From Desulfobacteraceae bacterium 4572_130 (lineage in GTDB: Bacteria > Desulfobacterota > Desulfobacteria > Desulfobacterales > Desulfobacteraceae): a stretch of DNA of 64,000 bases. The DNA lies in NCBI GenBank assembly GCA_002084425.1, contig NBLN01000002.1, forward strand, positions 1-64,000, in the 5' to 3' direction. Within the stretch, counting starts at the first letter, position 1, and each line of letters begins with the position of its first letter. Shown here piece after piece: positions 1-64,000 of the stretch. The notes beneath the pieces are model-generated. The model was not told the DNA's origin. It saw nothing but the letters and a program-made list of their open reading frames with translations, and made no database searches. The translations under genes and the position numbers were made by a program.

Positions 1-159
1 TTTGTATTTTTCTTTTTTGAATACCTCTTACAGTTAAAATTTTACTGTTAAGAAATCCATGTTTTTTAGTATCTAAACTTTTACATAATGGGCAGCGTTT
101 TTTTCCTTTTCATCATGACACCACATTAAACCTTTGGAAAACTGCTTGTCAACTGACAT
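1..159 (-). pseudogene. Transposase N-terminal remnant (zinc-ribbon type), frameshifted and cut by the window edge
   Basis: Read on the minus strand, an ATG at 157-159 opens a frame of about 20 codons (MSVDKQFSKGLMWC at its start). The reading then has to shift frame at a run of seven A's near 95-101. The new frame reads KRCPLCKSLDTKKHGF followed by a basic stretch containing GIQKRKIQ, and it runs off position 1. A CxxC pair, a KHGF-like turn and a basic IQKRK segment resemble the N-terminal zinc ribbon of several IS transposase families. The family cannot be named from this fragment. It lies just upstream of a tRNA gene that carries an island, which fits a recombination-prone site. Confidence 0.4.
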
Positions 160-253
160 TGTGTCCTCTTCCAGACACAGTTAAGTTAACGCTCCCATTA
201 AAATAGTTAAAACAGACATGTTTATTTGATTAACACAGACTTGGAATTTATTC

Positions 254-280
254 TTGCAATACTTAATTAAATAATATAAT
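254..280 (+). promoter_or_regulatory. Candidate promoter of tRNA-Leu
   Basis: TTGCAA at 254-259 and a perfect TATAAT at 275-280 are separated by 15 bp and lie 15 bp before the tRNA 5' end. The spacer is shorter than the usual 17 bp. The other two stable-RNA promoters proposed in this window also have 15-bp spacers. Confidence 0.45.
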
Positions 281-294
281 TAATAAATCCATTT

Positions 295-382
295 GCCTGG
301 GTGGCGGAACTGGTAGACGCAAGGGACTTAAAATCCCTCGGAGAAATTCTCTGTACGAGTTCAAGTCTCGTCCCAGGTACCA
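295..382 (+). tRNA. tRNA-Leu (anticodon UAA)
   Basis: The acceptor arm GCCTGGG pairs with CCCAGGT, and CCA is encoded at 380-382. The D-arm and a long variable arm typical of class II tRNAs are present. The anticodon stem AGGGA/TCCCT encloses the loop CTTAAAA, giving anticodon TAA (reads UUA). The gene is the attachment site of a small island: its 3' half plus terminator stem (325-424) is repeated at 1635-1734. The terminator hairpin on this side (393-404 pairing with 412-423) has a G-U wobble and no T-tract, because the island begins directly after it. Confidence 0.95.
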
Positions 383-424
383 TTTTAAAAAAGGGCTTTG
401 CTTGCAATATCCAAGTAAAGCCCT
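325..424 (+). repeat. Left att-like direct repeat (tRNA-Leu 3' half plus terminator stem)
   Basis: This 100-bp block matches 1635-1734 with only two differences (G400 versus A1710, and C405 versus T1715). Identity begins at the anticodon stem-loop and ends in the terminator stem, exactly where 425 and 1735 diverge. Tyrosine recombinases commonly use anticodon-loop crossover in tRNA genes. The copy here completes the functional tRNA. Confidence 0.85.
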
Positions 425-455
425 AATGCTATTATTGAGTAAGATATAGGATCAA

Positions 456-674
456 TTGAGAATGAGAATTGTTTTTTACCAGTGCCCTAATTGTTTGAAT
501 AATAATTTTCATAAACAATGCGGTAATGCATTACCATATATTGCAGAGTGTGAAGAATGTGGACAATTATTTTGTCCTAAATGTGGAAATCATTCTTTTT
601 GGTTTGGAGGGACATGTCCTAAATGTAAATCTACAAAAAGTAGAGATATAGGAAGAATTCAGGAAAAAAAATAA
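456..674 (+). CDS. Small zinc-ribbon protein, first gene of the tRNA-Leu island
   Basis: A 72-aa protein with nine cysteines, eight of them in four CxxC knuckles (CPNC at 10-13, CEEC at 32-35, CPKC at 40-43 and 54-57), so it probably binds two zinc ions. It has no signal peptide or membrane segment. The start is uncertain: TTG at 456 or ATG at 462, the latter 11 nt after a weak AGG. Its TAA stop overlaps the ATG of the next gene by one base (TAATG), so the two are probably translationally coupled. It is the first of only two genes between the tRNA repeats. I do not recognise a named family; a nucleic-acid or protein-binding sensor or adaptor role for the partner is inference only. Confidence 0.6.
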   Translation: MRMRIVFYQCPNCLNNNFHKQCGNALPYIAECEECGQLFCPKCGNHSFWFGGTCPKCKSTKSRDIGRIQEKK

Positions 675-1441
675 TGTCTAGTTCAAAAAACATAATATCT
701 AATACTTCACCACAAGATAGTAAAGCGTCTGGTTGGATTGGTAGATTTTTAGGGCCATCAGCGGATTATTTAGGGATAGAATTAAGAGACTGGATAAAAG
801 AGAAAATACAAAAAAAAAAACAAGAGAAGTCTAAACAGCAAAATGAAAATCTTTGTAGTCATATAAACGTGGTAAACGAATTAAATGATAAAAGCGGTTT
901 GTCTATTTTCCCGCAATTAGACGACATAGAATCTTTGAATCAATTGACTATAGTAGCTGACTGTTTTGAAAATATGCAAGATGTGAGTCCTGATGATAAA
1001 GCATTAAGTAACTTATGGAGAGCACTTTTAACTAAAGTTATTATAGGTAAAACAAGGAGTCAGCGCTTATTAGAACTTCTTAAACAAATCAATTCTGAAG
1101 AAGCTGATCTTTTTTATACATTCAGAAATGGAAAGAATAGACTGGCACCAAGAAATGATTATGGGAGGTATTACTTAAAAAATTTAAAAAAATTAGGATT
1201 AATAGAAATAAATTTTATAATCCCGATAGTTATAAATTTATTTATATTCTTAACGATTCCCATTATACAATCTTTTTATAATAATTTTCCGTCTTCTATA
1301 GTGTTTGTCAATTTAATCATTACTTGTTTATTTTTTTTAACGCCATTGTATAAAGCTTCGTGGATTGGGCAAGAATTATTATCCTATACAAATTTAATTT
1401 CAAAAAACATACAAATTTTAGTACACAATAACTATATGTAA
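674..1441 (+). CDS. Abi-alpha (DUF4393)-like membrane protein, candidate phage-defence effector
   Basis: A 255-aa protein. Residues 28-60 (ADYLGIELRDWI followed by a lysine-rich helix) and 78-150 (FPQLDDIE..., DDKALSNLWRALL, LLELLKQINSEEADLF) follow the layout I associate with the Abi-alpha/DUF4393 family: a helical 'G..L.DW' segment, then 'L...W..LL', then 'L..L...EA..L'. Two hydrophobic segments at about 181-201 and 207-226 follow, then a short GQELL tail. The gene is coupled to the upstream zinc-ribbon gene and enclosed by the tRNA-Leu repeats. Abi-alpha proteins are named for abortive infection, so a defence role is plausible, but the assignment rests on pattern recognition. A membrane-acting toxin or effector is an inference from the C-terminal hydrophobic pair. 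Confidence 0.55.
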   Translation: MSSSKNIISNTSPQDSKASGWIGRFLGPSADYLGIELRDWIKEKIQKKKQEKSKQQNENLCSHINVVNELNDKSGLSIFPQLDDIESLNQLTIVADCFENMQDVSPDDKALSNLWRALLTKVIIGKTRSQRLLELLKQINSEEADLFYTFRNGKNRLAPRNDYGRYYLKNLKKLGLIEINFIIPIVINLFIFLTIPIIQSFYNNFPSSIVFVNLIITCLFFLTPLYKASWIGQELLSYTNLISKNIQILVHNNYM

Positions 1442-1634
1442 TCAATTTTTAAAGTTTCTGAACATGTCAGTTCGACCGGGACAAAACTAAAAAAAACTGC
1501 TGGATTATTGATTATTATCCCCAAAGGTTATGGTTAGATAGATCTATCCCAAAAGTAGATAACGCTGTAACTTTTTAAAAGTTAAAATATAAAAACACTA
1601 TATAAAATAAATACTTACAGACATATGATTAATA

Positions 1635-1734
1635 GACTTAAAATCCCTCGGAGAAATTCTCTGTACGAGTTCAAGTCTCGTCCCAGGTACCATTTTAAAA
1701 AAGGGCTTTACTTGTAATATCCAAGTAAAGCCCT
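1635..1734 (+). repeat. Right att-like direct repeat (displaced tRNA-Leu 3' fragment)
   Basis: This is the second copy of the tRNA-Leu 3' half (1635-1692) with its terminator. It lacks the acceptor 5' strand and D-arm, so it cannot make a tRNA. It is the original chromosomal 3' end, displaced by insertion of the island. Confidence 0.85.
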
Positions 1735-1740
1735 TTTTTT
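1703..1740 (+). terminator. Original tRNA-Leu terminator
   Basis: A perfect 12-bp stem (1703-1714 with 1722-1733), a 7-nt loop and seven T's. The island-side copy at 393-423 lacks the T-tract. Confidence 0.85.
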
Positions 1741-1951
1741 ATCTGGGGTTTGTTATGGTTCATTATAGCATGTTTTAGTGTGTTTTTGGTTTATGTGACC
1801 AACTTTTTTTAGAAAAAATATTATGGCATATATACTCTAAAGGATCATAAATTGTAATTTTTGAAAAGTTTGAAATTTAAGATTTATTAATGAATTAAAC
1901 TATATTTTATAAAGTTATATAGATTGGCTCTGTTCAGAGTTTAAACTGATA

Positions 1952-1978
1952 TTGACTTTGTCTAGAAAAAGATATAAT
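1952..1978 (+). promoter_or_regulatory. Candidate promoter upstream of tmRNA
   Basis: TTGACT at 1952-1957 and TATAAT at 1973-1978 are separated by 15 bp. It would make a precursor of about 120 nt upstream of mature tmRNA, running through repeat copy A. The rest of 1741-2106 shows only AT-rich sequence. Confidence 0.35.
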
Positions 1979-1987
1979 TTTTTTTTT

Positions 1988-2082
1988 TATATAAAAAAAC
2001 TTATAATTATTTAATATTTTTTTTATATTTTGTTGTGATGCAAACTAGGAATTAAAAATTAGGTCTGCCTTTTATGGCAGTT
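1988..2082 (-). repeat. Dispersed 95-bp intergenic repeat, copy A
   Basis: Minus-oriented copy of the family described in the findings. Its hairpin end, with ATGGCAG, is at the right, just before tmRNA. Part of the CTGCC arm is altered (TGCC-TTTTAT-GGCA). Confidence 0.7.
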
Positions 2083-2106
2083 ATTGAATTTTAAAATATA
2101 ATTTAG

Positions 2107-2460
2107 GGGGGCGAAAAGGCTTCGACGGAAATCATGAGGTTTTTGGTAGCATACCGAGTTGCTTACTCGTAAAACAAGTAAAACTAAATATAATTGCAGA
2201 CGATTATAATTACGCCGTAGCAGCCTAGAGCAGCTACCGTCCTTATTAAAATCTTTTCTGCAGATTTAATAAAGGGCGTCGACTAAGCAGAAAAGCTATA
2301 AAAGAAAGCCTGATTTTTTTATGGTTAAATTTTTTCAGGCTATTTTGGAAAGTATCCATTCTGAAGGAGACTTCCAATAAAATTTAAATTTCAGAATAAG
2401 TATGTAGAAGCCATTACTAACTATTTTCGGACGCGGGTTCAATTCCCGCCGCCTCCACCA
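2107..2460 (+). ncRNA. ssrA: tmRNA (ssrA)
   Basis: Transfer-messenger RNA for ribosome rescue. The 5' acceptor GGGGGCG pairs with CGCCTCC before the encoded CCA at 2458-2460. The conserved 5' block (AAAAGGCTTCGACGG) and a T-arm with GGGTTCAATTCCC are visible. The tag reading frame runs from GCA at 2196 to TAG at 2226-2228 and encodes ADDYNYAVAA, a typical degradation tag ending in AA. The one-piece order (tRNA-like 5' end, tag, tRNA-like 3' end) is standard. Confidence 0.95.
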
Positions 2461-2521
2461 ATATTTTCTAGCATTTTATTAAAAGTTTTTTTGTAAAAAT
2501 CAATTAATTTAATGATGAAAT

Positions 2522-3682
2522 TTATTTTATTCGTTTTATATCTGCACCAAGATTTGAAAGTTTTTTTTCAATAGAATCATATCCCCTGTCAATATGATAT
2601 ACCCTATGAATTATAGTTGTTCCTTGAGCAACAAGTCCTGCAATAACAAGTGATGCACTTGCCCTTAAATCTGAAGCCATAACAGATGCACCTGTCAGTG
2701 TTTTTACACCTCTTACCAAAGCATTGTTTGGACCTGATATGGAAATATCTGCACCCATTCTTTTAAGTTCATTAACATGAATAAATCTATTTTCAAAAAT
2801 TGTTTCATTAACCATGCTGTTACCCTTTGCAAGGGACATTAGTACCATAAATTGAGCCTGCATATCTGTTGGAAATCCTGGATAAGGAAGGGTTTTAATA
2901 TTTATATTTTTAATTGTTTTTTTTCCCTTTACTCTTATTTGATTTTTTTTAATCTCAATACTGGAGCCCATTTGTTTTAATTTATCAATAATTCCAGACA
3001 TATGTTCAGGCTCACATCCTTTAATAAGAATATTACCTCTGGTAGCAGCAGCAGCTACCATAAAAGTGCCTGCTTCAATTCTATCTGGAATAACAGATAT
3101 TTTTGCAGGTTTAAGAGAATTAACACCTTTGATTTTAATAACAGAAGTTCCAGCACCTGTTATTTTTGCTCCCATAAGTTTAAGAGCATTGCTAAGGGCT
3201 ACAATTTCAGGTTCTCTTGCAGAATTTTTAAGAATGGTTGTTCCCTTTGCAAGGGTTGCTGCCATCATAAGATTTTCAGTGCCTGTAACAGTTGGAATAT
3301 CAAAATATATTTCAGTACCTTTTAATCTATTAGCTTGAGCTTCAATATATCCATGTTTAATACTGATTTTTGCCCCTAAAGCTTCAAGTCCTGTTAAATG
3401 CATATCAACAGGTCTTGCACCAATAGCACATCCTCCTGGAAGAGAGACTTTTGCTTTGCCAAATCTTGCAACCAAAGGCCCAAGAACTAGAATAGAAGCC
3501 CGCATTTTTCTTACAAGTTCATATTCTGCTTCTGTTTTATTTATTTTGGAGCAGTTAATTTTAATTTTTTCTTGTTTGCTTTTACACTTTGCCCCAAGGT
3601 CTTCTAGTGCGGCATTTTTTGCACCACTTATTGTAACTTCACCTTTAAGTTGGTTTCCACCTTTAATTTTAATTTTATCCAT
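2522..3682 (-). pseudogene. murA: UDP-N-acetylglucosamine 1-carboxyvinyltransferase (MurA) with an internal in-frame deletion
   Basis: MurA transfers enolpyruvate to UDP-GlcNAc, the first committed step of peptidoglycan synthesis. The frame is open for 386 codons and keeps the SGAKNAAL start of the active site, the catalytic Cys in [10 protein letters not shown] (residue 85; Cys115 in E. coli) and PTDMQAQF. After KNAAL, however, the protein jumps to EDLGAKC. Compared with the usual 417-419 residues, about 31 are missing, corresponding to E. coli 27-59. These include Asp49 and a strand-helix unit of the first inside-out repeat. Such a protein would probably not fold normally. Either the gene is a decaying copy with a second murA elsewhere, or the 93-bp gap is an assembly or amplification artefact. 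No strong ribosome-binding site precedes the ATG. Confidence 0.8.
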
Positions 3683-3906
3683 TAAATTATTATCCAGTTA
3701 TAATAAGGTTTATATAGTGTATAATGAAAATTCCCTGTATCCGATATAATAAAAAAATATTGTAATCAAGGAAAACTTCTAATGTAATGGGATTAAAAAC
3801 TTTATACTTGCAGGGTTTATAACAATATGTTTTTTAATGTTGTTTTAAGATAAATTTTCTATATGGCATTTAAACTAATGGGATTTATTGTGAATTTTAA
3901 ATTTAA

Positions 3907-4472
3907 AAATATTTAGAAAAAAATCGTTCAAGTTGTCTTGAACCTAAATTAATTTTACATGCAAGAGAAAAATTAAATACAGGTGATTTTAATGGTGCTG
4001 AAAAATTACTGGAAAAATTTCTTGAAAAAAGATTAAAAACAAGAAAATTTGAAGATAAAAAAATTGCAACTGAATATTATGAACTTGGACTAATTAAAGA
4101 ACTGGAACTTGAATATAAAAATGCTTTATTTTATTTTGAAAAAGCTTGTAAATATAATCCTGAAAATGGTCTTTATTTAAATGAATTAGGCTTAATTTTT
4201 ATTACTCTTGGCAAAAATATAATAAAAAAGCAGTTGAGTATCTTGAAAAAGCATTAAATTCTGATTTAAAAACTTATGAAGAAAAACATCCTGATGTAGC
4301 AAGGGATTGGAATAATCTTGGTTTAGCATGGCACTCCTTAGGCAAATATGAAAAGGGAATTAAATATTATGAACAAGCTTTAAAAGTATTTGAAAAATTA
4401 TTGGGAAAAGATCATCCATCAACAAAAACAGTAAAAAACAATTTAGATATTATTGCAAAAACAGAAAAATAA
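3907..4472 (+). pseudogene. Decayed tetratricopeptide-repeat protein gene
   Basis: Two reading frames together encode TPR-like helices. Frame one runs from 3907 (a stop at 3904-3906 precedes it, and there is no start codon) to TAA at 4255-4257, with AREKLNTGDFNGAEKLLEKFL and LGLIKELELEYKNALFYFEKA type repeats. The second frame takes over at about 4212-4230 and ends at TAA 4470-4472, with HPDVARDWNNLGLAWHSLG and the YYEQALKVFEKLLGKDHP segment typical of kinesin-light-chain-like TPRs. At least one frameshift plus loss of the 5' end mark it as a pseudogene. The stretch 3683-3906 before it shows no gene. Confidence 0.7.
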
Positions 4473-4547
4473 AATTTTAAGGTAAAATTTATAGCGAATT
4501 CTGATACAGCAAAAATATTATTAAGAAAGGAGTAAAGTTTAATAACT

Positions 4548-7544
4548 ATGAATAATCAAGATATAAATTCAAATATAAAAAAACAAAGTATGGTTCTAGG
4601 ATACAAAGTAATTCACATTGAAAAACTTAAAGAACTTAAATCTGTTTTATACCAGCTGGAACATAAAAAAACAGGGGCAAAACATATTCATATCAGTAAT
4701 AAAGACAAGGAAAATACCTTTGGAGTTATATTTAAAACTATTCCTTATGATTCAACAGGAATTGCCCATATTCTTGAGCATACAGTTCTTTGCGGGTCAA
4801 AAAAATTTAATGTACGGGATCCTTTTTTTTCCATGTTAAAAAGAGGGCTTTCCACATTTATGAATGCTCTTACAGCTCCAGATTGGACAATGTATCCTTT
4901 TTCCACACAAAATAAAAAAGATTTTTATAATCTTATGGATGTATATCTTGATGCAGTTTTTTTTCCAAACCTTGATATTTTAAGTTTTAAACAAGAAGGA
5001 TATCGTATTGAAACAATTAATGGACAAAATCAAAATAATGAAAATTTAGAACTTATATATAAAGGTGTAGTTTATAATGAAATGAAGGGAGCTATGTCAT
5101 CACCTTCCCAGATAATGGAACACTTTCTTCTTAGTGGTCTTTTTCCAGATACAACTTATAGTTTTAATTCAGGAGGAGACCCTTTTATAATACCAAGTCT
5201 TAAGCATGATGATTTAAAACAATTTCATTTAAAGTATTATCATCCTTGTAATTCTTTTTTTTATACATATGGCTCCCTGCCTTTAAAGGATCATCTTGAA
5301 TTTATAGAAAAAAAAGTTTTGCATAAATTTACAAGAAAAAACCCCAGCTCATTTATTGCATCCCAGAAAAAGTGGAAAAAACCAAAGCAGATAATGTGCA
5401 ATTATCCCCTTAGTAAAGATAAAAATCCTGAAAAAAAACATCAAGTATGTGTTGCATGGATGACAGCTGATATAAAAGATTCTTTTGAAATACTTGTATT
5501 AAATGTACTTGCACAAATTCTTCTGGGAAATGCAGCTTCTCCTTTAAGAAAAGCACTTATAGATTCTGAACTTGGAACAGCATTAAGTGATTGTTCAGGG
5601 TTTGATGCAGATATAAAAAATAGCATTTTTGCCTGTGGGCTCAGGGATATATTCCTAGGTGCAGTAAAAAAAGTAGAAAAAATTATTTTTCAAACACTTC
5701 AAAATGTTGTTAAAAATGGCATAAAAGAAAAATTAATTAAATCTGCAATTCATCAAATTGAATTTCACCAAAAAGAAATAACAAATACTCCTCATCCCTT
5801 TGGCATTAAACTTTTGCTTTCCCTTGCAGGAACATGGATACATAATGGAGAGCCTTTGGCCTGTTTAAAGTTTAATAAAAATTTAGATAGATTAAAAAAA
5901 GAAATTCAAAAAAAAGGCTTTCTGGAAAATAAAATTAAAAAATATTTTCTGGAAAATCCTCATAGAGTTTTACTTGTTATGTGTCCCAGTCAAGATATGG
6001 AAGAAAAGCAGGATAAAAAAACAAAACATGAACTTCTAGAAATTTTAAAGAAAATGCAGCCGCATGAAATTAAACAAATCAAACAAGATGCAGATAAACT
6101 TATGTTTCTTCAAGAGGAAAAAGAAGATGTTTCATCCCTTCCATGTCTTAAACTTTCTGATGTACCTATAGAAATTGAAATAATTAAACCAGATATTATT
6201 AAAGAAAATTCACAGGCAACATTTTATAATAAAACAACTTCAGATATTTTATATTTTTCATGTCCCTTTAATCTTCTATATATTTCAAAACAAAAACTTT
6301 TTCTTATTCCTTTTTTTTGTAAAGCTTTTACAAATGCAGGAACTTTAAAAAGAGATTATGCAAAAATGGCTGAACTTATGGATCTTTATACAGGCGGTAT
6401 AGCAATTTCGCCATTTACAGGAACAGATTTCTCCAAAAACAAAAAAAATAAATTTTTTCTTAGCCTTCAAGGAAAGGCTTTAGATAGAAATATTGAAAAT
6501 CTTTTTAATTTAATTAATGAATTTATAACTCAATATAGTTTTTCAGATATTACAAGACTTAAAAAATTACTTTTTCAATATCAAGCTGCAATGGAAGCAT
6601 CAATAGTTTCCAATGGTCATAGATATGCAATCTTACTTGCTTCTCGAAATTTTACAAAAACATCATTTTTATCAGAAATGTGGCATGGGATTTCCCAGTA
6701 TAAATTTATTAAAAAACTTACAAAGAAAATTAATAAATCAGATTCAAAAAATGATATTCTTAATATCCTTTCTAAAGACCTCCATGAAATTGCTGATTTT
6801 TTATTTTACCGAAAAAATCTCAATCCTGTTATTGTGGGAGGAAAAAATTCTCTTATAAAAGCTGATAAAAGAATTTTATCTATATTAAATAATCTTCCTG
6901 AAAAGAAACATGATGCAGCTAAGAAATTAAATATAAATACAAAAATTCCTTATGAAGGATGGTTTACAAGTACATCAGTTTCCTTTGTTGCTCAGGCATT
7001 TAAAACCGTGAGATTTGGTCATAAAGATGCTCCAGCTATGGCTGTAATCAGCAAAATGCTGAGATCTTTATATCTTCACAGGGAAATAAGGGAAAAGGGC
7101 GGAGCCTATGGCGGGTTTGCAATGTACAGTCCTGAAGAAGGAATTTTTTCTTTTGGTTCCTATAGAGATCCTTATATTGGAAGGACTTTGGAAGTATATG
7201 AGAATTCCTGTGATTTTATTATAAAGGGAGATTATTCAGAAAATGATGTAAAAGAGGCAATTCTTCAGGTATGTGCTGAAATTGATAAACCAGAAACTCC
7301 AGGTCCTGCTGCAATAAAGGCTTTTTATAGAGATGTTTTGAATTTAACTGATGAAAAACGCAAAAATTTTAAATTTTCCTTACTAGAACTTAATAAAAAA
7401 ACAATTCAAAAAATAGCTGAAAAATATTTTAATCTGGAAAATTCAGAAAAAGGTACTGCAATAATATCAAGTAAAGATAAATTAGAGCAGGAAAATATGA
7501 ATCTTGAATCTCATAAAAAGCCTTTTGAGTTGTTTGAAATTTAA
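4548..7544 (+). CDS. M16C metallopeptidase, presequence protease (PreP) type
   Basis: A 998-aa zinc peptidase of the PreP/Cym1 subfamily, which degrades unstructured peptides in a closed chamber. The inverted zinc motif HILEH (about residues 77-81) is followed by the subfamily-typical LCGSKKF...RDPFFSMLKR and LTAPDWTMYPF. The distal Glu is probably in VVYNEMKGA (about 177-183). The C-terminal half includes a second M16-like domain with REKGGAYGG near 846. Length matches PreP (about 970-1000). There is no signal peptide, so it is probably cytoplasmic. AAGGAG lies about 15 nt before the ATG, and no better in-frame start is seen. It stands alone between a TPR pseudogene and palindromic repeats. 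Confidence 0.9.
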   Translation: MNNQDINSNIKKQSMVLGYKVIHIEKLKELKSVLYQLEHKKTGAKHIHISNKDKENTFGVIFKTIPYDSTGIAHILEHTVLCGSKKFNVRDPFFSMLKRGLSTFMNALTAPDWTMYPFSTQNKKDFYNLMDVYLDAVFFPNLDILSFKQEGYRIETINGQNQNNENLELIYKGVVYNEMKGAMSSPSQIMEHFLLSGLFPDTTYSFNSGGDPFIIPSLKHDDLKQFHLKYYHPCNSFFYTYGSLPLKDHLEFIEKKVLHKFTRKNPSSFIASQKKWKKPKQIMCNYPLSKDKNPEKKHQVCVAWMTADIKDSFEILVLNVLAQILLGNAASPLRKALIDSELGTALSDCSGFDADIKNSIFACGLRDIFLGAVKKVEKIIFQTLQNVVKNGIKEKLIKSAIHQIEFHQKEITNTPHPFGIKLLLSLAGTWIHNGEPLACLKFNKNLDRLKKEIQKKGFLENKIKKYFLENPHRVLLVMCPSQDMEEKQDKKTKHELLEILKKMQPHEIKQIKQDADKLMFLQEEKEDVSSLPCLKLSDVPIEIEIIKPDIIKENSQATFYNKTTSDILYFSCPFNLLYISKQKLFLIPFFCKAFTNAGTLKRDYAKMAELMDLYTGGIAISPFTGTDFSKNKKNKFFLSLQGKALDRNIENLFNLINEFITQYSFSDITRLKKLLFQYQAAMEASIVSNGHRYAILLASRNFTKTSFLSEMWHGISQYKFIKKLTKKINKSDSKNDILNILSKDLHEIADFLFYRKNLNPVIVGGKNSLIKADKRILSILNNLPEKKHDAAKKLNINTKIPYEGWFTSTSVSFVAQAFKTVRFGHKDAPAMAVISKMLRSLYLHREIREKGGAYGGFAMYSPEEGIFSFGSYRDPYIGRTLEVYENSCDFIIKGDYSENDVKEAILQVCAEIDKPETPGPAAIKAFYRDVLNLTDEKRKNFKFSLLELNKKTIQKIAEKYFNLENSEKGTAIISSKDKLEQENMNLESHKKPFELFEI

Positions 7545-7554
7545 TAACAACTTT

Positions 7555-7763
7555 AGGCATTGCCACGCTGGAGCATGGCAATGAGAAAGTATTGGAGCAT
7601 ATGACAATGAGAAAAGTAATAGTTAGGATATATATGTATATTATCTCATGCCTACGCTCCAGCGTTGGCATGTCTGGGCTGACGCACTCCAGGTCAATTA
7701 TTTATATAGTATCACAGCTTGTTTATATAGGCATTGCCACGCTAGAGCATGGCAATGAGAAAG
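7555..7763. repeat. Cluster of short palindromic repeats
   Basis: A 35-bp unit at 7555-7589 and again at 7729-7763 contains the imperfect palindrome CATTGCCACGCT...AGCATGGCAATG. A partial copy lies at about 7591-7616. An inverted variant (ATGCCTACGCTCCAGCGTTGGCAT) lies near 7648-7671. This is a REP-like intergenic palindrome family, with no open gene inside. Confidence 0.75.
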
Positions 7764-7765
7764 CA

Positions 7766-8965
7766 TTAAATAGTTATTTTTTTTGATTTTAAAACATATG
7801 CCAGAATAATACCTACTCCAAATCCAATGGCAAGATTTAATGTTAAGGTGATTCCCAGCATTATTAAACTTACAAATAGGTCCCTTTGTTCTTTAATATC
7901 AATTATACTAAGACTAAGCTGGGTACCAGCAAAAATTAAAAGTATTCCCAGTACAGAAAATGGGATAAGGTTCACAATAGCAAGGCTATGAATTCCTAAG
8001 AAAATAGCAAGTGCAATAAAAATAATTCCAATCATAAGGTTAGAACCAGCAGTACGAGCACCAAACCTGTAATGAGCTGCTAATCCTCCTGCACCATGGC
8101 ATAAAGGCATGCCACCCACAAAAAAGCATAAAAAATTAGCTAGAGCCATAGTAAAACACAATGCTTTATAAGTTACTTTTTGGGAAGCTTTACCAAAATA
8201 TTGTTGGGATAAATCAGCATTAGCAATAACAGCATTGCCTATTGTCATAGGTAATTGGGGAAGAACAAGAGCTAACAGAGCAAAGGAAAAATCTCCTTTA
8301 GTTGGAAAACCAAATGGTAATAATTGAGGTAGATAAATACCAAGTTTAATTTTGTCAAATCCATCATGGTTGCCCCAGATTAAGCCTAATGTAAGACCAA
8401 ATAAAATAATTAAGAGACCACCAGGAAATTTTTTATTATCCAGGAACAAAAGAGTGATTATAGTGCAAATTATGCCAATAATAATACCTATTGGGATTGT
8501 CTTAAAACTCTGAATGTATAGATAAGGTTCAACCATGCCTTGCATAAGCTGATATTTTGAGGTCCCCACCACAAATTTAATACCTTGGACAATTAATAAA
8601 GTTCCAGTTGCTAATTGAACTCCTCTAACTACTGATTGTGGTATGTATCTGTCCAAAAATGTAATAGCACCAGTTCCTCCAATAATCAAAAGAAATATAC
8701 CCACTAGAAGTCCTGAAGCTGTGATTTGAGAGGCGTTTAAGCTCATGGCAACAGCATAGGCACCAATAACTTTCATGGGTTGGACTGAAACTGTTATTCC
8801 ATAATACATGCCGGAAACAATATAAAATAATCCCAAAGAGAGAAAAACACCACAAGGGCTTAATCCATTGATCATAATCATTCCCAAAGATAAAGGAAGA
8901 AGTGTACCAAGATCACCAAATGCCCCGGCAAGTTCCCTGGGATTAAATTTATAATAAGGTCTCAA
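7766..8965 (-). CDS. MOT1-family molybdate/sulfate transporter
   Basis: A 399-aa inner-membrane protein with about ten hydrophobic segments. Near the N-terminus it carries the MOT1 signature ELAGAFGDLGTLLPL, and in the second half GGMPLCHGAGGLAAHYRFGAR. These two motifs define the MFS_MOT1/putative sulfate transporter family, which imports molybdate and possibly tungstate or sulfate. In an anaerobe this would feed molybdenum or tungsten cofactor enzymes, which is inference. There is no STAS domain, unlike SulP proteins. It lies 115 bp downstream of the GT2 gene on the same strand and is probably an independent unit. Confidence 0.85.
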   Translation of the reverse strand: MRPYYKFNPRELAGAFGDLGTLLPLSLGMIMINGLSPCGVFLSLGLFYIVSGMYYGITVSVQPMKVIGAYAVAMSLNASQITASGLLVGIFLLIIGGTGAITFLDRYIPQSVVRGVQLATGTLLIVQGIKFVVGTSKYQLMQGMVEPYLYIQSFKTIPIGIIIGIICTIITLLFLDNKKFPGGLLIILFGLTLGLIWGNHDGFDKIKLGIYLPQLLPFGFPTKGDFSFALLALVLPQLPMTIGNAVIANADLSQQYFGKASQKVTYKALCFTMALANFLCFFVGGMPLCHGAGGLAAHYRFGARTAGSNLMIGIIFIALAIFLGIHSLAIVNLIPFSVLGILLIFAGTQLSLSIIDIKEQRDLFVSLIMLGITLTLNLAIGFGVGIILAYVLKSKKITI

Positions 8966-8992
8966 TTTTCTTTTTCCTAATTCTAATATTGA

Positions 8993-9020
8993 TGAACTCG
9001 TAAAAAGTTAAAATTTGAGA
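8993..9020 (-). repeat. Short dispersed repeat (AACTCGTAAAAAG type)
   Basis: GATGAACTCGTAAAAAGTT followed by AAAATTTGA. The reverse complement recurs at 26938-26968 and, more degenerate, at 36949-36976, each time directly upstream of a gene. Confidence 0.5.
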
Positions 9021-9080
9021 TATACGTTGAATTGCAAAAAATACTAGAGCCAAACTATATAAGGAATTTTTATGATTTCA

Positions 9081-10511
9081 TCAATTTTTATTAACAATAT
9101 GAAATTTAACAATTGGATTAAAAATCTGTTTGTATAATGCATAAATTACTGATGATGATTCAACTAACATTGGCAATTGAAAAAGGAAAAGCACATAAGT
9201 CATAAAAACAATATAAGCTTTTTTTCTAAATGGTGCATTTAAGTGATAAACATTTCGATATGCACCAACAACATAAAGGGACCCTATTAAACCAACCAAT
9301 ATAGCTGTTAAAATAGTTGCCCAAAAAGGAAAAAATCTTATATCATAAATCAGTTTCATAACAATGCAGTCAAATAAAAACAAAGGAGCTCCAAACCAGG
9401 CAAATGTCCATGCAAATACATATATCATTAAAATAAACCTGTTAGCTAATTTTAATTTGCTGTCTGTTGCTACACGAATTAATCCTGTGTACCATCTGGC
9501 TCTTTGTCTGATAATATCCATAACTGTAAAAGGAGACTGTTCTTTTATAAAGCCATTTACCCAGTCAAATTTAACTTTTTTTTCTGCGGCAAGAAGAGCA
9601 AAATATGCATCTTCTGTTAAACAACTTTTACCTCCAGAATCCCAGCCTATTTCTTGTTCGATTTTTGCAGGAAGCAGTACAAAGCTTCCATGCATTCCAA
9701 TTAAAGGTTTATTAAATATTTTATATTGCAATCTAAATCTTCCAAGGTCATCACCTGTTCTTAGAGCATCAATAGCAGTTATAAAAATATTTTTTCCATA
9801 ATTATAGGCATTATAAAGAATTTCACCCTGTCCCAAGGCTCCCTTGGTATTATTCATATTATATTTTAAAATAAAATTTCTAATACCCATAATTAACTGG
9901 GATGTAATTATGCTTTCTTCATCAAGGTGTAATACCCATACATCATTAATATGTAATTTAGAATTTTCCTTAAATCTTTGTGTCCGCATTTCCAAAAGAT
10001 ATTGCAATGCTCTTGCTTTGTACTTAACCTTGGTTTTTGTCTCATAATTATCTGGAATTATATAATAATAAATTTTTCCATTTGTTTCAGAAATTCGATT
10101 TTTTCTGATTACTTCTTGGTCTGTTACTATTTCAATAGCATATTTAACTTCAGCACTATCTAGTTCCTGTTGTGTTGCTGCTATTGCTCTTTTTAATGCA
10201 ATTTGATTATCTCCCCTGCTTACATAGGAAATAATCAGTAAAGAACCTGTTGGATCCCAAGTCCAACCAGCAAAATCTTGTATATTTTCATCTTTTGGAG
10301 CACCAAAAAGTAATCCAAAAAAATTCATAAGAACCCATAAAATTGGGATAAACCATATAAAATTCAGATAATAATAAAAATGTTCAAGAAAATTTTTTGG
10401 AATTAAAATATTTGTATCATACCATAAAAAACAATTAATATAGATGTGTATAATAACTGGAAAAATAATAGCTGTTATATAAAGAAATATTGGTTTAGCT
10501 CTACTAGTCAT
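9081..10511 (-). CDS. Egghead-like family 2 glycosyltransferase (membrane polysaccharide synthase candidate)
   Basis: A 476-aa integral-membrane GT2. Predicted membrane segments lie at about 7-27, 47-69, 358-381, 395-417 and 431-452, with the catalytic domain between. The metal/donor motif is HLDEES (195-200), the acceptor-base motif LTED (298-301), and the Q(x2)RW motif QRARW (336-340). Flanking text such as GDDLGRFRLQYK, NKPLIGMHGSFV and EQSPFTVMDIIRQRARW matches my recollection of the metazoan beta-1,4-mannosyltransferase Egghead/BRE-3. D/TED/QxxRW is the pattern of processive synthases. It is the last gene of an operon, 19 bp after the propeller-porin gene. A role in making a secreted glycan is inferred; the sugar is unknown, although mannose is suggested by the Egghead resemblance. 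Confidence 0.85.
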   Translation of the reverse strand: MTSRAKPIFLYITAIIFPVIIHIYINCFLWYDTNILIPKNFLEHFYYYLNFIWFIPILWVLMNFFGLLFGAPKDENIQDFAGWTWDPTGSLLIISYVSRGDNQIALKRAIAATQQELDSAEVKYAIEIVTDQEVIRKNRISETNGKIYYYIIPDNYETKTKVKYKARALQYLLEMRTQRFKENSKLHINDVWVLHLDEESIITSQLIMGIRNFILKYNMNNTKGALGQGEILYNAYNYGKNIFITAIDALRTGDDLGRFRLQYKIFNKPLIGMHGSFVLLPAKIEQEIGWDSGGKSCLTEDAYFALLAAEKKVKFDWVNGFIKEQSPFTVMDIIRQRARWYTGLIRVATDSKLKLANRFILMIYVFAWTFAWFGAPLFLFDCIVMKLIYDIRFFPFWATILTAILVGLIGSLYVVGAYRNVYHLNAPFRKKAYIVFMTYVLFLFQLPMLVESSSVIYALYKQIFNPIVKFHIVNKN

Positions 10512-10530
10512 AATACCCCACTTATAATTA

Positions 10531-12783
10531 TTAGAATTTTAATTCAAAGCATGTTTCAAATTGCATTTTAGATTTTTTTGCTGGTTTTGATAAAGCATTA
10601 TCATATAGATTTCCGGGCCAGAAAATACCAGCAAACAAGTTAAAACTTAAGTGTTTATTAATAGAATAATCTGCTTTAAAATTTAATTCCTGTCCTTCAT
10701 CTTTAGAGATGTCTAAATTAGACAGGTGTTCTTTTCTTAGAATAGAATAAAACAAACTAAGTTTAATATTGTCCCAGGGAAAAACCAATATACCTAAATT
10801 GCCTATATGCATATTTTTTTTTATATTTCTGATTCTACCCCATTTTATATCACTATCAAGGTTATCACCTGACAAAATATCAAAATTTTCATTATCAGTT
10901 GTATCTGGATCATCACCAGATAAATATGCATATTCAAATCTAAATTCTGGTTTCAGCATTATTTTAGGATGCTTCCATATGGTTTGAACATATCCTCCCC
11001 ATGCATTTCTATTAATTTCAGCTTTATTTTCATCCACTGTGCTTCCAGTCTGCTTTGTTATTTCAGAATTAAGATTTAAATTTTTTGTAAATTTATATTC
11101 TGTTTTTATACCTATAGCTGTAGTTTTTTCCTGTATAGTGTTATTTTTTTTATGGAATATATAAGCTTCTGATATTAGAGGTTTATTTAGTATTTTCAAA
11201 TTATATCTCAAATTTAAACCATAAACATTTTTTCTAAACTCTTTAAAATTATTATCCCATGTAAAAAAATTATCTTTATCTTTATCAAAATCAAAAAAAT
11301 TATTTCCACTATGTCTTGTACCTGCAAACAAATCAACTTTTAGATCCTTATCATTAAAAAGTAAGTGTGCACCATCATAACCATTATATTCTCCCATAAG
11401 AAGTTTTCGCCCAAAGGACAGCTCTTGTCTTCCAAGAATTAATGTAAAAGGAGAGTCAAACATTCTGTAAAACTGTAGATAGCCCCTATATATTTCTATT
11501 TCTTGAATATCAAAATTCCATCTATGGTTTATTTTCCATTCAATGGCTCCTGAAATTTTTTTTGTAAATGATAATTTTAAGGAAGGTCTTAATTCTGTTT
11601 CCACATCTGACTTAAATTTTGATTCTTCAGCTACTTTTTTATCTCCCTGATTTATCCAGTGATTATCCCATATTCCCTTTATAAATAATTTTGTTCTAAA
11701 GGAAACATCAATTTTTTTTTTAGGTTTAGGATTAGTTAGCTCTAGCGTTGCAAGGCAAATAGAAGTATCAATTTTACCATTATTTCCTGGTTGTTTTATT
11801 CCACCATAATAAATATACATGATATTATTTTCTATAAATAAACAAGGGTCTTGCGCTCCAAATTTGTCATAAATAGCATTGGGTTCAAAAATTGGTTTTC
11901 CATTAAATTCCGGGTCCCAATTTTCAAGATCCTTACTTTTCCATAAATAAATCTTATTTTTATGTGTTGCATAATCAAATTTACTTCCAGCATTATACCA
12001 GGCTGAATAAACTAGATACCAAATTCCATTGTATTTAGTTACTGAACTACTGCCTCCTGAAGAAACAATACATTTTGCTGAAGAAGCATCAGAAAGACCC
12101 TGCCATGTTAATGCCTTTCTTTTCCAGGTCTGCCAGATATTTTTTATTTTTTTGCTGTAAAATAAATGATAATATTTTCCATCATGCACTAGATAAGGAT
12201 CTGCTATTGTATCTGCTTTTCCAAAAAATAACTCAGTACCTACATTAGGATATCCATCATCAGTTCTGCCTATTTTTGATCCATTTTCTAGCATACCAGT
12301 TGAACACTGATATATAATTTTTCCTTTTTTTTCCTTTGGGTCAAATATATACATGCTGGAAACCAGATGCCCTCCACCCCAGCCGCCTATCCAGCCATGT
12401 GGTGCTAAAACAGGATTATCATTATTTGATATAGTCCAAGGACCTTTAGGATGAGGAGCAGTTGCTTCCCCCAAAGACCAGATATTAGTTGTATGAGGAT
12501 ATAAATTAGGAGGACTTCCATGACCAGATAATAACATGCGATATTTATTCCCTTGTTTTATTACATGGGCATCATCTGCCACAGTTCTGCGCCAGTGTCC
12601 TGGCTGATAATGTATTTCCGTTAATGGCGGGGATAAACCCAAACGATTGGATAATACGATTCCTTTTTTTTTTACGGAATCATATTTGATTTTAAGTTCA
12701 TTTGTTGTGTTTTGTGCAGATATGTTTTGTACTGAGGAAAAACTAATTATAAATAAGATTAAAACAATAAATCTATATTTCAT
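10531..12783 (-). CDS. Secreted five-bladed beta-propeller fused to an alginate-export-like outer-membrane barrel
   Basis: A 750-aa exported protein. Residues 1-23 form a signal peptide ending SAQ. Residues about 45-350 form a GH43/GH130-like beta-propeller, with repeated blade phrases: DDAHVIKQGNKYRMLLSG, GEATAPHPKGPWT, ADPYLVHDGKYYHLFYSK and FGAQDPCLFIENNIMYIYYGG. Acidic residues are in positions expected for such folds, but I cannot assign the catalytic triad. After a PKPKKK linker at about 350, the remaining 390 residues are alternating amphipathic strands ending in Phe, as in outer-membrane barrels. Phrases such as LILGRQELSFGRKLLMG and WDGAHL-like YNGYDGAHL recall alginate-export (AlgE-like) porins. 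It sits between a barrel-less paralogue and a GT2 synthase, which suggests glycan binding or trimming coupled to export. Confidence 0.75.
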   Translation of the reverse strand: MKYRFIVLILFIISFSSVQNISAQNTTNELKIKYDSVKKKGIVLSNRLGLSPPLTEIHYQPGHWRRTVADDAHVIKQGNKYRMLLSGHGSPPNLYPHTTNIWSLGEATAPHPKGPWTISNNDNPVLAPHGWIGGWGGGHLVSSMYIFDPKEKKGKIIYQCSTGMLENGSKIGRTDDGYPNVGTELFFGKADTIADPYLVHDGKYYHLFYSKKIKNIWQTWKRKALTWQGLSDASSAKCIVSSGGSSSVTKYNGIWYLVYSAWYNAGSKFDYATHKNKIYLWKSKDLENWDPEFNGKPIFEPNAIYDKFGAQDPCLFIENNIMYIYYGGIKQPGNNGKIDTSICLATLELTNPKPKKKIDVSFRTKLFIKGIWDNHWINQGDKKVAEESKFKSDVETELRPSLKLSFTKKISGAIEWKINHRWNFDIQEIEIYRGYLQFYRMFDSPFTLILGRQELSFGRKLLMGEYNGYDGAHLLFNDKDLKVDLFAGTRHSGNNFFDFDKDKDNFFTWDNNFKEFRKNVYGLNLRYNLKILNKPLISEAYIFHKKNNTIQEKTTAIGIKTEYKFTKNLNLNSEITKQTGSTVDENKAEINRNAWGGYVQTIWKHPKIMLKPEFRFEYAYLSGDDPDTTDNENFDILSGDNLDSDIKWGRIRNIKKNMHIGNLGILVFPWDNIKLSLFYSILRKEHLSNLDISKDEGQELNFKADYSINKHLSFNLFAGIFWPGNLYDNALSKPAKKSKMQFETCFELKF

Positions 12784-12870
12784 TATGTTTCCTTTTTTAT
12801 GTTCTTTATATGCTTAATAGTAATCAGATAATTTTTTTTTAATAAAAATCAGCACTTTATAGTTTTAATA

Positions 12871-13929
12871 TTACTTATTAGTTAACTTAAAAGTTACCAG
12901 CCCAATGGAAGTATTAGTTTCTCCATTATTTTTTGGATCTTGTATTACACTATAATAAATATACATCACATTATTTTCTATAAACAAACAAGGATCTTGT
13001 GCTCCAAATTTATCATAATCATCATAAGATTCAAAAATTGGTTTTCCATTAAATTCTGGAGTCCAATTTTCAAGATCCTTACTTTTCAATAAATAAAGTT
13101 TGTTTTTGTGTTTTTTATAATCAAATTCATTTTCATCATCATACCAGGCTGAATAAACTAGATACCAAACTCCATTATATTTAGTTACTGAACTGCTGCC
13201 TCCTAAAGGAACAATACATTTTGCAGAAAAATCATTAGCTAATCCCTTCCATTTTGATGACTTTCTTTTCCAAGTCTGCCAATTATTTTTTACTTTTTTA
13301 CTATAAAATAAATGATAATATTTTCCATCATGAACCAGATAGGGATCTGCTATTGTATTTGCTTTTCCAAAAAATAACTCAGTGCCTATATTAGGATATC
13401 CATCATCAGTTCTGCCTATTTTTGCACCATTTTCTGGCTCACCAGTTGAACACTGATATATAATCTTTCCTTTTTTTTCCTTTGGATCAAATATATACAT
13501 ACTGGAAACTAAATGCCCGCCACCCCACCCGCCTTTCCATCCAGGGGATACCAAAAGAGGATTATCATTATTTGATATAGTCCAAGGACCTTTAGGGTGA
13601 GGAGCAGTTGCTTCACCCAAAGACCAGATATTATCTGTATCAGGATATAAATCAAAAGTACTTCCATAACCAGATAATAGCATGCGGTATTTATTTCCTT
13701 GTTTTATTACATGAGGATCATCTACCACAGTTCTGCGCCAGTGTCCGGGCTGATAGTTTAGCTCTTTTGAGGGCAAAGGCAGATCTAAACGATTAGATAA
13801 TATTATTCCTTTTTTTTCCAAAGAATCATATTTGATTTTAAGGTCCTTATTTTTGTTTTGTATAAATATATTTTTCATTGCAAAAAAACCAACTATTAAT
13901 ATTATTAAAATAATAAATTTATACTTCAT
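12871..13929 (-). CDS. Beta-propeller (GH43/GH130-like) protein, barrel-less tandem paralogue
   Basis: A 352-aa protein highly similar along its whole length to residues 1-350 of the next gene, with the same blade phrases (PGHWRRTVVDDPHVIKQ, GEATAPHPKGPWT, DPYLVHDGKYYHLFYSK, FGAQDPCLFIEN). It stops at LTNK exactly where the paralogue enters its linker and outer-membrane barrel. The N-terminus (residues 1-22) is hydrophobic but lacks a clear cleavage site, so it could be a signal anchor; periplasmic location is inferred. AGGA precedes the ATG. It is the first gene of the operon, 87 bp before the fusion. Function could be glycan hydrolysis, phosphorolysis or just binding. Confidence 0.75.
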   Translation of the reverse strand: MKYKFIILIILIVGFFAMKNIFIQNKNKDLKIKYDSLEKKGIILSNRLDLPLPSKELNYQPGHWRRTVVDDPHVIKQGNKYRMLLSGYGSTFDLYPDTDNIWSLGEATAPHPKGPWTISNNDNPLLVSPGWKGGWGGGHLVSSMYIFDPKEKKGKIIYQCSTGEPENGAKIGRTDDGYPNIGTELFFGKANTIADPYLVHDGKYYHLFYSKKVKNNWQTWKRKSSKWKGLANDFSAKCIVPLGGSSSVTKYNGVWYLVYSAWYDDENEFDYKKHKNKLYLLKSKDLENWTPEFNGKPIFESYDDYDKFGAQDPCLFIENNVMYIYYSVIQDPKNNGETNTSIGLVTFKLTNK

Positions 13930-13957
13930 TTTTTTCCTTTTTTCCTTTTTAAATTTT

Positions 13958-13999
13958 AACCACGAGAAGCACGAAATTATACAAAAAGGATATTATATT
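13958..13999 (+). repeat. Half copy of ACCACGAA-type repeat
   Basis: TTAACCACGAGAAGCACGAAA followed by an AT-rich tail. Related blocks lie at 44332-44400, 53079-53148, 54379-54441 and about 61287-61316. Similar accacgaa...ttcgtggt repeats are common in many bacterial genomes. Confidence 0.5.
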
Positions 14000-14034
14000 T
14001 TATTAGATTATAGTTTTTAAGTTAATCAATAGGT

Positions 14035-14427
14035 TTAAAAATATTTTTTAAGTAAATCAATTTCTTTTATTAAAACTGCTTTTTGTTTTATAGTGTCAAT
14101 AAATACAAATGTTATTTTAGCATCTATTACCATTTTATCAGTGCCTTTAATAAAAATTTTCTGTGTCATTTCACAACTTTTGTTTTTGATTTTTCCAAGT
14201 TTTGTTACAACTTCTATAGTGTCTCCAACACTTGCAGGATATAAATAATTAATATTGATATTTACAACAACAGGTCCAAGATTTTTTTCCTTTAATTTTT
14301 TAAGATCAAAAATTCCCAAAGCCCATCTGCCTTCTTCTATAAATTCAAGATATCTTGCATTATTAACATGTCCAAATGAATCAATGTGATAACTGCGAAT
14401 TATTATTTCTATTTTATCTGTTTTCAT
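14035..14427 (-). CDS. Acyl-CoA thioesterase, hotdog fold (4HBT family)
   Basis: A 130-aa single-domain hotdog protein. The N-terminal YHIDSFGHVNNARYLEFIEEGRW carries the 4HBT signature in which Asp and the GHVNN turn form the thioester site. The central PVVVNININYLYPASVGD and C-terminal beta strands complete the fold. It hydrolyses acyl-CoA thioesters; the physiological acyl chain is unknown. It is monocistronic on the minus strand, with 150 bp of AT-rich sequence before proB. Length is usual for the family (about 130-140). Confidence 0.88.
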   Translation of the reverse strand: MKTDKIEIIIRSYHIDSFGHVNNARYLEFIEEGRWALGIFDLKKLKEKNLGPVVVNININYLYPASVGDTIEVVTKLGKIKNKSCEMTQKIFIKGTDKMVIDAKITFVFIDTIKQKAVLIKEIDLLKKYF

Positions 14428-14577
14428 ATTTTTTTATCCATTTATTTTTTTTTATTAAAAGTATTAATTTTTTATTAGTCCATAAAAAACAACTGATTAC
14501 AAATTGTAACCAGTTCTCTTGTTTCTAATCTTTATTTTATTGTTTATTCTTAATTCTTAATTTTTAATTATTTTTAT

Positions 14578-15696
14578 TTATCTAAGTATTATCATATTAT
14601 TTCTATCAATTACTTCATCAGCGCTTTTTTTTTTTAGAATTTTTTTAATGTCTCTTGTATGTAAACCCTGAATTTTTTGAATATCACTTCCTGAATAAAA
14701 AGATATGCCTCTTGCAAAAAGTTTACAAGATTTGTCATAAACACCTACAAGGTCATTTTTTGCAAAATCTTTTTTAATTGAAACTATGCCGCTTGGAAGC
14801 AGACTTTTTCTGTTTTCCAAAATAGCTTTTTTTGCTCCATCATCAACAAATATTTTGCCTTTGATTTTTTCATTAAACAAAAGCCAGTTCTTTTTTTCTC
14901 TTTTTTTTATTTTGTTTGGTAAAATAAAAGTTCCAATATCTTGTGCTTGTAAAATTTCAAAAAGTTTTGGAGTTCTTCCATCTGCAATAACAACTCCAAT
15001 TCCTCCATCAACAGCATGTTTAGAAGAATGCAGCTTTGATTTCATTCCTCCTTTGGAAACATCATTTTTCTTGTCTTCAAGCTTGGAAAAAATTTTATCA
15101 TCTAATTTTTCTACAATGGAAATTCGTTTGGCATTTTTGTTTTTATGAGGATCTTTATTAAAAATTCCATTTGTGTCTGTAAATAAAATCAACATATCAG
15201 CATCTATTAAAAGTGAGGTAAAAACAGATAAATTATCATTATCTCCAAAATTAAGTTCATCAACTGCTATACTGTCATTTTCATTAATAATAGGAATAGC
15301 ATTATAGGATTTAATTGCAGAAAAACAGTTTTTAAGGCACATAAATCTTTGCCTGTTTTCAACAATATCATAGGTAAATAAAATCTGACTTGTAAAAAGA
15401 TTATGTTTTGAAAAAACTTTGTCCCATTTTTCCATTAAAATATTTTGGCCTATAGAAGCAAGTGCTTGATTTTTTCTTAAACTTTTAGGCCTGTTCTTTA
15501 TTTTTAATTTTTTCATGGCACATCCAATTGCTCCAGATGAAACAATAGTAAATTCAAAACCTTTTTTTCTTAGAATAACAATATCTTTAGCAATTTTTTC
15601 TAAAGGATTTAATTTGTTTTTTTCAGAAAACAAAACATTTGTGCCAATCTTTAAAACAATTTTCTTTGTTTTTTTTATGTAAATTCTTTTTTCCAT
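14578..15696 (-). CDS. proB: Glutamate 5-kinase
   Basis: A 372-aa cytoplasmic enzyme that phosphorylates glutamate in the first step of proline synthesis. The amino-acid-kinase domain (about 1-265) shows VLKIGTNVLF, IVSSGAIGCAM, the glutamate-site INENDSIAVDELNFGDND, and FTDTNGIF with GGMKSKL. A C-terminal PUA domain (about 285-370, with LLPSGIVSIKKDFAKNDLV) is present as in E. coli ProB. No proA neighbour is visible. The start is the first ATG, opposite an AT-rich spacer shared with the RND genes. Confidence 0.95.
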   Translation of the reverse strand: MEKRIYIKKTKKIVLKIGTNVLFSEKNKLNPLEKIAKDIVILRKKGFEFTIVSSGAIGCAMKKLKIKNRPKSLRKNQALASIGQNILMEKWDKVFSKHNLFTSQILFTYDIVENRQRFMCLKNCFSAIKSYNAIPIINENDSIAVDELNFGDNDNLSVFTSLLIDADMLILFTDTNGIFNKDPHKNKNAKRISIVEKLDDKIFSKLEDKKNDVSKGGMKSKLHSSKHAVDGGIGVVIADGRTPKLFEILQAQDIGTFILPNKIKKREKKNWLLFNEKIKGKIFVDDGAKKAILENRKSLLPSGIVSIKKDFAKNDLVGVYDKSCKLFARGISFYSGSDIQKIQGLHTRDIKKILKKKSADEVIDRNNMIILR

Positions 15697-15762
15697 GTTT
15701 TAAATTTTTTTTGTATTTTTTTTGTATTTTTAAAAAAAAATAAAAATTTTATTTTATACTTT

Positions 15763-18700
15763 CTAATTTATATTTTTTTCCAATGGTTCGCCTGCAAAAA
15801 AAGAATAAGGTTTCCAATAAATAGTTTTTAATGAAACCATAATTTTTTTTCTAAATTCAGGAAAACGCTCTAAAAGATAATATAAGGTTGGGACTATAAT
15901 AAGAGTTAAAAATGTTGCTACCATAAGGCCAAAAATAACTACAACTGCCATAGAGCTCCACCATTGACTGGATTCACTTTGCCAGGAAATAGACCATGTA
16001 TGAAAATTATATGAAATACCTGTTACCATAGGTATTAGACCAAGTATAGTTGTGACTGCTGTTAATAATACAGGCCGTAATCTTGTAATTCCAGAAGCTA
16101 TAACTGCTTCTTTAAGAGCTAATCCCTGCTCACGCAGTTTATTAATATAATCAATAAGAACAATTGCATTATTTACTACAACTCCTGCAAGAGAGATAAC
16201 TCCTACTCCTGTCATAATAATACCAAAAGGAGAAGAAAATAATGCAAGCCCTAGAAAAGCTCCTCCTAATGATAAAATTACAGATATCATAATAATAAAA
16301 GGTTGAATTACTGAGTTAAACATACTTACAAGTATTAAAAAAATAAGAAGAAGTGCAATTAAAAATGCCTTTGATAAAAAAGCTTGAGATTCCTGCTGAA
16401 ATTCAAATTCTCCTGTAAAATTGATTTTATATCCTGAAGGCAAAGGAAAATCCTTTAATATTTTAGAAGCTTGTTCTCTTGCAACAGGTCCTGGTATTTT
16501 AGTTTCATCTACATTTGCTTTTACAGTTACTACTCTTTTATTATTTATCCTGACAATATCTCCTATTGTTCCTGAAAATGTAATGGTTGCAACAGTTGAA
16601 AGTGGTACCATTACTCCAGTTGGTGTGGGAAGCATAAGTTCATTTAAAATATTAATTTTTTTGCGGTCAGATTCTTTTAATTGAACAGTAATATCATAGT
16701 CATCATCTTGTTCCCGAAACGAAGAAATTTTAAGTCCGTTATAAGCACTTTTTAAAACAAAACCAATATTATTTGTTGTAAGTCCAAAAAAAGCTGCTTT
16801 TTGACGATCTACATTTATTTGAACTGAAGGAATTCCCTGTACAAAATTATCACGAACATCTTTAACATGAGGAATTTGCAAAACTATATTTTTGATTTTT
16901 TCAGCAATTTCACCAAGAACAAAAAAATTATTTCCTGCAATTTCAATATTTATGGGGGACCCGGTAGGAGGTCCTTCTTCTTCCATAGCAACTGTTATTT
17001 TACCACCTGAAATATTTTTTACTCTGTTTCTAATTTCATCAACAGTTTTATGGCTGGAATTAAATCTATCTTCAAGTTCCAAAAAACGAATACCAACATG
17101 ATTTGCTGTGTTTGAAGAAAATGATGACCCAGCTGAAGCTGTAACAACACCTTTAGTATAAATATTTTTAATATTTGCCATATCACTTGGACCATAGAAT
17201 TTTTCTTTATTATTTTTTATATGTTCCTTTGGGGCAAGAGCTTCTAATGAAGTTATTGAATTTTCATTTAAATTTTTTATGCCGGAAAGAGCTAATTCAA
17301 TTCTTTTAATTATTTTATCAGTATATTCAAGGTCAGCTCCTTCTGGAATATCAATATTAAGATACATACCTTTGGGATCAATTTCAGGGAAAAATTCAAC
17401 TGGTTTTTCCATCCCAACTATAAACAGCCAAAACTGAATCATTAAAATAAGAACACAAAAACCAATACCTATAACAGTAATAGGAATATCTAGTGAATAC
17501 GATAATATTTTTTTATATGTTTTTAACAAAAATCCTTTAGGTTCAATTGGTTCCCCAACTCTATTTGAAATTTCTTTTATAGTTTTTTGTTTTCCAGAAG
17601 AAAGAGGTTTAACTTTCATAAAAATAGAAGCTATTGCAGGATTAATTACAAGGGCAACAAACAAGCTTGAACTTAAGGTGATAATTAAAGTGATTGGTAA
17701 ATAGCTCATAAATTCACCCATAATACCGGGCCAGAATATCATTGGGAAAAATGCTGCTATTGTTGTAATAGTTGAGCAGATTACAGGACCTGCAACTTCA
17801 GATGTTGCTTTTATAGCAGCTTTTTTTCTAGTTGCTCCTTGTTCCATAAAACGATAAATATTTTCAATAATTACAATTGCATTATCTACCAGCATTCCTA
17901 AAGCAAGGGTTAAGCTGAATAAAACCACTGTATTTAAAGTAATATCCATTAAATAAAGTATGGTAAAAGATAAAAGCATGGAAAATGGAATTGCAAGGCT
18001 GACTAATAATGCATTACGAATTCCAAGGGTAAGAAAAATAACTATAAGTACCAGCATAAGACCTGAAAGAATATTATTTTCCAGATCTTCAATCATCATT
18101 ACTACATCACGACTTTTATCAACAACTTTTGTAATTCTAGTGGCTTGGGGCCAGGATAATTTATTTTTTTCTATAATTTTATCTATTGCATTATTAATAC
18201 TTATTATATTTTCTCCAGAACGCTTTTTAACTGCAATATTTATTGCACTTCGCCCATCTAACCTTGAACGGCTGTTTTCCTCCTTAAAACTATCTATAAC
18301 CTTTGCAACATCTTTTAAATATACAGGCTCGTTTTTGTGAATACCAACAATAAGTCCATATATTTCCTCTGGTGTAGTAAATTCGCCGGGAACTCGTAAT
18401 TGAAAACGCCCATCTCCAAGACGAATTGAGCCTCCAGAAGTATTTTGATTTTCATTTTGAACTACATTTTGAAGATTTAATATAGTTAATCCATAATATG
18501 TAAGTTTTTCAGGAGCAACTTCCAGCCTGATTTCCCGTTCAAGTCCTCCTGTTATATCTACTTCAAGAACACCTGTTATTGATTCAATTTCATCTTCTAA
18601 ATTATCAGCAATTTTTTTAAGACATGGAAGTCCGCAACTTCCAGAAAGGGAAAAAACAACAATAGGCATTTCTGAAAAATTAACTTCAAAAACCAAAGGA

Positions 18701-19077
18701 TCATTTTCAAGATCAGAAGGTAGATCTCCTAAAGCTTCATCAACTTTGTTTTTTACATCCTGAAGTGCTTGATCAATATCAGTACCAGTAATAAATTCAA
18801 TATTTATGGATGAAAGCCCCTGGGAACTAACAGATTTAATTTTTTTTAATCCATTAAGAGCCTTAAGTTTTTTTTCAATCTCAATTGTTACTAGAGTCTC
18901 CATATCAGAGGCTGAAACGCCGCTATAACTTGTTGTAATAAAAACATTTGGGATAGTAATATCAGGATCACTTTCCCTTGGAAGGACTTTATAGCAATAA
19001 AGACCAAAAACAATTAAAAGTAATGCTAAAACCACAACTGAAGTACTTTTTTTAACAGCTATATCAGAAACTATCAT
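15763..19077 (-). CDS. RND efflux transporter permease (AcrB/HAE1 superfamily)
   Basis: A 1104-aa inner-membrane, proton-driven exporter. It has the twofold RND layout: TM1 (about 10-28), a large porter loop, TM2-6 (about 335-490) with LGMLVDNAIVIIENIYR in TM4, TM7 (about 545), a second porter loop, and TM8-12 (about 895-1080) with GVVVNNAIVLIDYINKLREQG. The first proton-relay pair is D-N rather than the D-D of AcrB, as in several RND subgroups. Its partner adaptor lies 100 bp upstream on the same strand. No TolC-like gene is nearby, so the outer-membrane channel must be encoded elsewhere. Substrate is unknown. Confidence 0.92.
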   Translation of the reverse strand: MIVSDIAVKKSTSVVVLALLLIVFGLYCYKVLPRESDPDITIPNVFITTSYSGVSASDMETLVTIEIEKKLKALNGLKKIKSVSSQGLSSINIEFITGTDIDQALQDVKNKVDEALGDLPSDLENDPLVFEVNFSEMPIVVFSLSGSCGLPCLKKIADNLEDEIESITGVLEVDITGGLEREIRLEVAPEKLTYYGLTILNLQNVVQNENQNTSGGSIRLGDGRFQLRVPGEFTTPEEIYGLIVGIHKNEPVYLKDVAKVIDSFKEENSRSRLDGRSAINIAVKKRSGENIISINNAIDKIIEKNKLSWPQATRITKVVDKSRDVVMMIEDLENNILSGLMLVLIVIFLTLGIRNALLVSLAIPFSMLLSFTILYLMDITLNTVVLFSLTLALGMLVDNAIVIIENIYRFMEQGATRKKAAIKATSEVAGPVICSTITTIAAFFPMIFWPGIMGEFMSYLPITLIITLSSSLFVALVINPAIASIFMKVKPLSSGKQKTIKEISNRVGEPIEPKGFLLKTYKKILSYSLDIPITVIGIGFCVLILMIQFWLFIVGMEKPVEFFPEIDPKGMYLNIDIPEGADLEYTDKIIKRIELALSGIKNLNENSITSLEALAPKEHIKNNKEKFYGPSDMANIKNIYTKGVVTASAGSSFSSNTANHVGIRFLELEDRFNSSHKTVDEIRNRVKNISGGKITVAMEEEGPPTGSPINIEIAGNNFFVLGEIAEKIKNIVLQIPHVKDVRDNFVQGIPSVQINVDRQKAAFFGLTTNNIGFVLKSAYNGLKISSFREQDDDYDITVQLKESDRKKINILNELMLPTPTGVMVPLSTVATITFSGTIGDIVRINNKRVVTVKANVDETKIPGPVAREQASKILKDFPLPSGYKINFTGEFEFQQESQAFLSKAFLIALLLIFLILVSMFNSVIQPFIIMISVILSLGGAFLGLALFSSPFGIIMTGVGVISLAGVVVNNAIVLIDYINKLREQGLALKEAVIASGITRLRPVLLTAVTTILGLIPMVTGISYNFHTWSISWQSESSQWWSSMAVVVIFGLMVATFLTLIIVPTLYYLLERFPEFRKKIMVSLKTIYWKPYSFFAGEPLEKNIN

Positions 19078-19177
19078 AATCTAAAACTCTCTAATCTTGA
19101 TGGCATTGTATTATAATACCAGTGTTAGTTTTAATATTTTTTTATTAATAACTGCCCTAATACAGTTGTATCAAATT

Positions 19178-20314
19178 TTATAATTTAGTAATTTCTTTAA
19201 CAACATTGATTTTTTGATTATCTTCAACATCACGATGTCCTTCAATAAGAACTTTATCTCCATGTTTTAAGCCCTTTGTAACCTGAACCATCCATTTTTC
19301 CATAATACCAAGGTTTACATTCTTTTTTATGGCAAATCCATTTTTCTCAATAAAAACAAAGTGCTTATCATTTCGTGATATAACACTGTAAAAAGGTATG
19401 ATAATAGTGTTTTTTATTGATTTTTTAATAATGTTTGCCCGAACAAACATACCTGGAAATATTTCTTTGTTTTTATTATCTAAAGCAAGTTCTAATTTAT
19501 AAACATGGGCAGCAGTATCAGGAGATTTTGAAAGAAAATATTTTTTTCCTTTTACTTTATGATTTCCAAGGGCTTGTATGGTAAGATCTACATTTTTAAG
19601 TTGTTTTACAGCAGTAATATCTGATTCAGGAATATTAATAACAGCTTTTACTTTATCAATATTTAATAATTCACAAACCATATCTCCTTTGGAAAGAAAA
19701 AGACCTATTTTAGCATCAACTTTTTGTATAACACCTTTTATTGGAGAAATAATATCACATCTTGAGTATTGTAATTCACAATCTTCAAGATCAGCTTTTG
19801 CTGTATTCATTTTTGTTGTTTTAATATCCAGTTCCAAAAGGGGAAGAATTCCCATTTCGTAAAGTTTTTTATTTCTTTTATATTCAACCAAGGCAAGTTT
19901 GTTTGCAGCTTTTGCCCGTTGTAAAGCAATGCGATAATCATGTTTTTCAATGGAAAATAAAATATCTCCTTTGCTGACATTATCCCCTTGTTTTACTAAT
20001 ACTTTGTCAATGCTGCCTCCCACCTTTGTTTTAAGCTCAAGCCTTGTCCATGGTTCAATACTGCCAGGTAGATTTATGCAGTCTTTTATTTCAGCTGGTT
20101 TTAATAATAATACAGCTGCATTTATAGATGGACGATTTTGGTTCATTGAATCAGCTTTATTTGTTTCCATTATTTTTTTTTTATTGCTGATAATGCTTCC
20201 AAAAATAAAGATAAAAATAATTAAACAGCCAAGGAAAAATCTTGGAAAATTACGCCAGATAAAATTTACTGTTTTTGCTCTTAATGTTCTAGGGCCTATA
20301 TCTTGATCATCCAT
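19178..20314 (-). CDS. RND periplasmic adaptor (membrane-fusion protein)
   Basis: A 378-aa HlyD/AcrA-type adaptor. One N-terminal membrane segment (about 27-45) anchors it. Residues about 70-115 form the first half of the barrel-sandwich (LPGSIEPWTRLELKTKVGG, VKQGDNVSKGDILFSI). A short helical hairpin (about 118-160) follows, then the second half (CDIISPIKGVIQKVDAKIG) and beta-barrel and proximal domains to the end (PFYSVI..., LKHGDKVLIEGHRDV). It is upstream of, and presumably co-transcribed with, the RND pump. The hairpin is short, like many adaptors of this pump clade. Confidence 0.92.
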   Translation of the reverse strand: MDDQDIGPRTLRAKTVNFIWRNFPRFFLGCLIIFIFIFGSIISNKKKIMETNKADSMNQNRPSINAAVLLLKPAEIKDCINLPGSIEPWTRLELKTKVGGSIDKVLVKQGDNVSKGDILFSIEKHDYRIALQRAKAANKLALVEYKRNKKLYEMGILPLLELDIKTTKMNTAKADLEDCELQYSRCDIISPIKGVIQKVDAKIGLFLSKGDMVCELLNIDKVKAVINIPESDITAVKQLKNVDLTIQALGNHKVKGKKYFLSKSPDTAAHVYKLELALDNKNKEIFPGMFVRANIIKKSIKNTIIIPFYSVISRNDKHFVFIEKNGFAIKKNVNLGIMEKWMVQVTKGLKHGDKVLIEGHRDVEDNQKINVVKEITKL

Positions 20315-20454
20315 TTAATTCTCCATTAATATATGAAGTTTTTCTATAATATTATAAAAGCCTTTGCACAAAATCGAGCATTGTATAAAACTTATTATAA
20401 CTTTTAAATTTTTCATGTTGTATAAACTATGAAATTTTTTATTTTTACTTTTGA

Positions 20455-20760
20455 TTATGGTACTTTAATTTTTCTTTTTTCAGGGTCTTTATGCTCTCTA
20501 TAGTAAATAGCAATATGGCCAATTAAACCTGCAAGATGTGAATTTGTATTTTGTGCAATTTTTTCAGCAAAAGTGATTTTAGTTTTTTTTTCTTTAAAGT
20601 CAATAAATTTTACTTTAATAAGTTCTAAGGCATTAAGCCCGTTTTCAACTTCATTAATAAAATTTTCTGTAAGTCCTTTTTGCCCTAGGAAAATCGAAGG
20701 CTTTAAATTATGAGCAATTCCTCTTAGATATTTTTTTTGTGATCCTTTTAATTTTTTCAT
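20455..20760 (-). CDS. yhbY: YhbY-type RNA-binding protein (CRM domain)
   Basis: A 101-aa single CRM-domain protein. LRGIAHNLKPSIFLGQKGLTENFINEVENGL followed by ELIKVKF contains the GxxG-like loop (LGQKG) that binds RNA. The E. coli homologue associates with pre-50S ribosomes, so a role in ribosome assembly is likely. It is 7 bp downstream of the class IV aminotransferase gene, so the two are probably co-transcribed. Confidence 0.92.
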   Translation of the reverse strand: MKKLKGSQKKYLRGIAHNLKPSIFLGQKGLTENFINEVENGLNALELIKVKFIDFKEKKTKITFAEKIAQNTNSHLAGLIGHIAIYYREHKDPEKRKIKVP

Positions 20761-20767
20761 TTATAAT

Positions 20768-21604
20768 TCACCTGTTCCTTAAATAATCTTTTATAAATTT
20801 TTTAAATAATTGCATTAAATGTATAGTAATGACTCCAGGTACTCCTTTTCCAATAATATCATTTTCTACATTTACTACAGGCATTATTCCTTTTGTTGTG
20901 CTTGTTATAAATGCTTCTTTTGCTTTTTTTAAATCTTCTATGGTTATGTTTTTTTCTTTAATATTATAATAATTTTTTGCCAGTTGAATAATTTTTTGTC
21001 TTGTAATTCCTTTTAACACATTATCTATTGATGTATATATAACATCCTTATGATCAATAATAAAAAAGTTTGATCTTGCAGTTTCAGTTATAAATTTATC
21101 ATTGTAATATAGAATATCCAATGCATTCTTTTGTTTCATTTTTTTTATCATTTTTATGGCATTGCTATAATTAGTAGTTTTTGCTTCAGGCATTTCTCTT
21201 TGATATTTTAATTTTATTAGATTAATTCCATTTAAATATAATAGAGGATCATTAACAGATAATTTATTTTCCAGTATTATGAAATTGGGGTTAGTTGGTG
21301 TGAACCCGTCTATGGAATATCCTCCGGTTAAAAACATCTGGACGCTTGCATTGCTTGATTTGTTTGCATTAAGGAGTTTGTGAATCTGTTCTTTTAATTG
21401 TGTTATAGATAAAGATAACTCAATACCCAATATTTTTCCAGAATTTATAAATCTGTTAATATGCTTATCTATAAAAAGGGGTTTGCCAGATAGAATTTTG
21501 AAAAAATCAAAAATACCATAACCTCTTAGAAAAGCTAAATCAGTTACATGAATATTAGCATGCCTAACTTCAATAATTTTACCATTTATATAATAGTATT
21601 TCAT
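20768..21604 (-). CDS. Class IV PLP-dependent aminotransferase
   Basis: A 278-aa fold-type IV enzyme related to branched-chain and D-amino-acid aminotransferases and aminodeoxychorismate lyase. The start YYINGKIIEVRHANIHVTDLAFLRGYGIFDFF is typical, with the catalytic domain arginine-bearing loop. The PLP lysine is expected in EAKTTNYSNAI (near residue 146), and the phosphate-binding part is in ITETARSNFFII and KGITRQKII. Length fits the lyase/D-AAT group (270-290). The substrate cannot be fixed from sequence alone. Confidence 0.85.
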   Translation of the reverse strand: MKYYYINGKIIEVRHANIHVTDLAFLRGYGIFDFFKILSGKPLFIDKHINRFINSGKILGIELSLSITQLKEQIHKLLNANKSSNASVQMFLTGGYSIDGFTPTNPNFIILENKLSVNDPLLYLNGINLIKLKYQREMPEAKTTNYSNAIKMIKKMKQKNALDILYYNDKFITETARSNFFIIDHKDVIYTSIDNVLKGITRQKIIQLAKNYYNIKEKNITIEDLKKAKEAFITSTTKGIMPVVNVENDIIGKGVPGVITIHLMQLFKKFIKDYLRNR

Positions 21605-21647
21605 GATTTTTTCCTTGTCCCATGCGATTTTTTATTAATTTATCAAT

Positions 21648-21740
21648 AACTGGTATGAGGCAGATTTGGTCTTTGGTCTTTGATTTTTGGTTTGTCTTAT
21701 AATGAAATATAAAAGAATATTAAGTAGTTATATTTTTTTA
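21648..21740 (+). repeat. Dispersed 95-bp intergenic repeat, copy B
   Basis: Plus-oriented diverged copy between divergent genes, with GAGGCAGAT and the conserved AAAGAATATTAAGTAGTTATA core. Confidence 0.65.
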
Positions 21741-21971
21741 GATAAAAAGTGGGATTAATATTACATAAGGCATGCTGGCTTTCAAGTATGAAAAAATAAA
21801 AACATGGTGATATTAGCAGGATTAGAGTTTGTCTTGATATACATATGGGTTTGTGCAACAACATAACATCATAATAATAGTGATGATGCCATAAAAAATT
21901 TTAAACCCTGGTTTATTATTTTTTTAAAGACTTTAATATACTAACTATAAGGTGTTAGCTTTAAAATTAAG

Positions 21972-22010
21972 AACAAGGGGGAAATATAAAGAGCAGAAAA
22001 TGCCCTTGTT
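21972..22010 (+). promoter_or_regulatory. Possible leader hairpin upstream of rng
   Basis: AACAAGGG at 21972-21979 can pair with CCCTTGTT at 22003-22010 across a 23-nt loop, about 40 bp before the rng start. RNase E-type genes can be autoregulated through their leaders, but here that is only a suggestion. The remaining 21741-21971 shows no gene. Confidence 0.25.
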
Positions 22011-22049
22011 GTTAATATTAAAAAATAAATAAAGGATTTTTACAATATA

Positions 22050-23484
22050 ATGCCATTTAAAAAGGTAAAAAATAATTTAATGACAAAAAAAATATTAATT
22101 AATGCCCTGGATTCTGATGAATGCAGAATAGTGATTATTAAAAACAACAAACTAGAAGAATTTTATTTTGAAGCAGCAGCAAAGGAAATAATAAAAGGTA
22201 ATATTTATAAAGGCACTATAACAAGAGTTGAGCCAAGTCTTCAGGCAGCTTTTGTTGATTATGGTGCAGGGAAAAATGGTTTTCTTCAAAAGCAGGAGAT
22301 TCATAGTGATTATTTTCTAGATAATGATACTGGAAAAAGAGGTCTTCAAAATATTATTAAAAAAGGCCAAGAACTTGTTGTTCAGGTAATAAAAGATCCT
22401 ATTATGAAAAAAGGGGCAGTACTTACTACTTTTATATCTCTTCCCGGACGTTTTTGTGTGCTAATGCTTGGAAGTTCAACTAAAGGCGTTTCAAGGCAGA
22501 TTAGTGATGAAATTGAAAGAAAAGAACTTAAAGCTACTATAGGAAAAATCAAAGTACCGGAGAGTTTTGGTTTGATTGTTAGAACTGCTGGAAGAAATGC
22601 TACAAAAACAATGCTTACCAGGGATGTAAGATATCTTATGCGGGCATGGAAAAATATAAATAAAAAAAGTATTGAAGTAGATTCACCATCAATTCTTTAT
22701 AAAGAACAGACTCTTGCTGTAAGGTCCCTGCGCGATCATTTAACTTCCGATGTAAAGGAAATTCTTATTGATGATCCTGATGTTTTAAATGAGGTAAATG
22801 ATTTTATTAAAATAATAGCGCCAAAACAGAAAAAAATTGTAAGACAATTTAAGGGACAAAAACCAATATTTACAAAATATCAAATTGAAGAACAAATTGC
22901 ATCTATATTTAAAACAAGAGTTTCTTTAAAATCAGGTGGAGACATTGTTATAAATCAAACAGAAGCCCTTGTTGCAATAGATGTTAATTCTGGAAAGTCA
23001 ACATCTAAAAAAAATATTGAAGAAACAGCATTTTATACAAATCTTGAAGCAGGGGAAGAAGTAGCAAGGCAATTAAGGTTAAGGGACATTGGAGGTTTAA
23101 TTGTTATAGATTTTATTGATATGAAGGAAAAAAAGCATAAAGCTGAAGTTATAAAAAATTTAAGAAAATTTCTTAAAACAGATAAAGCTAAAACAAAAGT
23201 TGGCACAATATCAATATTTGGGCTTCTTGAGATGTCGCGCCAGAGAATTAGACCTGCTATAATATTTGGTAGTTTTGAAACTTGCAAAAACTGTAAAGGA
23301 TTGGGTATTTAAACCAGAAGTTAAAACTGTTACTGGATTTATTCCAAAGCAGGTTACAAAATATCTTCTTAATAAAAAAAGAGGAGAACTTTTAGATATT
23401 GAATTACGAAGAAAAGTATCTATAACATTAGAAAGTGATTTTTCCATGATACCTGGGGAAAGTAAGATTTTATGTACTAGTTAA
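22050..23484 (+). pseudogene. rng: Ribonuclease G (Rng/CafA family), interrupted near the zinc-link
   Basis: RNase E/G endonuclease for rRNA and mRNA processing. The first frame (420 codons, to TAA at 23310-23312) holds an S1 domain (GNIYKGTITRVEPSLQAAFVDYG), the 5'-sensor/RNase H-like region, catalytic aspartates in LVAIDVNSGKS and GGLIVIDFIDM, and the zinc-link CKNCKGLG. The next residues continue in another frame, with FKPEVKTVTGFIPKQ through to ILCTS at 23484. Compared with E. coli RNase G, about 20-25 residues after the zinc-link are missing as well as the frame, so this is probably a short deletion rather than a single-base error. The start could also be the in-frame ATG at 22080 (MTKKILINA). 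The catalytic core is intact and might still function. Confidence 0.85.
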
Positions 23485-23714
23485 TTATGAATTATAATGC
23501 CATTAATGTTCATTTTTTAGAATCTCCTACTTGACATCAATCTTTTTGTTATGGTAGGCGTTCACGGCTATTAAAAACATTTTTTTAAAAAAAATGGCAT
23601 GGCCAGACCAAAATTAAAAAATATTAGTGTATGGTTGCAACAAAGAATGAAACATTTATAAAAGTTTAAAAAGAATCTAGTATTTCATATAAAAATTAAG
23701 AGTTTTAAATTATT

Positions 23715-23720
23715 AGGAGG
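23715..23720 (+). promoter_or_regulatory. Shine-Dalgarno that sets the yajC start
   Basis: AGGAGG lies 7 nt before the TTG at 23728. No in-frame ATG fits better. 23485-23714 shows no gene. Confidence 0.75.
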
Positions 23721-23727
23721 TATAATT

Positions 23728-24069
23728 TTGATTAATACAGCATTTGCAATGGGACAAGGTGCAGAAGGTAGTCAAGCAGGTGGTTTTACAGCATTTGTAC
23801 CACTTATATTAATGTTTGTTATATTTTATTTTTTACTTATTAGACCACAACAGAAAAAAGCTAAAGAACATAGAAACATGCTGGATAATTTAAGAAAGGG
23901 AGATAGAGTTGTCACCTCTGGTGGAATACATGGTGTTATTATTTCTATTGATGAAACAACTATAGTTCTGGAAGTTGGAGATAAAATTAAATTTAAGGTT
24001 AATAGAGGAAATATTGGAGCATCATTAGAGGGTTATTCAACTGGTGATGAGAAAAAAGATAAAAAATAA
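23728..24069 (+). CDS. yajC: Sec translocase accessory subunit YajC
   Basis: A 113-aa inner-membrane protein with one membrane segment (about 20-40, VPLILMFVIFYFLLI) followed by the family signature RPQQKKAKEHRNML, and a small beta domain with GDRVVTSGGIHGVI. It associates with SecDF and SecYEG. The TTG start is supported by a strong AGGAGG. secD begins 24 bp downstream, so yajC-secD-secF form one operon. Confidence 0.95.
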   Translation: MINTAFAMGQGAEGSQAGGFTAFVPLILMFVIFYFLLIRPQQKKAKEHRNMLDNLRKGDRVVTSGGIHGVIISIDETTIVLEVGDKIKFKVNRGNIGASLEGYSTGDEKKDKK

Positions 24070-24093
24070 TTACTAGGGATATCAGGAGTAACA

Positions 24094-25671
24094 TTGAAGA
24101 TATTTACATTAAAAAGCACTTTTATTTCTTTGGTTCTAATTGCAGCATTAATATATATTTTACCTACATTTTATTCTAATTTTTGGCCCTATAAAAAAAT
24201 TAATCTGGGGCTTGACCTTCAAGGTGGGATGCACCTTGTGCTGGAAGTTCAAAATGAAAAAGCTGTTGAAACAACACTTGAAAAAATAATTCATGAATTA
24301 AAAATAGAATTAAGAAAAAAAAATATAAAGCATTTGGGAATTTCCCTTAATGCAGATAATAATATCAGGGCAAAGATTAAACAGGAAAAAAATATTAATG
24401 ATTTTAATGTTTTATTGGAAGATGAATTTAATAATCTTATAATTAATTCAACAACAAAAAATGGAGACACACAAACTTTTGTTTTAAATCTTTCTGACAA
24501 AGAAATTAAAAATATTAAAAAAATGGCAACTGAACAAGCTCTTGAGACCATTCGCAATAGAATAGATGAGTTCGGTGTGAGTGAACCTGATATTAGAATT
24601 CAAGGGGAAAAAAGAATATTAATACAGCTTCCTGGAATTAAAGACACAAAAAGAGCAAAAGACCTTATTGGAAGAACTGCAAGGCTTAATTTTCAATTAG
24701 TTGATGAAAATAGAAATATTAATTTTGCACTTAATAATACAATTCCTCCTGGGGATGAAATTTTGTATCAAATAAAAGAAAATTCTGAAAATGGTAAAAT
24801 TACAAAGGTTCCATTTCTTATTAAAAAAAGAGTTTTACTTGATGGCAGCTCACTTATTGATGCAAGGGTAATGATTGATTCTCAATTTAACGAGCCTTAT
24901 GTAGGCATTGAATTTGATAGAAAAGGAGCAAAGCTTTTTGAAAGAATTACTGGAGAAAATATAAAAAAGCGCCTTGCCATTGTTCTTGATAAAACTGTTT
25001 ATTCTGCTCCTGTAATACAGGATCGTATTGCTGGAGGAAAAGCTCGTATTACAGGTAATTTTACAACTGAAGAGGCAAGGGATCTTGCTATTATTTTAAG
25101 GGCAGGAGCTTTGCCCGCTCCTGTTAAAATAATTGAAGAAAGAACAGTAGGCCCAACCCTTGGTGCTGATTCAATTCGCATGGGAATTATATCAATGCTT
25201 ACAGGTGGTATTCTTGTGATATTTTTTATGCTGATTTATTATAAAGGTGCAGGACTTATCGCTAATTTTGCTCTTATAATGAATATCCTACTTATAGGTG
25301 GTGGACTTGCTGGATTTCAGGCAACTTTAACTTTGCCCGGTATTGCAGGTATAATTCTTACCATAGGTATGGCAGTTGATGCCAATGTAATTATTTTTGA
25401 AAGAATCAGAGAAGAACTTTTTTCCGGAAAAACTCCAGATGCTTCTGTAAAGGCAGGTTTTGAAAGAGCAACCCTTACAATACTTGATGCTAATGTTACA
25501 ACACTTATTGCAACAATAGTTCTTTTTCAGTATGGCACAGGTCCAGTTAAAGGTTTTGCAATAACATTGGGGCTTGGCATACTGGCAAGTTTATTTACAG
25601 CCCTTGTACTTTCCAAAAGTGTATTTAATTATTTTGTATCTGGAAAAAATATATCAACACTTAGTATATGA
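24094..25671 (+). CDS. secD: Protein translocase subunit SecD
   Basis: A 525-aa RND-superfamily subunit that pulls exported proteins across the membrane using proton motive force. TM1 (about 10-30) is followed by GLDLQGGMHLVLEV and the periplasmic P1 head (RNRIDEFGVSEPDIRIQG). The membrane half (about 345-510) contains GMAVDANVIIFERIREEL, with the conserved Asp of the proton path. The TTG start has AGGAG 5 nt upstream. It lies between yajC and secF. Confidence 0.96.
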   Translation: MKIFTLKSTFISLVLIAALIYILPTFYSNFWPYKKINLGLDLQGGMHLVLEVQNEKAVETTLEKIIHELKIELRKKNIKHLGISLNADNNIRAKIKQEKNINDFNVLLEDEFNNLIINSTTKNGDTQTFVLNLSDKEIKNIKKMATEQALETIRNRIDEFGVSEPDIRIQGEKRILIQLPGIKDTKRAKDLIGRTARLNFQLVDENRNINFALNNTIPPGDEILYQIKENSENGKITKVPFLIKKRVLLDGSSLIDARVMIDSQFNEPYVGIEFDRKGAKLFERITGENIKKRLAIVLDKTVYSAPVIQDRIAGGKARITGNFTTEEARDLAIILRAGALPAPVKIIEERTVGPTLGADSIRMGIISMLTGGILVIFFMLIYYKGAGLIANFALIMNILLIGGGLAGFQATLTLPGIAGIILTIGMAVDANVIIFERIREELFSGKTPDASVKAGFERATLTILDANVTTLIATIVLFQYGTGPVKGFAITLGLGILASLFTALVLSKSVFNYFVSGKNISTLSI

Positions 25672-25715
25672 TGGTTGTATAGAAAATAATTTTATAAAAA
25701 GGACAATAATATATA

Positions 25716-26747
25716 ATGCAGTTTATTAAACCTGACATTAATCTTAATTTCATAGAAAAAAAAAATATTGGCTTTTTGTTTTCTTTATCCTTAATAATCA
25801 TTAGTTTTGCATTTCTTATTATTAATAATGGACCAAATTATGGAATAGATTTTACAGGAGGAACTCTTGTTCAGGTGAAATTTACTGAAAAAATAGCCAT
25901 TAAAACTATTCGTACAGGACTTTCTGATATAGGGCTTAGTAATGTATCTGTTCAAAATTTTGGTAAAAAAGAGGATAATGAATTTTTAATAAGAACTAAT
26001 AAATCAATTAAACAAGAAGAAAATTTATCATTATCCATTAGTAAAGCTTTTAAAAAATCAACTGGAATAGCTCCTGAAATCAGAAGAATAGAAATGGTTG
26101 GTCCTCAGGTTGGAAAGGAATTAAGAAAAAAAGCTCTTCTTGCCATGTTTTATTCCTTATTATTTATCACAATATATATTTCTGGCAGATTTGAAATGAA
26201 ATGGATACTTTCTGGTATTACAGCAGGGTCACTTATGAGTGCTGTATATTTTCTTTCAGTTTTTAATATGAGTATAATTTTTCTTATATCAACAGCTATT
26301 ATTATAACTTTGATTTTGTTTTGGGCCCTTAAGCTTAAATATGCCTTGGGTGCTGTTATAGCATTAATACATGATGTAATAATTACTGTGGGTCTTTTTT
26401 CTATACTTAATCTTGAATTTTCTTTGCCAGTTATTGCAGCTTTATTAACAATAATTGGATATTCCTTAAATGATACAATTATTGTATTTGACAGAATAAG
26501 GGAAAACCTGAAACAGATTAAGAAAAAAACTATATCTGAGATAATTAACAAAAGTATAAATGAGACTTTGAGCAGAACAATTCTTACATCTTTAACAACA
26601 CTTGTTGTATTATTTTCTCTTTTTTTTCTAGGGGGAGAAATTATTCATGATTTTGCTTTTGCAATGATAACAGGAGTAATAATAGGAACATATTCATCAA
26701 TTTTTGTTGCAAGCCCTATTTTACTTATATGGAATAATAAAAAATGA
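25716..26747 (+). CDS. secF: Protein translocase subunit SecF with an extra hydrophobic hairpin
   Basis: A 343-aa partner of SecD. Conserved elements are GIDFTGGTLVQVKF (about 45-58), EMVGPQVGKELRKKAL before TM2, and IGYSLNDTIIVFDRIRENL (about 248-266). Length exceeds the usual 290-320 because about 35 residues containing an additional hydrophobic pair (about 165-205) lie between TM2 and the conserved ALIHDV segment. I recall similar insertions in some deltaproteobacterial SecF proteins. The gene is the last of the yajC-secD-secF operon. Confidence 0.94.
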   Translation: MQFIKPDINLNFIEKKNIGFLFSLSLIIISFAFLIINNGPNYGIDFTGGTLVQVKFTEKIAIKTIRTGLSDIGLSNVSVQNFGKKEDNEFLIRTNKSIKQEENLSLSISKAFKKSTGIAPEIRRIEMVGPQVGKELRKKALLAMFYSLLFITIYISGRFEMKWILSGITAGSLMSAVYFLSVFNMSIIFLISTAIIITLILFWALKLKYALGAVIALIHDVIITVGLFSILNLEFSLPVIAALLTIIGYSLNDTIIVFDRIRENLKQIKKKTISEIINKSINETLSRTILTSLTTLVVLFSLFFLGGEIIHDFAFAMITGVIIGTYSSIFVASPILLIWNNKK

Positions 26748-26937
26748 TTTTTGCCATATAATGGCATTATAAAATTCTTTATATGCTTTGTTTCTGTCAA
26801 AGCAATTTGTCTTATAAATAATAAATTGCTCAGATACTCGAAAATTAGATAAAAATGACGTACAGACAACAAACTGCTCAATTAGATACAGACTGCTATG
26901 GCGGTTGCGGTGATTTTATACTATTAGCGATCTATAT

Positions 26938-26968
26938 TTCAAATTTTGATTTTTTACGAGTTCATTAA
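26938..26968 (+). repeat. Short dispersed repeat (TTTTTACGAGTTCAT type)
   Basis: CAAATTTTGATTTTTTACGAGTTCATT directly before the dprA start. It is the inverse of the block at 8993-9020. Confidence 0.5.
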
Positions 26969-26971
26969 TAT

Positions 26972-28117
26972 ATGAATAAATATTTACCTTGGTTGGCTTT
27001 AAAAAATATTTCAGGAATTGGAAATATTTTAAATAAACGCCTTATAGAAAATTTTGGTTCTCCTGAAAATATTTTTAAAGCATCAAAAGATGAACTGATA
27101 AAAATTAAGGGAATATCTTTAAATATTATTAAAAATATTAAAATTTTAAATTCCTTTAAAAAAGCTGAAAAAGACCTTAAAATTATTCAAAATAATGGTT
27201 TTAAAATTGTAACAATAAATGAATCATTATATCCTGTCCTTTTAAAAGAAATCCCTGATCCGCCTCCTTTTCTTATATATATTGGAACTCTTAATAATAC
27301 ATATCCCTGTATATCAATTGTAGGTTCCAGAAAAGCAAGTTTCTATGGATTTAATACAGCAGTAAAATTAAGTTATGACCTTGCATTATCAGGTTTTCAA
27401 ATTGTAAGTGGCATGGCACTTGGCATTGATACTGCTGCTCACAAAGGCGCTATAAAAGCAAAAAAAAGAACTCTTGCAGTTCTAGGCAGTGGGCTTTGTA
27501 AAATTTATCCCAGACAAAATAAAAAATTGTTTTATGAAATTGCTGATAATGGAGCTGTAATATCAGAATTTATGGTAAATGCTGAACCTGATGCAAGAAA
27601 TTTTCCCATTAGAAATAGAATAATATCAGGTATGACTTTGGGAACTGTTGTTGTGGAAGCTGCAAAAAAAAGTGGGTCTCTTATTACAGCAAGACTTGCA
27701 GGAGAATATTGTCGGGAGGTATTTGCAGTTCCTGGAAGTATTGATTCCTTTAAAAGTACAGGAACTCATGCTTTATTAAAACAAGGTGCAAAACTTGTGG
27801 AAAATCATATTGATGTAATTGAAGAATTGCATCATATGACTTATCCAGAAAAAAGACAGGAATCTGTAAATAAAAAAATAAGTGTTTTAAAAAAAATAAA
27901 TCTGGAAAAATCAGATCAAGACAAATTAAAAACAGACAAATATTATCTGGCTGTTTTTGATATTTTGGATTCCTATCCCTTGCATATTGATACAATTGTT
28001 GAAAAATCAGGTCTTGATACAGGTGGAATATCTGCCTGCCTTTTGGAACTTGAACTTAAAGGCATTGTAAAACAGGACCATGGAAAAATATTTTATATAA
28101 TAAAAAAGAATATGTAA
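26972..28117 (+). CDS. dprA: DNA-processing protein DprA
   Basis: A 381-aa protein that loads RecA onto incoming single-stranded DNA during transformation. An N-terminal helix-hairpin-helix region (about 10-60, ISGIGNILNKRL) precedes the Rossmann-like domain (about 85-290) with the family motifs SIVGSRKAS, SGMALGIDTAAHKGA, FPIRNRIISGM and GSLITARLA. A C-terminal winged-helix domain (about 320-378, DTIVEKSGLDTGGISACLLELELKG) is present. topA follows after 29 bp on the same strand, a common pairing. Confidence 0.96.
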   Translation: MNKYLPWLALKNISGIGNILNKRLIENFGSPENIFKASKDELIKIKGISLNIIKNIKILNSFKKAEKDLKIIQNNGFKIVTINESLYPVLLKEIPDPPPFLIYIGTLNNTYPCISIVGSRKASFYGFNTAVKLSYDLALSGFQIVSGMALGIDTAAHKGAIKAKKRTLAVLGSGLCKIYPRQNKKLFYEIADNGAVISEFMVNAEPDARNFPIRNRIISGMTLGTVVVEAAKKSGSLITARLAGEYCREVFAVPGSIDSFKSTGTHALLKQGAKLVENHIDVIEELHHMTYPEKRQESVNKKISVLKKINLEKSDQDKLKTDKYYLAVFDILDSYPLHIDTIVEKSGLDTGGISACLLELELKGIVKQDHGKIFYIIKKNM

Positions 28118-28146
28118 AAAATTTAAATTTGAAATAAGGAATAAAA

Positions 28147-30432
28147 ATGACAAAACCCTTTTTAATAGTAGAGTCCCCAACTAAAATTAAAACTTTAAAA
28201 AAATATATTGGCAAAGAATATAATGTTGGTGCAACTGTTGGGCATATTAGAGATTTACCTCCTAAGGAACTTGGAATAGATATTGAGAAAAATTTTAAAG
28301 CAAAGCATATAAATATTAAGGGAAAATCAAAAATAATTCAGTCTCTAAAAAAAGCTGCTGGAACTAGTGATACAGTTTATCTTGCTCCTGACCCTGATCG
28401 TGAAGGTGAAGCAATAGCATTTCATACAGCTGAAATACTCAGAAAAAAAGGAAGAAATTTTTACAGAGTTCTCATACATGAGCTTACAAAAAAAGGTATA
28501 ACAGAATCTCTTAATAATCCCATGGAGTTAAATAATAATAAATATGAAGCCCAGCAAACCAGAAGAATACTTGACAGACTTGTAGGATACCAGATTTCTC
28601 CTCTTTTATGGACAAGGGTTCAGGGAAATTTAAGTGCCGGTCGGGTACAGTCCGTTGCAGTGAAAATTATATGTGATAGAGAGCGGGTAATTAGAAGTTT
28701 TGAGCCTGAAGAGTATTGGACCTTTACAGCAAATTTTGGAGCAGAAACTCCTCCATCTTTTTCAGCAGAACTTACTAAAATAAATGGAAAAAAAATAAAC
28801 CAGAAAAAAACAAAGATTCCTAATAAGAAAAAAGCCTTTAATATAGTTAATGAATTAAAATCAGCTGAATTTATTATAGATAAAATTAGTAAAAAAACTA
28901 TAAATCGAAATCCTTTTCCACCCTTTGTAACAAGTAAGCTTCAACAAGATTCAATAAATAGACTAAGGTTTTCTGCAAAAAAAACAATGATGATAGCCCA
29001 GCAGCTTTATGAAGGTATTGAACTGGGAAAAGGAGGGCATGAAGGTCTTATAACATATATGCGTACTGATTCAACAAGAATTGCCCCGGAAGCTGCAAAT
29101 GAAGCCTCCTTACTTATCAAGGAAAAATTTGGTAAAGATTATACTCTGACCAAACCAAGATTTTTTAAAAATAAGAATAATACTCAAGATGCCCATGAAG
29201 CTATTCGTCCAACTTCAGTGTATAATACTCCTGAAAAAATAAAACAGTTTCTTACAAATGATCAATTTAAACTTTATGATCTTATATGGAAACGCTTTGT
29301 TGCATCTCAGATGGCTTGTGCAATTATAGAGCAAAATAGTATTTCAATTAAGGCTGATAAATATATTTTTTCTGTTGGAGGAACAACAGTAAAATTTTTT
29401 GGGTTTATGAAGCTTTATTTAGTTTTAGATGAAAAAAAAAGTAAAGATAAACAAAAATTGCCTGTTCTTAAACAAGGGATGAAACTTAAAAAAGAAAAAA
29501 TTATTCCAAAACAGCATTTTACTAAACCTTTACCAAGATTTTCAGAAGCATCACTTATAAAAGAACTAGAGGGAAATGGCATAGGACGCCCAAGCACATA
29601 TGCCTCAATCCTTTCAACTATTAGGGATAAGGGTTATGTTGATTATATAAAACGATTTTTTATACCAAGCGAACTTGGCTTTATTGTAAATGATCTTCTA
29701 GTATCATCATTTCCTGATATTCTTGATGCAAATTTTACAGCTAGCATGGAAAATAACCTTGATGCCATTGAAAATGGAACAAAAAAATCCCTTGATATTC
29801 TTAATAAGTTTTATTCATCATTTAAAGAAAAACTTGAGCTGGCACAAAATAATATGCTTAATGTAAAAGGTGTTGGTATTACAACAAATCAAAAATGTAT
29901 AGTTTGTGGTAAACCTTTAAATATTAAAATGGGAAAAAATGGTCATTTTATAGCATGTACAGGATATCCTGAATGTTCTTTTTCAAGTGATTATACAAGG
30001 GATGAAAAGGGAAATATTAAAGTGGTTGAGACAGAAATTGATAATACAAAAGTAAAAGACTGTGATAAATGTGGTAAAGACATGATCAAAAAACAGGGAA
30101 GATATGGAGAGTTCCTTGCATGTACAGGATATCCTGAATGTAAGTATACTGAATCTGTAAATCAAAAAGGCAATAATAAAGAAACAAATATAAAATGTCC
30201 TGAAAAAAAATGTTCTGGGATTATTCTGGAAAAAAGATCAAAAAGGGGAAAGATTTTTTTTAGTTGTAATAAATATCCAGAATGTACTTTTGCATCATGG
30301 GATATGCCAGTGAATAAAGAATGCCCTGTATGTGGTTCTTCTTATCTTATTCAAAAGGAAACAAAGAAAAAAGGTAAGTTTATTAAATGTCCTGAAAAGG
30401 GATGTAATTATATTGGAGAATTTATAGACTAG
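28147..30432 (+). CDS. topA: DNA topoisomerase I
   Basis: A 761-aa type IA topoisomerase that relaxes negative supercoils. The Toprim domain is at the N-terminus (LIVESPTKIKTLKKYIG; DPDREGEAIAFH at about 80-91). The catalytic Tyr is in GLITYMRTDSTR (near 300). QQTRRILDRLVGYQISPLLW and GIGRPSTYASILSTI are typical. Four C-terminal zinc-ribbon units (from about 580) carry CxxC...C...C sets such as CIVCGKPL and CDKCGKDM. The gene ends in a 394-bp spacer. Confidence 0.97.
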   Translation: MTKPFLIVESPTKIKTLKKYIGKEYNVGATVGHIRDLPPKELGIDIEKNFKAKHINIKGKSKIIQSLKKAAGTSDTVYLAPDPDREGEAIAFHTAEILRKKGRNFYRVLIHELTKKGITESLNNPMELNNNKYEAQQTRRILDRLVGYQISPLLWTRVQGNLSAGRVQSVAVKIICDRERVIRSFEPEEYWTFTANFGAETPPSFSAELTKINGKKINQKKTKIPNKKKAFNIVNELKSAEFIIDKISKKTINRNPFPPFVTSKLQQDSINRLRFSAKKTMMIAQQLYEGIELGKGGHEGLITYMRTDSTRIAPEAANEASLLIKEKFGKDYTLTKPRFFKNKNNTQDAHEAIRPTSVYNTPEKIKQFLTNDQFKLYDLIWKRFVASQMACAIIEQNSISIKADKYIFSVGGTTVKFFGFMKLYLVLDEKKSKDKQKLPVLKQGMKLKKEKIIPKQHFTKPLPRFSEASLIKELEGNGIGRPSTYASILSTIRDKGYVDYIKRFFIPSELGFIVNDLLVSSFPDILDANFTASMENNLDAIENGTKKSLDILNKFYSSFKEKLELAQNNMLNVKGVGITTNQKCIVCGKPLNIKMGKNGHFIACTGYPECSFSSDYTRDEKGNIKVVETEIDNTKVKDCDKCGKDMIKKQGRYGEFLACTGYPECKYTESVNQKGNNKETNIKCPEKKCSGIILEKRSKRGKIFFSCNKYPECTFASWDMPVNKECPVCGSSYLIQKETKKKGKFIKCPEKGCNYIGEFID

Positions 30433-30680
30433 CAAAATTTAATAGAAAATTATATTGCAATACAATATATAGCTATTAATTAATAGTTTAATATCATATA
30501 TTGTATCTACCCCTTGCATAATTTTATATTTTCCAGTATTTAATTATAAACTATAATCTGGGAAAAATACTAAAAGGCATAAAAAAAACTAAATCTCTTT
30601 TTTTGCAATTTTGTGTTTTGGGTGGTTAAAATATAAAATAGATAAAAAAAAAGAGGATTAATTCTTGTTCTAATTAAAGC

Positions 30681-30709
30681 TTGACACTTATTAGCCTGCT
30701 ATATATTTT
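30681..30709 (+). promoter_or_regulatory. Candidate promoter for the VWA/OmpA lipoprotein gene
   Basis: A perfect TTGACA at 30681-30686 with a 17-bp spacer to TATTTT at 30704-30709, about 120 bp before the gene. The rest of 30433-30826 shows no other feature. Confidence 0.4.
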
Positions 30710-30826
30710 AAAAAAATTAAATAATATATGTTAAGAAATAATTTGATTAGAATTTTATTTAGATATTATTCAATCAAATATAGAAATTATAAGATAATTA
30801 ATATAATGGAAGATGGAGATTAAATT

Positions 30827-31948
30827 ATGAAAAAAATTATTATTAACACCTTATTTTTATTTTTTGCTGTTGTTTTTTTGTTTGGGTGTTCGCAAAAGCA
30901 AATACAACCCATAGTATCTTTTTCACCAGCACAATTTGATATTAATAAGTACCAAGTTAAGGCAGATAATATTATTATATTATTTGATGCATCAAGCTCA
31001 ATGAGTGGAAATAATTTTATGGTTGCTAAAGAATTTGTTAATCGCATGGCTCAAACTTTACCTGAAATGGGACAAAATTGCAGTTTAATATCTTTTGGAC
31101 ACAGTCAAAAATTTTCAATAAATTCTATTGAGGAACTTTTACCACTAGAGAAATATTCCTCTAAAAAATTATCTAATTCTGTAAACAAAATAACTTTTGC
31201 AGGAGGAACAACTCCTATTTTTAAAGCATTTGATTTAGTTACTAGTAAGCCTAAAATAACAGGTCAAACAGCTTTAATTATTATAAGTGATGCTAAAGGC
31301 ATGACATCCAAGGTAGAAATCTCTGCACAAAGTTTAAAAGAAAAATATGGTTCTTCCATATGTTTTTATCCTGTGCTTACTGGAGATAATGAAGCAAATG
31401 CAGGGTTTATGCAAAAAATTGCTGATATTGGTAAATGTGGATTTTCTTCTAATGCTAATGAGCTTTTAACCTCTAATGAAATGAAAAGTTTTGTGGAGCA
31501 GGCATTGATTACATTAAATCCAGACTCTGATAATGATGGTGTGTTTAATAATCAAGATGAATGTCCTAATACTCTTGCTGGAACAAAAGTAAAATCAAAT
31601 GGATGTTGGGCATATCAACATATTCTTTTTGACTATAATAATTCTGAAATTCAATCTAATCATCATGTAGCACTTAACAATATTGTTGAAATATATGAGC
31701 AGAATTCTTTTATAAATATTATTATTGAAGGACATACAGATAATATAGGATCAGATAAATATAACATAAAACTGTCAACTAAAAGAGCTAATGCTGTTAG
31801 TGACTATCTTGTTGACAAAGGTATCCCATTAAACAAAATAACATGTGCGGGTTATGGTTTTTCAAGACCTGCTGTTTCAAATGATACAAAAGAAGGTCGT
31901 AGTCAAAATAGGCGTGCTAATTTTTTTCTAATAAAAATCTTTAATTAA
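30827..31948 (+). CDS. Lipoprotein with VWA, thrombospondin type-3 and OmpA domains
   Basis: A 373-aa cell-envelope protein. The signal peptide ends in the lipobox LFGC (Cys at about 21). A von Willebrand A domain (about 47-225) has the metal-binding MIDAS start FDASSSMSG and a later ISDAKG. One thrombospondin type-3 calcium-binding unit (about 232-260, DSDNDGVFNNQDECPNT) leads to an OmpA C-terminal peptidoglycan-binding domain (about 265-373, EGHTDNIGSDKYN and RSQNRRANFFL). It probably links the outer membrane to peptidoglycan while presenting a ligand-binding VWA domain. It is monocistronic, with a strong terminator after it. Confidence 0.92.
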   Translation: MKKIIINTLFLFFAVVFLFGCSQKQIQPIVSFSPAQFDINKYQVKADNIIILFDASSSMSGNNFMVAKEFVNRMAQTLPEMGQNCSLISFGHSQKFSINSIEELLPLEKYSSKKLSNSVNKITFAGGTTPIFKAFDLVTSKPKITGQTALIIISDAKGMTSKVEISAQSLKEKYGSSICFYPVLTGDNEANAGFMQKIADIGKCGFSSNANELLTSNEMKSFVEQALITLNPDSDNDGVFNNQDECPNTLAGTKVKSNGCWAYQHILFDYNNSEIQSNHHVALNNIVEIYEQNSFINIIIEGHTDNIGSDKYNIKLSTKRANAVSDYLVDKGIPLNKITCAGYGFSRPAVSNDTKEGRSQNRRANFFLIKIFN

Positions 31949-31992
31949 AAATATTAAAATAGATAGTTACATGGGTATCAAATATGACAGGA

Positions 31993-32040
31993 AAACTAAA
32001 AACATCCTTTGGCCTAGGTTAAAGGATGTTTTTAGTTTGT
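31993..32040. terminator. Strong bidirectional terminator-like hairpin
   Basis: An 18-bp perfect stem (31993-32010 with 32021-32038) encloses a 10-nt loop. The A-rich left arm and T-rich right arm would supply U-tracts in both directions. It follows the VWA/OmpA gene. Confidence 0.8.
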
Positions 32041-32189
32041 TAACTAGAATAAAAAATTATTAATTTTCTAGTTATATATACTTTTGCACAAACGCATTTT
32101 TTAAAAAATAAAATATCTTTTTCTAATTTTTAATCTAAAAAGTGTTTATAAATACCTACTTAATTAAGGGCGCTAATTTAAAGTAGTTT

Positions 32190-32687
32190 ATGGTTAAAAC
32201 AAAAAAAATTATATGGCAGTTTTTTGTAATTATTGGAATTGCTTTTATTCTTGGAATATCAGTGAATTATTTTAGAGCACATAGTCTTTCTTTAAACAAG
32301 AAATGGTCTGTTAAAAATAGATTACTTTCAGAATTAGGAACAGATATAATTATAGACCTTGAACAAGCTAAAGAGTTTTTTTTAAAAAAAGAAGCTCTTT
32401 TTATTGATGCTCGTCCTGTTAAAGATTATAAAAAAAGTCATATTAAAGGAGCATTGAGTTTACCATGGGATAATGTTGAAAAAAATTTTATGAATATCAG
32501 CTCAAAAATTTTTCAAGCTAGGATTATTATAATATATTGCGATGGAGAAACATGTGAATTAAGCCATCATTTGGGAAAATTTTTAAAAAATGCAGGTTTT
32601 GAAAATATAAAAATACTAATTAATGGTTTAACAGTTTGGAAGGAAGAAACTTTGCCTATTGAAAAAAAGATTATAGTTTCATCATGA
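32190..32687 (+). CDS. Membrane-anchored rhodanese-domain protein
   Basis: A 165-aa protein. An N-terminal membrane segment (about 8-28) is followed by a rhodanese domain (about 55-158) with FIDARPVKDYKKSHIKGALSLPW and the active-site loop YCDGETCELS. Its first Cys is the expected persulfide-carrying residue, and a second Cys four residues further could form a disulfide. GLTVWKEETLP is the family end motif. The domain probably faces the periplasm. The stop overlaps the start of the next gene (ATGA), so the two are translationally coupled and probably work together in sulfur transfer or thiol redox chemistry. Confidence 0.9.
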   Translation: MVKTKKIIWQFFVIIGIAFILGISVNYFRAHSLSLNKKWSVKNRLLSELGTDIIIDLEQAKEFFLKKEALFIDARPVKDYKKSHIKGALSLPWDNVEKNFMNISSKIFQARIIIIYCDGETCELSHHLGKFLKNAGFENIKILINGLTVWKEETLPIEKKIIVSS

Positions 32688-33142
32688 TAATTGACTCTTT
32701 TCCCCATAAATTTTTTTTTACTTTTTTGTATAAAATAACTAGATTTATACTTGCTATTATGTTTTTTTATGCAAGTTATGACAAAATTCTTTATCCAACA
32801 GCATTTGCAAAAATTGTTTATAGTTATCAAATTTTACCTGATTTTTTTGTAAACATAACCGCTATTGTACTGCCTTGGTTAGAATTTGTTCTGGGAGTGT
32901 TTCTTATTGCAGGATTTTATATCCAGGGGAGTGCTATAATAACTAACATTTTATTAATAATATTTATGGGAGCAATTATTTTTAATTTGTCCAGGGGATT
33001 AAATATTAACTGTGGATGTTTTTCTACCTCATTAAACACTTCAATTAGTTTGTTAACTATTTTAAGAGATATGTTTTTTATTTTTCTTTCTTTTTATCTT
33101 ATTTATAGTGTTTTTTTTCTACTTCCTAGAAGCAAAAAATAA
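32684..33142 (+). CDS. MauE/DoxX-like membrane protein
   Basis: A 152-aa protein with four hydrophobic segments. YKITRFILAIMFFYASYDKILYP, YSYQILPDFFVNITAIVLPWLE and GVFLIAGF match the MauE/DoxX-like pattern. A CGC pair in LNINCGCFS before the last helix is the usual redox-relevant cysteine pair of MauE-type proteins. Coupling by ATGA overlap to a rhodanese supports a periplasmic thiol or sulfur role; the exact substrate is unknown. Confidence 0.85.
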   Translation: MIIDSFPHKFFFTFLYKITRFILAIMFFYASYDKILYPTAFAKIVYSYQILPDFFVNITAIVLPWLEFVLGVFLIAGFYIQGSAIITNILLIIFMGAIIFNLSRGLNINCGCFSTSLNTSISLLTILRDMFFIFLSFYLIYSVFFLLPRSKK

Positions 33143-33234
33143 CTACCATAAGCTATATCTGTTTTTTGATTTTAGGCTTATATTATAAGGAAACATAAAA
33201 GAATATTAAATAGTTATAAGTTCTTTTATATAAA
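33141..33234 (+). repeat. Dispersed 95-bp intergenic repeat, copy C
   Basis: Plus-oriented diverged copy between convergent genes. The hairpin end is degraded (CTACC), but the AGAATATTAAATAGTTATAAG core is intact. Confidence 0.65.
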
Positions 33235-33258
33235 CTTTAATAGTGTTATTATAATGGA

Positions 33259-34188
33259 TTAGCTGGAAAGTTTAAAAATTCTTTTTATATTTTTCCTAGA
33301 TTTCTTTTTTAAAATCATTAAGTTGCCTGCCATTATAAGAATAAGCCCTAAAAATCCATTTCTAGTCCAAGTATATCCTTCAAAAAATGTTGAAAAACAT
33401 AACGCAACTGGCTGTATAAGCATAATTGCATAGGATGCTCGATCTGCTCCTATATTGCCAATAAGTGTAAGATAACATCCAAAGGCTATAATTGAACCAA
33501 AAACTGAAAGATAAAAAAGAGAACCTATATATTCATAGGTTAGTAAAAAATTAAAATTCTTTTTTAAACTAAAGGCAATTATGAACATAATAATAGCTCC
33601 ATAAGCCATTCCATAAGCATTGGTTTGAAGAACTGGAAGTTTATTTTTTTGATTTCTGGCAGAAATAATATTTCCAAGAGATGCTAGGAAAACGCCTGTA
33701 AAACCTAAACATATTCCTATTATATTTTTATCTGATAAATCAAAGGAGCTGATTTCAGGCATAAATATTAAATAGATTCCACTAGTACCCAATATTGCAC
33801 CTATTAGTGTTCCAGAATTTAAAGGTGTTCTAAGAAAAATATATCCATTTGTTATATTTAAAAAAACTATAAGAGAAAACGCAACCGCTACAAGTCCGCT
33901 TGTCATATATGTTTCAGCTGTATAAACAGCCCAATAATTCAAGGAAAAAAGAAAAAGTCCTTGTAATGCCATACAAAGATGTTCTTTAAAAAGAAACTCC
34001 ATTCTTTGTTTTGTAATAATACAAAAAGCCAAGAGCAAAAATCCTGCAAGAAAAAATCTATATAAAATTGAAACTATTGGATCTACATGTCCTAATTGAA
34101 ATTTTATGGCAAGCCATGTTGATCCCCATATAAAAATAGTTGTTAAATAAAGTATTGTATTTTTCATATTATTTATAAACCTAGTCAA
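33259..34188 (-). CDS. EamA-family (DMT) transporter
   Basis: A 309-aa inner-membrane protein with ten hydrophobic segments in two EamA repeats. The start TIFIWGSTWLAIKFQLGHVDPIVSILYRF is typical of the RhaT/EamA drug-metabolite group, and the second repeat has GSIIAFGCYLTLIGNIGADRASYAIMLIQPV. A basic tail follows (about 293-305). It is probably an exporter of small metabolites or amino acids; the substrate cannot be told. It stands alone between a convergent repeat and comM. Confidence 0.9.
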   Translation of the reverse strand: MTRFINNMKNTILYLTTIFIWGSTWLAIKFQLGHVDPIVSILYRFFLAGFLLLAFCIITKQRMEFLFKEHLCMALQGLFLFSLNYWAVYTAETYMTSGLVAVAFSLIVFLNITNGYIFLRTPLNSGTLIGAILGTSGIYLIFMPEISSFDLSDKNIIGICLGFTGVFLASLGNIISARNQKNKLPVLQTNAYGMAYGAIIMFIIAFSLKKNFNFLLTYEYIGSLFYLSVFGSIIAFGCYLTLIGNIGADRASYAIMLIQPVALCFSTFFEGYTWTRNGFLGLILIMAGNLMILKKKSRKNIKRIFKLSS

Positions 34189-34318
34189 AAATTATCATTG
34201 ATTTATGATGATCCCATAAAGATTTTAATAATTAATTGATTTTTACAAAAGGTCTCAATTAGTTGTTTTCATTAAAATAGTCTTATTTCTTATAATTCTT
34301 AGAATGACATTATTTTTT

Positions 34319-35860
34319 TTAGTATTCACCATTCATTTTTCTATCAAGATTTCTATATTGAACTGCTTCTGCAAGATGTTTACGCATTATTTCAGGTTCA
34401 TTATTTAAATCTGCAATGGTTCTGGCAATTTTTATTATGCGGGTATATGCTCTTGCAGAAAGCCCTAGATTATTCATGGCTTTTTCAAGAATTGATAATG
34501 ATTTTAAATTAAGCTTGCAAAACATTTTAATATGGCGAGATTCCATTTCTGCGTTGGAAAAAATTTTTAATTTATCAAATCTTTTATTTTGAATTTTTCT
34601 TGCAAACTCAACTCTTTTTTTTATTTTAAAGGAAGATTCAGAATTGATATTTTGTGTAAGCTCTTTGTAGGGAACAGAAGGTACTTCAATATGAATATCT
34701 ATTCTATCAAGCAAAGGACCTGATATTTTGGAAGAATATTTTTGAATTTGTGTTTGGGAACAGGAACATTCCTTGGTGGTATCTCCAAAATATCCACAAG
34801 CACAGGGATTCATTGCTCCCACAAGCATGAATGTTGAGGGATAAGTAACTCTATAACCAGCTCGTGATATTGTAACTTTACCATCTTCTATTGGCTGTCT
34901 TAATACTTCTAATACATTTTTCTTAAATTCAGAGAACTCATCTAAAAAAAGAAGACCATTATGGGCAAGACTAACTTCACCAGGTTTTGGTTTGTGTCCT
35001 CCTCCCACAAGCCCTGCATCAGAGATTGTATGATGGGGCGATCTAAAAGGTCTTATTGTGACAAGGGGCATATTTTCTTTAAGAAGTCCTGCAACAGAAT
35101 AAATTTGAGTAGTTTCTAATGCTTCATTAAAATTAAGTTTTGGAAGGATTGTTGGAAGTCTTTTTGCAAGCATTGTTTTCCCAGAACCAGGAGGACCTGT
35201 CATAAGAACATTATGGCTTCCTGCTGCTGCAATTTCCAATGCTCTTTTTGCATGATTTTGTCCAAAAATTTCAGAAAAATCAATGGTGTCATTTTTAGAT
35301 TTTCTAGCTAAAAAAGTTGTAAAATCACTTTTAAATGGTTCTATTTTTTTAAAACCTGTAAAAAAATCAACAACTTGTGATAGGTTTTTTACAGGAAAAA
35401 TTTTGAAATCTTGAATAATAGAAGCTTCAGTTCTGTTTTTTAAAGGAACTATTATTCCTTTAAAGCCATTTTTTTTTGCCCAAATAGCAGCAGGAAGAAT
35501 TCCAGATACAGGTCTTACATTTCCATCAAGGGAAAGTTCGCCCAGGAATAAATATCTTGAAAGTGTATTTTCAGAAATAAGCTTTGACGCTGAAAGAATA
35601 CCAACAGCAACAGGTAAATCAAAGCCAGTACCTTCTTTTTTAATATCAGCTGGAGCTAAATTTACTGTAATTCTATCTGTTGGAAAAGAATATCCAGAAT
35701 TTTTTATGGCAGTTTTTACTCTATCTCTGCTTTCTCTAACTGCAACTTCAGGCAGTCCAACAATATTAAAAGCAGGCAGTCCAAAGGAAATATCCACTTC
35801 TACATCAACAGCATGGGCATTAATTCCAACAACTACGCTGCTTTTAATTTTTGCGAACAA
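34319..35860 (-). CDS. comM: YifB/ComM-family AAA+ ATPase
   Basis: A 513-aa protein with an N-terminal ChlI/Lon-protease-like fold (about 20-145, LPAFNIVGLPEVAVRESRDRVKTAI, FLGELSLDGNVRPVSGILPA), then the Mg-chelatase-type AAA+ core with Walker A GPPGSGKTMLAKRLP, RPFRSPHHTISDAGLVGGG, Walker B FLDEFSEF and sensor GAMNPCACG. A C-terminal helical domain has LSARAYTRIIKIARTIADL. In Vibrio, ComM is a branch-migration helicase for transformation, which would fit dprA at 26972-28117. Function here is inferred from family. Confidence 0.95.
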   Translation of the reverse strand: MFAKIKSSVVVGINAHAVDVEVDISFGLPAFNIVGLPEVAVRESRDRVKTAIKNSGYSFPTDRITVNLAPADIKKEGTGFDLPVAVGILSASKLISENTLSRYLFLGELSLDGNVRPVSGILPAAIWAKKNGFKGIIVPLKNRTEASIIQDFKIFPVKNLSQVVDFFTGFKKIEPFKSDFTTFLARKSKNDTIDFSEIFGQNHAKRALEIAAAGSHNVLMTGPPGSGKTMLAKRLPTILPKLNFNEALETTQIYSVAGLLKENMPLVTIRPFRSPHHTISDAGLVGGGHKPKPGEVSLAHNGLLFLDEFSEFKKNVLEVLRQPIEDGKVTISRAGYRVTYPSTFMLVGAMNPCACGYFGDTTKECSCSQTQIQKYSSKISGPLLDRIDIHIEVPSVPYKELTQNINSESSFKIKKRVEFARKIQNKRFDKLKIFSNAEMESRHIKMFCKLNLKSLSILEKAMNNLGLSARAYTRIIKIARTIADLNNEPEIMRKHLAEAVQYRNLDRKMNGEY

Positions 35861-36023
35861 AATTATTATTCCTAATATGGAGTTTTAAAGGATGCTATTT
35901 ATTTAAAAAATTAATTTTTGATGGGACTATTGTTTTTATATTATGAGTATTTTTTAAATATCAGACAAAGATGATTTTCTCAATTGTTTTGCCTTTTTTT
36001 CTAGGATTGTATATAAAAACCAA

Positions 36024-36896
36024 ATGAAAAAATATTACTTCCAACAAACGCTGGTTGAACCTGTATCATGTTCAGGTATTGGTGTCCATTCAGGAAAAAA
36101 GACCAGTATTATTCTTAAACCTGCACCTGAAAATCATGGTATTAGATTCAGACGAATTGACCTTCCAAGCTCCCCGGATATTAAGGCTCTTTTTAAAAAT
36201 GTAGTTGATACTAATTTTGCAACTGTTCTAAGTGAAAAAGATGCAATAGTTTCTACAATAGAACATCTTATGGCAACATTTACAGGACTTGGTATAGATA
36301 ATGTGCTAGTTGAAATTAATGCCTATGAAATGCCAATTATGGATGGCAGTGCAAAAGAATTTACATCTTTTATTAAAAAAGCAGGTATAAAAAAACAAAG
36401 TGCTTTAAAATGGTATTTTGTTGTAAAAAAATTAATATCCATTCATGAAGGTGATAAATATGTATTAGTAACTCCTTATTCTAGTTTTAAAATAACATGC
36501 TCAATTGAATTTGCTCATGATTTGATTGGCTCTCAAAAAATATCATTTAATCCTGCATTAGATTCTTTTGAAAAAAAAATAAGTCATGCAAGAACATTTG
36601 GTTTTGTGCATGATTGGGAAAATCTTAAAAAAATGGGTCTTGGTAGGGGGGGGAGTCTTGAAAATGCTGTTGTTATTGATAATGGTAAAGTACTTAACAA
36701 AAAAGGTTTGAGATATAAAGATGAATTTATAAGGCATAAGCTTCTTGATTGTCTTGGAGATTTTTCCTTATTAGGAATGCCAATTAAGGGATATATTAGG
36801 ACACACAAATCAGGGCATGCATTAAATCATGCATTTATCAATAAATTTCTAGCAGAAAAAGATTCATGGGAAACTAGACCGATAATTATGGAATAA
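36024..36896 (+). CDS. lpxC: UDP-3-O-acyl-N-acetylglucosamine deacetylase
   Basis: A 290-aa zinc deacetylase for the first committed step of lipid A synthesis. Zinc ligands are the His of STIEHLMATF (about 76-82), and the His and Asp of RHKLLDCLGD (about 238-247). MPIMDGSA, HARTFGF and HKSGHALNHAF are the other standard motifs. It shows that the organism makes LPS, consistent with waaA and msbA later in the window. Length is near normal (about 300). Confidence 0.96.
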   Translation: MKKYYFQQTLVEPVSCSGIGVHSGKKTSIILKPAPENHGIRFRRIDLPSSPDIKALFKNVVDTNFATVLSEKDAIVSTIEHLMATFTGLGIDNVLVEINAYEMPIMDGSAKEFTSFIKKAGIKKQSALKWYFVVKKLISIHEGDKYVLVTPYSSFKITCSIEFAHDLIGSQKISFNPALDSFEKKISHARTFGFVHDWENLKKMGLGRGGSLENAVVIDNGKVLNKKGLRYKDEFIRHKLLDCLGDFSLLGMPIKGYIRTHKSGHALNHAFINKFLAEKDSWETRPIIME

Positions 36897-36948
36897 TAAT
36901 TTATCATGGTCTTATAATAAAGTTTTTTTATCTAATATATATATTAAA

Positions 36949-36976
36949 AATTTTGATTTTTTATGAGTTTATGAAT
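36949..36976 (+). repeat. Short dispersed repeat (degenerate)
   Basis: AAAATTTTGATTTTTTATGAGTTTATGA, a variant of 26938-26968, again directly upstream of a start codon. Confidence 0.4.
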
Positions 36977-36978
36977 TT

Positions 36979-37563
36979 ATGATTTTTTTTCCTAAAAATT
37001 TATTTTTTAATATAATTTTTCTTTTTATATTATTCTACACCACTTTATTTCCTGCAAAAACAATTGCATCTCAACAAGCTTTTTTCAAAAATATTATAAT
37101 TACAAATACTAAAAAAGATTTAATTTCATACTTTGATGTTAAAGAAGCATTTGCAAAGGAAATTGAACAAGCAGTTTTAAATGGGGTGCCAACAACTTTT
37201 TCTTTTTTTATCAATGTATATAAAGTAAGAACTGCCTGGTTTGATAAAAAAATATCAGAATTTAAAATTACATCTACTCTTAAATATAATAATCTTAAAA
37301 AAGAATTTATAATATATAGAAGTTGGAAAACAGACAAACCATCCATTGTTAAATCCTTTGGCCAGGCAAAGAAAATGATGGTCCAAATAAATAATTTTAA
37401 AACTGTATCCTTGGCAAGTCTTAAAAAAGGAGAAAAATATCAGATTAGAGTTAAAGCTGAGTTAGATAAAGTTACTCTTCCTTTGTACCTTCATTATATT
37501 TTCTTTTTTGTATCTTTATGGGATTTTGAAACTAACTGGCATACAATAGATTTTATTTATTAA
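36979..37563 (+). CDS. DUF4390 domain exported protein
   Basis: A 194-aa protein with an N-terminal hydrophobic signal (about 8-28). The remaining beta-rich region has FDVKEAFAKEIEQAVLNGVPTTFSFFINVYKVRTAWFDKKI and LHYIFFFVSLWDFETNWHTIDFIY, which I recognise as DUF4390. Genes of this family are often found directly before ntrY-like kinases in deltaproteobacteria, as here, so it may be the periplasmic input for the NtrY sensor. That role is inferred from context. A 240-bp spacer with repeat copy D separates it from ntrY. Confidence 0.8.
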   Translation: MIFFPKNLFFNIIFLFILFYTTLFPAKTIASQQAFFKNIIITNTKKDLISYFDVKEAFAKEIEQAVLNGVPTTFSFFINVYKVRTAWFDKKISEFKITSTLKYNNLKKEFIIYRSWKTDKPSIVKSFGQAKKMMVQINNFKTVSLASLKKGEKYQIRVKAELDKVTLPLYLHYIFFFVSLWDFETNWHTIDFIY

Positions 37564-37672
37564 AAATAAAGGCTTCCTCTTTTGTCTAAATTTTAGGTTC
37601 AAAGTATTACAATACGACTTCACTATGAAATTTAAACAAAACAAAAGGATTGTGCAAAGCTCTAACTTTAGT

Positions 37673-37767
37673 AACTGTCATAAGGTAGATCTGGTTTTTA
37701 ATTCTTGGTTTACTTCACAACAAAACATGAAAAGAATATTAAGTAATTATAAGTTTTTTCATATAAA
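37673..37767 (+). repeat. Dispersed 95-bp intergenic repeat, copy D
   Basis: Plus-oriented copy between the DUF4390 gene and ntrY. It contains GGTAGATCTGGTTTTTAATTC and the ATATTAAGTAATTATAAG core. Confidence 0.75.
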
Positions 37768-37803
37768 TTTATCAATTGTAAATGTCTGATTGCCTTTATA
37801 ATA

Positions 37804-40047
37804 ATGCTTAAAAAAATAAAAAAAATTAATCCTTTTCAATTTAAAGTAACAGGAATTAAAAAAGATAGTTTTTATGTTCTTGCTATTCTTATTGCAGTAG
37901 GTTTTTTAACTTTTCTAGAAACTAGAATAACAAGTCTTAAATTAAATTTTCTTGGAACAAATTTTCCTATTTTAAACGCTGTATTGATGTTTATACTTAT
38001 CAATACAAACCTTCTTTTATTACTTGCCTTAATACTTTTTGTGTTTCGTAATTTTGCAAAACTTTATTATGAGAAAAAAAGTAGAATTCTGGGATCAAAA
38101 CTGAAAACACGGCTTGTTGGAGCCTTTGTTATACTGTCTATTGTGCCAACAAGTGTTCTTTTTTTTTTTTCAATCCAGTTTATTTCCACAAGCATTGGAT
38201 TCTGGTTTAATGCACCTGTAGAGCAGGCTTTAAATAATTCACTTACTGTGGGACGCGAATTATATGAGTATATTGAGGACACCAATCTTTTTTTTGCAAA
38301 AAGAGCTGCATCTCAAATCCATTCAAGAAAACTTTTAAATCCAGAAAAAAATAAAGAATTAACTCGCTATATAGAGGTTGTGCAAAGGGCATTTAATCTC
38401 CATGCTGTTGAGGTATACACTCCTGGTGCGAAACGCTTTACTTTGTCCCTTGCAAGGGAATTGAATAATAGTTATTTTGGAATTTTGGCAAGTGATGATT
38501 TTATAAAAATACCAGAACATAAAAATATAAAAACAATTTGTAAAATTATTCAGGCTGGAGAATCCATCAGGACTATTGCAACCATTCCTTTTGGATCAAA
38601 ACCAGGAAAGGCTCAGGCATTTTTAGTAATAACTGTTTTAATACCCCATGATTTATCTCTTAATCTTGCATCAATTTCTAAGGGTTTTGAAGAATATCAG
38701 CAGCTTAAAATGATTAAAAGACCAATTCAAATATCAACCTATATTGCTCTTTTTATAGTGGCACTTTTAGTTTTATTTTGTGCTGTTTGGTTTGGATTTT
38801 ATCTGGCACAAACAATAACTATCCCTATTACAAAATTTGCAGAAGGTACAAAAAAAGTTAGTGATGGTGATTTAAATTATAAAATAGATTTTAAAGCTGA
38901 TGATGAAATTGGAACTCTTATAGATTCATTTAATTCCATGACACAAAAACTTGCAACTGGCAGAAAAGAATTGGATTTGTCTGAAAAAATATTGAAACAG
39001 CAAAATCAGGAAATTGAAAAAAGCAGGCAATACATGGAAATAATACTTAGAAACATATCAGCAGGAGTAATTTCTCTGGATCAGACAGGCATTGTTACAA
39101 CAATTAATAAAGCAGCTGAAACTATGCTTAATATAAAAAAAAAAGATATACTTAATTATAATTACAAAACCATGCTTAAAAAAAATTATCTTAATATTCC
39201 AGAAGAGATTAATGAAAAAATTTTTCTTGCTTCAGGCAATGATGAGTTCCCACTTGCTCTGACAATAAATGGAACTCCGAAACATTTTGCAGTTTATTTT
39301 AATGTTTTAAAAAGTGATGTAGGAGAAATTATAGGCTCTGTTATGGTTTTTAATGATTTAACAGAACTTGAGAAAGCACAACGAATGGCTGCCTGGCGGG
39401 AAGTTGCTAAAAGAATAGCACATGAGGTAAAAAATCCACTTACTCCAATAAAACTTTCTGCCCAGCGTTTAAATAAAAAATATTCAAGACAGATTAATGA
39501 AAAAATTTTTGATACATGCACACAGGCAATAGTTAAACACGTAGATATTATTAGAAATCTTGTAAATGGATTTTCAACTTTTGCGAAATTTCCAGACAAA
39601 ACAATTGTTCCATGCAGAATTGAGAATATTATTAAAGAAGTTCTTCTTGTTTATAAACAAGAAAGAGAAGAATTAATAATAGAAACAAAATGTGAAGAAA
39701 ATATTCCAGGTCTTTATCTTGATCAACAGCAGATGAAGCAAGCATTTATTAATCTTTTTGATAATGCAGTGGCAGCAGTTGATAAAAATGGAAAAATTTT
39801 GATTGATATATCTTTTGATCAAATTTTAAAAATCGTTAGAATAGAAATTGCAGATAATGGTAAGGGAATATCTGATAAAGAAAAAACAAGGTTGTTTGAA
39901 CCTTATTTTTCAACTAAACAATCTGGTATGGGACTTGGGCTTGCAATTGTCAACTCAATTATTACAGATCATCAAGGAAGAATAAGAGTTATGGATAATA
40001 AGCCAAGTGGAGCGAAATTTATAATTGAGTTTCCTGTGACATCATAA
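37804..40047 (+). CDS. ntrY: NtrY-like sensor histidine kinase
   Basis: A 747-aa membrane kinase. Four membrane segments lie at about 20-36, 58-80, 103-125 and 313-338, with a periplasmic region between the last two. HAMP (about 338-390, IPITKFAEGTKKVSDGDL), PAS (about 410-510, ILRNISAGVISLDQTG), HisKA with RIAHEVKNPLTPIKLSAQRL (phospho-His near 540) and HATPase_c (DNAVAAV, DNGKGI, GMGLGLAIV) follow in order. It should phosphorylate the NtrX-like regulator encoded next, 284 bp downstream. The signal is unknown; NtrYX pairs respond to nitrogen or redox state in other proteobacteria. Confidence 0.93.
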   Translation: MLKKIKKINPFQFKVTGIKKDSFYVLAILIAVGFLTFLETRITSLKLNFLGTNFPILNAVLMFILINTNLLLLLALILFVFRNFAKLYYEKKSRILGSKLKTRLVGAFVILSIVPTSVLFFFSIQFISTSIGFWFNAPVEQALNNSLTVGRELYEYIEDTNLFFAKRAASQIHSRKLLNPEKNKELTRYIEVVQRAFNLHAVEVYTPGAKRFTLSLARELNNSYFGILASDDFIKIPEHKNIKTICKIIQAGESIRTIATIPFGSKPGKAQAFLVITVLIPHDLSLNLASISKGFEEYQQLKMIKRPIQISTYIALFIVALLVLFCAVWFGFYLAQTITIPITKFAEGTKKVSDGDLNYKIDFKADDEIGTLIDSFNSMTQKLATGRKELDLSEKILKQQNQEIEKSRQYMEIILRNISAGVISLDQTGIVTTINKAAETMLNIKKKDILNYNYKTMLKKNYLNIPEEINEKIFLASGNDEFPLALTINGTPKHFAVYFNVLKSDVGEIIGSVMVFNDLTELEKAQRMAAWREVAKRIAHEVKNPLTPIKLSAQRLNKKYSRQINEKIFDTCTQAIVKHVDIIRNLVNGFSTFAKFPDKTIVPCRIENIIKEVLLVYKQEREELIIETKCEENIPGLYLDQQQMKQAFINLFDNAVAAVDKNGKILIDISFDQILKIVRIEIADNGKGISDKEKTRLFEPYFSTKQSGMGLGLAIVNSIITDHQGRIRVMDNKPSGAKFIIEFPVTS

Positions 40048-40104
40048 AAAACTAGAAATAAATTTTAAGAAAAACATAGGGTGTTCTATGAAGATTTTTA
40101 AAAT

Positions 40105-40198
40105 AACTGCCATAAGGCAGATCTGGTTTTTAATTCCTGGTTTGCCTTACAGCGAAACATGAAAGAATATTAATTAGTTATAAGTTCTTTTATATAAA
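40105..40198 (+). repeat. Dispersed 95-bp intergenic repeat, copy E (near consensus)
   Basis: Plus-oriented. AACTGCCATAAGGCAGATCT forms the perfect CTGCC-ATAA-GGCAG hairpin. It lies between the kinase and its response regulator. Confidence 0.85.
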
Positions 40199-40331
40199 GA
40201 TGATCTGGAATGAGTTAGTTTTTAAATTGTTTTTCATTTATTATATTAGTAATTTTTTGTCTGTTTGGCAATTGCTAGTATCAAAGCTATTATATAGAAG
40301 GCTGATGCCATAAATAAAAAGGTGAAAATAT

Positions 40332-41684
40332 ATGTATCCAACAGTATTAATAGTTGATGATGAAAAATCAATAATTGAATCTTTGGAAGGCATTTTATCT
40401 GATGATGGGTTTGAAGTATTACACGCATTTAATGGATATGAGGCAATGAAAAAGATTGAAGCAGAATCTCCTGATATTGTTCTTTTAGACATTTGGATGC
40501 CTGGAATGGATGGTATTGAAACACTAAAAGAAATTAAAAAAAATTTTCCAAGTATTCCTGTTGTTATGATTACAGGACATGGAACTATTGAATCAGCAGT
40601 TGAGGCAACAAAATCAGGTGCATTTGATTTTCTTGAAAAACCACTTTCAATAAATAGAATTATGGTAACAATTAATAATGCTTTAAATTTTAGACGCCTT
40701 AAAGAGCAAAATAAATATTTAAGAAAGAAAAATATTGAAAAATATTCTATAAGTGGTTCCAGTCAGGCTGTTAAGGAACTAAACAAACAAATAATAAAAG
40801 CTGCTCCAACTGATGCAAGTATTCTTATTTCAGGTGAAAATGGTACTGGAAAAGAACTTATTGCTAAAACTATTCATCAGTTTAGTTTTAGAGCTGAAGA
40901 ACCTTTTATTATTGTTAATTGTGCTGCAATTTCTGGAGAAAGTATAGAAAGTGAACTTTTTGGTCATGAAAAAGGTGCTTTTCCCAGAGCTTCTGCTAAG
41001 AATAAAGGAAAATTTGAACTTGCATCAAAAGGCACATTGTTTTTGGATGAAATAGGAGATATGAATCTTGAAACCCAGTCAAAAATTTTGCGTGCCCTTG
41101 AAACAAAAACATTTCAAAGAATTGGTGGAGGGCGCATTTTACAAGTAGATGTAAGAATAATAGCTGCTACAAATAAAGATATAGAACAGGAGATAAATAA
41201 TGGAAATTTTAGAAAAGATCTTTTTTATCGGCTTAATGTAATACCTATAAAAATGCCTTCCTTAAAAAAAAGAAAAGAAGATATTCCTATACTTGTAGAA
41301 AGTTTTCTTGCAGCATGTTCTAAAAAGACAAAAAACATACAAAAGGAAATTGAGAAAGATGCGTTAAAGCTTCTTATGAATTACGATTGGCAGGGGAATA
41401 TTAGAGAGCTTAAAAATCTTATTGAAAGACTTTCCATAATGGTAAAGGAAGATACTCTTAAAAGAGAACATATCCCATATCCTTATGATTCTGCAAAAAA
41501 TAATATATTTGGTCATAAAGAAAATTATCTATTTTCTCTTGAAAATTTTAATAAGGCCAAAATAGAATTTGAAAAGGAATTTCTAAGAAATAAGGTAAAA
41601 CAAGAAAATGGAAATGTTGATATAGCAGCTGAAAAAATTGGGATTGTTCCATCTTATATTTCAGAGATACTTAAAGAATCATAA
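40332..41684 (+). CDS. ntrX: NtrX-like response regulator with altered GAFTGA loop
   Basis: A 450-aa AAA+ response regulator. The receiver domain (1-120) has the phospho-Asp at about 53 (LLDIWMPGMDG). The AAA+ core has Walker A GENGTGKE (168-175), Walker B TLFLDEIGDM, and RKDLFYRLNVIPI. A short Fis-type helix-turn-helix (about 425-450, VDIAAEKIGIVPSYISEIL) ends the protein. The sigma-54 contact loop, normally GAFTGA, reads GAFPRA (215-220, bases 40974-40991). Activators lacking GAFTGA often do not work with sigma-54, so this may be a sigma-70-type or repressor NtrX. The gene ends one base before rsmD. Confidence 0.92.
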   Translation: MYPTVLIVDDEKSIIESLEGILSDDGFEVLHAFNGYEAMKKIEAESPDIVLLDIWMPGMDGIETLKEIKKNFPSIPVVMITGHGTIESAVEATKSGAFDFLEKPLSINRIMVTINNALNFRRLKEQNKYLRKKNIEKYSISGSSQAVKELNKQIIKAAPTDASILISGENGTGKELIAKTIHQFSFRAEEPFIIVNCAAISGESIESELFGHEKGAFPRASAKNKGKFELASKGTLFLDEIGDMNLETQSKILRALETKTFQRIGGGRILQVDVRIIAATNKDIEQEINNGNFRKDLFYRLNVIPIKMPSLKKRKEDIPILVESFLAACSKKTKNIQKEIEKDALKLLMNYDWQGNIRELKNLIERLSIMVKEDTLKREHIPYPYDSAKNNIFGHKENYLFSLENFNKAKIEFEKEFLRNKVKQENGNVDIAAEKIGIVPSYISEILKES

Positions 41685-41685
41685 A

Positions 41686-42255
41686 ATGAGAATAATAAGA
41701 GGCAGTTGCAAGGGCAGAAAACTTGTACCATTTTCTGGGAAAAATATTAGACCTACAACGGATCGGGTTAGAGAGGCTGTTTTTAATATTATTGAGCCTG
41801 GAATAAAAAAAGCCCATGTTCTTGATCTTTTTGCAGGTACAGGAGCAAATGGAATTGAGGCATTAAGCCGCGGTGCAGAAAATGCTGTTTTTATTGATAT
41901 ATCTGACAAATCTTGCGCTCTTATAAAAAAAAATATTCAAGTTTGTAAAATCAAAAAAAATACTTTGATTTTCTGCCATAATATAAATAAAAGTATTATT
42001 CCTGAATATATAAAAAATAGAAAATTTGATTTGGTCTTTATTGATCCTCCCTATGGCACAGGATTTTTAAAAAAGATTTTAAAAGATTTGTGTTTTATTA
42101 AAATACTTAAACATAATGCTCTTATAATTGCAGAGCATTCTATAAAGGAAGATATTTCTGGGAAAATGCCAGGGTTTGATATTTATGATCAAAGAAAATA
42201 CGGAAAGACTTTGATTTCTTTTTTAACAAAAACAATTTCTATGAAAGTTCTATGA
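41686..42255 (+). CDS. rsmD: 16S rRNA (guanine966-N2)-methyltransferase RsmD
   Basis: A 189-aa class I SAM methyltransferase. I chose the ATG one base after the ntrX stop, because MRIIRGSCKGRKL is the normal RsmD beginning; an upstream in-frame TTG at 41638 would add an unrelated tail. It has the SAM-binding LDLFAGTGANGIEALSRGA and the catalytic DPPY. The last residues and the stop codon fall inside repeat copy F, so the C-terminus may have been redefined by that repeat. coaD follows, a frequent pairing. Confidence 0.93.
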   Translation: MRIIRGSCKGRKLVPFSGKNIRPTTDRVREAVFNIIEPGIKKAHVLDLFAGTGANGIEALSRGAENAVFIDISDKSCALIKKNIQVCKIKKNTLIFCHNINKSIIPEYIKNRKFDLVFIDPPYGTGFLKKILKDLCFIKILKHNALIIAEHSIKEDISGKMPGFDIYDQRKYGKTLISFLTKTISMKVL

Positions 42256-42340
42256 AAGAACTTATAATTACTTAATATTCTTTTATGTTTTGTTATAAGA
42301 CAAACCAAGAATTAAAAATTAGATCTGCCTTATGGCAGTT
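42250..42340 (-). repeat. Dispersed 95-bp intergenic repeat, copy F
   Basis: Minus-oriented copy overlapping the rsmD stop codon. Its hairpin end CTGCCTTATGGCAG is 19 bp before the coaD start. Confidence 0.8.
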
Positions 42341-42358
42341 AAAAAGGAGACACAAGTA

Positions 42359-42741
42359 ATGGGAAAAGAAATAAGAACAGCAATTTATCCCGGTTCTTTT
42401 GATCCTTTTACGAGATGATTAAAGCAACTTTTAAACATAAGAAAAAAATTTGCGTTGAGTCCTTTGATGGTTTACTTGTTGACTATGCAAAACAAAAAAA
42501 TGCAGTTGCAATAATCAGAGGTATGAGGGCAATTTCTGATTTTGAAAATGAATTTCAAATGGCTCTTATGAATCGTCGTCTTAATAGAGAAGTACAAACT
42601 ATATTTTTTATGACAGGTTTGAGATGGATATTTACAAGTTCATCTATTATTAAAGAAGCGGCAGAGTTTGGTGGGGACATAACAGGGATGGTGCCAGATA
42701 TTGTTAAGCGTAAATTAGGTGAAAAATTTTCTGTTTCATAA
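42359..42741 (+). pseudogene. coaD: Phosphopantetheine adenylyltransferase (CoaD), broken by an internal deletion
   Basis: The coenzyme A pathway enzyme CoaD. An ATG at 42359, with AAGGAG 9 nt upstream, begins MGKEIRTAIYPGSFDPFT and then hits TGA at 42416-42418. From 42415 another frame continues with MIKATF, AIIRGMRAISDFENEFQMALMNRRL, FTSSSIIKEAAEFGGD and the normal C-terminus. Relative to E. coli CoaD, about 36-37 residues are missing between DPFT and the E-M-I-K segment, including the NGH nucleotidyl-transfer motif (His18 region). The gene cannot make active enzyme as written. CoaD is normally essential, so either another copy exists or this is an artefact. Confidence 0.88.
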
Positions 42742-42751
42742 ACAAGATTTT

Positions 42752-42842
42752 GTATGAAAGAACTTATAACTACTTAATATTTTTTCATGTTTTGTTCTGA
42801 AGCAAATTAGAAGTTAAAAATTAGATCTGCCTTATGGCAGTT
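42752..42842 (-). repeat. Dispersed 95-bp intergenic repeat, copy G
   Basis: Minus-oriented, with the intact CTGCC-TTAT-GGCAG hairpin, between coaD and degP. It is a near neighbour of copy F, so the broken coaD is flanked on both sides by same-orientation repeats. Confidence 0.8.
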
Positions 42843-42875
42843 ATTGGATTTTTATAATTATAAGAGGTTTTTAAC

Positions 42876-44282
42876 ATGGATTTTAAGAGAAATATTAGAT
42901 TTTTAGTGATTGTATTTTTTTGTTTTTTTATGCTTTTAAATGTCCTGGCTAATGTTTGGGCTGAAGAATCTGTTTTAATGATTCCAAAAAGTTTTGCTAT
43001 GCTTGCAAAAAAAGCAAAACCCGCTGTTGTAAATATAAGAACAGTAAAAGTTATAAATGGCGGGGGCAGAGTTTTTAATCATTTTTTTCAACAACCCTTT
43101 GGTAATAATAAAGATTTTTTTAATGATTTTTTTAGACCTTTTATGCAGCAAAACCCCAAAGATTATAAGCAAAAAAGTCTTGGTTCCGGATTTATTATAA
43201 GTAAAGATGGATATATTGTAACAAACAATCATGTTATAAAAGATGCTGAACAGATAAAAGTTAAGCTTTATAATGAAAAAGAATATAATGCAACTGTTAT
43301 TGGTACTGATTCTAATACTGACCTTGCTCTTATCAAAATTAATGGTAAAGATTTTATTCCCCTTGAAATGGGAGATTCTAATAATCTTGAAATTGGAACA
43401 TGGGTTGTTGCAATTGGAAGCCCTTTTGGTCTAGAACAAACAGTAACAGCAGGAATAGTAAGTGCAAAAGGCAGAATTCTAGGTTCAGGACCTTATGATG
43501 ATTTTATACAAACAGATGCATCTATAAATCCTGGTAATAGTGGGGGACCTCTTTTAAATTTAAAAGGAGAGGTTATTGGAATAAACACAGCTATTGTAGC
43601 AAGTGGTCAGGGTATAGGTTTTGCCATTCCATCTAATCTTGCCAATGGGATAATTAATCAGCTTAGAAAATCAGGAAAAGTAATAAGAGGATGGATGGGA
43701 GTTGCCATACAGGATATTACTCCAGAATTGGGTAAATATTATAATATTCAGGAAAAAAATGGAGTGCTTGTAACAAAGGTATATAAAGGTGATCCTGCTG
43801 ATAGGGCAGGGATTCAACCTGAAGATATTATAATTGAGATCAATGATAAAAAAATTAAATCATCAAGAGATCTTGCTTCATTAATAGCAGGTTTTAATAT
43901 TAATAAGGAAATTTTAGTAACTTTAATAAGACAGGGATATGAAAAAAAGATACATGTAAAACTTGCAAAAAAGCGTGATTCAGATATGAAATCATATTTA
44001 AGTTTTGGACTTGAGCTGGAAGAAATTGATACTTTAATCGCAAAAAAATATATGCTTCCAGAATCTGAAAGAGGTCTTGTAGTTACAAATATTAAACCCA
44101 ATAGTAGTGCAGCATCAACAGGAATTAAAAAGGGAGACCTTTTAAAAGAAATAAACCATAAACCAGTTGAAACAGTTGACCAATATATAAATATTCTTGA
44201 AAAAATAAAAAAAGGGGAAATTGTGGATTTGCTTTTCAGGCGTGGAAATATTAGTTTTATTGTAATACGGCTGACTAAATAG
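42876..44282 (+). CDS. degP: Periplasmic serine protease DegP/HtrA
   Basis: A 468-aa envelope quality-control protease. Signal peptide about 8-29 (cleavage after VWA). The trypsin-like domain has the triad His119 (TNNHV), Asp149 (SNTDLAL) and Ser222 (PGNSGGP). Two PDZ domains follow (about 270-365 with GVLVTKVYKGDPADRAGI, and 375-468 with GLVVTNIKPNSSAASTGI). The Phe- and Gln-rich loop at about 66-95 matches the LA loop region. The domain order and length are standard for DegP/DegQ. Confidence 0.95.
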   Translation: MDFKRNIRFLVIVFFCFFMLLNVLANVWAEESVLMIPKSFAMLAKKAKPAVVNIRTVKVINGGGRVFNHFFQQPFGNNKDFFNDFFRPFMQQNPKDYKQKSLGSGFIISKDGYIVTNNHVIKDAEQIKVKLYNEKEYNATVIGTDSNTDLALIKINGKDFIPLEMGDSNNLEIGTWVVAIGSPFGLEQTVTAGIVSAKGRILGSGPYDDFIQTDASINPGNSGGPLLNLKGEVIGINTAIVASGQGIGFAIPSNLANGIINQLRKSGKVIRGWMGVAIQDITPELGKYYNIQEKNGVLVTKVYKGDPADRAGIQPEDIIIEINDKKIKSSRDLASLIAGFNINKEILVTLIRQGYEKKIHVKLAKKRDSDMKSYLSFGLELEEIDTLIAKKYMLPESERGLVVTNIKPNSSAASTGIKKGDLLKEINHKPVETVDQYINILEKIKKGEIVDLLFRRGNISFIVIRLTK

Positions 44283-44331
44283 TCTGGGAATTTTTATTTA
44301 ATTATGTATTAAAAAATTTATTTTATATTTT

Positions 44332-44400
44332 AAACCACAAAAGCACGAAATACCACGAGGGTTTTATATTTTTTCGTGTTTTTCTTGGGTTCAAGTTTAT
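44332..44400. repeat. ACCACGAA-type inverted repeat
   Basis: AACCACAAAAGCACGAAA at the left and TTTCGTGTTTTTCTTGGGTT at the right form an imperfect palindrome. It lies between degP and tRNA-Ala. Confidence 0.6.
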
Positions 44401-44416
44401 AATTTATTTAATAGAA

Positions 44417-44492
44417 TGGTGGAGCTGAGGGGGGTCGAACCCCTGACCTCATGGCTGCCAGCCATGCGCTCTCCCAGTTGAGCCACAGCCCC
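44417..44492 (-). tRNA. tRNA-Ala (anticodon GGC)
   Basis: Minus-strand tRNA of 76 nt including encoded CCA. The acceptor GGGGCTG pairs with CAGCTCC. The D-arm is GCTC...GAGC, the anticodon arm CATGG-CTGGCAG-CCATG with anticodon GGC (reads GCC), and the T-arm AGGGG-TTCGACC-CCCCT. Confidence 0.95.
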
Positions 44493-44511
44493 CACAACAA
44501 GAATTTGTATT

Positions 44512-44538
44512 TTAATAGTAAAATATAAAAAGTGTCAA
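44512..44538 (-). promoter_or_regulatory. Candidate promoter of tRNA-Ala
   Basis: On the minus strand, TTGACA (44533-44538) and TATTAA (44512-44517) are 15 bp apart, ending about 20 bp before the tRNA 5' end. Confidence 0.45.
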
Positions 44539-44559
44539 TAAAAAACTAGGAGTAGAGTA

Positions 44560-46428
44560 ATGCTTGGATATATGCGTAAAAACACAGAATCTTGGATTAT
44601 TAAGATTTTGCTTGGTCTTATTGTTCTAGTCTTTGTGTTTCTTGGAATGGGTTCTATTGGTTCCAAAAGAAGAAATAGTGTTGCAATGGTAAATGATAAA
44701 CCAATAACTATGGAAGAGTATAAACGCTCATATCATGATATTATTGAAAACATGCGCCAGAGGTTTGGTGATAATCTTAATGATGAAATAATTAAGATGT
44801 TCCAAGTTAAAAAACAGGCATTAGACTCCTTGATTGAAGAACGCCTTTTAACAAGTGAAGCTGAAAAACTTAAAATTAAAGTTTCTAAGCAAGAGGTGCG
44901 GGATTTACTTGTTACTATTCCAGCATTTAAAAAAAATAGTGTTTTTGATTTTGAAACTTATAAAATGGTGTTGGCAAACAACAGAATAAGTCCTGAAATA
45001 TTTGAAGAAATGCAAAAAAAAGCAATAATCCAAAATAAGGTAAGATCTTTTGTCCTGGGCAGTATAACTGTTTCAGATATGGAACTTGATGAGTTGTACA
45101 AGTATGAGAATACACAAGTTGCTATTAATTATATTAAGTTTGACCCTGATTCTTATACTAATATAAAGCCTGGGAAAAAAGAAATTAAAGAGTATTATAA
45201 TAAAAATAAGAATAATTATAAATCTGATCCTATGATAAAAGTTGAATTTATTAGGTTTTCTCCTGATGATTATAAGAATAAAGTAAATATTTCTAAACAA
45301 GATTTAAAAGCATATTACAATGAAAATATTGATAAATTTAAAACACCTGAAAAAGTTCAGGCTCGTCATATTTTAATTAAGGTTGATGAAAATGCCGGGG
45401 ACAAAGATATTGAGGACAAAAGATTACAAGCTGAAAAAATTTATGCAAAAGTTTTAAAAAATAAAAATTTTGCAATGCTTGCAAAAAAATATTCTCAGGG
45501 CCCCACTAAGGAAACTGGTGGATATCTTGGTTTGTTTACAAAAAATGATATGATTAAGCCCTTTGCTGAAAAGGCTTTTTCAATGAAACCTGGTGAGATA
45601 AGCAAGCCTGTTAAAACAAGGTTTGGATGGCATATTATTAAGCTGGAGAAAAAAATTAAAGAATCAATAACTTTATTTAAAGATGTTAAACAAGATATTC
45701 TTAGAAAATTTAAAAAAGATAAAAAACAGAATCTTGCATATTATGATGCTGGCAAAGCCTTTGATGCAATCATTGATGGAGATGATTTAGAACAAGCTGC
45801 TCTTATTACAAATAAAAAAGTGCTTAAAGCAGGTCCTTTTGCAAAACAAGATAATTTACCATTTGCTAGCACAGCTTTTTCTTTAAATTTATTAGAAATA
45901 AGCGATATTAAAGAAATAGGTGATTCATATTATATTATTAAACCTATTGAAAAAATAGAATCTAAAATTTTTAATTTTGATAAAGTTAAGAAAATAATAC
46001 AAAAAGATTTAAAAGCAAAAATGAAACTGGAAAAAGCAAAAAATCAGGCAGAAAATTTTCTGGGGTCCTTGAAAAAAAATAAAGATTTTAAAACTATAGC
46101 AAAGCAAAAAAAATTAAAAATAAATTCTTCTGGTTTCTTTTTTCGAGGAGCAAATATTCCAGAATTAGGTAATAGTTCTGAAATTGTTAAGGCTTCTTTT
46201 GAACTTAGCAGAAAAAAAAGTTTTTATTTAAAGCCTATAAAAGTGGAAAATAATTTTTATGTTATTTTTTTGAAAGACAAAAAAATTATTAAAGATAATT
46301 CTGGAAAAAATCGTGAAATGATTAAACAAAGTTTTATGCAAACAAAACAAAATAAAGTATATAAAGATTGGATTAAAGAACTTAAAAAGCAGGGGAAAAT
46401 TGAGATAAAAAAAGATTTTTTTAAGTGA
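44560..46428 (+). CDS. PpiD/SurA-like periplasmic peptidyl-prolyl isomerase chaperone
   Basis: A 622-aa protein anchored by one N-terminal membrane segment (about 12-32, ILLGLIVLVFVFLGMGSIG). A SurA_N-type chaperone region (about 35-170, VNDKPITMEEYKRSY..., LDSLIEERLL) and a parvulin PPIase domain (about 265-370, ARHILIKV, LAKKYSQGPTKETGGYLG, FGWHIIKLE) follow, then a long C-terminal helical region. The layout is that of PpiD, which assists folding of secreted proteins. Length matches (about 620). Confidence 0.9.
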   Translation: MLGYMRKNTESWIIKILLGLIVLVFVFLGMGSIGSKRRNSVAMVNDKPITMEEYKRSYHDIIENMRQRFGDNLNDEIIKMFQVKKQALDSLIEERLLTSEAEKLKIKVSKQEVRDLLVTIPAFKKNSVFDFETYKMVLANNRISPEIFEEMQKKAIIQNKVRSFVLGSITVSDMELDELYKYENTQVAINYIKFDPDSYTNIKPGKKEIKEYYNKNKNNYKSDPMIKVEFIRFSPDDYKNKVNISKQDLKAYYNENIDKFKTPEKVQARHILIKVDENAGDKDIEDKRLQAEKIYAKVLKNKNFAMLAKKYSQGPTKETGGYLGLFTKNDMIKPFAEKAFSMKPGEISKPVKTRFGWHIIKLEKKIKESITLFKDVKQDILRKFKKDKKQNLAYYDAGKAFDAIIDGDDLEQAALITNKKVLKAGPFAKQDNLPFASTAFSLNLLEISDIKEIGDSYYIIKPIEKIESKIFNFDKVKKIIQKDLKAKMKLEKAKNQAENFLGSLKKNKDFKTIAKQKKLKINSSGFFFRGANIPELGNSSEIVKASFELSRKKSFYLKPIKVENNFYVIFLKDKKIIKDNSGKNREMIKQSFMQTKQNKVYKDWIKELKKQGKIEIKKDFFK

Positions 46429-46615
46429 TATGCTAATAACAGATGTGTATTAAATAGCTTTTTAAACCAATTAAACACAGAAAAATGCTTTTAAGAATTA
46501 TGATTATAGGCCTTTTGTAAAGGTCAATTGATTTGATAATGAAATTTATATAAAAAAATCAATTGATTTTTCGCATTCTTTGGAGAACTTAAAAGGTGAT
46601 TTTCCTTTTAAAGCT

Positions 46616-46670
46616 TGATGAGATCTTTTAAGGTAAATCAAGAGCTAAAAATCAGATCTGCGTTATGGCA
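46616..46670 (-). repeat. Dispersed 95-bp intergenic repeat, copy H (truncated)
   Basis: Minus-oriented; only the part from AAGGTAAATCAAGAG to TCTGCGTTATGGCA remains. It lies in the 46429-46776 spacer, which otherwise holds an AT-rich stretch with TCAATTGATT repeats but no gene. Confidence 0.6.
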
Positions 46671-46776
46671 TTTGATTTTAAGATTTATTTTCAATTATTT
46701 ATTGCCTGCAATATTAGTAACTATTTATAAATTCATCACTATTCTGCGAATAATTTTCTGGGACATTATTATAATC

Positions 46777-49689
46777 ATGTTAAAAAAAAATATTTATTTA
46801 TTAATTCTTTTTTGTGTATTTTTAGGATTTTCCTGTACACTTCATAATTTAAATAAAAATAATTTTTCAAGTTTTAGTAAAGTTGAGTTTAATGAGCTTA
46901 AAAAAGATAATTCTAATGGGTTTAGTTTTGACAAGGCTCTTATTCATGGAACTCTTTTAAATGGTTTTAGATATATTCTTCTTAAAAATTCAACTCCAGA
47001 AAATAGAATAAGTATGCATTTAAATGTTTGTGCAGGTTCAATGCATGAAGCTGATAATCAACAAGGTATAGCACATTTTCTAGAGCATATGCTTTTTAAT
47101 GGTTCAACTCATTTTAAGCCTGGAGAGCTTGTTAAATATTTTCAATCCATTGGTATGAGCTTTGGGTCCGATGCAAATGCACATACTTCTTTTTTTGAAA
47201 CTGTATATGATATATTTCTTCCTCTTAATAATGAAAATAGCGATAATAATTATAAAAAAATTGAAAAAGCTTTTCTTGTATTAAGTGATTTTGCAGGTGG
47301 TGGGCTGCTCCTTTCTTCTGAAATAAATAAAGAAAGAAATATTGTACTTTGTGAAAAACAAGACAGAGATTCTGTTTCTTATCAGACATTTAAAAAAGCA
47401 TTAAATTTTGAAATTCCAGATTCAAGAATAAATCAACGATTTCCTATTGGTATTGAAAAAATCATAAAAACTGCTGATAGAGCTTTGTTAAAGAATTATT
47501 ATGATACCTGGTACACACCTGATAACATGATTCTAGTTATGGTTGGTGATTTTAATGTTGATATTGCAAAAAAACTTATAAAAAAAAGTTTTTCCAGTAT
47601 GAAAACCAGAGCAGATAAAAAACAAATCATTAAGAAAAAGGCAATTTTAAAACAAATTATTCAAGATAAATGGAAACCTCATTCCGCAATTAAAGCGTTT
47701 TATCATTATGAACCTGAGGCAGGAAATACAGATGTTTCCATTGGAACAGTTACAAAGCTGGAATTTAAAGAAGATACTTTAGAAGATTTAAAAAAACGGG
47801 TTTTAGGAAATATTGCTGATACAATTTTGCAAAATCGTCTTTCAAAAATTGTAAGACAGAAAAATTCTCCATTTTCTAAGGCTGGTGTGTTTTCAGGTAC
47901 ATATCTTAGAAATATTTTTTTTTCCTCCATAAGTGCTGAATCTGATCCTGATAAATGGGAAAATACCCTTGAAATTTTAAATAAAAATCTTTGTACTGCG
48001 TTAAAATTTGGATTTACAGACCAGGAGTTAAAAAGAGTAAAAGCTGATTTTATTTTAAAGCTTGAATCTAATGTAAAAAAAGCAGGTACAAGGGAAAGTA
48101 CCATGCTTGCAAAGAGTATAATAAAAAAGATTAATAATAAAAAAGTTTTTATGTCTCCAAAACAGAGACAAAATATATTAAAACCGTTTATTGAACACCT
48201 TGCAATAGATGATGTAAACAAGGCTTTTTTTCAAACATGGTCTGCAAAACACAGACTTATTGAGGTAACTGGAAATGCTTTAATCTCCTCTGGAAATAAA
48301 ACTCCTCAAAATATTATTCTTAAAACATATGAAAAAAGTAAAAAACAAAAACTTGTAAAATATAAACAAAAAAATATAGCATTTTTCCCCTATCTTACAC
48401 CCAGTAAAAAAATAGAAACTATAAAACACCAAAAACATATAAAAAACCTTGATGTTTTTACAATTGATTTTAAAAATAATATAAGACTGAATTTAAAAAA
48501 AACAGATTTTAAAAAAAAAGAAATAATATTTAGACTGGATTTTGGTAAAGGTAGAAAAGCTGAACCTGTTTCCATGCCTGGTATTTCCCTGATAGCTCAG
48601 GAAGTAATTAATGAAAGTGGTCTTGGTTTACTTGATAAAGATCAGCTTAAAGAAGTTCTAGCAGGAAAAGATATTAATATTTATTTTAAGGCAGACAAGG
48701 GAACTTTTACTTTTTCAGGTTCTTGTGGGTCTAATGAAATACAAACTTTATTTAAGCTTTTACATGCATATTTAATGGATCCAGGATTTAGGCAGGAGAT
48801 ATTTGATCTTTCCCTTGAGCGATATAAACAAATGTACCATCAAATGTTAAGAACTCATCAAGGTATGATGAAAATCAAGGGAGAAAAATTTCTGGCAGAA
48901 AATGATACTCGTTTTGGAATGCCTGATTTTAATAAAATAAATAAATTAACCCTTGATAATATAAAATTATGGATAAAGCCTTTTTTTGAAAATAAGGAAA
49001 TTGAAATCTCTATTGTTGGAGATTTTGATACTCAAAAAATAATTAATAATGCATCAAAATATATTGGAACCCTTGAAAAAAGAAAAAGTCAAAATATTAT
49101 TACAAGAAAACAACCTAATTTTCCTAGAGATAGAAACCTTTTATTAAATGTTGATACAAAAATAGATAAAACCATTGTAAAAATAGCATTTAAAACACAT
49201 GATTTTTGGGATATTCAAAAAAATAGAAGATTAAATATTCTTGCAGCAATTATTAGTGAAAGACTTAGAAAAAAAATTCGTGAAAATCTTGGAGCTTCAT
49301 ATTCTAGCTATGCTTATAATAATTCTTCCATGGAATATAAAGATTATGGAGTTTTACATATAGTTGCAAATGTTGATTCTAAAATGACAAGCATTGTAAT
49401 AAAAGAAATAAAGATAATTATTAATGATCTTTTTAAAAATGGTGTAAAACAACAAGAACTTAATTTAGCTTTACAACCTGTTTTAACACATATTAAGGAT
49501 CTTAAAAAAAATAATGAATATTGGCTTAATTCAGTACTTTTTGATTCAAAAAATCATCCTGAAAAATTTAATTGGGCAGAAAATATTTTTCAGGACTATA
49601 AATCAATCACAAAGCAGGAAGTATCTTTTCTAGCAAAAAAATATCTTAAAATTGAAAATAGTGCTTTAATTATTATTAAAACATTATGA
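46777..49689 (+). CDS. M16 zinc peptidase, insulinase/pitrilysin type, exported
   Basis: The protein has about 970 residues from the ATG at 46777, whose N-terminus (MLKKNIYLLILFCVFLGFSC) is a signal with a likely lipoprotein Cys. A longer frame opening at 46615 is rejected because its first 54 codons read through repeat copy H. The zinc motif is HFLEH in GIAHFLEHMLFNGSTHFKPGEL, with NAHTSFFETVYDIF and a distal Glu in INKERNIVLCEKQDRD. Two M16 domain pairs are visible, the second with KKIRENLGASYSSYAYNN. It probably degrades peptides in the periplasm. It is distinct from the PreP-like enzyme at 4548-7544. Confidence 0.88.
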   Translation: MLKKNIYLLILFCVFLGFSCTLHNLNKNNFSSFSKVEFNELKKDNSNGFSFDKALIHGTLLNGFRYILLKNSTPENRISMHLNVCAGSMHEADNQQGIAHFLEHMLFNGSTHFKPGELVKYFQSIGMSFGSDANAHTSFFETVYDIFLPLNNENSDNNYKKIEKAFLVLSDFAGGGLLLSSEINKERNIVLCEKQDRDSVSYQTFKKALNFEIPDSRINQRFPIGIEKIIKTADRALLKNYYDTWYTPDNMILVMVGDFNVDIAKKLIKKSFSSMKTRADKKQIIKKKAILKQIIQDKWKPHSAIKAFYHYEPEAGNTDVSIGTVTKLEFKEDTLEDLKKRVLGNIADTILQNRLSKIVRQKNSPFSKAGVFSGTYLRNIFFSSISAESDPDKWENTLEILNKNLCTALKFGFTDQELKRVKADFILKLESNVKKAGTRESTMLAKSIIKKINNKKVFMSPKQRQNILKPFIEHLAIDDVNKAFFQTWSAKHRLIEVTGNALISSGNKTPQNIILKTYEKSKKQKLVKYKQKNIAFFPYLTPSKKIETIKHQKHIKNLDVFTIDFKNNIRLNLKKTDFKKKEIIFRLDFGKGRKAEPVSMPGISLIAQEVINESGLGLLDKDQLKEVLAGKDINIYFKADKGTFTFSGSCGSNEIQTLFKLLHAYLMDPGFRQEIFDLSLERYKQMYHQMLRTHQGMMKIKGEKFLAENDTRFGMPDFNKINKLTLDNIKLWIKPFFENKEIEISIVGDFDTQKIINNASKYIGTLEKRKSQNIITRKQPNFPRDRNLLLNVDTKIDKTIVKIAFKTHDFWDIQKNRRLNILAAIISERLRKKIRENLGASYSSYAYNNSSMEYKDYGVLHIVANVDSKMTSIVIKEIKIIINDLFKNGVKQQELNLALQPVLTHIKDLKKNNEYWLNSVLFDSKNHPEKFNWAENIFQDYKSITKQEVSFLAKKYLKIENSALIIIKTL

Positions 49690-49756
49690 TTTTAAACTAG
49701 AAAAAACATGAAAACCATGCAAAAAAATATAAAACAAAATATTATAAAGGCATAAA

Positions 49757-49848
49757 TAACTGCCCTAATATAGAGCTAGCTTTTAGTCCTTGTTTTGCCT
49801 TATAACAAAACATAAAAGAATATTAAGTTATAAGTTTTTTCATATAAA
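49757..49848 (+). repeat. Dispersed 95-bp intergenic repeat, copy I
   Basis: Plus-oriented copy between convergent genes, with AACTGCCCTAATATAGAGCT at its start and TTTTGCCTTATAACAAAAC in the middle. A similar head (AACTGCCCTAATACAG) occurs alone near 19148-19163. Confidence 0.7.
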
Positions 49849-49913
49849 AACAGGTTAAGAAAAACAAAAAATAGTGGTTAAATATTTATTTTTTTTATTT
49901 AAAGTTCATTTTT

Positions 49914-51254
49914 TTACAGGCTTTTATTAATATCTTCAAAATTTTCTAAAATTAATTTACATACCTTGTAAGTTCCTCCACAGTTATTTTTAATATATTG
50001 CAATGCTTTTTTTTGATGTTCTTTTTTATTATGGGGTTTTTTAAGATTTTTCAGCATAATATCAGCTGCATGATTTAAGTTTCTTGCTTTTTTAACTATT
50101 TGTTTTTTAAATATATTTTCACCTACCCAGAGAAAATCATCTATAAAAGGTCCTGTAACAGTTTGAGTGCCATATATGATTGGCTCAATAAAATTTTGTC
50201 CTCCAAGGGGTTTAAGGCTTCCTCCTATAAAAGTTGTTGCTGCAACACAATAAACATGTTTTAACTCTCCAACTTTGTCCCATAAAATAATAGAGCCTGT
50301 TTTTGCAAAACTTGTTATATTTGATTTTAATTGAACATTATATCCCAGGTGTGTAAGTTTTTTTTCCCAGAAATTTATTCTATTCATATGCTTTGGAAAA
50401 ATAGCTATAATTTGATTGGGAAATTTTTCTAATATTTGTTTTAAAATTTTTTCCATATATTTTTCTTCCTGCCTGCGAATTGATGCAAGAATAGATAATG
50501 GTATTTCAGGATTAATTATTTTATTAAAACATTGATTTTCATTTTTTTTAATAGATTTAAAATCATTATAAATAGTATCAAATTTAATATTTTTCATAGT
50601 ACTTATATTAGATGTCTTAAATATTTTTTTAAATCTTTTAGTATCTTTTTTTGTAACAGCAAGTATTTTATCCGGGCTAAGTTGTTTCCATAAAAAAGAT
50701 GTTATTAAATATTTTTTAAAACTTTTTTTTGAAAGTCTTGCATTAACTATAAAAATTTTTGAACCTTGTTTTTTAAGATTATAAAAAAGCGCAGGCCAGA
50801 TTTCTGTTTCAATTAAAACCATTATTTCAGGTTTAATTTTTAATACTGCATTTTTCATAACATTGGGCATGTCAAAGGGAAACCATGAGATTTTACAAAT
50901 TATGTTTTTATGAATTAAATTTTTTTTAATTTCTTTTTTTAAAATACTGATGCCAGCATATGTCATTGAAGTAATCAGAATTTTTTTTCTTTTTTTCGGC
51001 ATAAGTTTTTTAATAATTGCTATTGCAAGATAGGCTTCTCCCAAAGATGATCCATGTATCCACACATCAGCTTTTGTAAGATGTGATGCTGTGGTTTTTT
51101 GAATAAATCCTTTTTTTAATTCTTTATTTGTTTTAAGAATAGGCAGGATGATTATCCATAATAAATTATAAATTTTTAAAAAAATATTTATAAAACTTTT
51201 CATAAATAAAATAATGCCATGTTTTTTAAATATTAACAAAACAATATTTTTCAT
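49914..51254 (-). CDS. waaA: 3-deoxy-D-manno-octulosonic-acid (Kdo) transferase
   Basis: A 446-aa inner-membrane-associated GT30 enzyme adding Kdo to lipid A precursor. An N-terminal hydrophobic segment (about 16-40) anchors it. ADVWIHGSSLGEAYLA carries the active-site Glu of KdtA/WaaA, WFPFDMP and LIETEIWPALFYNLKKQG are typical, and the C-terminal nucleotide domain has FIGGSLKPLGGQNFIEPI. The N-terminus may instead begin at the later Met at residue 18. It is divergent from msbA, with 27 bp between the start codons. Confidence 0.93.
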   Translation of the reverse strand: MKNIVLLIFKKHGIILFMKSFINIFLKIYNLLWIIILPILKTNKELKKGFIQKTTASHLTKADVWIHGSSLGEAYLAIAIIKKLMPKKRKKILITSMTYAGISILKKEIKKNLIHKNIICKISWFPFDMPNVMKNAVLKIKPEIMVLIETEIWPALFYNLKKQGSKIFIVNARLSKKSFKKYLITSFLWKQLSPDKILAVTKKDTKRFKKIFKTSNISTMKNIKFDTIYNDFKSIKKNENQCFNKIINPEIPLSILASIRRQEEKYMEKILKQILEKFPNQIIAIFPKHMNRINFWEKKLTHLGYNVQLKSNITSFAKTGSIILWDKVGELKHVYCVAATTFIGGSLKPLGGQNFIEPIIYGTQTVTGPFIDDFLWVGENIFKKQIVKKARNLNHAADIMLKNLKKPHNKKEHQKKALQYIKNNCGGTYKVCKLILENFEDINKSL

Positions 51255-51281
51255 ACTTTCTATATTTTATAAAAAAAAACT

Positions 51282-53054
51282 ATGAATTTTTTATCTTTAA
51301 ATAAAATCTTTGGGCAAAGAGAAAAAAAACTTTTAAAAATTATTGCAAACCACAAGAAAAAACTTTTTCTTGCAATGTTTTTTATGATTATTGTAGCTGG
51401 AGCAACAGCTGCCACAGCTTATATAATAAAACCAATGCTTGATGATATATTTATCAACAAAGATAAAACCAAACTTTTTTTTATTCCACTAGTTACAATT
51501 TTAATTTTTTTTTTAAAAGGTGGAGGAACCTATGCCCAAGAATATTTGATGAATTATGTTGGGGAAGAAATTATAAGGGAATTTAGGAATTCTCTTTATG
51601 AAAAAATTATTGATCTGCCTTTATCTTTTTTTCATGAACAAAAAACTGGTACTTTAATGTCAAGAATTACCAATGATGTAAATATTGTAAAATCAATGGT
51701 TTCTATTGCTGTAACAAGTTTGTTAAAAGATGTTTTTACTGTAATAGGGCTTATAATTGTTATTTTATATATGGATTGGAAACTTGCAATTGGAGCATTT
51801 GCTATTTTGCCTATGGCTTTTTATCCTATTTTAATTTTTGGGCGAAGGGTAAGAAAATATAGTACAAGTTATCAAGAGGCAATGGCTAGATTAAATATTT
51901 TTCTTTATGAAACATTTTCAGGCATTAAAATTTTAAAGACTTTTACTATGGAAGAATTTGAGAAAAAAAGATTTTATATAAAAACCCATGAGCTTTTTAA
52001 GTTTGAAATGAAATCTGCCATTGCAAAAACTCTTTCATCACCTGTAATGGAATTTCTGGGTGGGCTGGGCATTGCCTTTGTTGTATGGTTTGGTGGTTCC
52101 AGAGTGGTTGCAGGAATTTCAACTCCTGGAACATTTTTTTCCTTTCTTACAGCAGTAATGATGATTTATGATCCTGTAAAAAGGCTTAGCAGGTTAAATA
52201 GTACTGTTCAGGAGGGATTAGCTGCTATAAATAGAATATTTGATGTTGTTGAAAGAGAAACTCATATAAAAGAATTAAAAAAACCAATATTGCTTAAAGA
52301 AAATTCATTAAAAGTAGAATTTAAAGATGTAAGTTTTGCTTATGATTTAAGTGAAAAATTTGTTTTAAATAATATAAATTTTAAAGTTGAATCAGGAAAT
52401 ATTATTGCAATTGTTGGTGTAAGTGGTGGAGGAAAAACTTCACTTGTTAATCTTATACCACGCTTTTATGATATCTCACATGGCAATATTTTTATTGGAG
52501 ATCATAATATTAAAGATATTGCCTTAACTTCCCTTAGACAAAAAATATCCATTGTTACTCAGGAACCTATTCTTTTTAATGAAACAGTAACAGATAACAT
52601 AAGGTATGGCAGAATTGGTGCATCTGATGAAGATGTTAAAATAGCAGCAAAAGCTGCCTATGCCCATGATTTTATTGAAAAATTTCCAAAAGGCTATAAT
52701 ACTTTTGTTGGAGAATTGGGGAATCGTTTGTCCGGGGGAGAAAAACAAAGATTATGTATTGCAAGGGCTTTAATTAAAAATGCACCTATTCTTATTCTGG
52801 ATGAGGCAACTTCCAGTCTGGATGCTGAATCTGAGAAACTTGTGCAAAAAGCTCTGGTTAATCTTATGAAGGGAAGAACTACATTTGTGATAGCCCACAG
52901 GCTTTCAACAATTGACCATGCAACTCAAATCATAGTGCTGAAAAATGGAAAACTTATTGAAAAAGGTACGCACAATCAACTTATGAAAGATAAAAAAGAA
53001 TATTTTAAATTACAAAATATGCAGAATGTAAGGAAAATGGACATGAAACATTGA
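51282..53054 (+). CDS. msbA: Lipid A export ABC transporter MsbA
   Basis: A 590-aa half-transporter with six membrane segments (about 28-320; ITNDVNIVKSMVS, LPLSFFHEQKTGTLMSRI in the first coupling region) and a nucleotide-binding domain (about 345-585). Walker A is GVSGGGKTS, the signature LSGGEKQR, Walker B ILILDEATS, and the switch His in IAHRLSTI. The position next to waaA supports flipping of lipid A-core rather than another lipid or drug. Length is usual. Confidence 0.93.
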   Translation: MNFLSLNKIFGQREKKLLKIIANHKKKLFLAMFFMIIVAGATAATAYIIKPMLDDIFINKDKTKLFFIPLVTILIFFLKGGGTYAQEYLMNYVGEEIIREFRNSLYEKIIDLPLSFFHEQKTGTLMSRITNDVNIVKSMVSIAVTSLLKDVFTVIGLIIVILYMDWKLAIGAFAILPMAFYPILIFGRRVRKYSTSYQEAMARLNIFLYETFSGIKILKTFTMEEFEKKRFYIKTHELFKFEMKSAIAKTLSSPVMEFLGGLGIAFVVWFGGSRVVAGISTPGTFFSFLTAVMMIYDPVKRLSRLNSTVQEGLAAINRIFDVVERETHIKELKKPILLKENSLKVEFKDVSFAYDLSEKFVLNNINFKVESGNIIAIVGVSGGGKTSLVNLIPRFYDISHGNIFIGDHNIKDIALTSLRQKISIVTQEPILFNETVTDNIRYGRIGASDEDVKIAAKAAYAHDFIEKFPKGYNTFVGELGNRLSGGEKQRLCIARALIKNAPILILDEATSSLDAESEKLVQKALVNLMKGRTTFVIAHRLSTIDHATQIIVLKNGKLIEKGTHNQLMKDKKEYFKLQNMQNVRKMDMKH

Positions 53055-53078
53055 ATATTTTTATGTATTTTTTATTTT

Positions 53079-53148
53079 AAACCGAAAAAGACACAAAAAA
53101 GGATTTATATTTTTTTTGTGTTTTAGTGTTTTTCCTAGGTTTTGATTT
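53079..53148. repeat. ACCACGAA-type inverted repeat
   Basis: AAACCGAAAAAGACACAAAAAA at left and TTTTTTGTGTTTTAGTGTTTTTCC at right, between msbA and the ychF-like gene. Confidence 0.5.
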
Positions 53149-53171
53149 TTGTAATTTAACAAGGATAAAAA

Positions 53172-54105
53172 ATGAAAATAGGAATAATTGGTCTGCCTCA
53201 GACAGGAAAAAAAACTTTATTTCAGATTTTAACGCAAAAAAAATTAAATGACCATGAACAATTTTTAAAGCCTGTACTTGGAACAGCAGATATTTTTGAT
53301 ACAAGATTTGATTCTCTGGTTAAAATGTATTCTCCCAAAAGCACGATAAGGGCACGAATTAATCTTGTTCTTTTGCCAAAAATGGAGCAGGAAACAATTT
53401 TAAAAGGCGATATTTTTAAAGATATTGCTGATATGGATGCAATCTGCCATGTAATACGCTCTTTTAAAGATGATGCTGTTTATCATGCCAAGGGTTCTGT
53501 TGATTCCATAAGAGATGCAGAAATGGTAAATTCTGAATTAATTATTTATGACCAGATATTTGTGGAAAAAAGAATTGAAAGAATTCAAGATACAATAAAA
53601 AAAATAAAAGATGAAAAACAAATAAAGGAACTTGCTTTATTGGAAAAAATGCAAAAACATCTTGAAAATGAAAAGCCTCTAAGACTTATGGAACTTTCTA
53701 AAGATGAAGAAGCAATTTTCTGCAAAACTTGAATCTGAAATTATACTTCTTGATACTGATCAGGAAAAAACTGAATTCTTAGAAGTTCTTGGAATCAGAG
53801 AAACAGCCCTTGAAATGCTTACAAAACTTTGTTTAAAATCCCTTGGGTTAATTTCCTTTTTTACTGTGGGAAAAGATGAAGTAAAACAATGGCTTGTTAG
53901 AAAAAACTCTTTTGCACCTGTTGCAGCTGGGGTTATTCATTCAGATCTTCAAAGGGGTTTTATTAGAGCAGAAGTTATAAAATATAATGATTTAATGGAA
54001 TTTGGAACTGAGGCAGAACTTAAAAAAAATGGAAAGCTTTATGTTCAAGGAAAAGATTATATTGTTAATGATGGAGATATTTTAAATATTCGGTTTAAAG
54101 TTTAA
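53172..54105 (+). pseudogene. YchF-like (Obg-related) P-loop protein broken by an internal deletion
   Basis: A YchF/DUF933-type ATPase split into two frames. The first (53172-53732) has the P-loop GLPQTGKKTLF, CHVIRSF, VNSELIIYDQ and the coiled-coil stalk, up to LRLMELSKDEEAI. The second frame enters at about 53713-53721 and gives SAKLESEIILLD, LITFF-like LISFFTVGKDEVKQW, the TGS-like AAGVIHSDLQRGFIRAEVI and GKDYIVNDGDI. Compared with E. coli YchF, about 35-46 residues between the two parts are lost, including the base-specificity region (NVNED in E. coli). The N-terminal domain also lacks a clear DIAGLVKG motif, as in diverged YchF paralogues. Non-functional as written. Confidence 0.85.
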
Positions 54106-54378
54106 TGGCAAAAGTAAAATCCTTTCATATATTTATTATTTAGTAGGTTAGTTAAAATATTGAGTTTGTCTTTTTCAGACATAGATTGCCTTATTTAAAA
54201 TATAATCTTTAACATATGGCTTGAGATATTTTTTTCTATTATCATTTTGTTCATCTTGGGCAAAGGAACCTATTATACTAATTTTTAAAATATGATAATT
54301 TAATTGAATATAAAAAAATAGTTTTTAAAAAATCTAGAATTTTTTCTTTGTTTAATATAGGGCATCTTTCTAATATTT

Positions 54379-54441
54379 TAACCACAAAAGACACAAAATC
54401 TTAAAAAAAAAAGCTTTATATTGCGTCTTGTAGTGGTTTTT
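54379..54441. repeat. ACCACGAA-type inverted repeat
   Basis: AACCACAAAAGACACAAAATC at left and TTGCGTCTTGTAGTGGTT at right. It is the only structure in the 54106-54478 spacer between convergent genes and may act in transcription termination. Confidence 0.6.
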
Positions 54442-54478
54442 ATAATGTAAATCCATTAATCTATAATAAGCTCAGCCT

Positions 54479-54868
54479 TTAAGATTTCCAATGTCCATGT
54501 AAATTGCAATATGCCCGTGCTGTAACATTTGAATCATCAGTAAAAAAAACAGCTTCAGGGTCTTGATTAGATTTTAAAAACTGTTTGCTTGTTTTTTCTC
54601 CTGCAATAATTTCAATCCATTCAATATAATGTTTTTCTTCCATTGGATGGGCAATTTCACCCACAGAAATTTTTACACCCCCATCAATTTTTTCTATTTT
54701 GGGAACATGTTTTTCCTGAGCAGCATCAACTGTATTTTCTGTTAATAAACTCATGCTGGCACCACAACATTTTAAGGTACCTTTACCCTGATGTAATATT
54801 TCAACAATATTTCCACATACTTTACATTTATATACTTCATTTTTTTGTGTCATATTATTATATTCCAT
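54479..54868 (-). CDS. dfx: Desulfoferrodoxin (superoxide reductase)
   Basis: A 129-aa two-domain iron protein that reduces superoxide to peroxide in the cytoplasm of anaerobes. The N-terminal desulforedoxin-like domain has CKVCG and KCCG (Fe ligands). The C-terminal superoxide-reductase domain has KHVPKIE, HPMEEKHYIEWI and the AYCNLHGHW end, which supply the four His and one Cys of centre II. The start may instead be Met6 (MTQKNEVYKC). It lies downstream of rubrerythrin, which can remove the peroxide product. Confidence 0.96.
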   Translation of the reverse strand: MEYNNMTQKNEVYKCKVCGNIVEILHQGKGTLKCCGASMSLLTENTVDAAQEKHVPKIEKIDGGVKISVGEIAHPMEEKHYIEWIEIIAGEKTSKQFLKSNQDPEAVFFTDDSNVTARAYCNLHGHWKS

Positions 54869-54888
54869 TTTATTTTTTAATATTTTTT

Positions 54889-55452
54889 TTATAATACTTT
54901 AAAATGTGCTTGGTTATGGGCACAGGCAGGGCAAAGATTAAGGGCTTTTTTTCCTTTATGAACATAGCCGCAATTAATACATTGCCATTGAACTGAATTA
55001 TCTTTTTCAAAAACTTTATTTTCTTCAATATTTTTTGCAAAGTTAAGAAAGATTTTTTCATGGTATTTTTCTGCAATTGCTATAGAATCAAATATTTTTG
55101 CAATATCTTTAAATGATTCATCCCTTGCAATTCTAGCAAAGGATGGATACATTTTTGTCCATTCGTGATTTTCACCATTTGCAGCAGACTTAAGATTTTC
55201 CAGTGTAGTTTTTATTTCTCCAAAAGGAAAAGTTCCTGTAATTTCTACTTCACCTCCTTTCATAAGTTTAAAAAGCTGTTTAGCATGTTGACTTTCCTGA
55301 TCTGCTATTTTTTCAAATGTTTCAGAAATTTCCCTAAATCCTTCTTTTCTGGCTTTACCTGCAAAATAGGTATATTTATTTCTTGCCTGGGATTCTCCTG
55401 TAAAAGCACTCATTAAATTTTTTTCTGTTTTAGTTCCAAGTAATTTATTCAT
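54889..55452 (-). CDS. rbr: Rubrerythrin
   Basis: A 187-aa peroxidase of anaerobes. The N-terminal ferritin-like di-iron domain (about 1-145) has FTGESQARNKYTYFA and EISETFEKIADQESQHAKQ, and the second pair ARDESF and AIAEKYHEKIF. The C-terminal rubredoxin-like domain (about 153-185) has CINCGYVHKG and CPACAHNQAHF, with two CxxC iron-binding pairs. Its start overlaps the yebG stop by 4 bp, so the two are coupled. dfx follows after 20 bp. Confidence 0.96.
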   Translation of the reverse strand: MNKLLGTKTEKNLMSAFTGESQARNKYTYFAGKARKEGFREISETFEKIADQESQHAKQLFKLMKGGEVEITGTFPFGEIKTTLENLKSAANGENHEWTKMYPSFARIARDESFKDIAKIFDSIAIAEKYHEKIFLNFAKNIEENKVFEKDNSVQWQCINCGYVHKGKKALNLCPACAHNQAHFKVL

Positions 55453-55775
55453 AATTTTTCCTTTATATTATTTTTTACATCAGATTTTTTATTTTTTGTT
55501 TGAGGTTTCTTTTTTTCAATTTCTGCTTTCTTAGTTTTTGTTGCAGGTTTAATTCCTCTTAAAATAGGCAGGATATTATCTTTGTTTTGTGCAATAAACA
55601 ATGAAATTTCTTCCATTTGTTCTTCATTTAATTTAGTTTTTTTAAGTTCAAAAAAATTGTATAAATTATCTGCAATATCAAGCATTTTATCATGGGCATC
55701 TGCTTCTTTTTTATTAGCAAAGGTCATTTTTTCAACTCCATTTCTAACAACAATGTATTTTATAATTACAGCCAT
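55449..55775 (-). CDS. yebG: YebG-family protein (DNA-damage-inducible in E. coli)
   Basis: A 108-aa protein whose first 75 residues (MAVIIKYIVVRNGVEKMTFANKKEADAHDKMLDIAD...) match YebG of E. coli, a small SOS-regulated protein of unknown function. The tail (about 76-108) is Lys-rich. It is the first gene of a three-gene unit with rbr and dfx, linking a DNA-damage-type protein with oxidative-stress enzymes. I did not identify a LexA box upstream. Confidence 0.88.
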   Translation of the reverse strand: MAVIIKYIVVRNGVEKMTFANKKEADAHDKMLDIADNLYNFFELKKTKLNEEQMEEISLFIAQNKDNILPILRGIKPATKTKKAEIEKKKPQTKNKKSDVKNNIKEKL

Positions 55776-55889
55776 TTTACTCTCCTTTATTCTATATAAA
55801 ACAAAATAGGCTTTTCTTTAATTTTTATAAATGTTTTATTCTTTGTTCTATAGCCAAATACTAATGATTTTGGTCTTTTATCATGCCAG

Positions 55890-55984
55890 TTTATATAAAA
55901 GAATTTATAATTGCTTAATATTCTTTAAAGTTTTGTTATGATGCAAACCAGGAATTAAAAACCAGATCTGCTTTAGGGGAGTTA
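55890..55984 (-). repeat. Dispersed 95-bp intergenic repeat, copy J
   Basis: Minus-oriented; TTATATAAAAGAATTTATAA at the left, AACCAGATCTGC and an altered hairpin (CTTTAGGGGAG) at the right. It overlaps the 3' end of ftsY. Confidence 0.75.
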
Positions 55985-56938
55985 TTCAAATAAAGCATTG
56001 ACAAATAATTTCGCATCAAAATCCTGAAGATCTTCAATGCTTTCACCAACACCTATATATTTTATTGGAATATTCATGTTTTTTGCAATACATGCCACAA
56101 TACCACCTTTGGATGTTCCATCAAGTTTTGTAAGTGCAATATCAGTTATTCCTATATATTCATGAAACAATTTTGCTTGGGAAAGTCCATTTTGTCCTGT
56201 TGTTGCATCAATTGTCATAAGGATTTCCTGGGGGGGCTGCTTTAATTTTTTTTCACAGCAAAGCTTTATTTTTTTTAATTCATTCATGAGATTTTTCTGG
56301 GTATGAAGCCTTCCTGCAGTATCTATTAAAAGTACATCAATATCTCTTGCTATTGCAGCTCCTACACTATCAAAAGCAACTGCTGCTGGATCTGAGCCTT
56401 CTTTATGTTTTATAATGGAAGCATTGGCTCTTTTTGCCCATATTTCAAGTTGTTCAATAGCAGCTGCCCTAAAAGTATCTGCTGCTGCAATCATTACTTT
56501 TTTTCCTTGTAAAGTATATCTTATTGCAAGTTTGCCTAGTGTAGTTGTTTTTCCTGTTCCATTTACACCTACTACCATAATAACATGGGGTTTTGATGGG
56601 ATTAGTTCATTAGATTTATCAGATTTTTCAGGAAAAAGTGATAAAAGTTCTTGTTTTAAAAGTTCTTTTAATTCATCTGCACTTGCTAATTTTTTAGATT
56701 TTTTTGAAATCTTTTTCATAATAAAATCAGTTATTTCAATGCCTATATCTGACATTATCAGGATTTCTTCTATTTCTTCCAAAAGATTTTCATCAATTGC
56801 TCTTTTTTTTGAAAAAAAGTTATCAATATCTGTAAAAAGAAAATTTTTTGTTTTGGAAAGACCTTGTATAAGTTTCTTAAAAACACCTGATGATTTTTCT
56901 CTTGATTTTTTCTTTTTTTTAAATAAATTTAGTACCAA
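55982..56938 (-). CDS. ftsY: Signal recognition particle receptor FtsY
   Basis: A 318-aa GTPase that docks SRP-ribosome complexes at the membrane. A short basic N-terminus replaces the long acidic A domain of E. coli. The N domain (about 25-105) has LLEEIEEILIMSDIG. The G domain has GVNGTGKTTTLGKLA (G1), ADTFRAAAIEQL, DTAGRLHTQKNLMNEL (G3), TKLDGTSKGG (G4) and GVGESIEDLQDF. The length and motifs are intact. Confidence 0.96.
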   Translation of the reverse strand: MVLNLFKKKKKSREKSSGVFKKLIQGLSKTKNFLFTDIDNFFSKKRAIDENLLEEIEEILIMSDIGIEITDFIMKKISKKSKKLASADELKELLKQELLSLFPEKSDKSNELIPSKPHVIMVVGVNGTGKTTTLGKLAIRYTLQGKKVMIAAADTFRAAAIEQLEIWAKRANASIIKHKEGSDPAAVAFDSVGAAIARDIDVLLIDTAGRLHTQKNLMNELKKIKLCCEKKLKQPPQEILMTIDATTGQNGLSQAKLFHEYIGITDIALTKLDGTSKGGIVACIAKNMNIPIKYIGVGESIEDLQDFDAKLFVNALFE

Positions 56939-56962
56939 TTTTTATTATTCCTTAATATTTTA

Positions 56963-57057
56963 TACTGCCTTAAGGCAGATTTAATTTTTAATTATTAGTT
57001 TACCTTACAACAAAACATAAAAGAATATTAAGCAGTTATAAGTTCTTTCATATAAAA
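56963..57057 (+). repeat. Dispersed 95-bp intergenic repeat, copy K
   Basis: Plus-oriented with the intact CTGCC-TTAA-GGCAG hairpin, between divergent ftsY and the SBF-like transporter. Confidence 0.8.
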
Positions 57058-57154
57058 TTGTTAGAATTTTTACAATGCCATCTTTTTTACATTTTTATTT
57101 TAAGTTAATCAAGCATGGCATTGTCTAACTTATTATAATTAAAAGGTATGACAA

Positions 57155-58135
57155 TTGATTGAAAAAATAAAAAAGTACTGGTTTCTTATTGGGCTTGTTA
57201 CTGTATTTGCAAGTGTTTTTTTTGATAAAACAGGTTTATTATCTTTAATAGGTGTTTTTTTGAAAAAAAATCATGGTCCTGATTTTATTATTTTTATAAT
57301 TTTTTTCTTGTCAGGCGTAATTCTGGAAATTGAAAATTTAAAACAAGGTATTAAAGATATTAAAATAACATTTTTAACTCTTTTTATTATATTTATCTTT
57401 TCTCCTATAGTTGCTTTATTACTTATTAAGATTAGCCCTGTGGAAACAGGCATTATTATTGGAATTTTTCTTGTAGCTGTTATGCCTACTACTCTTTCCA
57501 GTGGAGTTGTTATGACACAAACCGCTGGAGGCAATATGGCACATGCTTTATTTATTACAGTTTTAGCAAATTTTATATCTATAGTTACAATTCCCTTTTC
57601 CCTTGCAATTTTATTATCTTTTCTAGGTAAACAAACTATGGTGGAATTTAATCAAATAGCAATTATAAAAAAACTTTGTTTTCTAGTTCTTTTTCCAATG
57701 TTAATTGGGATGAATGTAAAAATTATTTTTAAAACAATTAAAAATAAAATTAAACAAAAAATACAAATTACAAATCAGATTTTTGTTATTTTAATGATTT
57801 TTATTGCAGGTTCCGGCACAAAGAAAATTTTTTTTGAAAAAAATGAGATTATTTTTAAAGTACTTTGCATGGTTATTCTTTTTCATATTCTTCTTCTTTG
57901 TTGTGCATTTTTACTTTCATATATCTTTAAAATAAAAAAAGGAAAACGCGAGAGCCTGATTTTTATGGGATCTCAAAAAACTCTACCTCTTTCTGTAATA
58001 CTTCAATTAACTCTTTTCCCTGAATATAAAACAGCACTTCTTGTGTGTGTAATGCATCATATAATTCATCTTATAATTGATGGATATATTGCAGTAAAAC
58101 TTGGGCATAAATTAACTATTTTAAAAAATGATTAA
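57155..58135 (+). CDS. SBF-like (BASS superfamily) membrane transporter
   Basis: A 326-aa inner-membrane protein with nine to ten hydrophobic segments. MPTTLSSGVVMTQTAGGNMAHAL, FFLSGVILEIENLKQGI and FMGSQKTLPLSVIL match the SBF-like/YfeH branch of the bile-acid:sodium symporter superfamily. The substrate is unknown. The TTG at 57155 is chosen because AAAGG lies 8 nt upstream and an out-of-frame ATG at 57148 stops after four codons. The 58136-58440 spacer after it contains repeat copy L and no gene. Confidence 0.85.
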   Translation: MIEKIKKYWFLIGLVTVFASVFFDKTGLLSLIGVFLKKNHGPDFIIFIIFFLSGVILEIENLKQGIKDIKITFLTLFIIFIFSPIVALLLIKISPVETGIIIGIFLVAVMPTTLSSGVVMTQTAGGNMAHALFITVLANFISIVTIPFSLAILLSFLGKQTMVEFNQIAIIKKLCFLVLFPMLIGMNVKIIFKTIKNKIKQKIQITNQIFVILMIFIAGSGTKKIFFEKNEIIFKVLCMVILFHILLLCCAFLLSYIFKIKKGKRESLIFMGSQKTLPLSVILQLTLFPEYKTALLVCVMHHIIHLIIDGYIAVKLGHKLTILKND

Positions 58136-58318
58136 AATTATATCAGATAAAATATAATTTGCAATCTCATCTACCATATGGCGTATGTATGAATTATATG
58201 CAGTGCCATATGATGCGCTATCTTTTACCAATAACATTATAATGATAGTTTATCTTGTTATTGAAAGACTTTACATTATTTTTTTATTAATATAAAAATA
58301 TTTTTATACTTTTTTTAG

Positions 58319-58405
58319 TAGCTGCTATGACACAGATTTAGCTCTTGGTTTACCTTACAACAAAACATGAAAGAGTATTAAGTATCTATAAGTTTTTTTA
58401 TAATA
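58319..58405 (+). repeat. Dispersed 95-bp intergenic repeat, copy L
   Basis: Plus-oriented; hairpin end diverged (CTGCTATGACACAG), but GTTTACCTTACAACAAAACATGAAAG is intact. Lies before the binding-protein gene. Confidence 0.7.
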
Positions 58406-58440
58406 AATATTATAAATTTTTACATAGGAGATTTTAAAAA

Positions 58441-59268
58441 ATGAAAAAAAGTTTAGTAAGTTTACTTGCTTTGATAATTGGACTTATTTTTTGTGTTTCA
58501 AGCGTTTCCTTTGCTGCTGATATTGAACATGCAAAAAAATCAACAATTGAAAAAATTTTAAAAAGAGGTGAGCTGAGAGTTGGATTTGAAGCAGGGTACA
58601 TGCCCTTTGAAATGACTGATACAAAGGGAAGATTTGTAGGTTTTGATATTGATATTGCAAAGGCAATGGCAAAGGCAATGGGTGTTAAATTTGTTCCTGT
58701 TAATGTAGCATGGGATGGAATTATACCTTCTCTTATTACTGATAAATTTGATATAATTATGAGTGCTATGACAGTTACTCAGGAAAGAAATTTAAAGGTA
58801 AATTTTGTTGATCCTTATATTATTGTTGGACAAACTATACTTATTAACAATAAACTTAAAGATACTGTTAAAACACATAAAGATCTTAATAATAAAAACT
58901 ATACTATTACTTCAAAACTTGGGACAACTGGTGAAGCAGCCATAAAAAGAGAAATTTCAAAAGCTCAATATAAATCCTTTGAAACACAGACAGAAGCATT
59001 GCTTGAAGTTGTAAATGGTAAAGCTGATGCTTTTGTTTATGACCTTCCATTTTGTGTTGTAGCTATGGCACAGCAAGGAAAAGGCAGACTTACTTTTCTT
59101 GATAAACCTTTTACATATGAACCTTTGGGATGGGCAATAAATAAAGGTGATTCAGATTTTGCAAATTGGCTTAATAACTTTTTAAGACAAATTAAAAATG
59201 ATGGAACATATGACAAAATATATAACAAATGGATAAAGTCCACTAAATGGCTTAGAAATGTTCAATAG
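58441..59268 (+). CDS. Polar amino-acid ABC transporter substrate-binding protein
   Basis: A 275-aa periplasmic family 3 binding protein. Signal peptide about 1-25 (cleavage after SFA-A). GELRVGFEAGYMPFEMTDTKGRFVGFDIDIAKAMA is the family signature near the N-terminus. The ligand-binding region continues with VAWDGIIPSLITDKFDIIMSAMTVTQER (the Arg normally binds the amino-acid carboxylate). It belongs with the permease and ATPase downstream. Ligand specificity cannot be told, though glutamine, glutamate or histidine are usual for this family. Confidence 0.93.
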   Translation: MKKSLVSLLALIIGLIFCVSSVSFAADIEHAKKSTIEKILKRGELRVGFEAGYMPFEMTDTKGRFVGFDIDIAKAMAKAMGVKFVPVNVAWDGIIPSLITDKFDIIMSAMTVTQERNLKVNFVDPYIIVGQTILINNKLKDTVKTHKDLNNKNYTITSKLGTTGEAAIKREISKAQYKSFETQTEALLEVVNGKADAFVYDLPFCVVAMAQQGKGRLTFLDKPFTYEPLGWAINKGDSDFANWLNNFLRQIKNDGTYDKIYNKWIKSTKWLRNVQ

Positions 59269-59305
59269 AATTAGAATTTAATATAAAAAACCAGTTAAAT
59301 CAAAA

Positions 59306-59396
59306 TAACTATTATGAGACAGATCTGATTTTTAATTTTTGGTTTGCCTTAGAATGAAATATAAAAGAATATTAAGTAATTATAAGTTCTTTTATT
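59306..59396 (+). repeat. Dispersed 95-bp intergenic repeat, copy M
   Basis: Plus-oriented, inside the ABC transporter operon between binding protein and permease, with AGACAGATCTGATTTTTAATT and the core. Confidence 0.75.
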
Positions 59397-59452
59397 AAAT
59401 AGTTTGGGTTTAACTGGTTTTTTATTAGTTTTTTTGGGGGTTTAATTTATAA

Positions 59453-60469
59453 ATGAGTTCCTCTTCTCTTCTTAAAAAAAAACAAAATAGATCCTTTGTT
59501 TTTTGGGGTATTATATTTTTTATAGTAATAAGTTTTTGTATTGGAGGGCTTTATTACTGCACACTTAAAATTGATTATACTTGGCGCTGGTACCGTGTCC
59601 CACAATATTTTTATTATAATAGTGAAACTAAAATAGAATCAGAAAATACAGGTATAGTTGATTTAATTAATAAAAAAGATACTGAAATTGTTATCACCAT
59701 AATAGACGATAATGGTGAGGTTCATCAATACAGTTGTCTGGAAAAAAATGTGCATATAGAGATAGCAAAGGGTGACTATGTTTTTAAGGGAGATATATTA
59801 CTAACATATAATAAATGGAAAGTTGGTATTCTTTTACAAGGACTCTGGCTTACATTAAAAGTTAGTATTATTGCAAGTTTATTTGGCATGGTTATTGGTA
59901 TTTTTACAGGATTTGCAAGAATATCTTCAAATCCTGCATTTAAGTGGTTTGCTATAACATATATTGAAATTATTCGCGGGTCTCCTCTTCTAGTTCAGAT
60001 TTTTATCTGGTATTTTGTTCTTGGAACATTGATTAATACTTTGCTTACCCAATATGGTTTGTTATTAATTCCTCCATTATGGTTTGGTATTGCATCTCTT
60101 GCAACATTTACAGGAGCTTATGTTGCTGAAATTGTAAGAGCAGGTATTCAATCTATTAATAAGGGGCAGACAGAAGCATCCCGGTCTCTGGGAATGACCT
60201 ATGTTCAAAGCATGACTTATATTATTTTTCCTCAGGCTTTTAGAAGAATTATTCCTCCTCTTGCAGGACAGTTCATAAGTCTTGTCAAAGATTCCTCACT
60301 TCTTGGAATTATTGCCATACGAGAGTTAACAAAAGCAACAAGAGAGGTTGTAACAACAAGCCTTCAACCTTTTGAACTTTGGTTTGTATGTGCGATTTTA
60401 TATTTAGTTTTAACTTTTACCTTGTCCATGCTTTTGCAATATCTGGAAAAAAGGATGATTAATTCATGA
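59453..60469 (+). CDS. Polar amino-acid ABC transporter permease with a periplasmic N-terminal insertion
   Basis: A 338-aa HisM/GlnP-type permease. TM1 (about 17-39) is followed by about 85 extra residues (40-125) before the conserved core begins at [12 protein letters not shown]. The insert has [24 protein letters not shown] and [17 protein letters not shown], a repeating beta pattern like a biotinyl/lipoyl-type barrel-sandwich. The core carries [34 protein letters not shown] (the EAA loop contacting the ATPase) and [16 protein letters not shown]. The stop overlaps the ATPase start (ATGA). Confidence 0.9.
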
Positions 60470-61197
60470 TAGATGTTAAAAATATATATAAGACTTTTTT
60501 TGTGCCCCATAGAGTTGATGCTCTTGTTAATGTAACAGCAAAAATAAAGGCAGGAGAAGTTGTTGTAATTATTGGTCCTTCAGGTTCAGGTAAAAGTACT
60601 TTTTTAAGATGCTTAAACAGACTGGATACTGCAAACAAAGGAAATATATTTATTGATGGAATAGATGTTCTTCATCCATCAACAAATATAAATTTAGTTA
60701 GAGCTGAAGTTGGTATGGTTTTTCAGTCCTTTAATCTTTTTCCCCATAAAACAGTAAAAGAAAATGTAAGTCTTGCTCAGCAAATAGTTCGGAAAAGACC
60801 TCAAAAAGAATATCAAGAAATAACAATGAGTCTTTTAAAAAAAGTAGGAATAGAGGATAAAAAAGAAGTATATCCTAGTCAACTTTCAGGGGGCCAGCAG
60901 CAAAGAGTTGCAATAGCAAGGGCTCTTGCTATGAATCCTAAGGTTATGCTATTTGATGAGCCAACATCAGCCCTTGATCCTGAAATGATAAGTGAAGTTC
61001 TGGATGTTATGAAGGAACTTGCAAAAGATGGTATGACAATGGTTGTTGTAACACATGAAATGGGGTTTGCAAGGGAAGTAGCAGACAGGGTTATTTTTAT
61101 GGATCAAGGCTCTATTGTTGAAGTTGGAACTCCTGAACATTTCTTTAAAACTCCTGAACATGCCAGAACAAAGCTTTTTTTAAAACAAATTTTATAG
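60466..61197 (+). CDS. Polar amino-acid ABC transporter ATP-binding protein
   Basis: A 243-aa GlnQ/HisP-type ATPase. Walker [11 protein letters not shown]-loop [13 protein letters not shown], signature [15 protein letters not shown], Walker [16 protein letters not shown] and switch [15 protein letters not shown] are all intact. It overlaps the permease gene by 4 bp. It is the last gene of the transporter operon, followed by a 467-bp spacer. Confidence 0.95.
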
Positions 61198-61664
61198 AAT
61201 TTGTTTATGATTAATTTAAAAGTATAGGAATTTTCATTTTTTATGTATTAAATAAAGATGTTATAAAAATCTCCTTTATATTTTTTATTAGGTTTTAGTG
61301 TTTTTTCTAGGTTGGTGTTTATAGTTTAATAAATTTTTTAAAGAAAAGTATGAAAAAGATAAAATCAATTATATTGATTATTTTATAAAATTTAATTTTA
61401 CTAGAAAACATAGCATTAAAACAAATTTCACATAAAGGATAAAATAGAACCATATATACAATATCTAGTTATTTCTTGACAATAACCTACTATATATTGT
61501 AGTTTTTCTAGTGTAGTTTATGTTTTGTATTTAATTTTATCTAACCCTGATAATTAATATTTTGTATTTTAAAGTCTTTTAAAAAACGCTAGTGTATAAA
61601 GTAGATGGAAAATTTTTATCATGCCATCATTTTTTTATAATACTATCAAATACTAGGGGACAAA
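61198..61664. other. Non-coding spacer before PPi-PFK
   Basis: No gene is seen. It contains a half ACCACGAA-type block (about 61287-61316). A perfect TTGACA (61476-61481) is flanked by an inverted 8-mer pair, TACAATAT at 61457-61464 and ATATTGTA at 61494-61501, which could be an operator around a promoter. No convincing -10 element lies at the right spacing. Confidence 0.35.
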
Positions 61665-63761
61665 ATGGAGTCTTTACAAAAAAATGATATTGAAGTTCTT
61701 TTAAATCATTCAAAAACTAGAAAAGCTATAGCTGCTGTTAACAAAGAAGCAAAGGAAAGAAAATCATTCTTACCTTCTAAATGTCAGATTTTTTCTGAGG
61801 AGTTTACATCCCTTCAAGAACAGACTCAGTATGTATTTGCTGATGACAGGGAAACAGGAAAAATATTACCTGATATAATTAATAATAATATTCAAAAAGT
61901 TGTAAAGGGATTAAAAAATTTTGAAAAAGAAAAAAAATTCTTTTTTAAAAAAAGAAATATTGGTGTTGTTTTTTCAGGAGGTCCTGCTCCGGGTGGACAT
62001 AATGTAATTGCAGGAATATTTGATGCAGCAAAAAAAGCAAATTCTGAATCAACAATATTTGGATTTTTATTTGGTCCAGATGGAATTATAGAGTCAAAAT
62101 ATATTGAACTAACTAGAGAAATTATTGATGACTATAGAAATATTGGTGGTTTTACCATGATTAAAACTGGTAGAACAAAGATTGATTCCAGAGAAAAAAT
62201 GGATCTTGCCCAAAAAACCTGTAAAGAATTAAATTTAGATGTTCTTGTTATTATTGGCGGAGATGATTCAAATACTAATGCTGCATTTCTAGCCCAGGAA
62301 TTCAAAAAAATAGGAATTCAAGTTATTGGAGTTCCTAAGACTATAGATGGTGATATTCAGGTTCAAACTGAAGATGGTCAAGTGCTTTGCGCAATTTCTT
62401 TTGGATTTCATAGTGCAGCAAGAGCTTTTTCAAATAATATTAGTAATTTATGCACAGATACAGGTTCTGATGCTAAATATTGGCATATATGCAAGGTAAT
62501 GGGAAGAGTTGCAAGTCATCTTGCTTTGGAAGCAGCTTTACAAACCCATGCAAATTTAACCTTAATTGGTGAAGAATTAGCTGATTATGTTGATAAAGAA
62601 AGATTAGAAAATTCAGAAACAAAAGGAGTAATTGATTATACTGCCTTTGGTATTACTCTGCGCCATCTTTCAAGAGTTATTTGTGATGTAATTATGAGAA
62701 GAGCAGCAAATGGTAAAAATTATGGTGTTATGATACTTCCGGAAGGAGTGCTTGAATTTGTAAATGAAATTCAGCTTTTTATTATTAAACTTAATACAAT
62801 TATTGGTGATTATAATCATATTCATGATATTGATTTTCATGAAATTTTTCCAAATTTGAATTCTAAGCTTGATTATTTACGAAAGTTTGCCAGAGGGATA
62901 AGTGATAAAGGTACTTCCCCAATATGGAATTCCAGGGATGATGAACTTTTTAATGACCTTCCAGAGTTTTTTCAAAAAGGATTACTAGTTGAAAGAGATA
63001 GTCATGGAAATTTTCAATTTTCTCAGATTAAAACAGAAAAAATAATTATGGATATGGTTAAAAGTTATCTTAATGTTTCCAAGGAAAAAGGAACATACAA
63101 GGTTGGTATAGAAAATGATTATTTTATAAATACATTAAAACAAGAAAATCTTGACCCTGATGTTTTTAAGGATGTTATCTTTAGTGAAGATAGTAAAAAT
63201 AATCAATATCTTCTTGTTAAAAAATCAATAATTTCAAAAAAGACTTTAAAACAAGCTCTTTTAAAAAGTAATCTTATAAAAGAAGAAGAAAAAGTTCCAA
63301 AAGCTATAATGCAGATATTTAATAAATCAGTACCAAAGTTTAAGACCCAGACATATTTTTATGGATATGACGGCAGGGGAAATGATCCCACACAGTTTGA
63401 TTGTAATTATGCATATAATCTTGGATTGACTGCATTTAGTCTTATTGCAAATGGTGCCACAGGTCAAATGGCTGCAATAAAAAATCTTGAATATAAATTT
63501 TCCAATTGGGAGCCTATTGGAATTCCCATTGCTAAACTAATACATATAGAAGAAAGAAAAGGAAAGCTTGCTCATGTTATTGAAAAAAGCATTGTTGATA
63601 TTGATTCCAATGCGTTTAGAGTAGTTAAAGCTTTGCGGGAAGAATGGGAGGGTGCAAATCCTTATAAAGATCAATATAGAAAACCTGCACCTATTCATTT
63701 AAAGGATAATAATGAGGATGATATACCAATAACTTTGATATTAAATTCAATAAAATGTTGA
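61665..63761 (+). CDS. Pyrophosphate-dependent 6-phosphofructokinase
   Basis: A 698-aa enzyme that reversibly phosphorylates fructose 6-phosphate with PPi. GGPAPGGHNVIAG (105-117), IGGDDSNTNAA (GGDDS at 198-202) and PKTIDGD (224-230) are present. The Asp in GGDDS and the Lys of PKTIDGD mark PPi rather than ATP use. GRVASHLALEAAL is the hexose-phosphate side. The protein is longer than the 550-570 residues of typical long PFPs because of an extended C-terminal half. PPi use is common in anaerobes that save ATP. Confidence 0.93.
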   Translation: MESLQKNDIEVLLNHSKTRKAIAAVNKEAKERKSFLPSKCQIFSEEFTSLQEQTQYVFADDRETGKILPDIINNNIQKVVKGLKNFEKEKKFFFKKRNIGVVFSGGPAPGGHNVIAGIFDAAKKANSESTIFGFLFGPDGIIESKYIELTREIIDDYRNIGGFTMIKTGRTKIDSREKMDLAQKTCKELNLDVLVIIGGDDSNTNAAFLAQEFKKIGIQVIGVPKTIDGDIQVQTEDGQVLCAISFGFHSAARAFSNNISNLCTDTGSDAKYWHICKVMGRVASHLALEAALQTHANLTLIGEELADYVDKERLENSETKGVIDYTAFGITLRHLSRVICDVIMRRAANGKNYGVMILPEGVLEFVNEIQLFIIKLNTIIGDYNHIHDIDFHEIFPNLNSKLDYLRKFARGISDKGTSPIWNSRDDELFNDLPEFFQKGLLVERDSHGNFQFSQIKTEKIIMDMVKSYLNVSKEKGTYKVGIENDYFINTLKQENLDPDVFKDVIFSEDSKNNQYLLVKKSIISKKTLKQALLKSNLIKEEEKVPKAIMQIFNKSVPKFKTQTYFYGYDGRGNDPTQFDCNYAYNLGLTAFSLIANGATGQMAAIKNLEYKFSNWEPIGIPIAKLIHIEERKGKLAHVIEKSIVDIDSNAFRVVKALREEWEGANPYKDQYRKPAPIHLKDNNEDDIPITLILNSIKC

Positions 63762-63816
63762 TAAGCTAAGTTAATTATACTGCAAAAGGTCATTGTTTGT
63801 GATTTATCCACTTTGA

Positions 63817-63867
63817 CCTTTCGATAAGCTCATGGATCGGTAGTTGTTCCTTGAGCTTGTCGAAGGG
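63817..63867. repeat. Dyad repeat (CCTTTCGATAAGCTCA / TGAGCTTGTCGAAGG)
   Basis: Arms at 63817-63832 and 63851-63867 form a long hairpin after the PPi-PFK gene. The CCTTCGACAAGCTCA-type dyad is widely dispersed in bacterial genomes. Nothing else is seen from 63868 to 64000. Confidence 0.7.
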
Positions 63868-64000
63868 TGGATACTAATCTATATTCAAGTTTAAAATGGT
63901 ATATGTTTAAAGGTAATTACATATAGTATATGTTCTTAAATCACATAAAATCAGGTTTGTTTCAAATTTTTATCATTATATAAAAAGCATAATTTATGCT

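Follow-up and report, generated by a model that had tools for sequence, protein, structure and literature searches.

A candidate compact glycan-export operon with a duplicated, permuted GH43-like propeller in Desulfobacteraceae bacterium 4572_130

How few parts are needed for a Gram-negative, synthase-type system to make a glycan and move it across two membranes? The question is raised by three adjoining genes in the window, that is, the whole 64,000-nucleotide stretch of contig NBLN01000002.1 analysed here, for which a first-pass annotation had proposed a new compact secretion system. Our best reading, to which about an even chance is given, is that the cluster is a compact operon of a synthase-dependent-like kind that serves glycan secretion.

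Gene layout and surroundings

It can be observed that the three minus-strand genes are present as first annotated, with gaps of 87 and 19 bp and with all reading frames intact. Transcription runs from the 352-aa propeller protein through the 750-aa propeller-barrel fusion to the 476-aa membrane GT2. The features are as follows.

7766-8965: flanking gene, molybdate-transporter-type protein (Pfam)
9081-10511, minus strand: GT2 glycosyltransferase, membrane-integrated, 476 aa; PF13632, synthase-like topology
10531-12783, minus strand: propeller-porin fusion, 750 aa; signal peptide ends ISA/Q
10534-11721, minus strand: AlgE-type outer-membrane barrel domain of the fusion (residues 355-750); PF13372
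11731-12615, minus strand: propeller domain of the fusion (residues 57-351); D70, D195 and D312 common to the stand-alone copy
12871-13929, minus strand: stand-alone propeller, 352 aa; N-terminal hydrophobic helix (residues 5-23), uncleaved-looking, and predicted circularly permuted GH43-like five-bladed propeller; predicted to be inner-membrane anchored and periplasmic
13992-14020, minus strand: promoter-like TTAAAA-17-TATAAT, 5' of the stand-alone propeller gene; weak, about equally common in shuffles of the region
14035-14427: flanking gene, 4HBT thioesterase (Pfam)
14578-15696: flanking gene, amino-acid-kinase/PUA protein, glutamate 5-kinase-type (Pfam)

The flanking genes are ordinary, and promoter-like boxes are about as numerous in the real region as in its shuffled versions. 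The GC content of the three genes (0.29-0.31) matches that of the window (0.287), and there is therefore no hint of a chimeric contig. The first-pass annotation also held that no PilZ or TPR partner lies nearby, which agrees with our scans: no TPR was detected in the three proteins or in the Pfam-scanned neighbouring genes, and PilZ (PF07238) has no match anywhere in the genome assembly, which is 80% complete.

The outer-membrane barrel and the membrane glycosyltransferase

The AlgE-like barrel that had been proposed for the C-terminal region of the 750-aa protein is confirmed at the family level. Residues 425-733 match Alginate_exp (PF13372) with 64.7 bits against a cut-off of 25.2 (E 8.7e-18), and the last residue is Phe, as is usual for outer-membrane barrels. 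The match supplies the outer-membrane beta-barrel porin of a synthase-dependent exopolysaccharide (EPS) system, for which a role in export is predicted. An AlphaFold2 single-sequence model of the fusion was set aside at a pLDDT of 29. The fusion is the sole PF13372 protein found in the 80%-complete assembly. The family occurs in 68 of 198 phylum genomes, where open frames elsewhere, among the matches listed, reach at most 576 aa versus 760 aa here; therefore, the fusion is unique in this 198-genome sample. The closest barrels in 389 class genomes are 21-32% identical and unfused, with lengths of 432-501 aa except for one broken frame. In most of the six neighbourhoods of the nearest barrels in the class, the genes found are those of acyl-CoA ligases or Mur ligases and not ones for glycan export, so membership of the barrel family alone is no proof of polysaccharide export; in one of the six, a TPR protein and a GT4 are present. 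Locus L150 (6243-10486), in which an AlgE-type barrel relative has a TPR protein on one side and a GT4 glycosyltransferase on the other, is probably a more conventional polysaccharide locus. Neither a GT2 of the cluster's type nor a GH43-like propeller was detected by local HMMs in 12 neighbourhoods of barrel relatives.

The description of the 476-aa protein as a membrane GT2 with D/TED/QxxRW motifs likewise holds. It matches PF13632 above the cut-off (93.5 bits, E 2e-26) and carries the motifs LDEE, TED and QRARW, of which D197-E198, E300-D301 and Q336-W340 are retained in distant relatives. Two hydrophobic helices lie near its N-terminus and about three near its C-terminus. No second PF13632 protein was found in the 80%-complete assembly. 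In the order and phylum samples no relatives were detected beyond short, weak stretches; matches in three genomes, which score 18-20 bits and cover mainly the TED-QxxRW stretch within frames of 825-911 aa, were rejected. No relative was found in phage records, and a single-sequence search of genome contigs yielded no match. The closest relatives found in the plasmids and genome contigs searched are haloarchaeal and 18-25% identical; the genome-contig search, performed with an alignment seeded by the haloarchaeal plasmid matches, returned haloarchaeal GT2s only, sampling beyond the phylum being uneven. On a haloarchaeal plasmid (L011, 4863-7041), a GT2 belonging broadly to this type adjoins a family 16 glycosylhydrolase, another pairing of GT2 and hydrolase.

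An AlphaFold model of the GT2, built with 37 haloarchaeal relatives, reached a pLDDT of 63 and a pTM of 0.66. Its nearest structural neighbour by VIA-align was PcManGT (PDB 6yv7; Z 13.6 over 276 aligned residues), followed by hyaluronan synthases at about 12-13 Z, including the Chlorella virus hyaluronan synthase at up to 12.9, and BcsA at 11.9. Since rows within 1 Z are treated as tied, PcManGT and the hyaluronan synthases tie, and therefore a processive synthase and a single-sugar transferase are not separable by this comparison, while PF13632 membership and the synthase topology are consistent with a processive enzyme. The best twelve Foldseek matches of the model were all polymer synthases, none below E 1e-3. 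PcManGT and the Egghead/BRE-3 type GT2s share with the cluster GT2 a minimal, cellulose-synthase-like membrane architecture, the resemblance to Egghead being one that we presume. However, the presumed role of PcManGT is the addition of a single sugar to a lipid-linked (N-)glycan, and the cluster GT2 is only 11% identical to it. The motif QxxRW is also present in non-processive GT2s, such as ceramide glucosyltransferase.

These likenesses bear on the main rival, decoration of a lipid-linked glycan, which we consider rather unlikely. On this view the GT2, like Egghead-type enzymes and as has been suggested for PcManGT, would transfer a single sugar, perhaps mannose, onto a lipid carrier or a glycolipid. 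The propellers would then be periplasmic lectins or glycosidases that trim glycolipid at the cell surface, and the barrel would be a porin that is either unrelated or co-opted. The top rank of PcManGT and the occurrence of QxxRW outside processive enzymes speak for it, as do four haloarchaeal plasmid relatives of the GT2 that stand alone or beside a GH16 protein. It is weakened by the hyaluronan synthases lying less than 1 Z unit from PcManGT with BcsA close behind, and by the coupling of the GT2 in an operon to an export-type barrel; moreover, the mannosyltransferase function of PcManGT itself could not be experimentally confirmed (PMC8993221). The mannose link raised in the first-pass annotation is hinted at only. 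No full-length GMP_PMI was found in the incomplete genome, where a single partial match stays below threshold, and the supply of GDP-mannose is therefore unsupported, although GDP-mannose can also be made by other types of gene and part of the genome is missing.

The propeller domain and its two copies

Regarding the propellers, the native sequence order gave sub-threshold matches only, to GH130, GH43 and GH117. The fused copy scored 18.5 bits against PF04616 (cut-off 32.2; E 1.4e-3; profile positions 11-148), short of a full-length match above the cut-off; for the stand-alone copy the Pfam scan reported no PF04616 match, and GH130 (PF04041) gave 16 bits against a curated cut-off of 26, over a single blade only. 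In an alignment with the GH43 structure 4qqs the order was swapped, residues 190-267 corresponding to the first blades and residues 70-140 to the last, and the sequence was rotated for this reason. When made to begin at residue 185, the fused copy aligned with profile positions 11-265 of PF04616 (E 7.4e-5), although without reaching the curated cut-off; it should be noted that this gain is not a blind test, as the idea of a permutation came from the 4qqs alignment. With an independent GH43 HMM built from 14 phylum proteins, both copies gave a single contiguous alignment of about 31 bits after the residue-185 rotation and two swapped segments in native order. Residue-shuffled propeller sequences scored at most 9 bits, and genuine GH43 proteins scored highest without rotation. 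After circular permutation the five blades are co-linear with GH43. Judged from sequence, the propeller domain is a circularly permuted GH43-like five-bladed fold, and the carbohydrate type assigned in the first-pass annotation, beyond the reach of the native-order searches, is well supported by the permutation test.

In the alignment with GH43, D195 falls at the position of the base and D312 at that of the pKa modulator, while D70 takes the place of the acid Glu; all three are kept in both copies, and a histidine (H139) lies near the blade-V position. Blade motifs, three acidic positions and a His near blade V are shared with the five-bladed propellers of GH43, and also of GH130 and GH117. 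Unlike those of GH43, which are not permuted and carry the acid Glu, the cluster's propeller is circularly permuted, carries Asp and remains below family cut-offs. Since the acid Glu is replaced, activity may be lost. The GH43-like permuted fold with its retained acidic positions may correspond to the periplasmic modifying enzyme of synthase-dependent systems, for which an enzymatic role, hydrolase rather than lectin, is predicted.

The stand-alone and fused propellers, which are a tandem duplication, are 76% identical in protein and 85% in DNA. With dS of 0.39 and dN/dS of 0.32, both copies have been kept under purifying selection. They differ most at the N-terminus, where residues 1-28 are 46% identical. 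A plausible signal-peptidase site (ISA/Q) is present in the fused copy, whereas the stand-alone copy reads IFI-Q at the same place and has a stronger N-terminal hydrophobic helix; for these reasons, the stand-alone propeller is probably anchored in the inner membrane.

Neither the propeller nor the propeller-porin fusion was found elsewhere among sampled genomes of the same phylum, of which each search covered up to 395; plasmids and viral contigs held no relatives of either, and a PHROGs search returned nothing. A weak propeller match in one genome was spurious, lying in the wrong frame and overlapping another ORF. Co-occurrence of the three genes in other genomes, a check set by the first-pass annotation, was not borne out, as neither the propeller nor the GT2 was found in hundreds of same-phylum genomes, and there is therefore no second locus for comparison. 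The operon is a singleton, seen in one genome among samples drawn mostly from the same phylum.

Comparison with known export systems and competing explanations

Synthase-dependent systems consist of a synthase, a periplasmic modifying enzyme, a barrel and a TPR/SLR scaffold (PMC9384988). The cluster shares with those for alginate, cellulose, PNAG and Pel a synthase-type inner-membrane GT2, a periplasmic sugar-active domain and an AlgE-type barrel within one operon. It differs in that neither a TPR/SLR scaffold nearby nor a PilZ (c-di-GMP) protein was detected, and in that its periplasmic domain is a permuted GH43-like propeller by alignment, fused to the barrel and duplicated. The first-pass annotation, which described the known components as usually separate proteins, overstated the contrast: the scaffold belongs to the porin in BcsC, PelB and PgaA (PMC9384988), and Zymomonas is reported to have BcsZC, in which a hydrolase and a porin are fused (PMC7112194), so that a periplasmic enzyme fused to the exporter is known in principle. 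The remainder of the Zymomonas operon is of the cellulose type, whereas the cluster comprises a propeller, an AlgE-type barrel and an extra free copy. BcsZ belongs to another hydrolase fold, GH8. AlgE-like barrels also serve Wzx/Wzy systems, outside synthase pathways; in the EpsX/EpsY composite translocon an AlgE-like 18-stranded barrel likewise has a periplasmic partner, but this is an OPX protein of the Wzx/Wzy pathway, while in the cluster it is a GH43-like propeller in the same chain as the barrel (PMC9601211). The new features here are the kind of domain that occupies the periplasm, the presence of that domain in two copies with probably different locations, and the absence of a TPR gene nearby and of a PilZ protein. 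The proposal of a new compact system stands in part: the barrel fusion, the membrane GT2, the carbohydrate-type propellers and the lack of PilZ or TPR nearby favour it, while the fusion precedents, the missing co-occurrence and the tie between processive and single-sugar structural neighbours count against it.

In a compact operon for a secreted glycan, the inner-membrane GT2 would take a cytoplasmic nucleotide sugar, build the glycan and hand it to the periplasm. The GH43-like propeller copies, one tethered at the inner membrane and the other on the porin, would bind it, trim it or do both, each on its own side of the periplasm, and the AlgE-type barrel would release it across the outer membrane. 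The propeller would stand in for the TPR scaffold and the separate hydrolase of the PNAG, cellulose and Pel systems. The operon-like spacing, the PF13372 and PF13632 matches, the permuted GH43 fold and the polymer-synthase structural neighbours argue for such export; the singleton operon, the neighbours of barrel relatives, PcManGT as best match, the lack of PilZ and TPR, the Asp in place of Glu and the pLDDT of 63 argue against it.

Transport may instead run inwards, which appears improbable. The fused propeller and porin would capture and import host or environmental oligosaccharides, cut by the propeller in the periplasm, and the GT2 would be a neighbour with a separate job. This would suit the mostly degradative GH43, GH130 and GH117 relatives of the propeller and the class PF13372 proteins, which often adjoin genes unrelated to glycan synthesis; however, the neighbours scanned include no sugar transporter, TonB receptor or gene of sugar catabolism, and a distance of 19 bp to the GT2 speaks for a common task. 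That the cluster is a decaying remnant, a fragment acquired by a reduced genome (1.94 Mb at 80% completeness versus mostly 3-7 Mb in relatives) with non-catalytic propellers, is very improbable, since the three frames are intact and dN/dS between the propellers is 0.32, even with the acid Glu lost to Asp and propeller and GT2 relatives not found in the phylum sample.

Returning to glycan export, it may tentatively be proposed, as a possibility well short of an even chance, that the three proteins form a minimal secretion machine lacking both TPR scaffold and c-di-GMP receptor, in which the duplicated permuted GH43-like propeller serves as enzyme and scaffold, tethered at the inner membrane and on the outer-membrane exporter. 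If a polymer is exported, the cluster would illustrate how small the parts list of a Gram-negative synthase-type system can be, and that the TPR scaffold at the exporter is replaceable by an enzyme domain. Furthermore, the permuted GH43-like domain would offer a clear example of a glycosidase propeller that has been remodelled, and the set of propeller, porin and GT2 is small enough for transfer to E. coli and direct test.

With 1.94 Mb in the 80%-complete assembly, a window GC of 28.7% and same-family relatives mostly of 3-7 Mb, the genome of the lineage looks reduced and is perhaps that of a host-associated organism; 16S rRNA had no match in this assembly. At 674-1441 (plus strand) of the window there is a sub-threshold match to Abi_alpha (abortive infection), with hydrophobic segments at the C-terminal side. 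A MurA-like protein at 2522-3682 (minus strand) has a normal start, after which about 30 residues seem to be missing and the profile match restarts near position 57. This points to a deletion or rearrangement inside an essential gene, possibly through genome decay or an assembly fault.

Follow-up and report, generated by a model that had tools for sequence, protein, structure and literature searches.

A GH43-like propeller joined to an Alginate_exp outer-membrane barrel, beside a polysaccharide synthase-like gene, in Desulfobacteraceae bacterium 4572_130

What might a carbohydrate-active domain be doing at the periplasmic mouth of an outer-membrane pore? The question is raised by a gene of Desulfobacteraceae bacterium 4572_130 lying in positions 1 to 64,000 of contig NBLN01000002.1 (assembly GCA_002084425.1); this 64,000-nucleotide stretch is the window referred to below. 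The initial annotation, made from the letters alone, had read the gene as one polypeptide in which a signal peptide, a GH43/GH130-like propeller, a PKPKKK linker and a barrel ending in Phe follow one another. We could confirm this order: the frame holds no internal stop in its 750 codons and the protein ends in ...FELKF (Table 1). Both halves, propeller and barrel, are real and show similarity beyond chance. What had been missed is that the barrel belongs to a known alginate-export family and that the gene is flanked by a second copy of the propeller and by a processive-type GT2 glycosyltransferase; also missed was that the best alignment with GH43 is likely a circularly permuted one, in which Asp stands for the acid Glu.

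Table 1. Positions in the window of the fusion gene, its parts and the two adjacent genes
Feature	Positions	Strand	Evidence
Fusion gene, 750 aa: signal peptide, GH43-like propeller, linker and Alginate_exp barrel	10531..12783	(-)	Uninterrupted ORF; Alginate_exp E 8.7e-18
Signal peptide region, aa 1-24	12712..12783	(-)	Hydrophobic segment aa 5-23; ISA-QN cleavage-like site by eye
GH43-like five-bladed propeller, aa 55-350	11734..12621	(-)	hhalign and rotation tests; Pfam rotation test
PKPKKK linker, aa 352-357	11713..11730	(-)	Sequence; end of the stand-alone copy falls at the corresponding site
Outer-membrane barrel, aa 358-750, C-terminal Phe	10534..11712	(-)	PF13372 above cut-off; alignment with 11 stand-alone relatives
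Candidate functional residues of the fused propeller: D70, H139, D195, D312	12574-12576, 12367-12369, 12199-12201, 11848-11850	(-)	
Stand-alone propeller paralogue, 352 aa, hydrophobic N-terminus, no barrel	12871..13929	(-)	Just upstream of the fusion gene
GT2 glycosyltransferase, 476 aa, 2+3 predicted TM segments	9081..10511	(-)	PF13632 E 2e-26

Searched separately, as had been proposed, the two halves fared differently: the barrel is clearly an Alginate_exp protein (PF13372; 64.7 bits where the cut-off is 25.2, E 8.7e-18, aa 425–733), but the propeller stayed below the cut-offs of both GH43 and GH130. The barrel is the sole PF13372 match in the assembly of its own genome. Members of this family need not be exporters, and the barrel relatives from the same class carry their own signal peptides and resemble ordinary stand-alone porins. 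Sequence searches of the PDB did not retrieve AlgE, whose barrel has 18 strands and a basic constriction, and the barrel alone found no match among plasmids. With the AlgE family (TC 1.B.13) the fusion shares a barrel scoring above the Pfam cut-off, but its 750 aa compare with 507 ± 96 aa for alginate exporters in an excerpt of a pore-family survey (PMC4827864), and no alginate partner genes were seen in the window, none for synthesis or modification being present among 34 window proteins scanned with Pfam. The same excerpt has outer-membrane pores fused to other domains only rarely. The 24 barrel matches in other genomes lie in open frames of 199–561 aa and none is fused, so the architecture is not a common one.

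From aa 358 onward the barrel aligns with the mature N-terminus of its relatives; the propeller therefore precedes strand 1, at the point where the signal peptide of the relatives ends. The N-termini of such barrels face the periplasm, and from this topology we infer that the fused propeller lies there as well. The stand-alone paralogue is 76% identical to the fused propeller with no gaps. Over 351 codons the pair shows a dN of 0.125 and a dS of 0.393 (0.115 and 0.390 for the mature part, dN/dS 0.29), so both copies are under purifying selection. The paralogue shows no clear signal-peptidase site (NIFIQNKN, against NISAQN in the fusion), and judged by this motif it may be membrane-anchored rather than released.

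Of the two families that had been suggested for the propeller, GH43 is the better and GH130 is rejected. In native order Pfam gave a weak GH130 match (E 0.011, 15.2 bits) below the cut-off of 26, and the local hhalign probability for this family was at most 46.8. The GH43 cut-off (PF04616, 32.2 bits) was not reached either, the propeller scoring 17.5 bits in native order and 22.2 when rotated. Local profile–profile comparison with 16 GH43 domains (hhalign) gave probabilities of 89.7% in native order and 95.4% rotated, with scores of 48.6 and, on rotation at aa 180, 61.3; the best of 50 column shuffles reached 21.3. A profile made from the two propeller sequences also matched the GH43 structure 4qqs (E 5e-4). 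By these comparisons the domain is GH43-like. Rows for Csm2 and tail-sheath proteins in the sequence searches were taken as chance.

AlphaFold-type prediction, which had also been proposed, gave poor models, at a pLDDT of 28 for the full-length protein and a weak 39.9 (pTM 0.46) for the propeller, for want of relatives, with only two usable sequences. The best Foldseek matches of the propeller model were chains of five-bladed glycosidases (TM 0.17–0.38), assigned partly by entry title to GH117, GH32 and GH43, and VIA-align placed the same model in mixed registers. These structure matches may be read as hints only.

The match with 4qqs came in two pieces of swapped order, aa 190–267 of the propeller falling on residues 12–95 and aa 70–140 on residues 195–257. 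For a test with the Pfam GH43 profile the domain was rotated at five points. Rotation of the fused propeller at aa 180 was the sole one to give a full-length match (E 1e-4, positions 11–265 of 288); the native order covered positions 22–84 only (E 0.0028), rotation at 238 covered 72–265, and two other rotations gave no match. With an HMM of the same 16 GH43 sequences, each of the four other rotations outranked the native order in both copies. The N-terminal part alone picked the same place in GH43 (aa 68–128 on columns 173–224), at a low probability of 4.9%. GH130 sequences (8 of 23 tried) were unusable as a rotation control, having no significant match with the GH43 profile. We consider it likely that the propeller is a circularly permuted GH43-like domain, since its best alignment needs the blades in the order 4-5-1-2-3 and not in the GH43 order 1-2-3-4-5. 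This is held as likely and not as proven because the blades repeat.

The repeats are the substance of the alternative, that the propeller is not permuted and that its better rotated alignment is a by-product of like blades. Other registers do score (second alignments, 40.2), but the local hhalign score rises on rotation at 180 as given above, and when the joined N-terminal part was swapped for shuffled columns all 100 replacements scored lower than 61.3, at most 55.5. In a leave-one-out control each of the 16 true GH43 sequences aligned best in its native order. Against this, none of the five rotations of the paralogue matched the GH43 profile of Pfam, and the rotated profile, while aligning 4qqs as one stretch, did so at a slightly worse E (0.0021, compared with 0.0005 in native order). 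The weak propeller model is likewise divided: many VIA-align rows cover it unrotated, and in 9nxj_B (rmsd 3.5) it is a C-terminal part that meets the C-terminal part of the propeller, but 3qef, 3r4z, 7vco and 1uyp (GH43, GH117 and GH32; rmsd 3.3–3.6) pair their N-terminal half with the C-terminal half of the propeller. We lean away from the unpermuted reading while granting it a substantial chance of being correct.

Taking the propeller as permuted, D195 would fall at the GH43 base, D312 at the modulator of pKa and D70 where the acid Glu is expected. The three columns hold D, D and E in all 16 of the GH43 sequences compared, so that of the catalytic set (Asp base, Asp modulator, Glu acid) it is the acid that differs, the Glu being aligned to D70. 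The motif at this site reads DDAHV in the fusion; the stand-alone copy has DDPHV. G138-H139 stands where the GH motif of blade 5 would be expected, although the hhalign alignment stops before that point; GH occurs within the last 90 residues in 11 of the 16 GH43 sequences. With Asp for the acid Glu, the fused propeller may hydrolyse a glycan or may only bind it. One might regard it as a non-catalytic, lectin-like domain which guides polymer to the pore in the manner of the PgaA and BcsC TPR domains, and the altered acid, with the DDAHV and DDPHV motifs at its site, favours this. A pure binder need not have kept D70, H139, D195 and D312, which are invariant in both copies despite 24% divergence. 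Binding without catalysis is in our judgement a serious contender that probably falls short.

The gene downstream of the fusion begins after a gap of 19 bases on the same strand. Its GT2 product carries LDEE (aa 196), a TED motif (EDAY at aa 300) and QxxRW as QRARW (aa 336), presumably the motif set of processive synthases. It may also resemble the eukaryotic egghead/BRE-3 mannosyltransferases, a likeness on which a literature search returned nothing useful. Matches to the GT2 protein were found in 4 of 291 genomes of the order, its own included, the other three extending over some 80–90 residues, and in two haloarchaeal plasmids at 22–24% identity. The Pfam scan of the 34 window proteins found no c-di-GMP-binding or co-polymerase subunit and no TPR domain, nor was a TPR domain present in the fusion protein or its neighbours, and no sugar-nucleotide gene was seen nearby. 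Flanking genes have other functions (a MOT1-type transporter, a 4HBT thioesterase, an amino-acid kinase with a PUA domain and a PreP-like peptidase). As predicted promoters are no commoner than chance, it is spacing and strand that suggest co-transcription of the three genes. The MOT1-type sulphate/molybdate transporter (7766–8965), which adjoins the GT2 gene, has a TTG start and a G+C slightly above its surroundings.

A fusion of this kind beside a polysaccharide synthase-like gene suggests compact machinery for handling a sugar polymer immediately ahead of its exit from the cell. We propose that the stand-alone propeller, fusion and GT2 genes form a compact synthase-dependent exopolysaccharide module, a proposal whose chances of being right and wrong we rate about equal. 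We infer the roles of synthase, polymer exporter and processing domain, with substrate and catalysis, as follows. The GT2 in the inner membrane would polymerise a β-linked glycan, possibly mannan- or glucan-like, and pass the chain to the periplasm; the stand-alone and the pore-fused propellers would bind it there and probably trim or clear it; and the Alginate_exp barrel would let it out. The fused propeller would then replace the TPR scaffold or the separate hydrolase of known systems, and a carbohydrate-active domain would sit at the periplasmic entrance of the pore, as the initial annotation had supposed. Several points speak against the module: the D70 found in place of the otherwise constant acid Glu, the lack of c-di-GMP and TPR domains among the 34 window proteins scanned and of a sugar-nucleotide gene nearby, a barrel family whose members need not export, the porin-like barrel relatives in the class, and promoter predictions no commoner than chance. 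It is a tentative and rather doubtful further step to see here a minimal module for synthesis and export of a type not described before, its pore incorporating a circularly permuted GH43-like enzyme that uses Asp as acid and processes the chain in passing, with a free periplasmic copy beside it.

The same barrel relatives, often stand-alone, signal-peptide-bearing and porin-like, lend some weight to a reading in the opposite direction, in which the barrel would be a sugar porin, the fused propeller a periplasmic glycosidase cutting oligosaccharides as they enter, and the GT2 an unrelated neighbour. GH43-type enzymes, moreover, usually degrade glycans. Yet the scanned neighbours include no gene for sugar transport or catabolism, the nearest downstream gene, 19 bases away, is synthase-like, and the acid residue is altered; we think uptake unlikely.

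The export module may be set beside systems already known. Known exporters place a TPR scaffold ahead of the barrel and employ a hydrolase or lyase as a separate protein; BcsZ and BcsC, for instance, are respectively a GH8 and a TPR-barrel protein. PgaA and BcsC likewise bear a periplasmic polymer-handling domain N-terminal to the export barrel, but it is a TPR solenoid in those proteins and a propeller here. With GH43 and also GH117, GH32 and GH130, the five-bladed glycosidases, the propeller shares profile similarity, weak fold similarity and two catalytic Asp positions, but it lies below the family cut-offs, with Asp for the acid Glu and its blades apparently permuted. According to an excerpt of one study, the periplasmic TPR domain of PgaA binds PNAG and raises the activity of the PgaB hydrolase (PMC9384988), and for the cellulose and PNAG systems the handling of polysaccharide at the outer-membrane pore is still under study (PMC11379886, PMC9384988).

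No fused relative appeared among the 24 barrel matches of other genomes, but the claim that no standard family has this domain order goes too far: BcsZC of Zymomonas is reported to join a hydrolase of the periplasm to a polysaccharide pore of the outer membrane (PMC7112194). There too a periplasmic glycoside hydrolase is joined to a polysaccharide pore in a synthase-dependent system; BcsZ hydrolase and BcsC pore are the partners there, whereas here a GH43-like propeller is joined to an Alginate_exp barrel and no TPR was found. BcsZC is thus a direct precedent in kind, and the likely permuted glycosidase-like domain would be the most unusual part of the fusion. A pore with a glycosidase-like domain of its own would represent a further means of coupling polymer processing with export, and the fusion puts the question of handling at the pore within reach of direct tests on a single polypeptide. 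If GH43 has indeed been circularly permuted in nature, this would test how far the active site tolerates rewiring.

The first VIA-align match of the propeller model was a GalNAc deacetylase (6n1a; Z 11.8, rmsd 3.1, 155 aligned), and D71-x-H73 with H139 could, read by eye, bind a metal. One could then imagine a propeller that removes acetyl groups from polysaccharide with the help of a metal, in line with the deacetylation that forms part of the PNAG and Pel systems. We find this very improbable, since the model is of low confidence (pLDDT 39.9), sialidases and GH43 enzymes come to within 2 Z units of 6n1a, and 6n1a is absent from the sequence searches up to E 10 or E 1.

Relatives of the propeller were sought in samples of genomes with a weak two-sequence model, a search of limited reach whose blanks do not prove absence. 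The class sample (291 genomes) returned the own genome only, and the phylum sample (395) the own genome and one weak match, which lies in a ferrous-iron-transport region, by product names read from sequence, and was judged chance. No match came from 20 mixed genomes, 247 Bacteroidota or 199 Planctomycetota, and 249 Pseudomonadota gave one weak match only, in a peptidase-like frame and likewise judged chance. The propeller had no tblastn match among plasmids and phages and none in scans of viral sequence. A pattern scan of genome contigs yielded 53 stretches; in these, the best that tblastn against 86 loci could offer was E 0.054 over 20 residues, and no propeller relative emerged when their reading frames were searched with a profile. 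A surface-level literature search found neither a propeller–alginate-export fusion nor a circularly permuted GH43.

That two genes were merely joined by an error of assembly is hardly credible, for although the genome is a single draft (1.94 Mb in 24 contigs, about 80% complete) and no relative with the same fusion was found, the junction is in frame, uninterrupted and at matching domain borders of both parents, the separate second propeller copy ends at the equivalent residue, and the composition is ordinary and AT-rich throughout (G+C of 24–36% in 1-kb windows).

Elsewhere in the window an ORF of 255 aa (674–1441), between a tRNA-Leu and a tmRNA gene, matches Abi_alpha (abortive infection) weakly and below the cut-off. 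The window also holds two large M16-type peptidases (4548–7544 and 46615–49689), one of them PreP-like.
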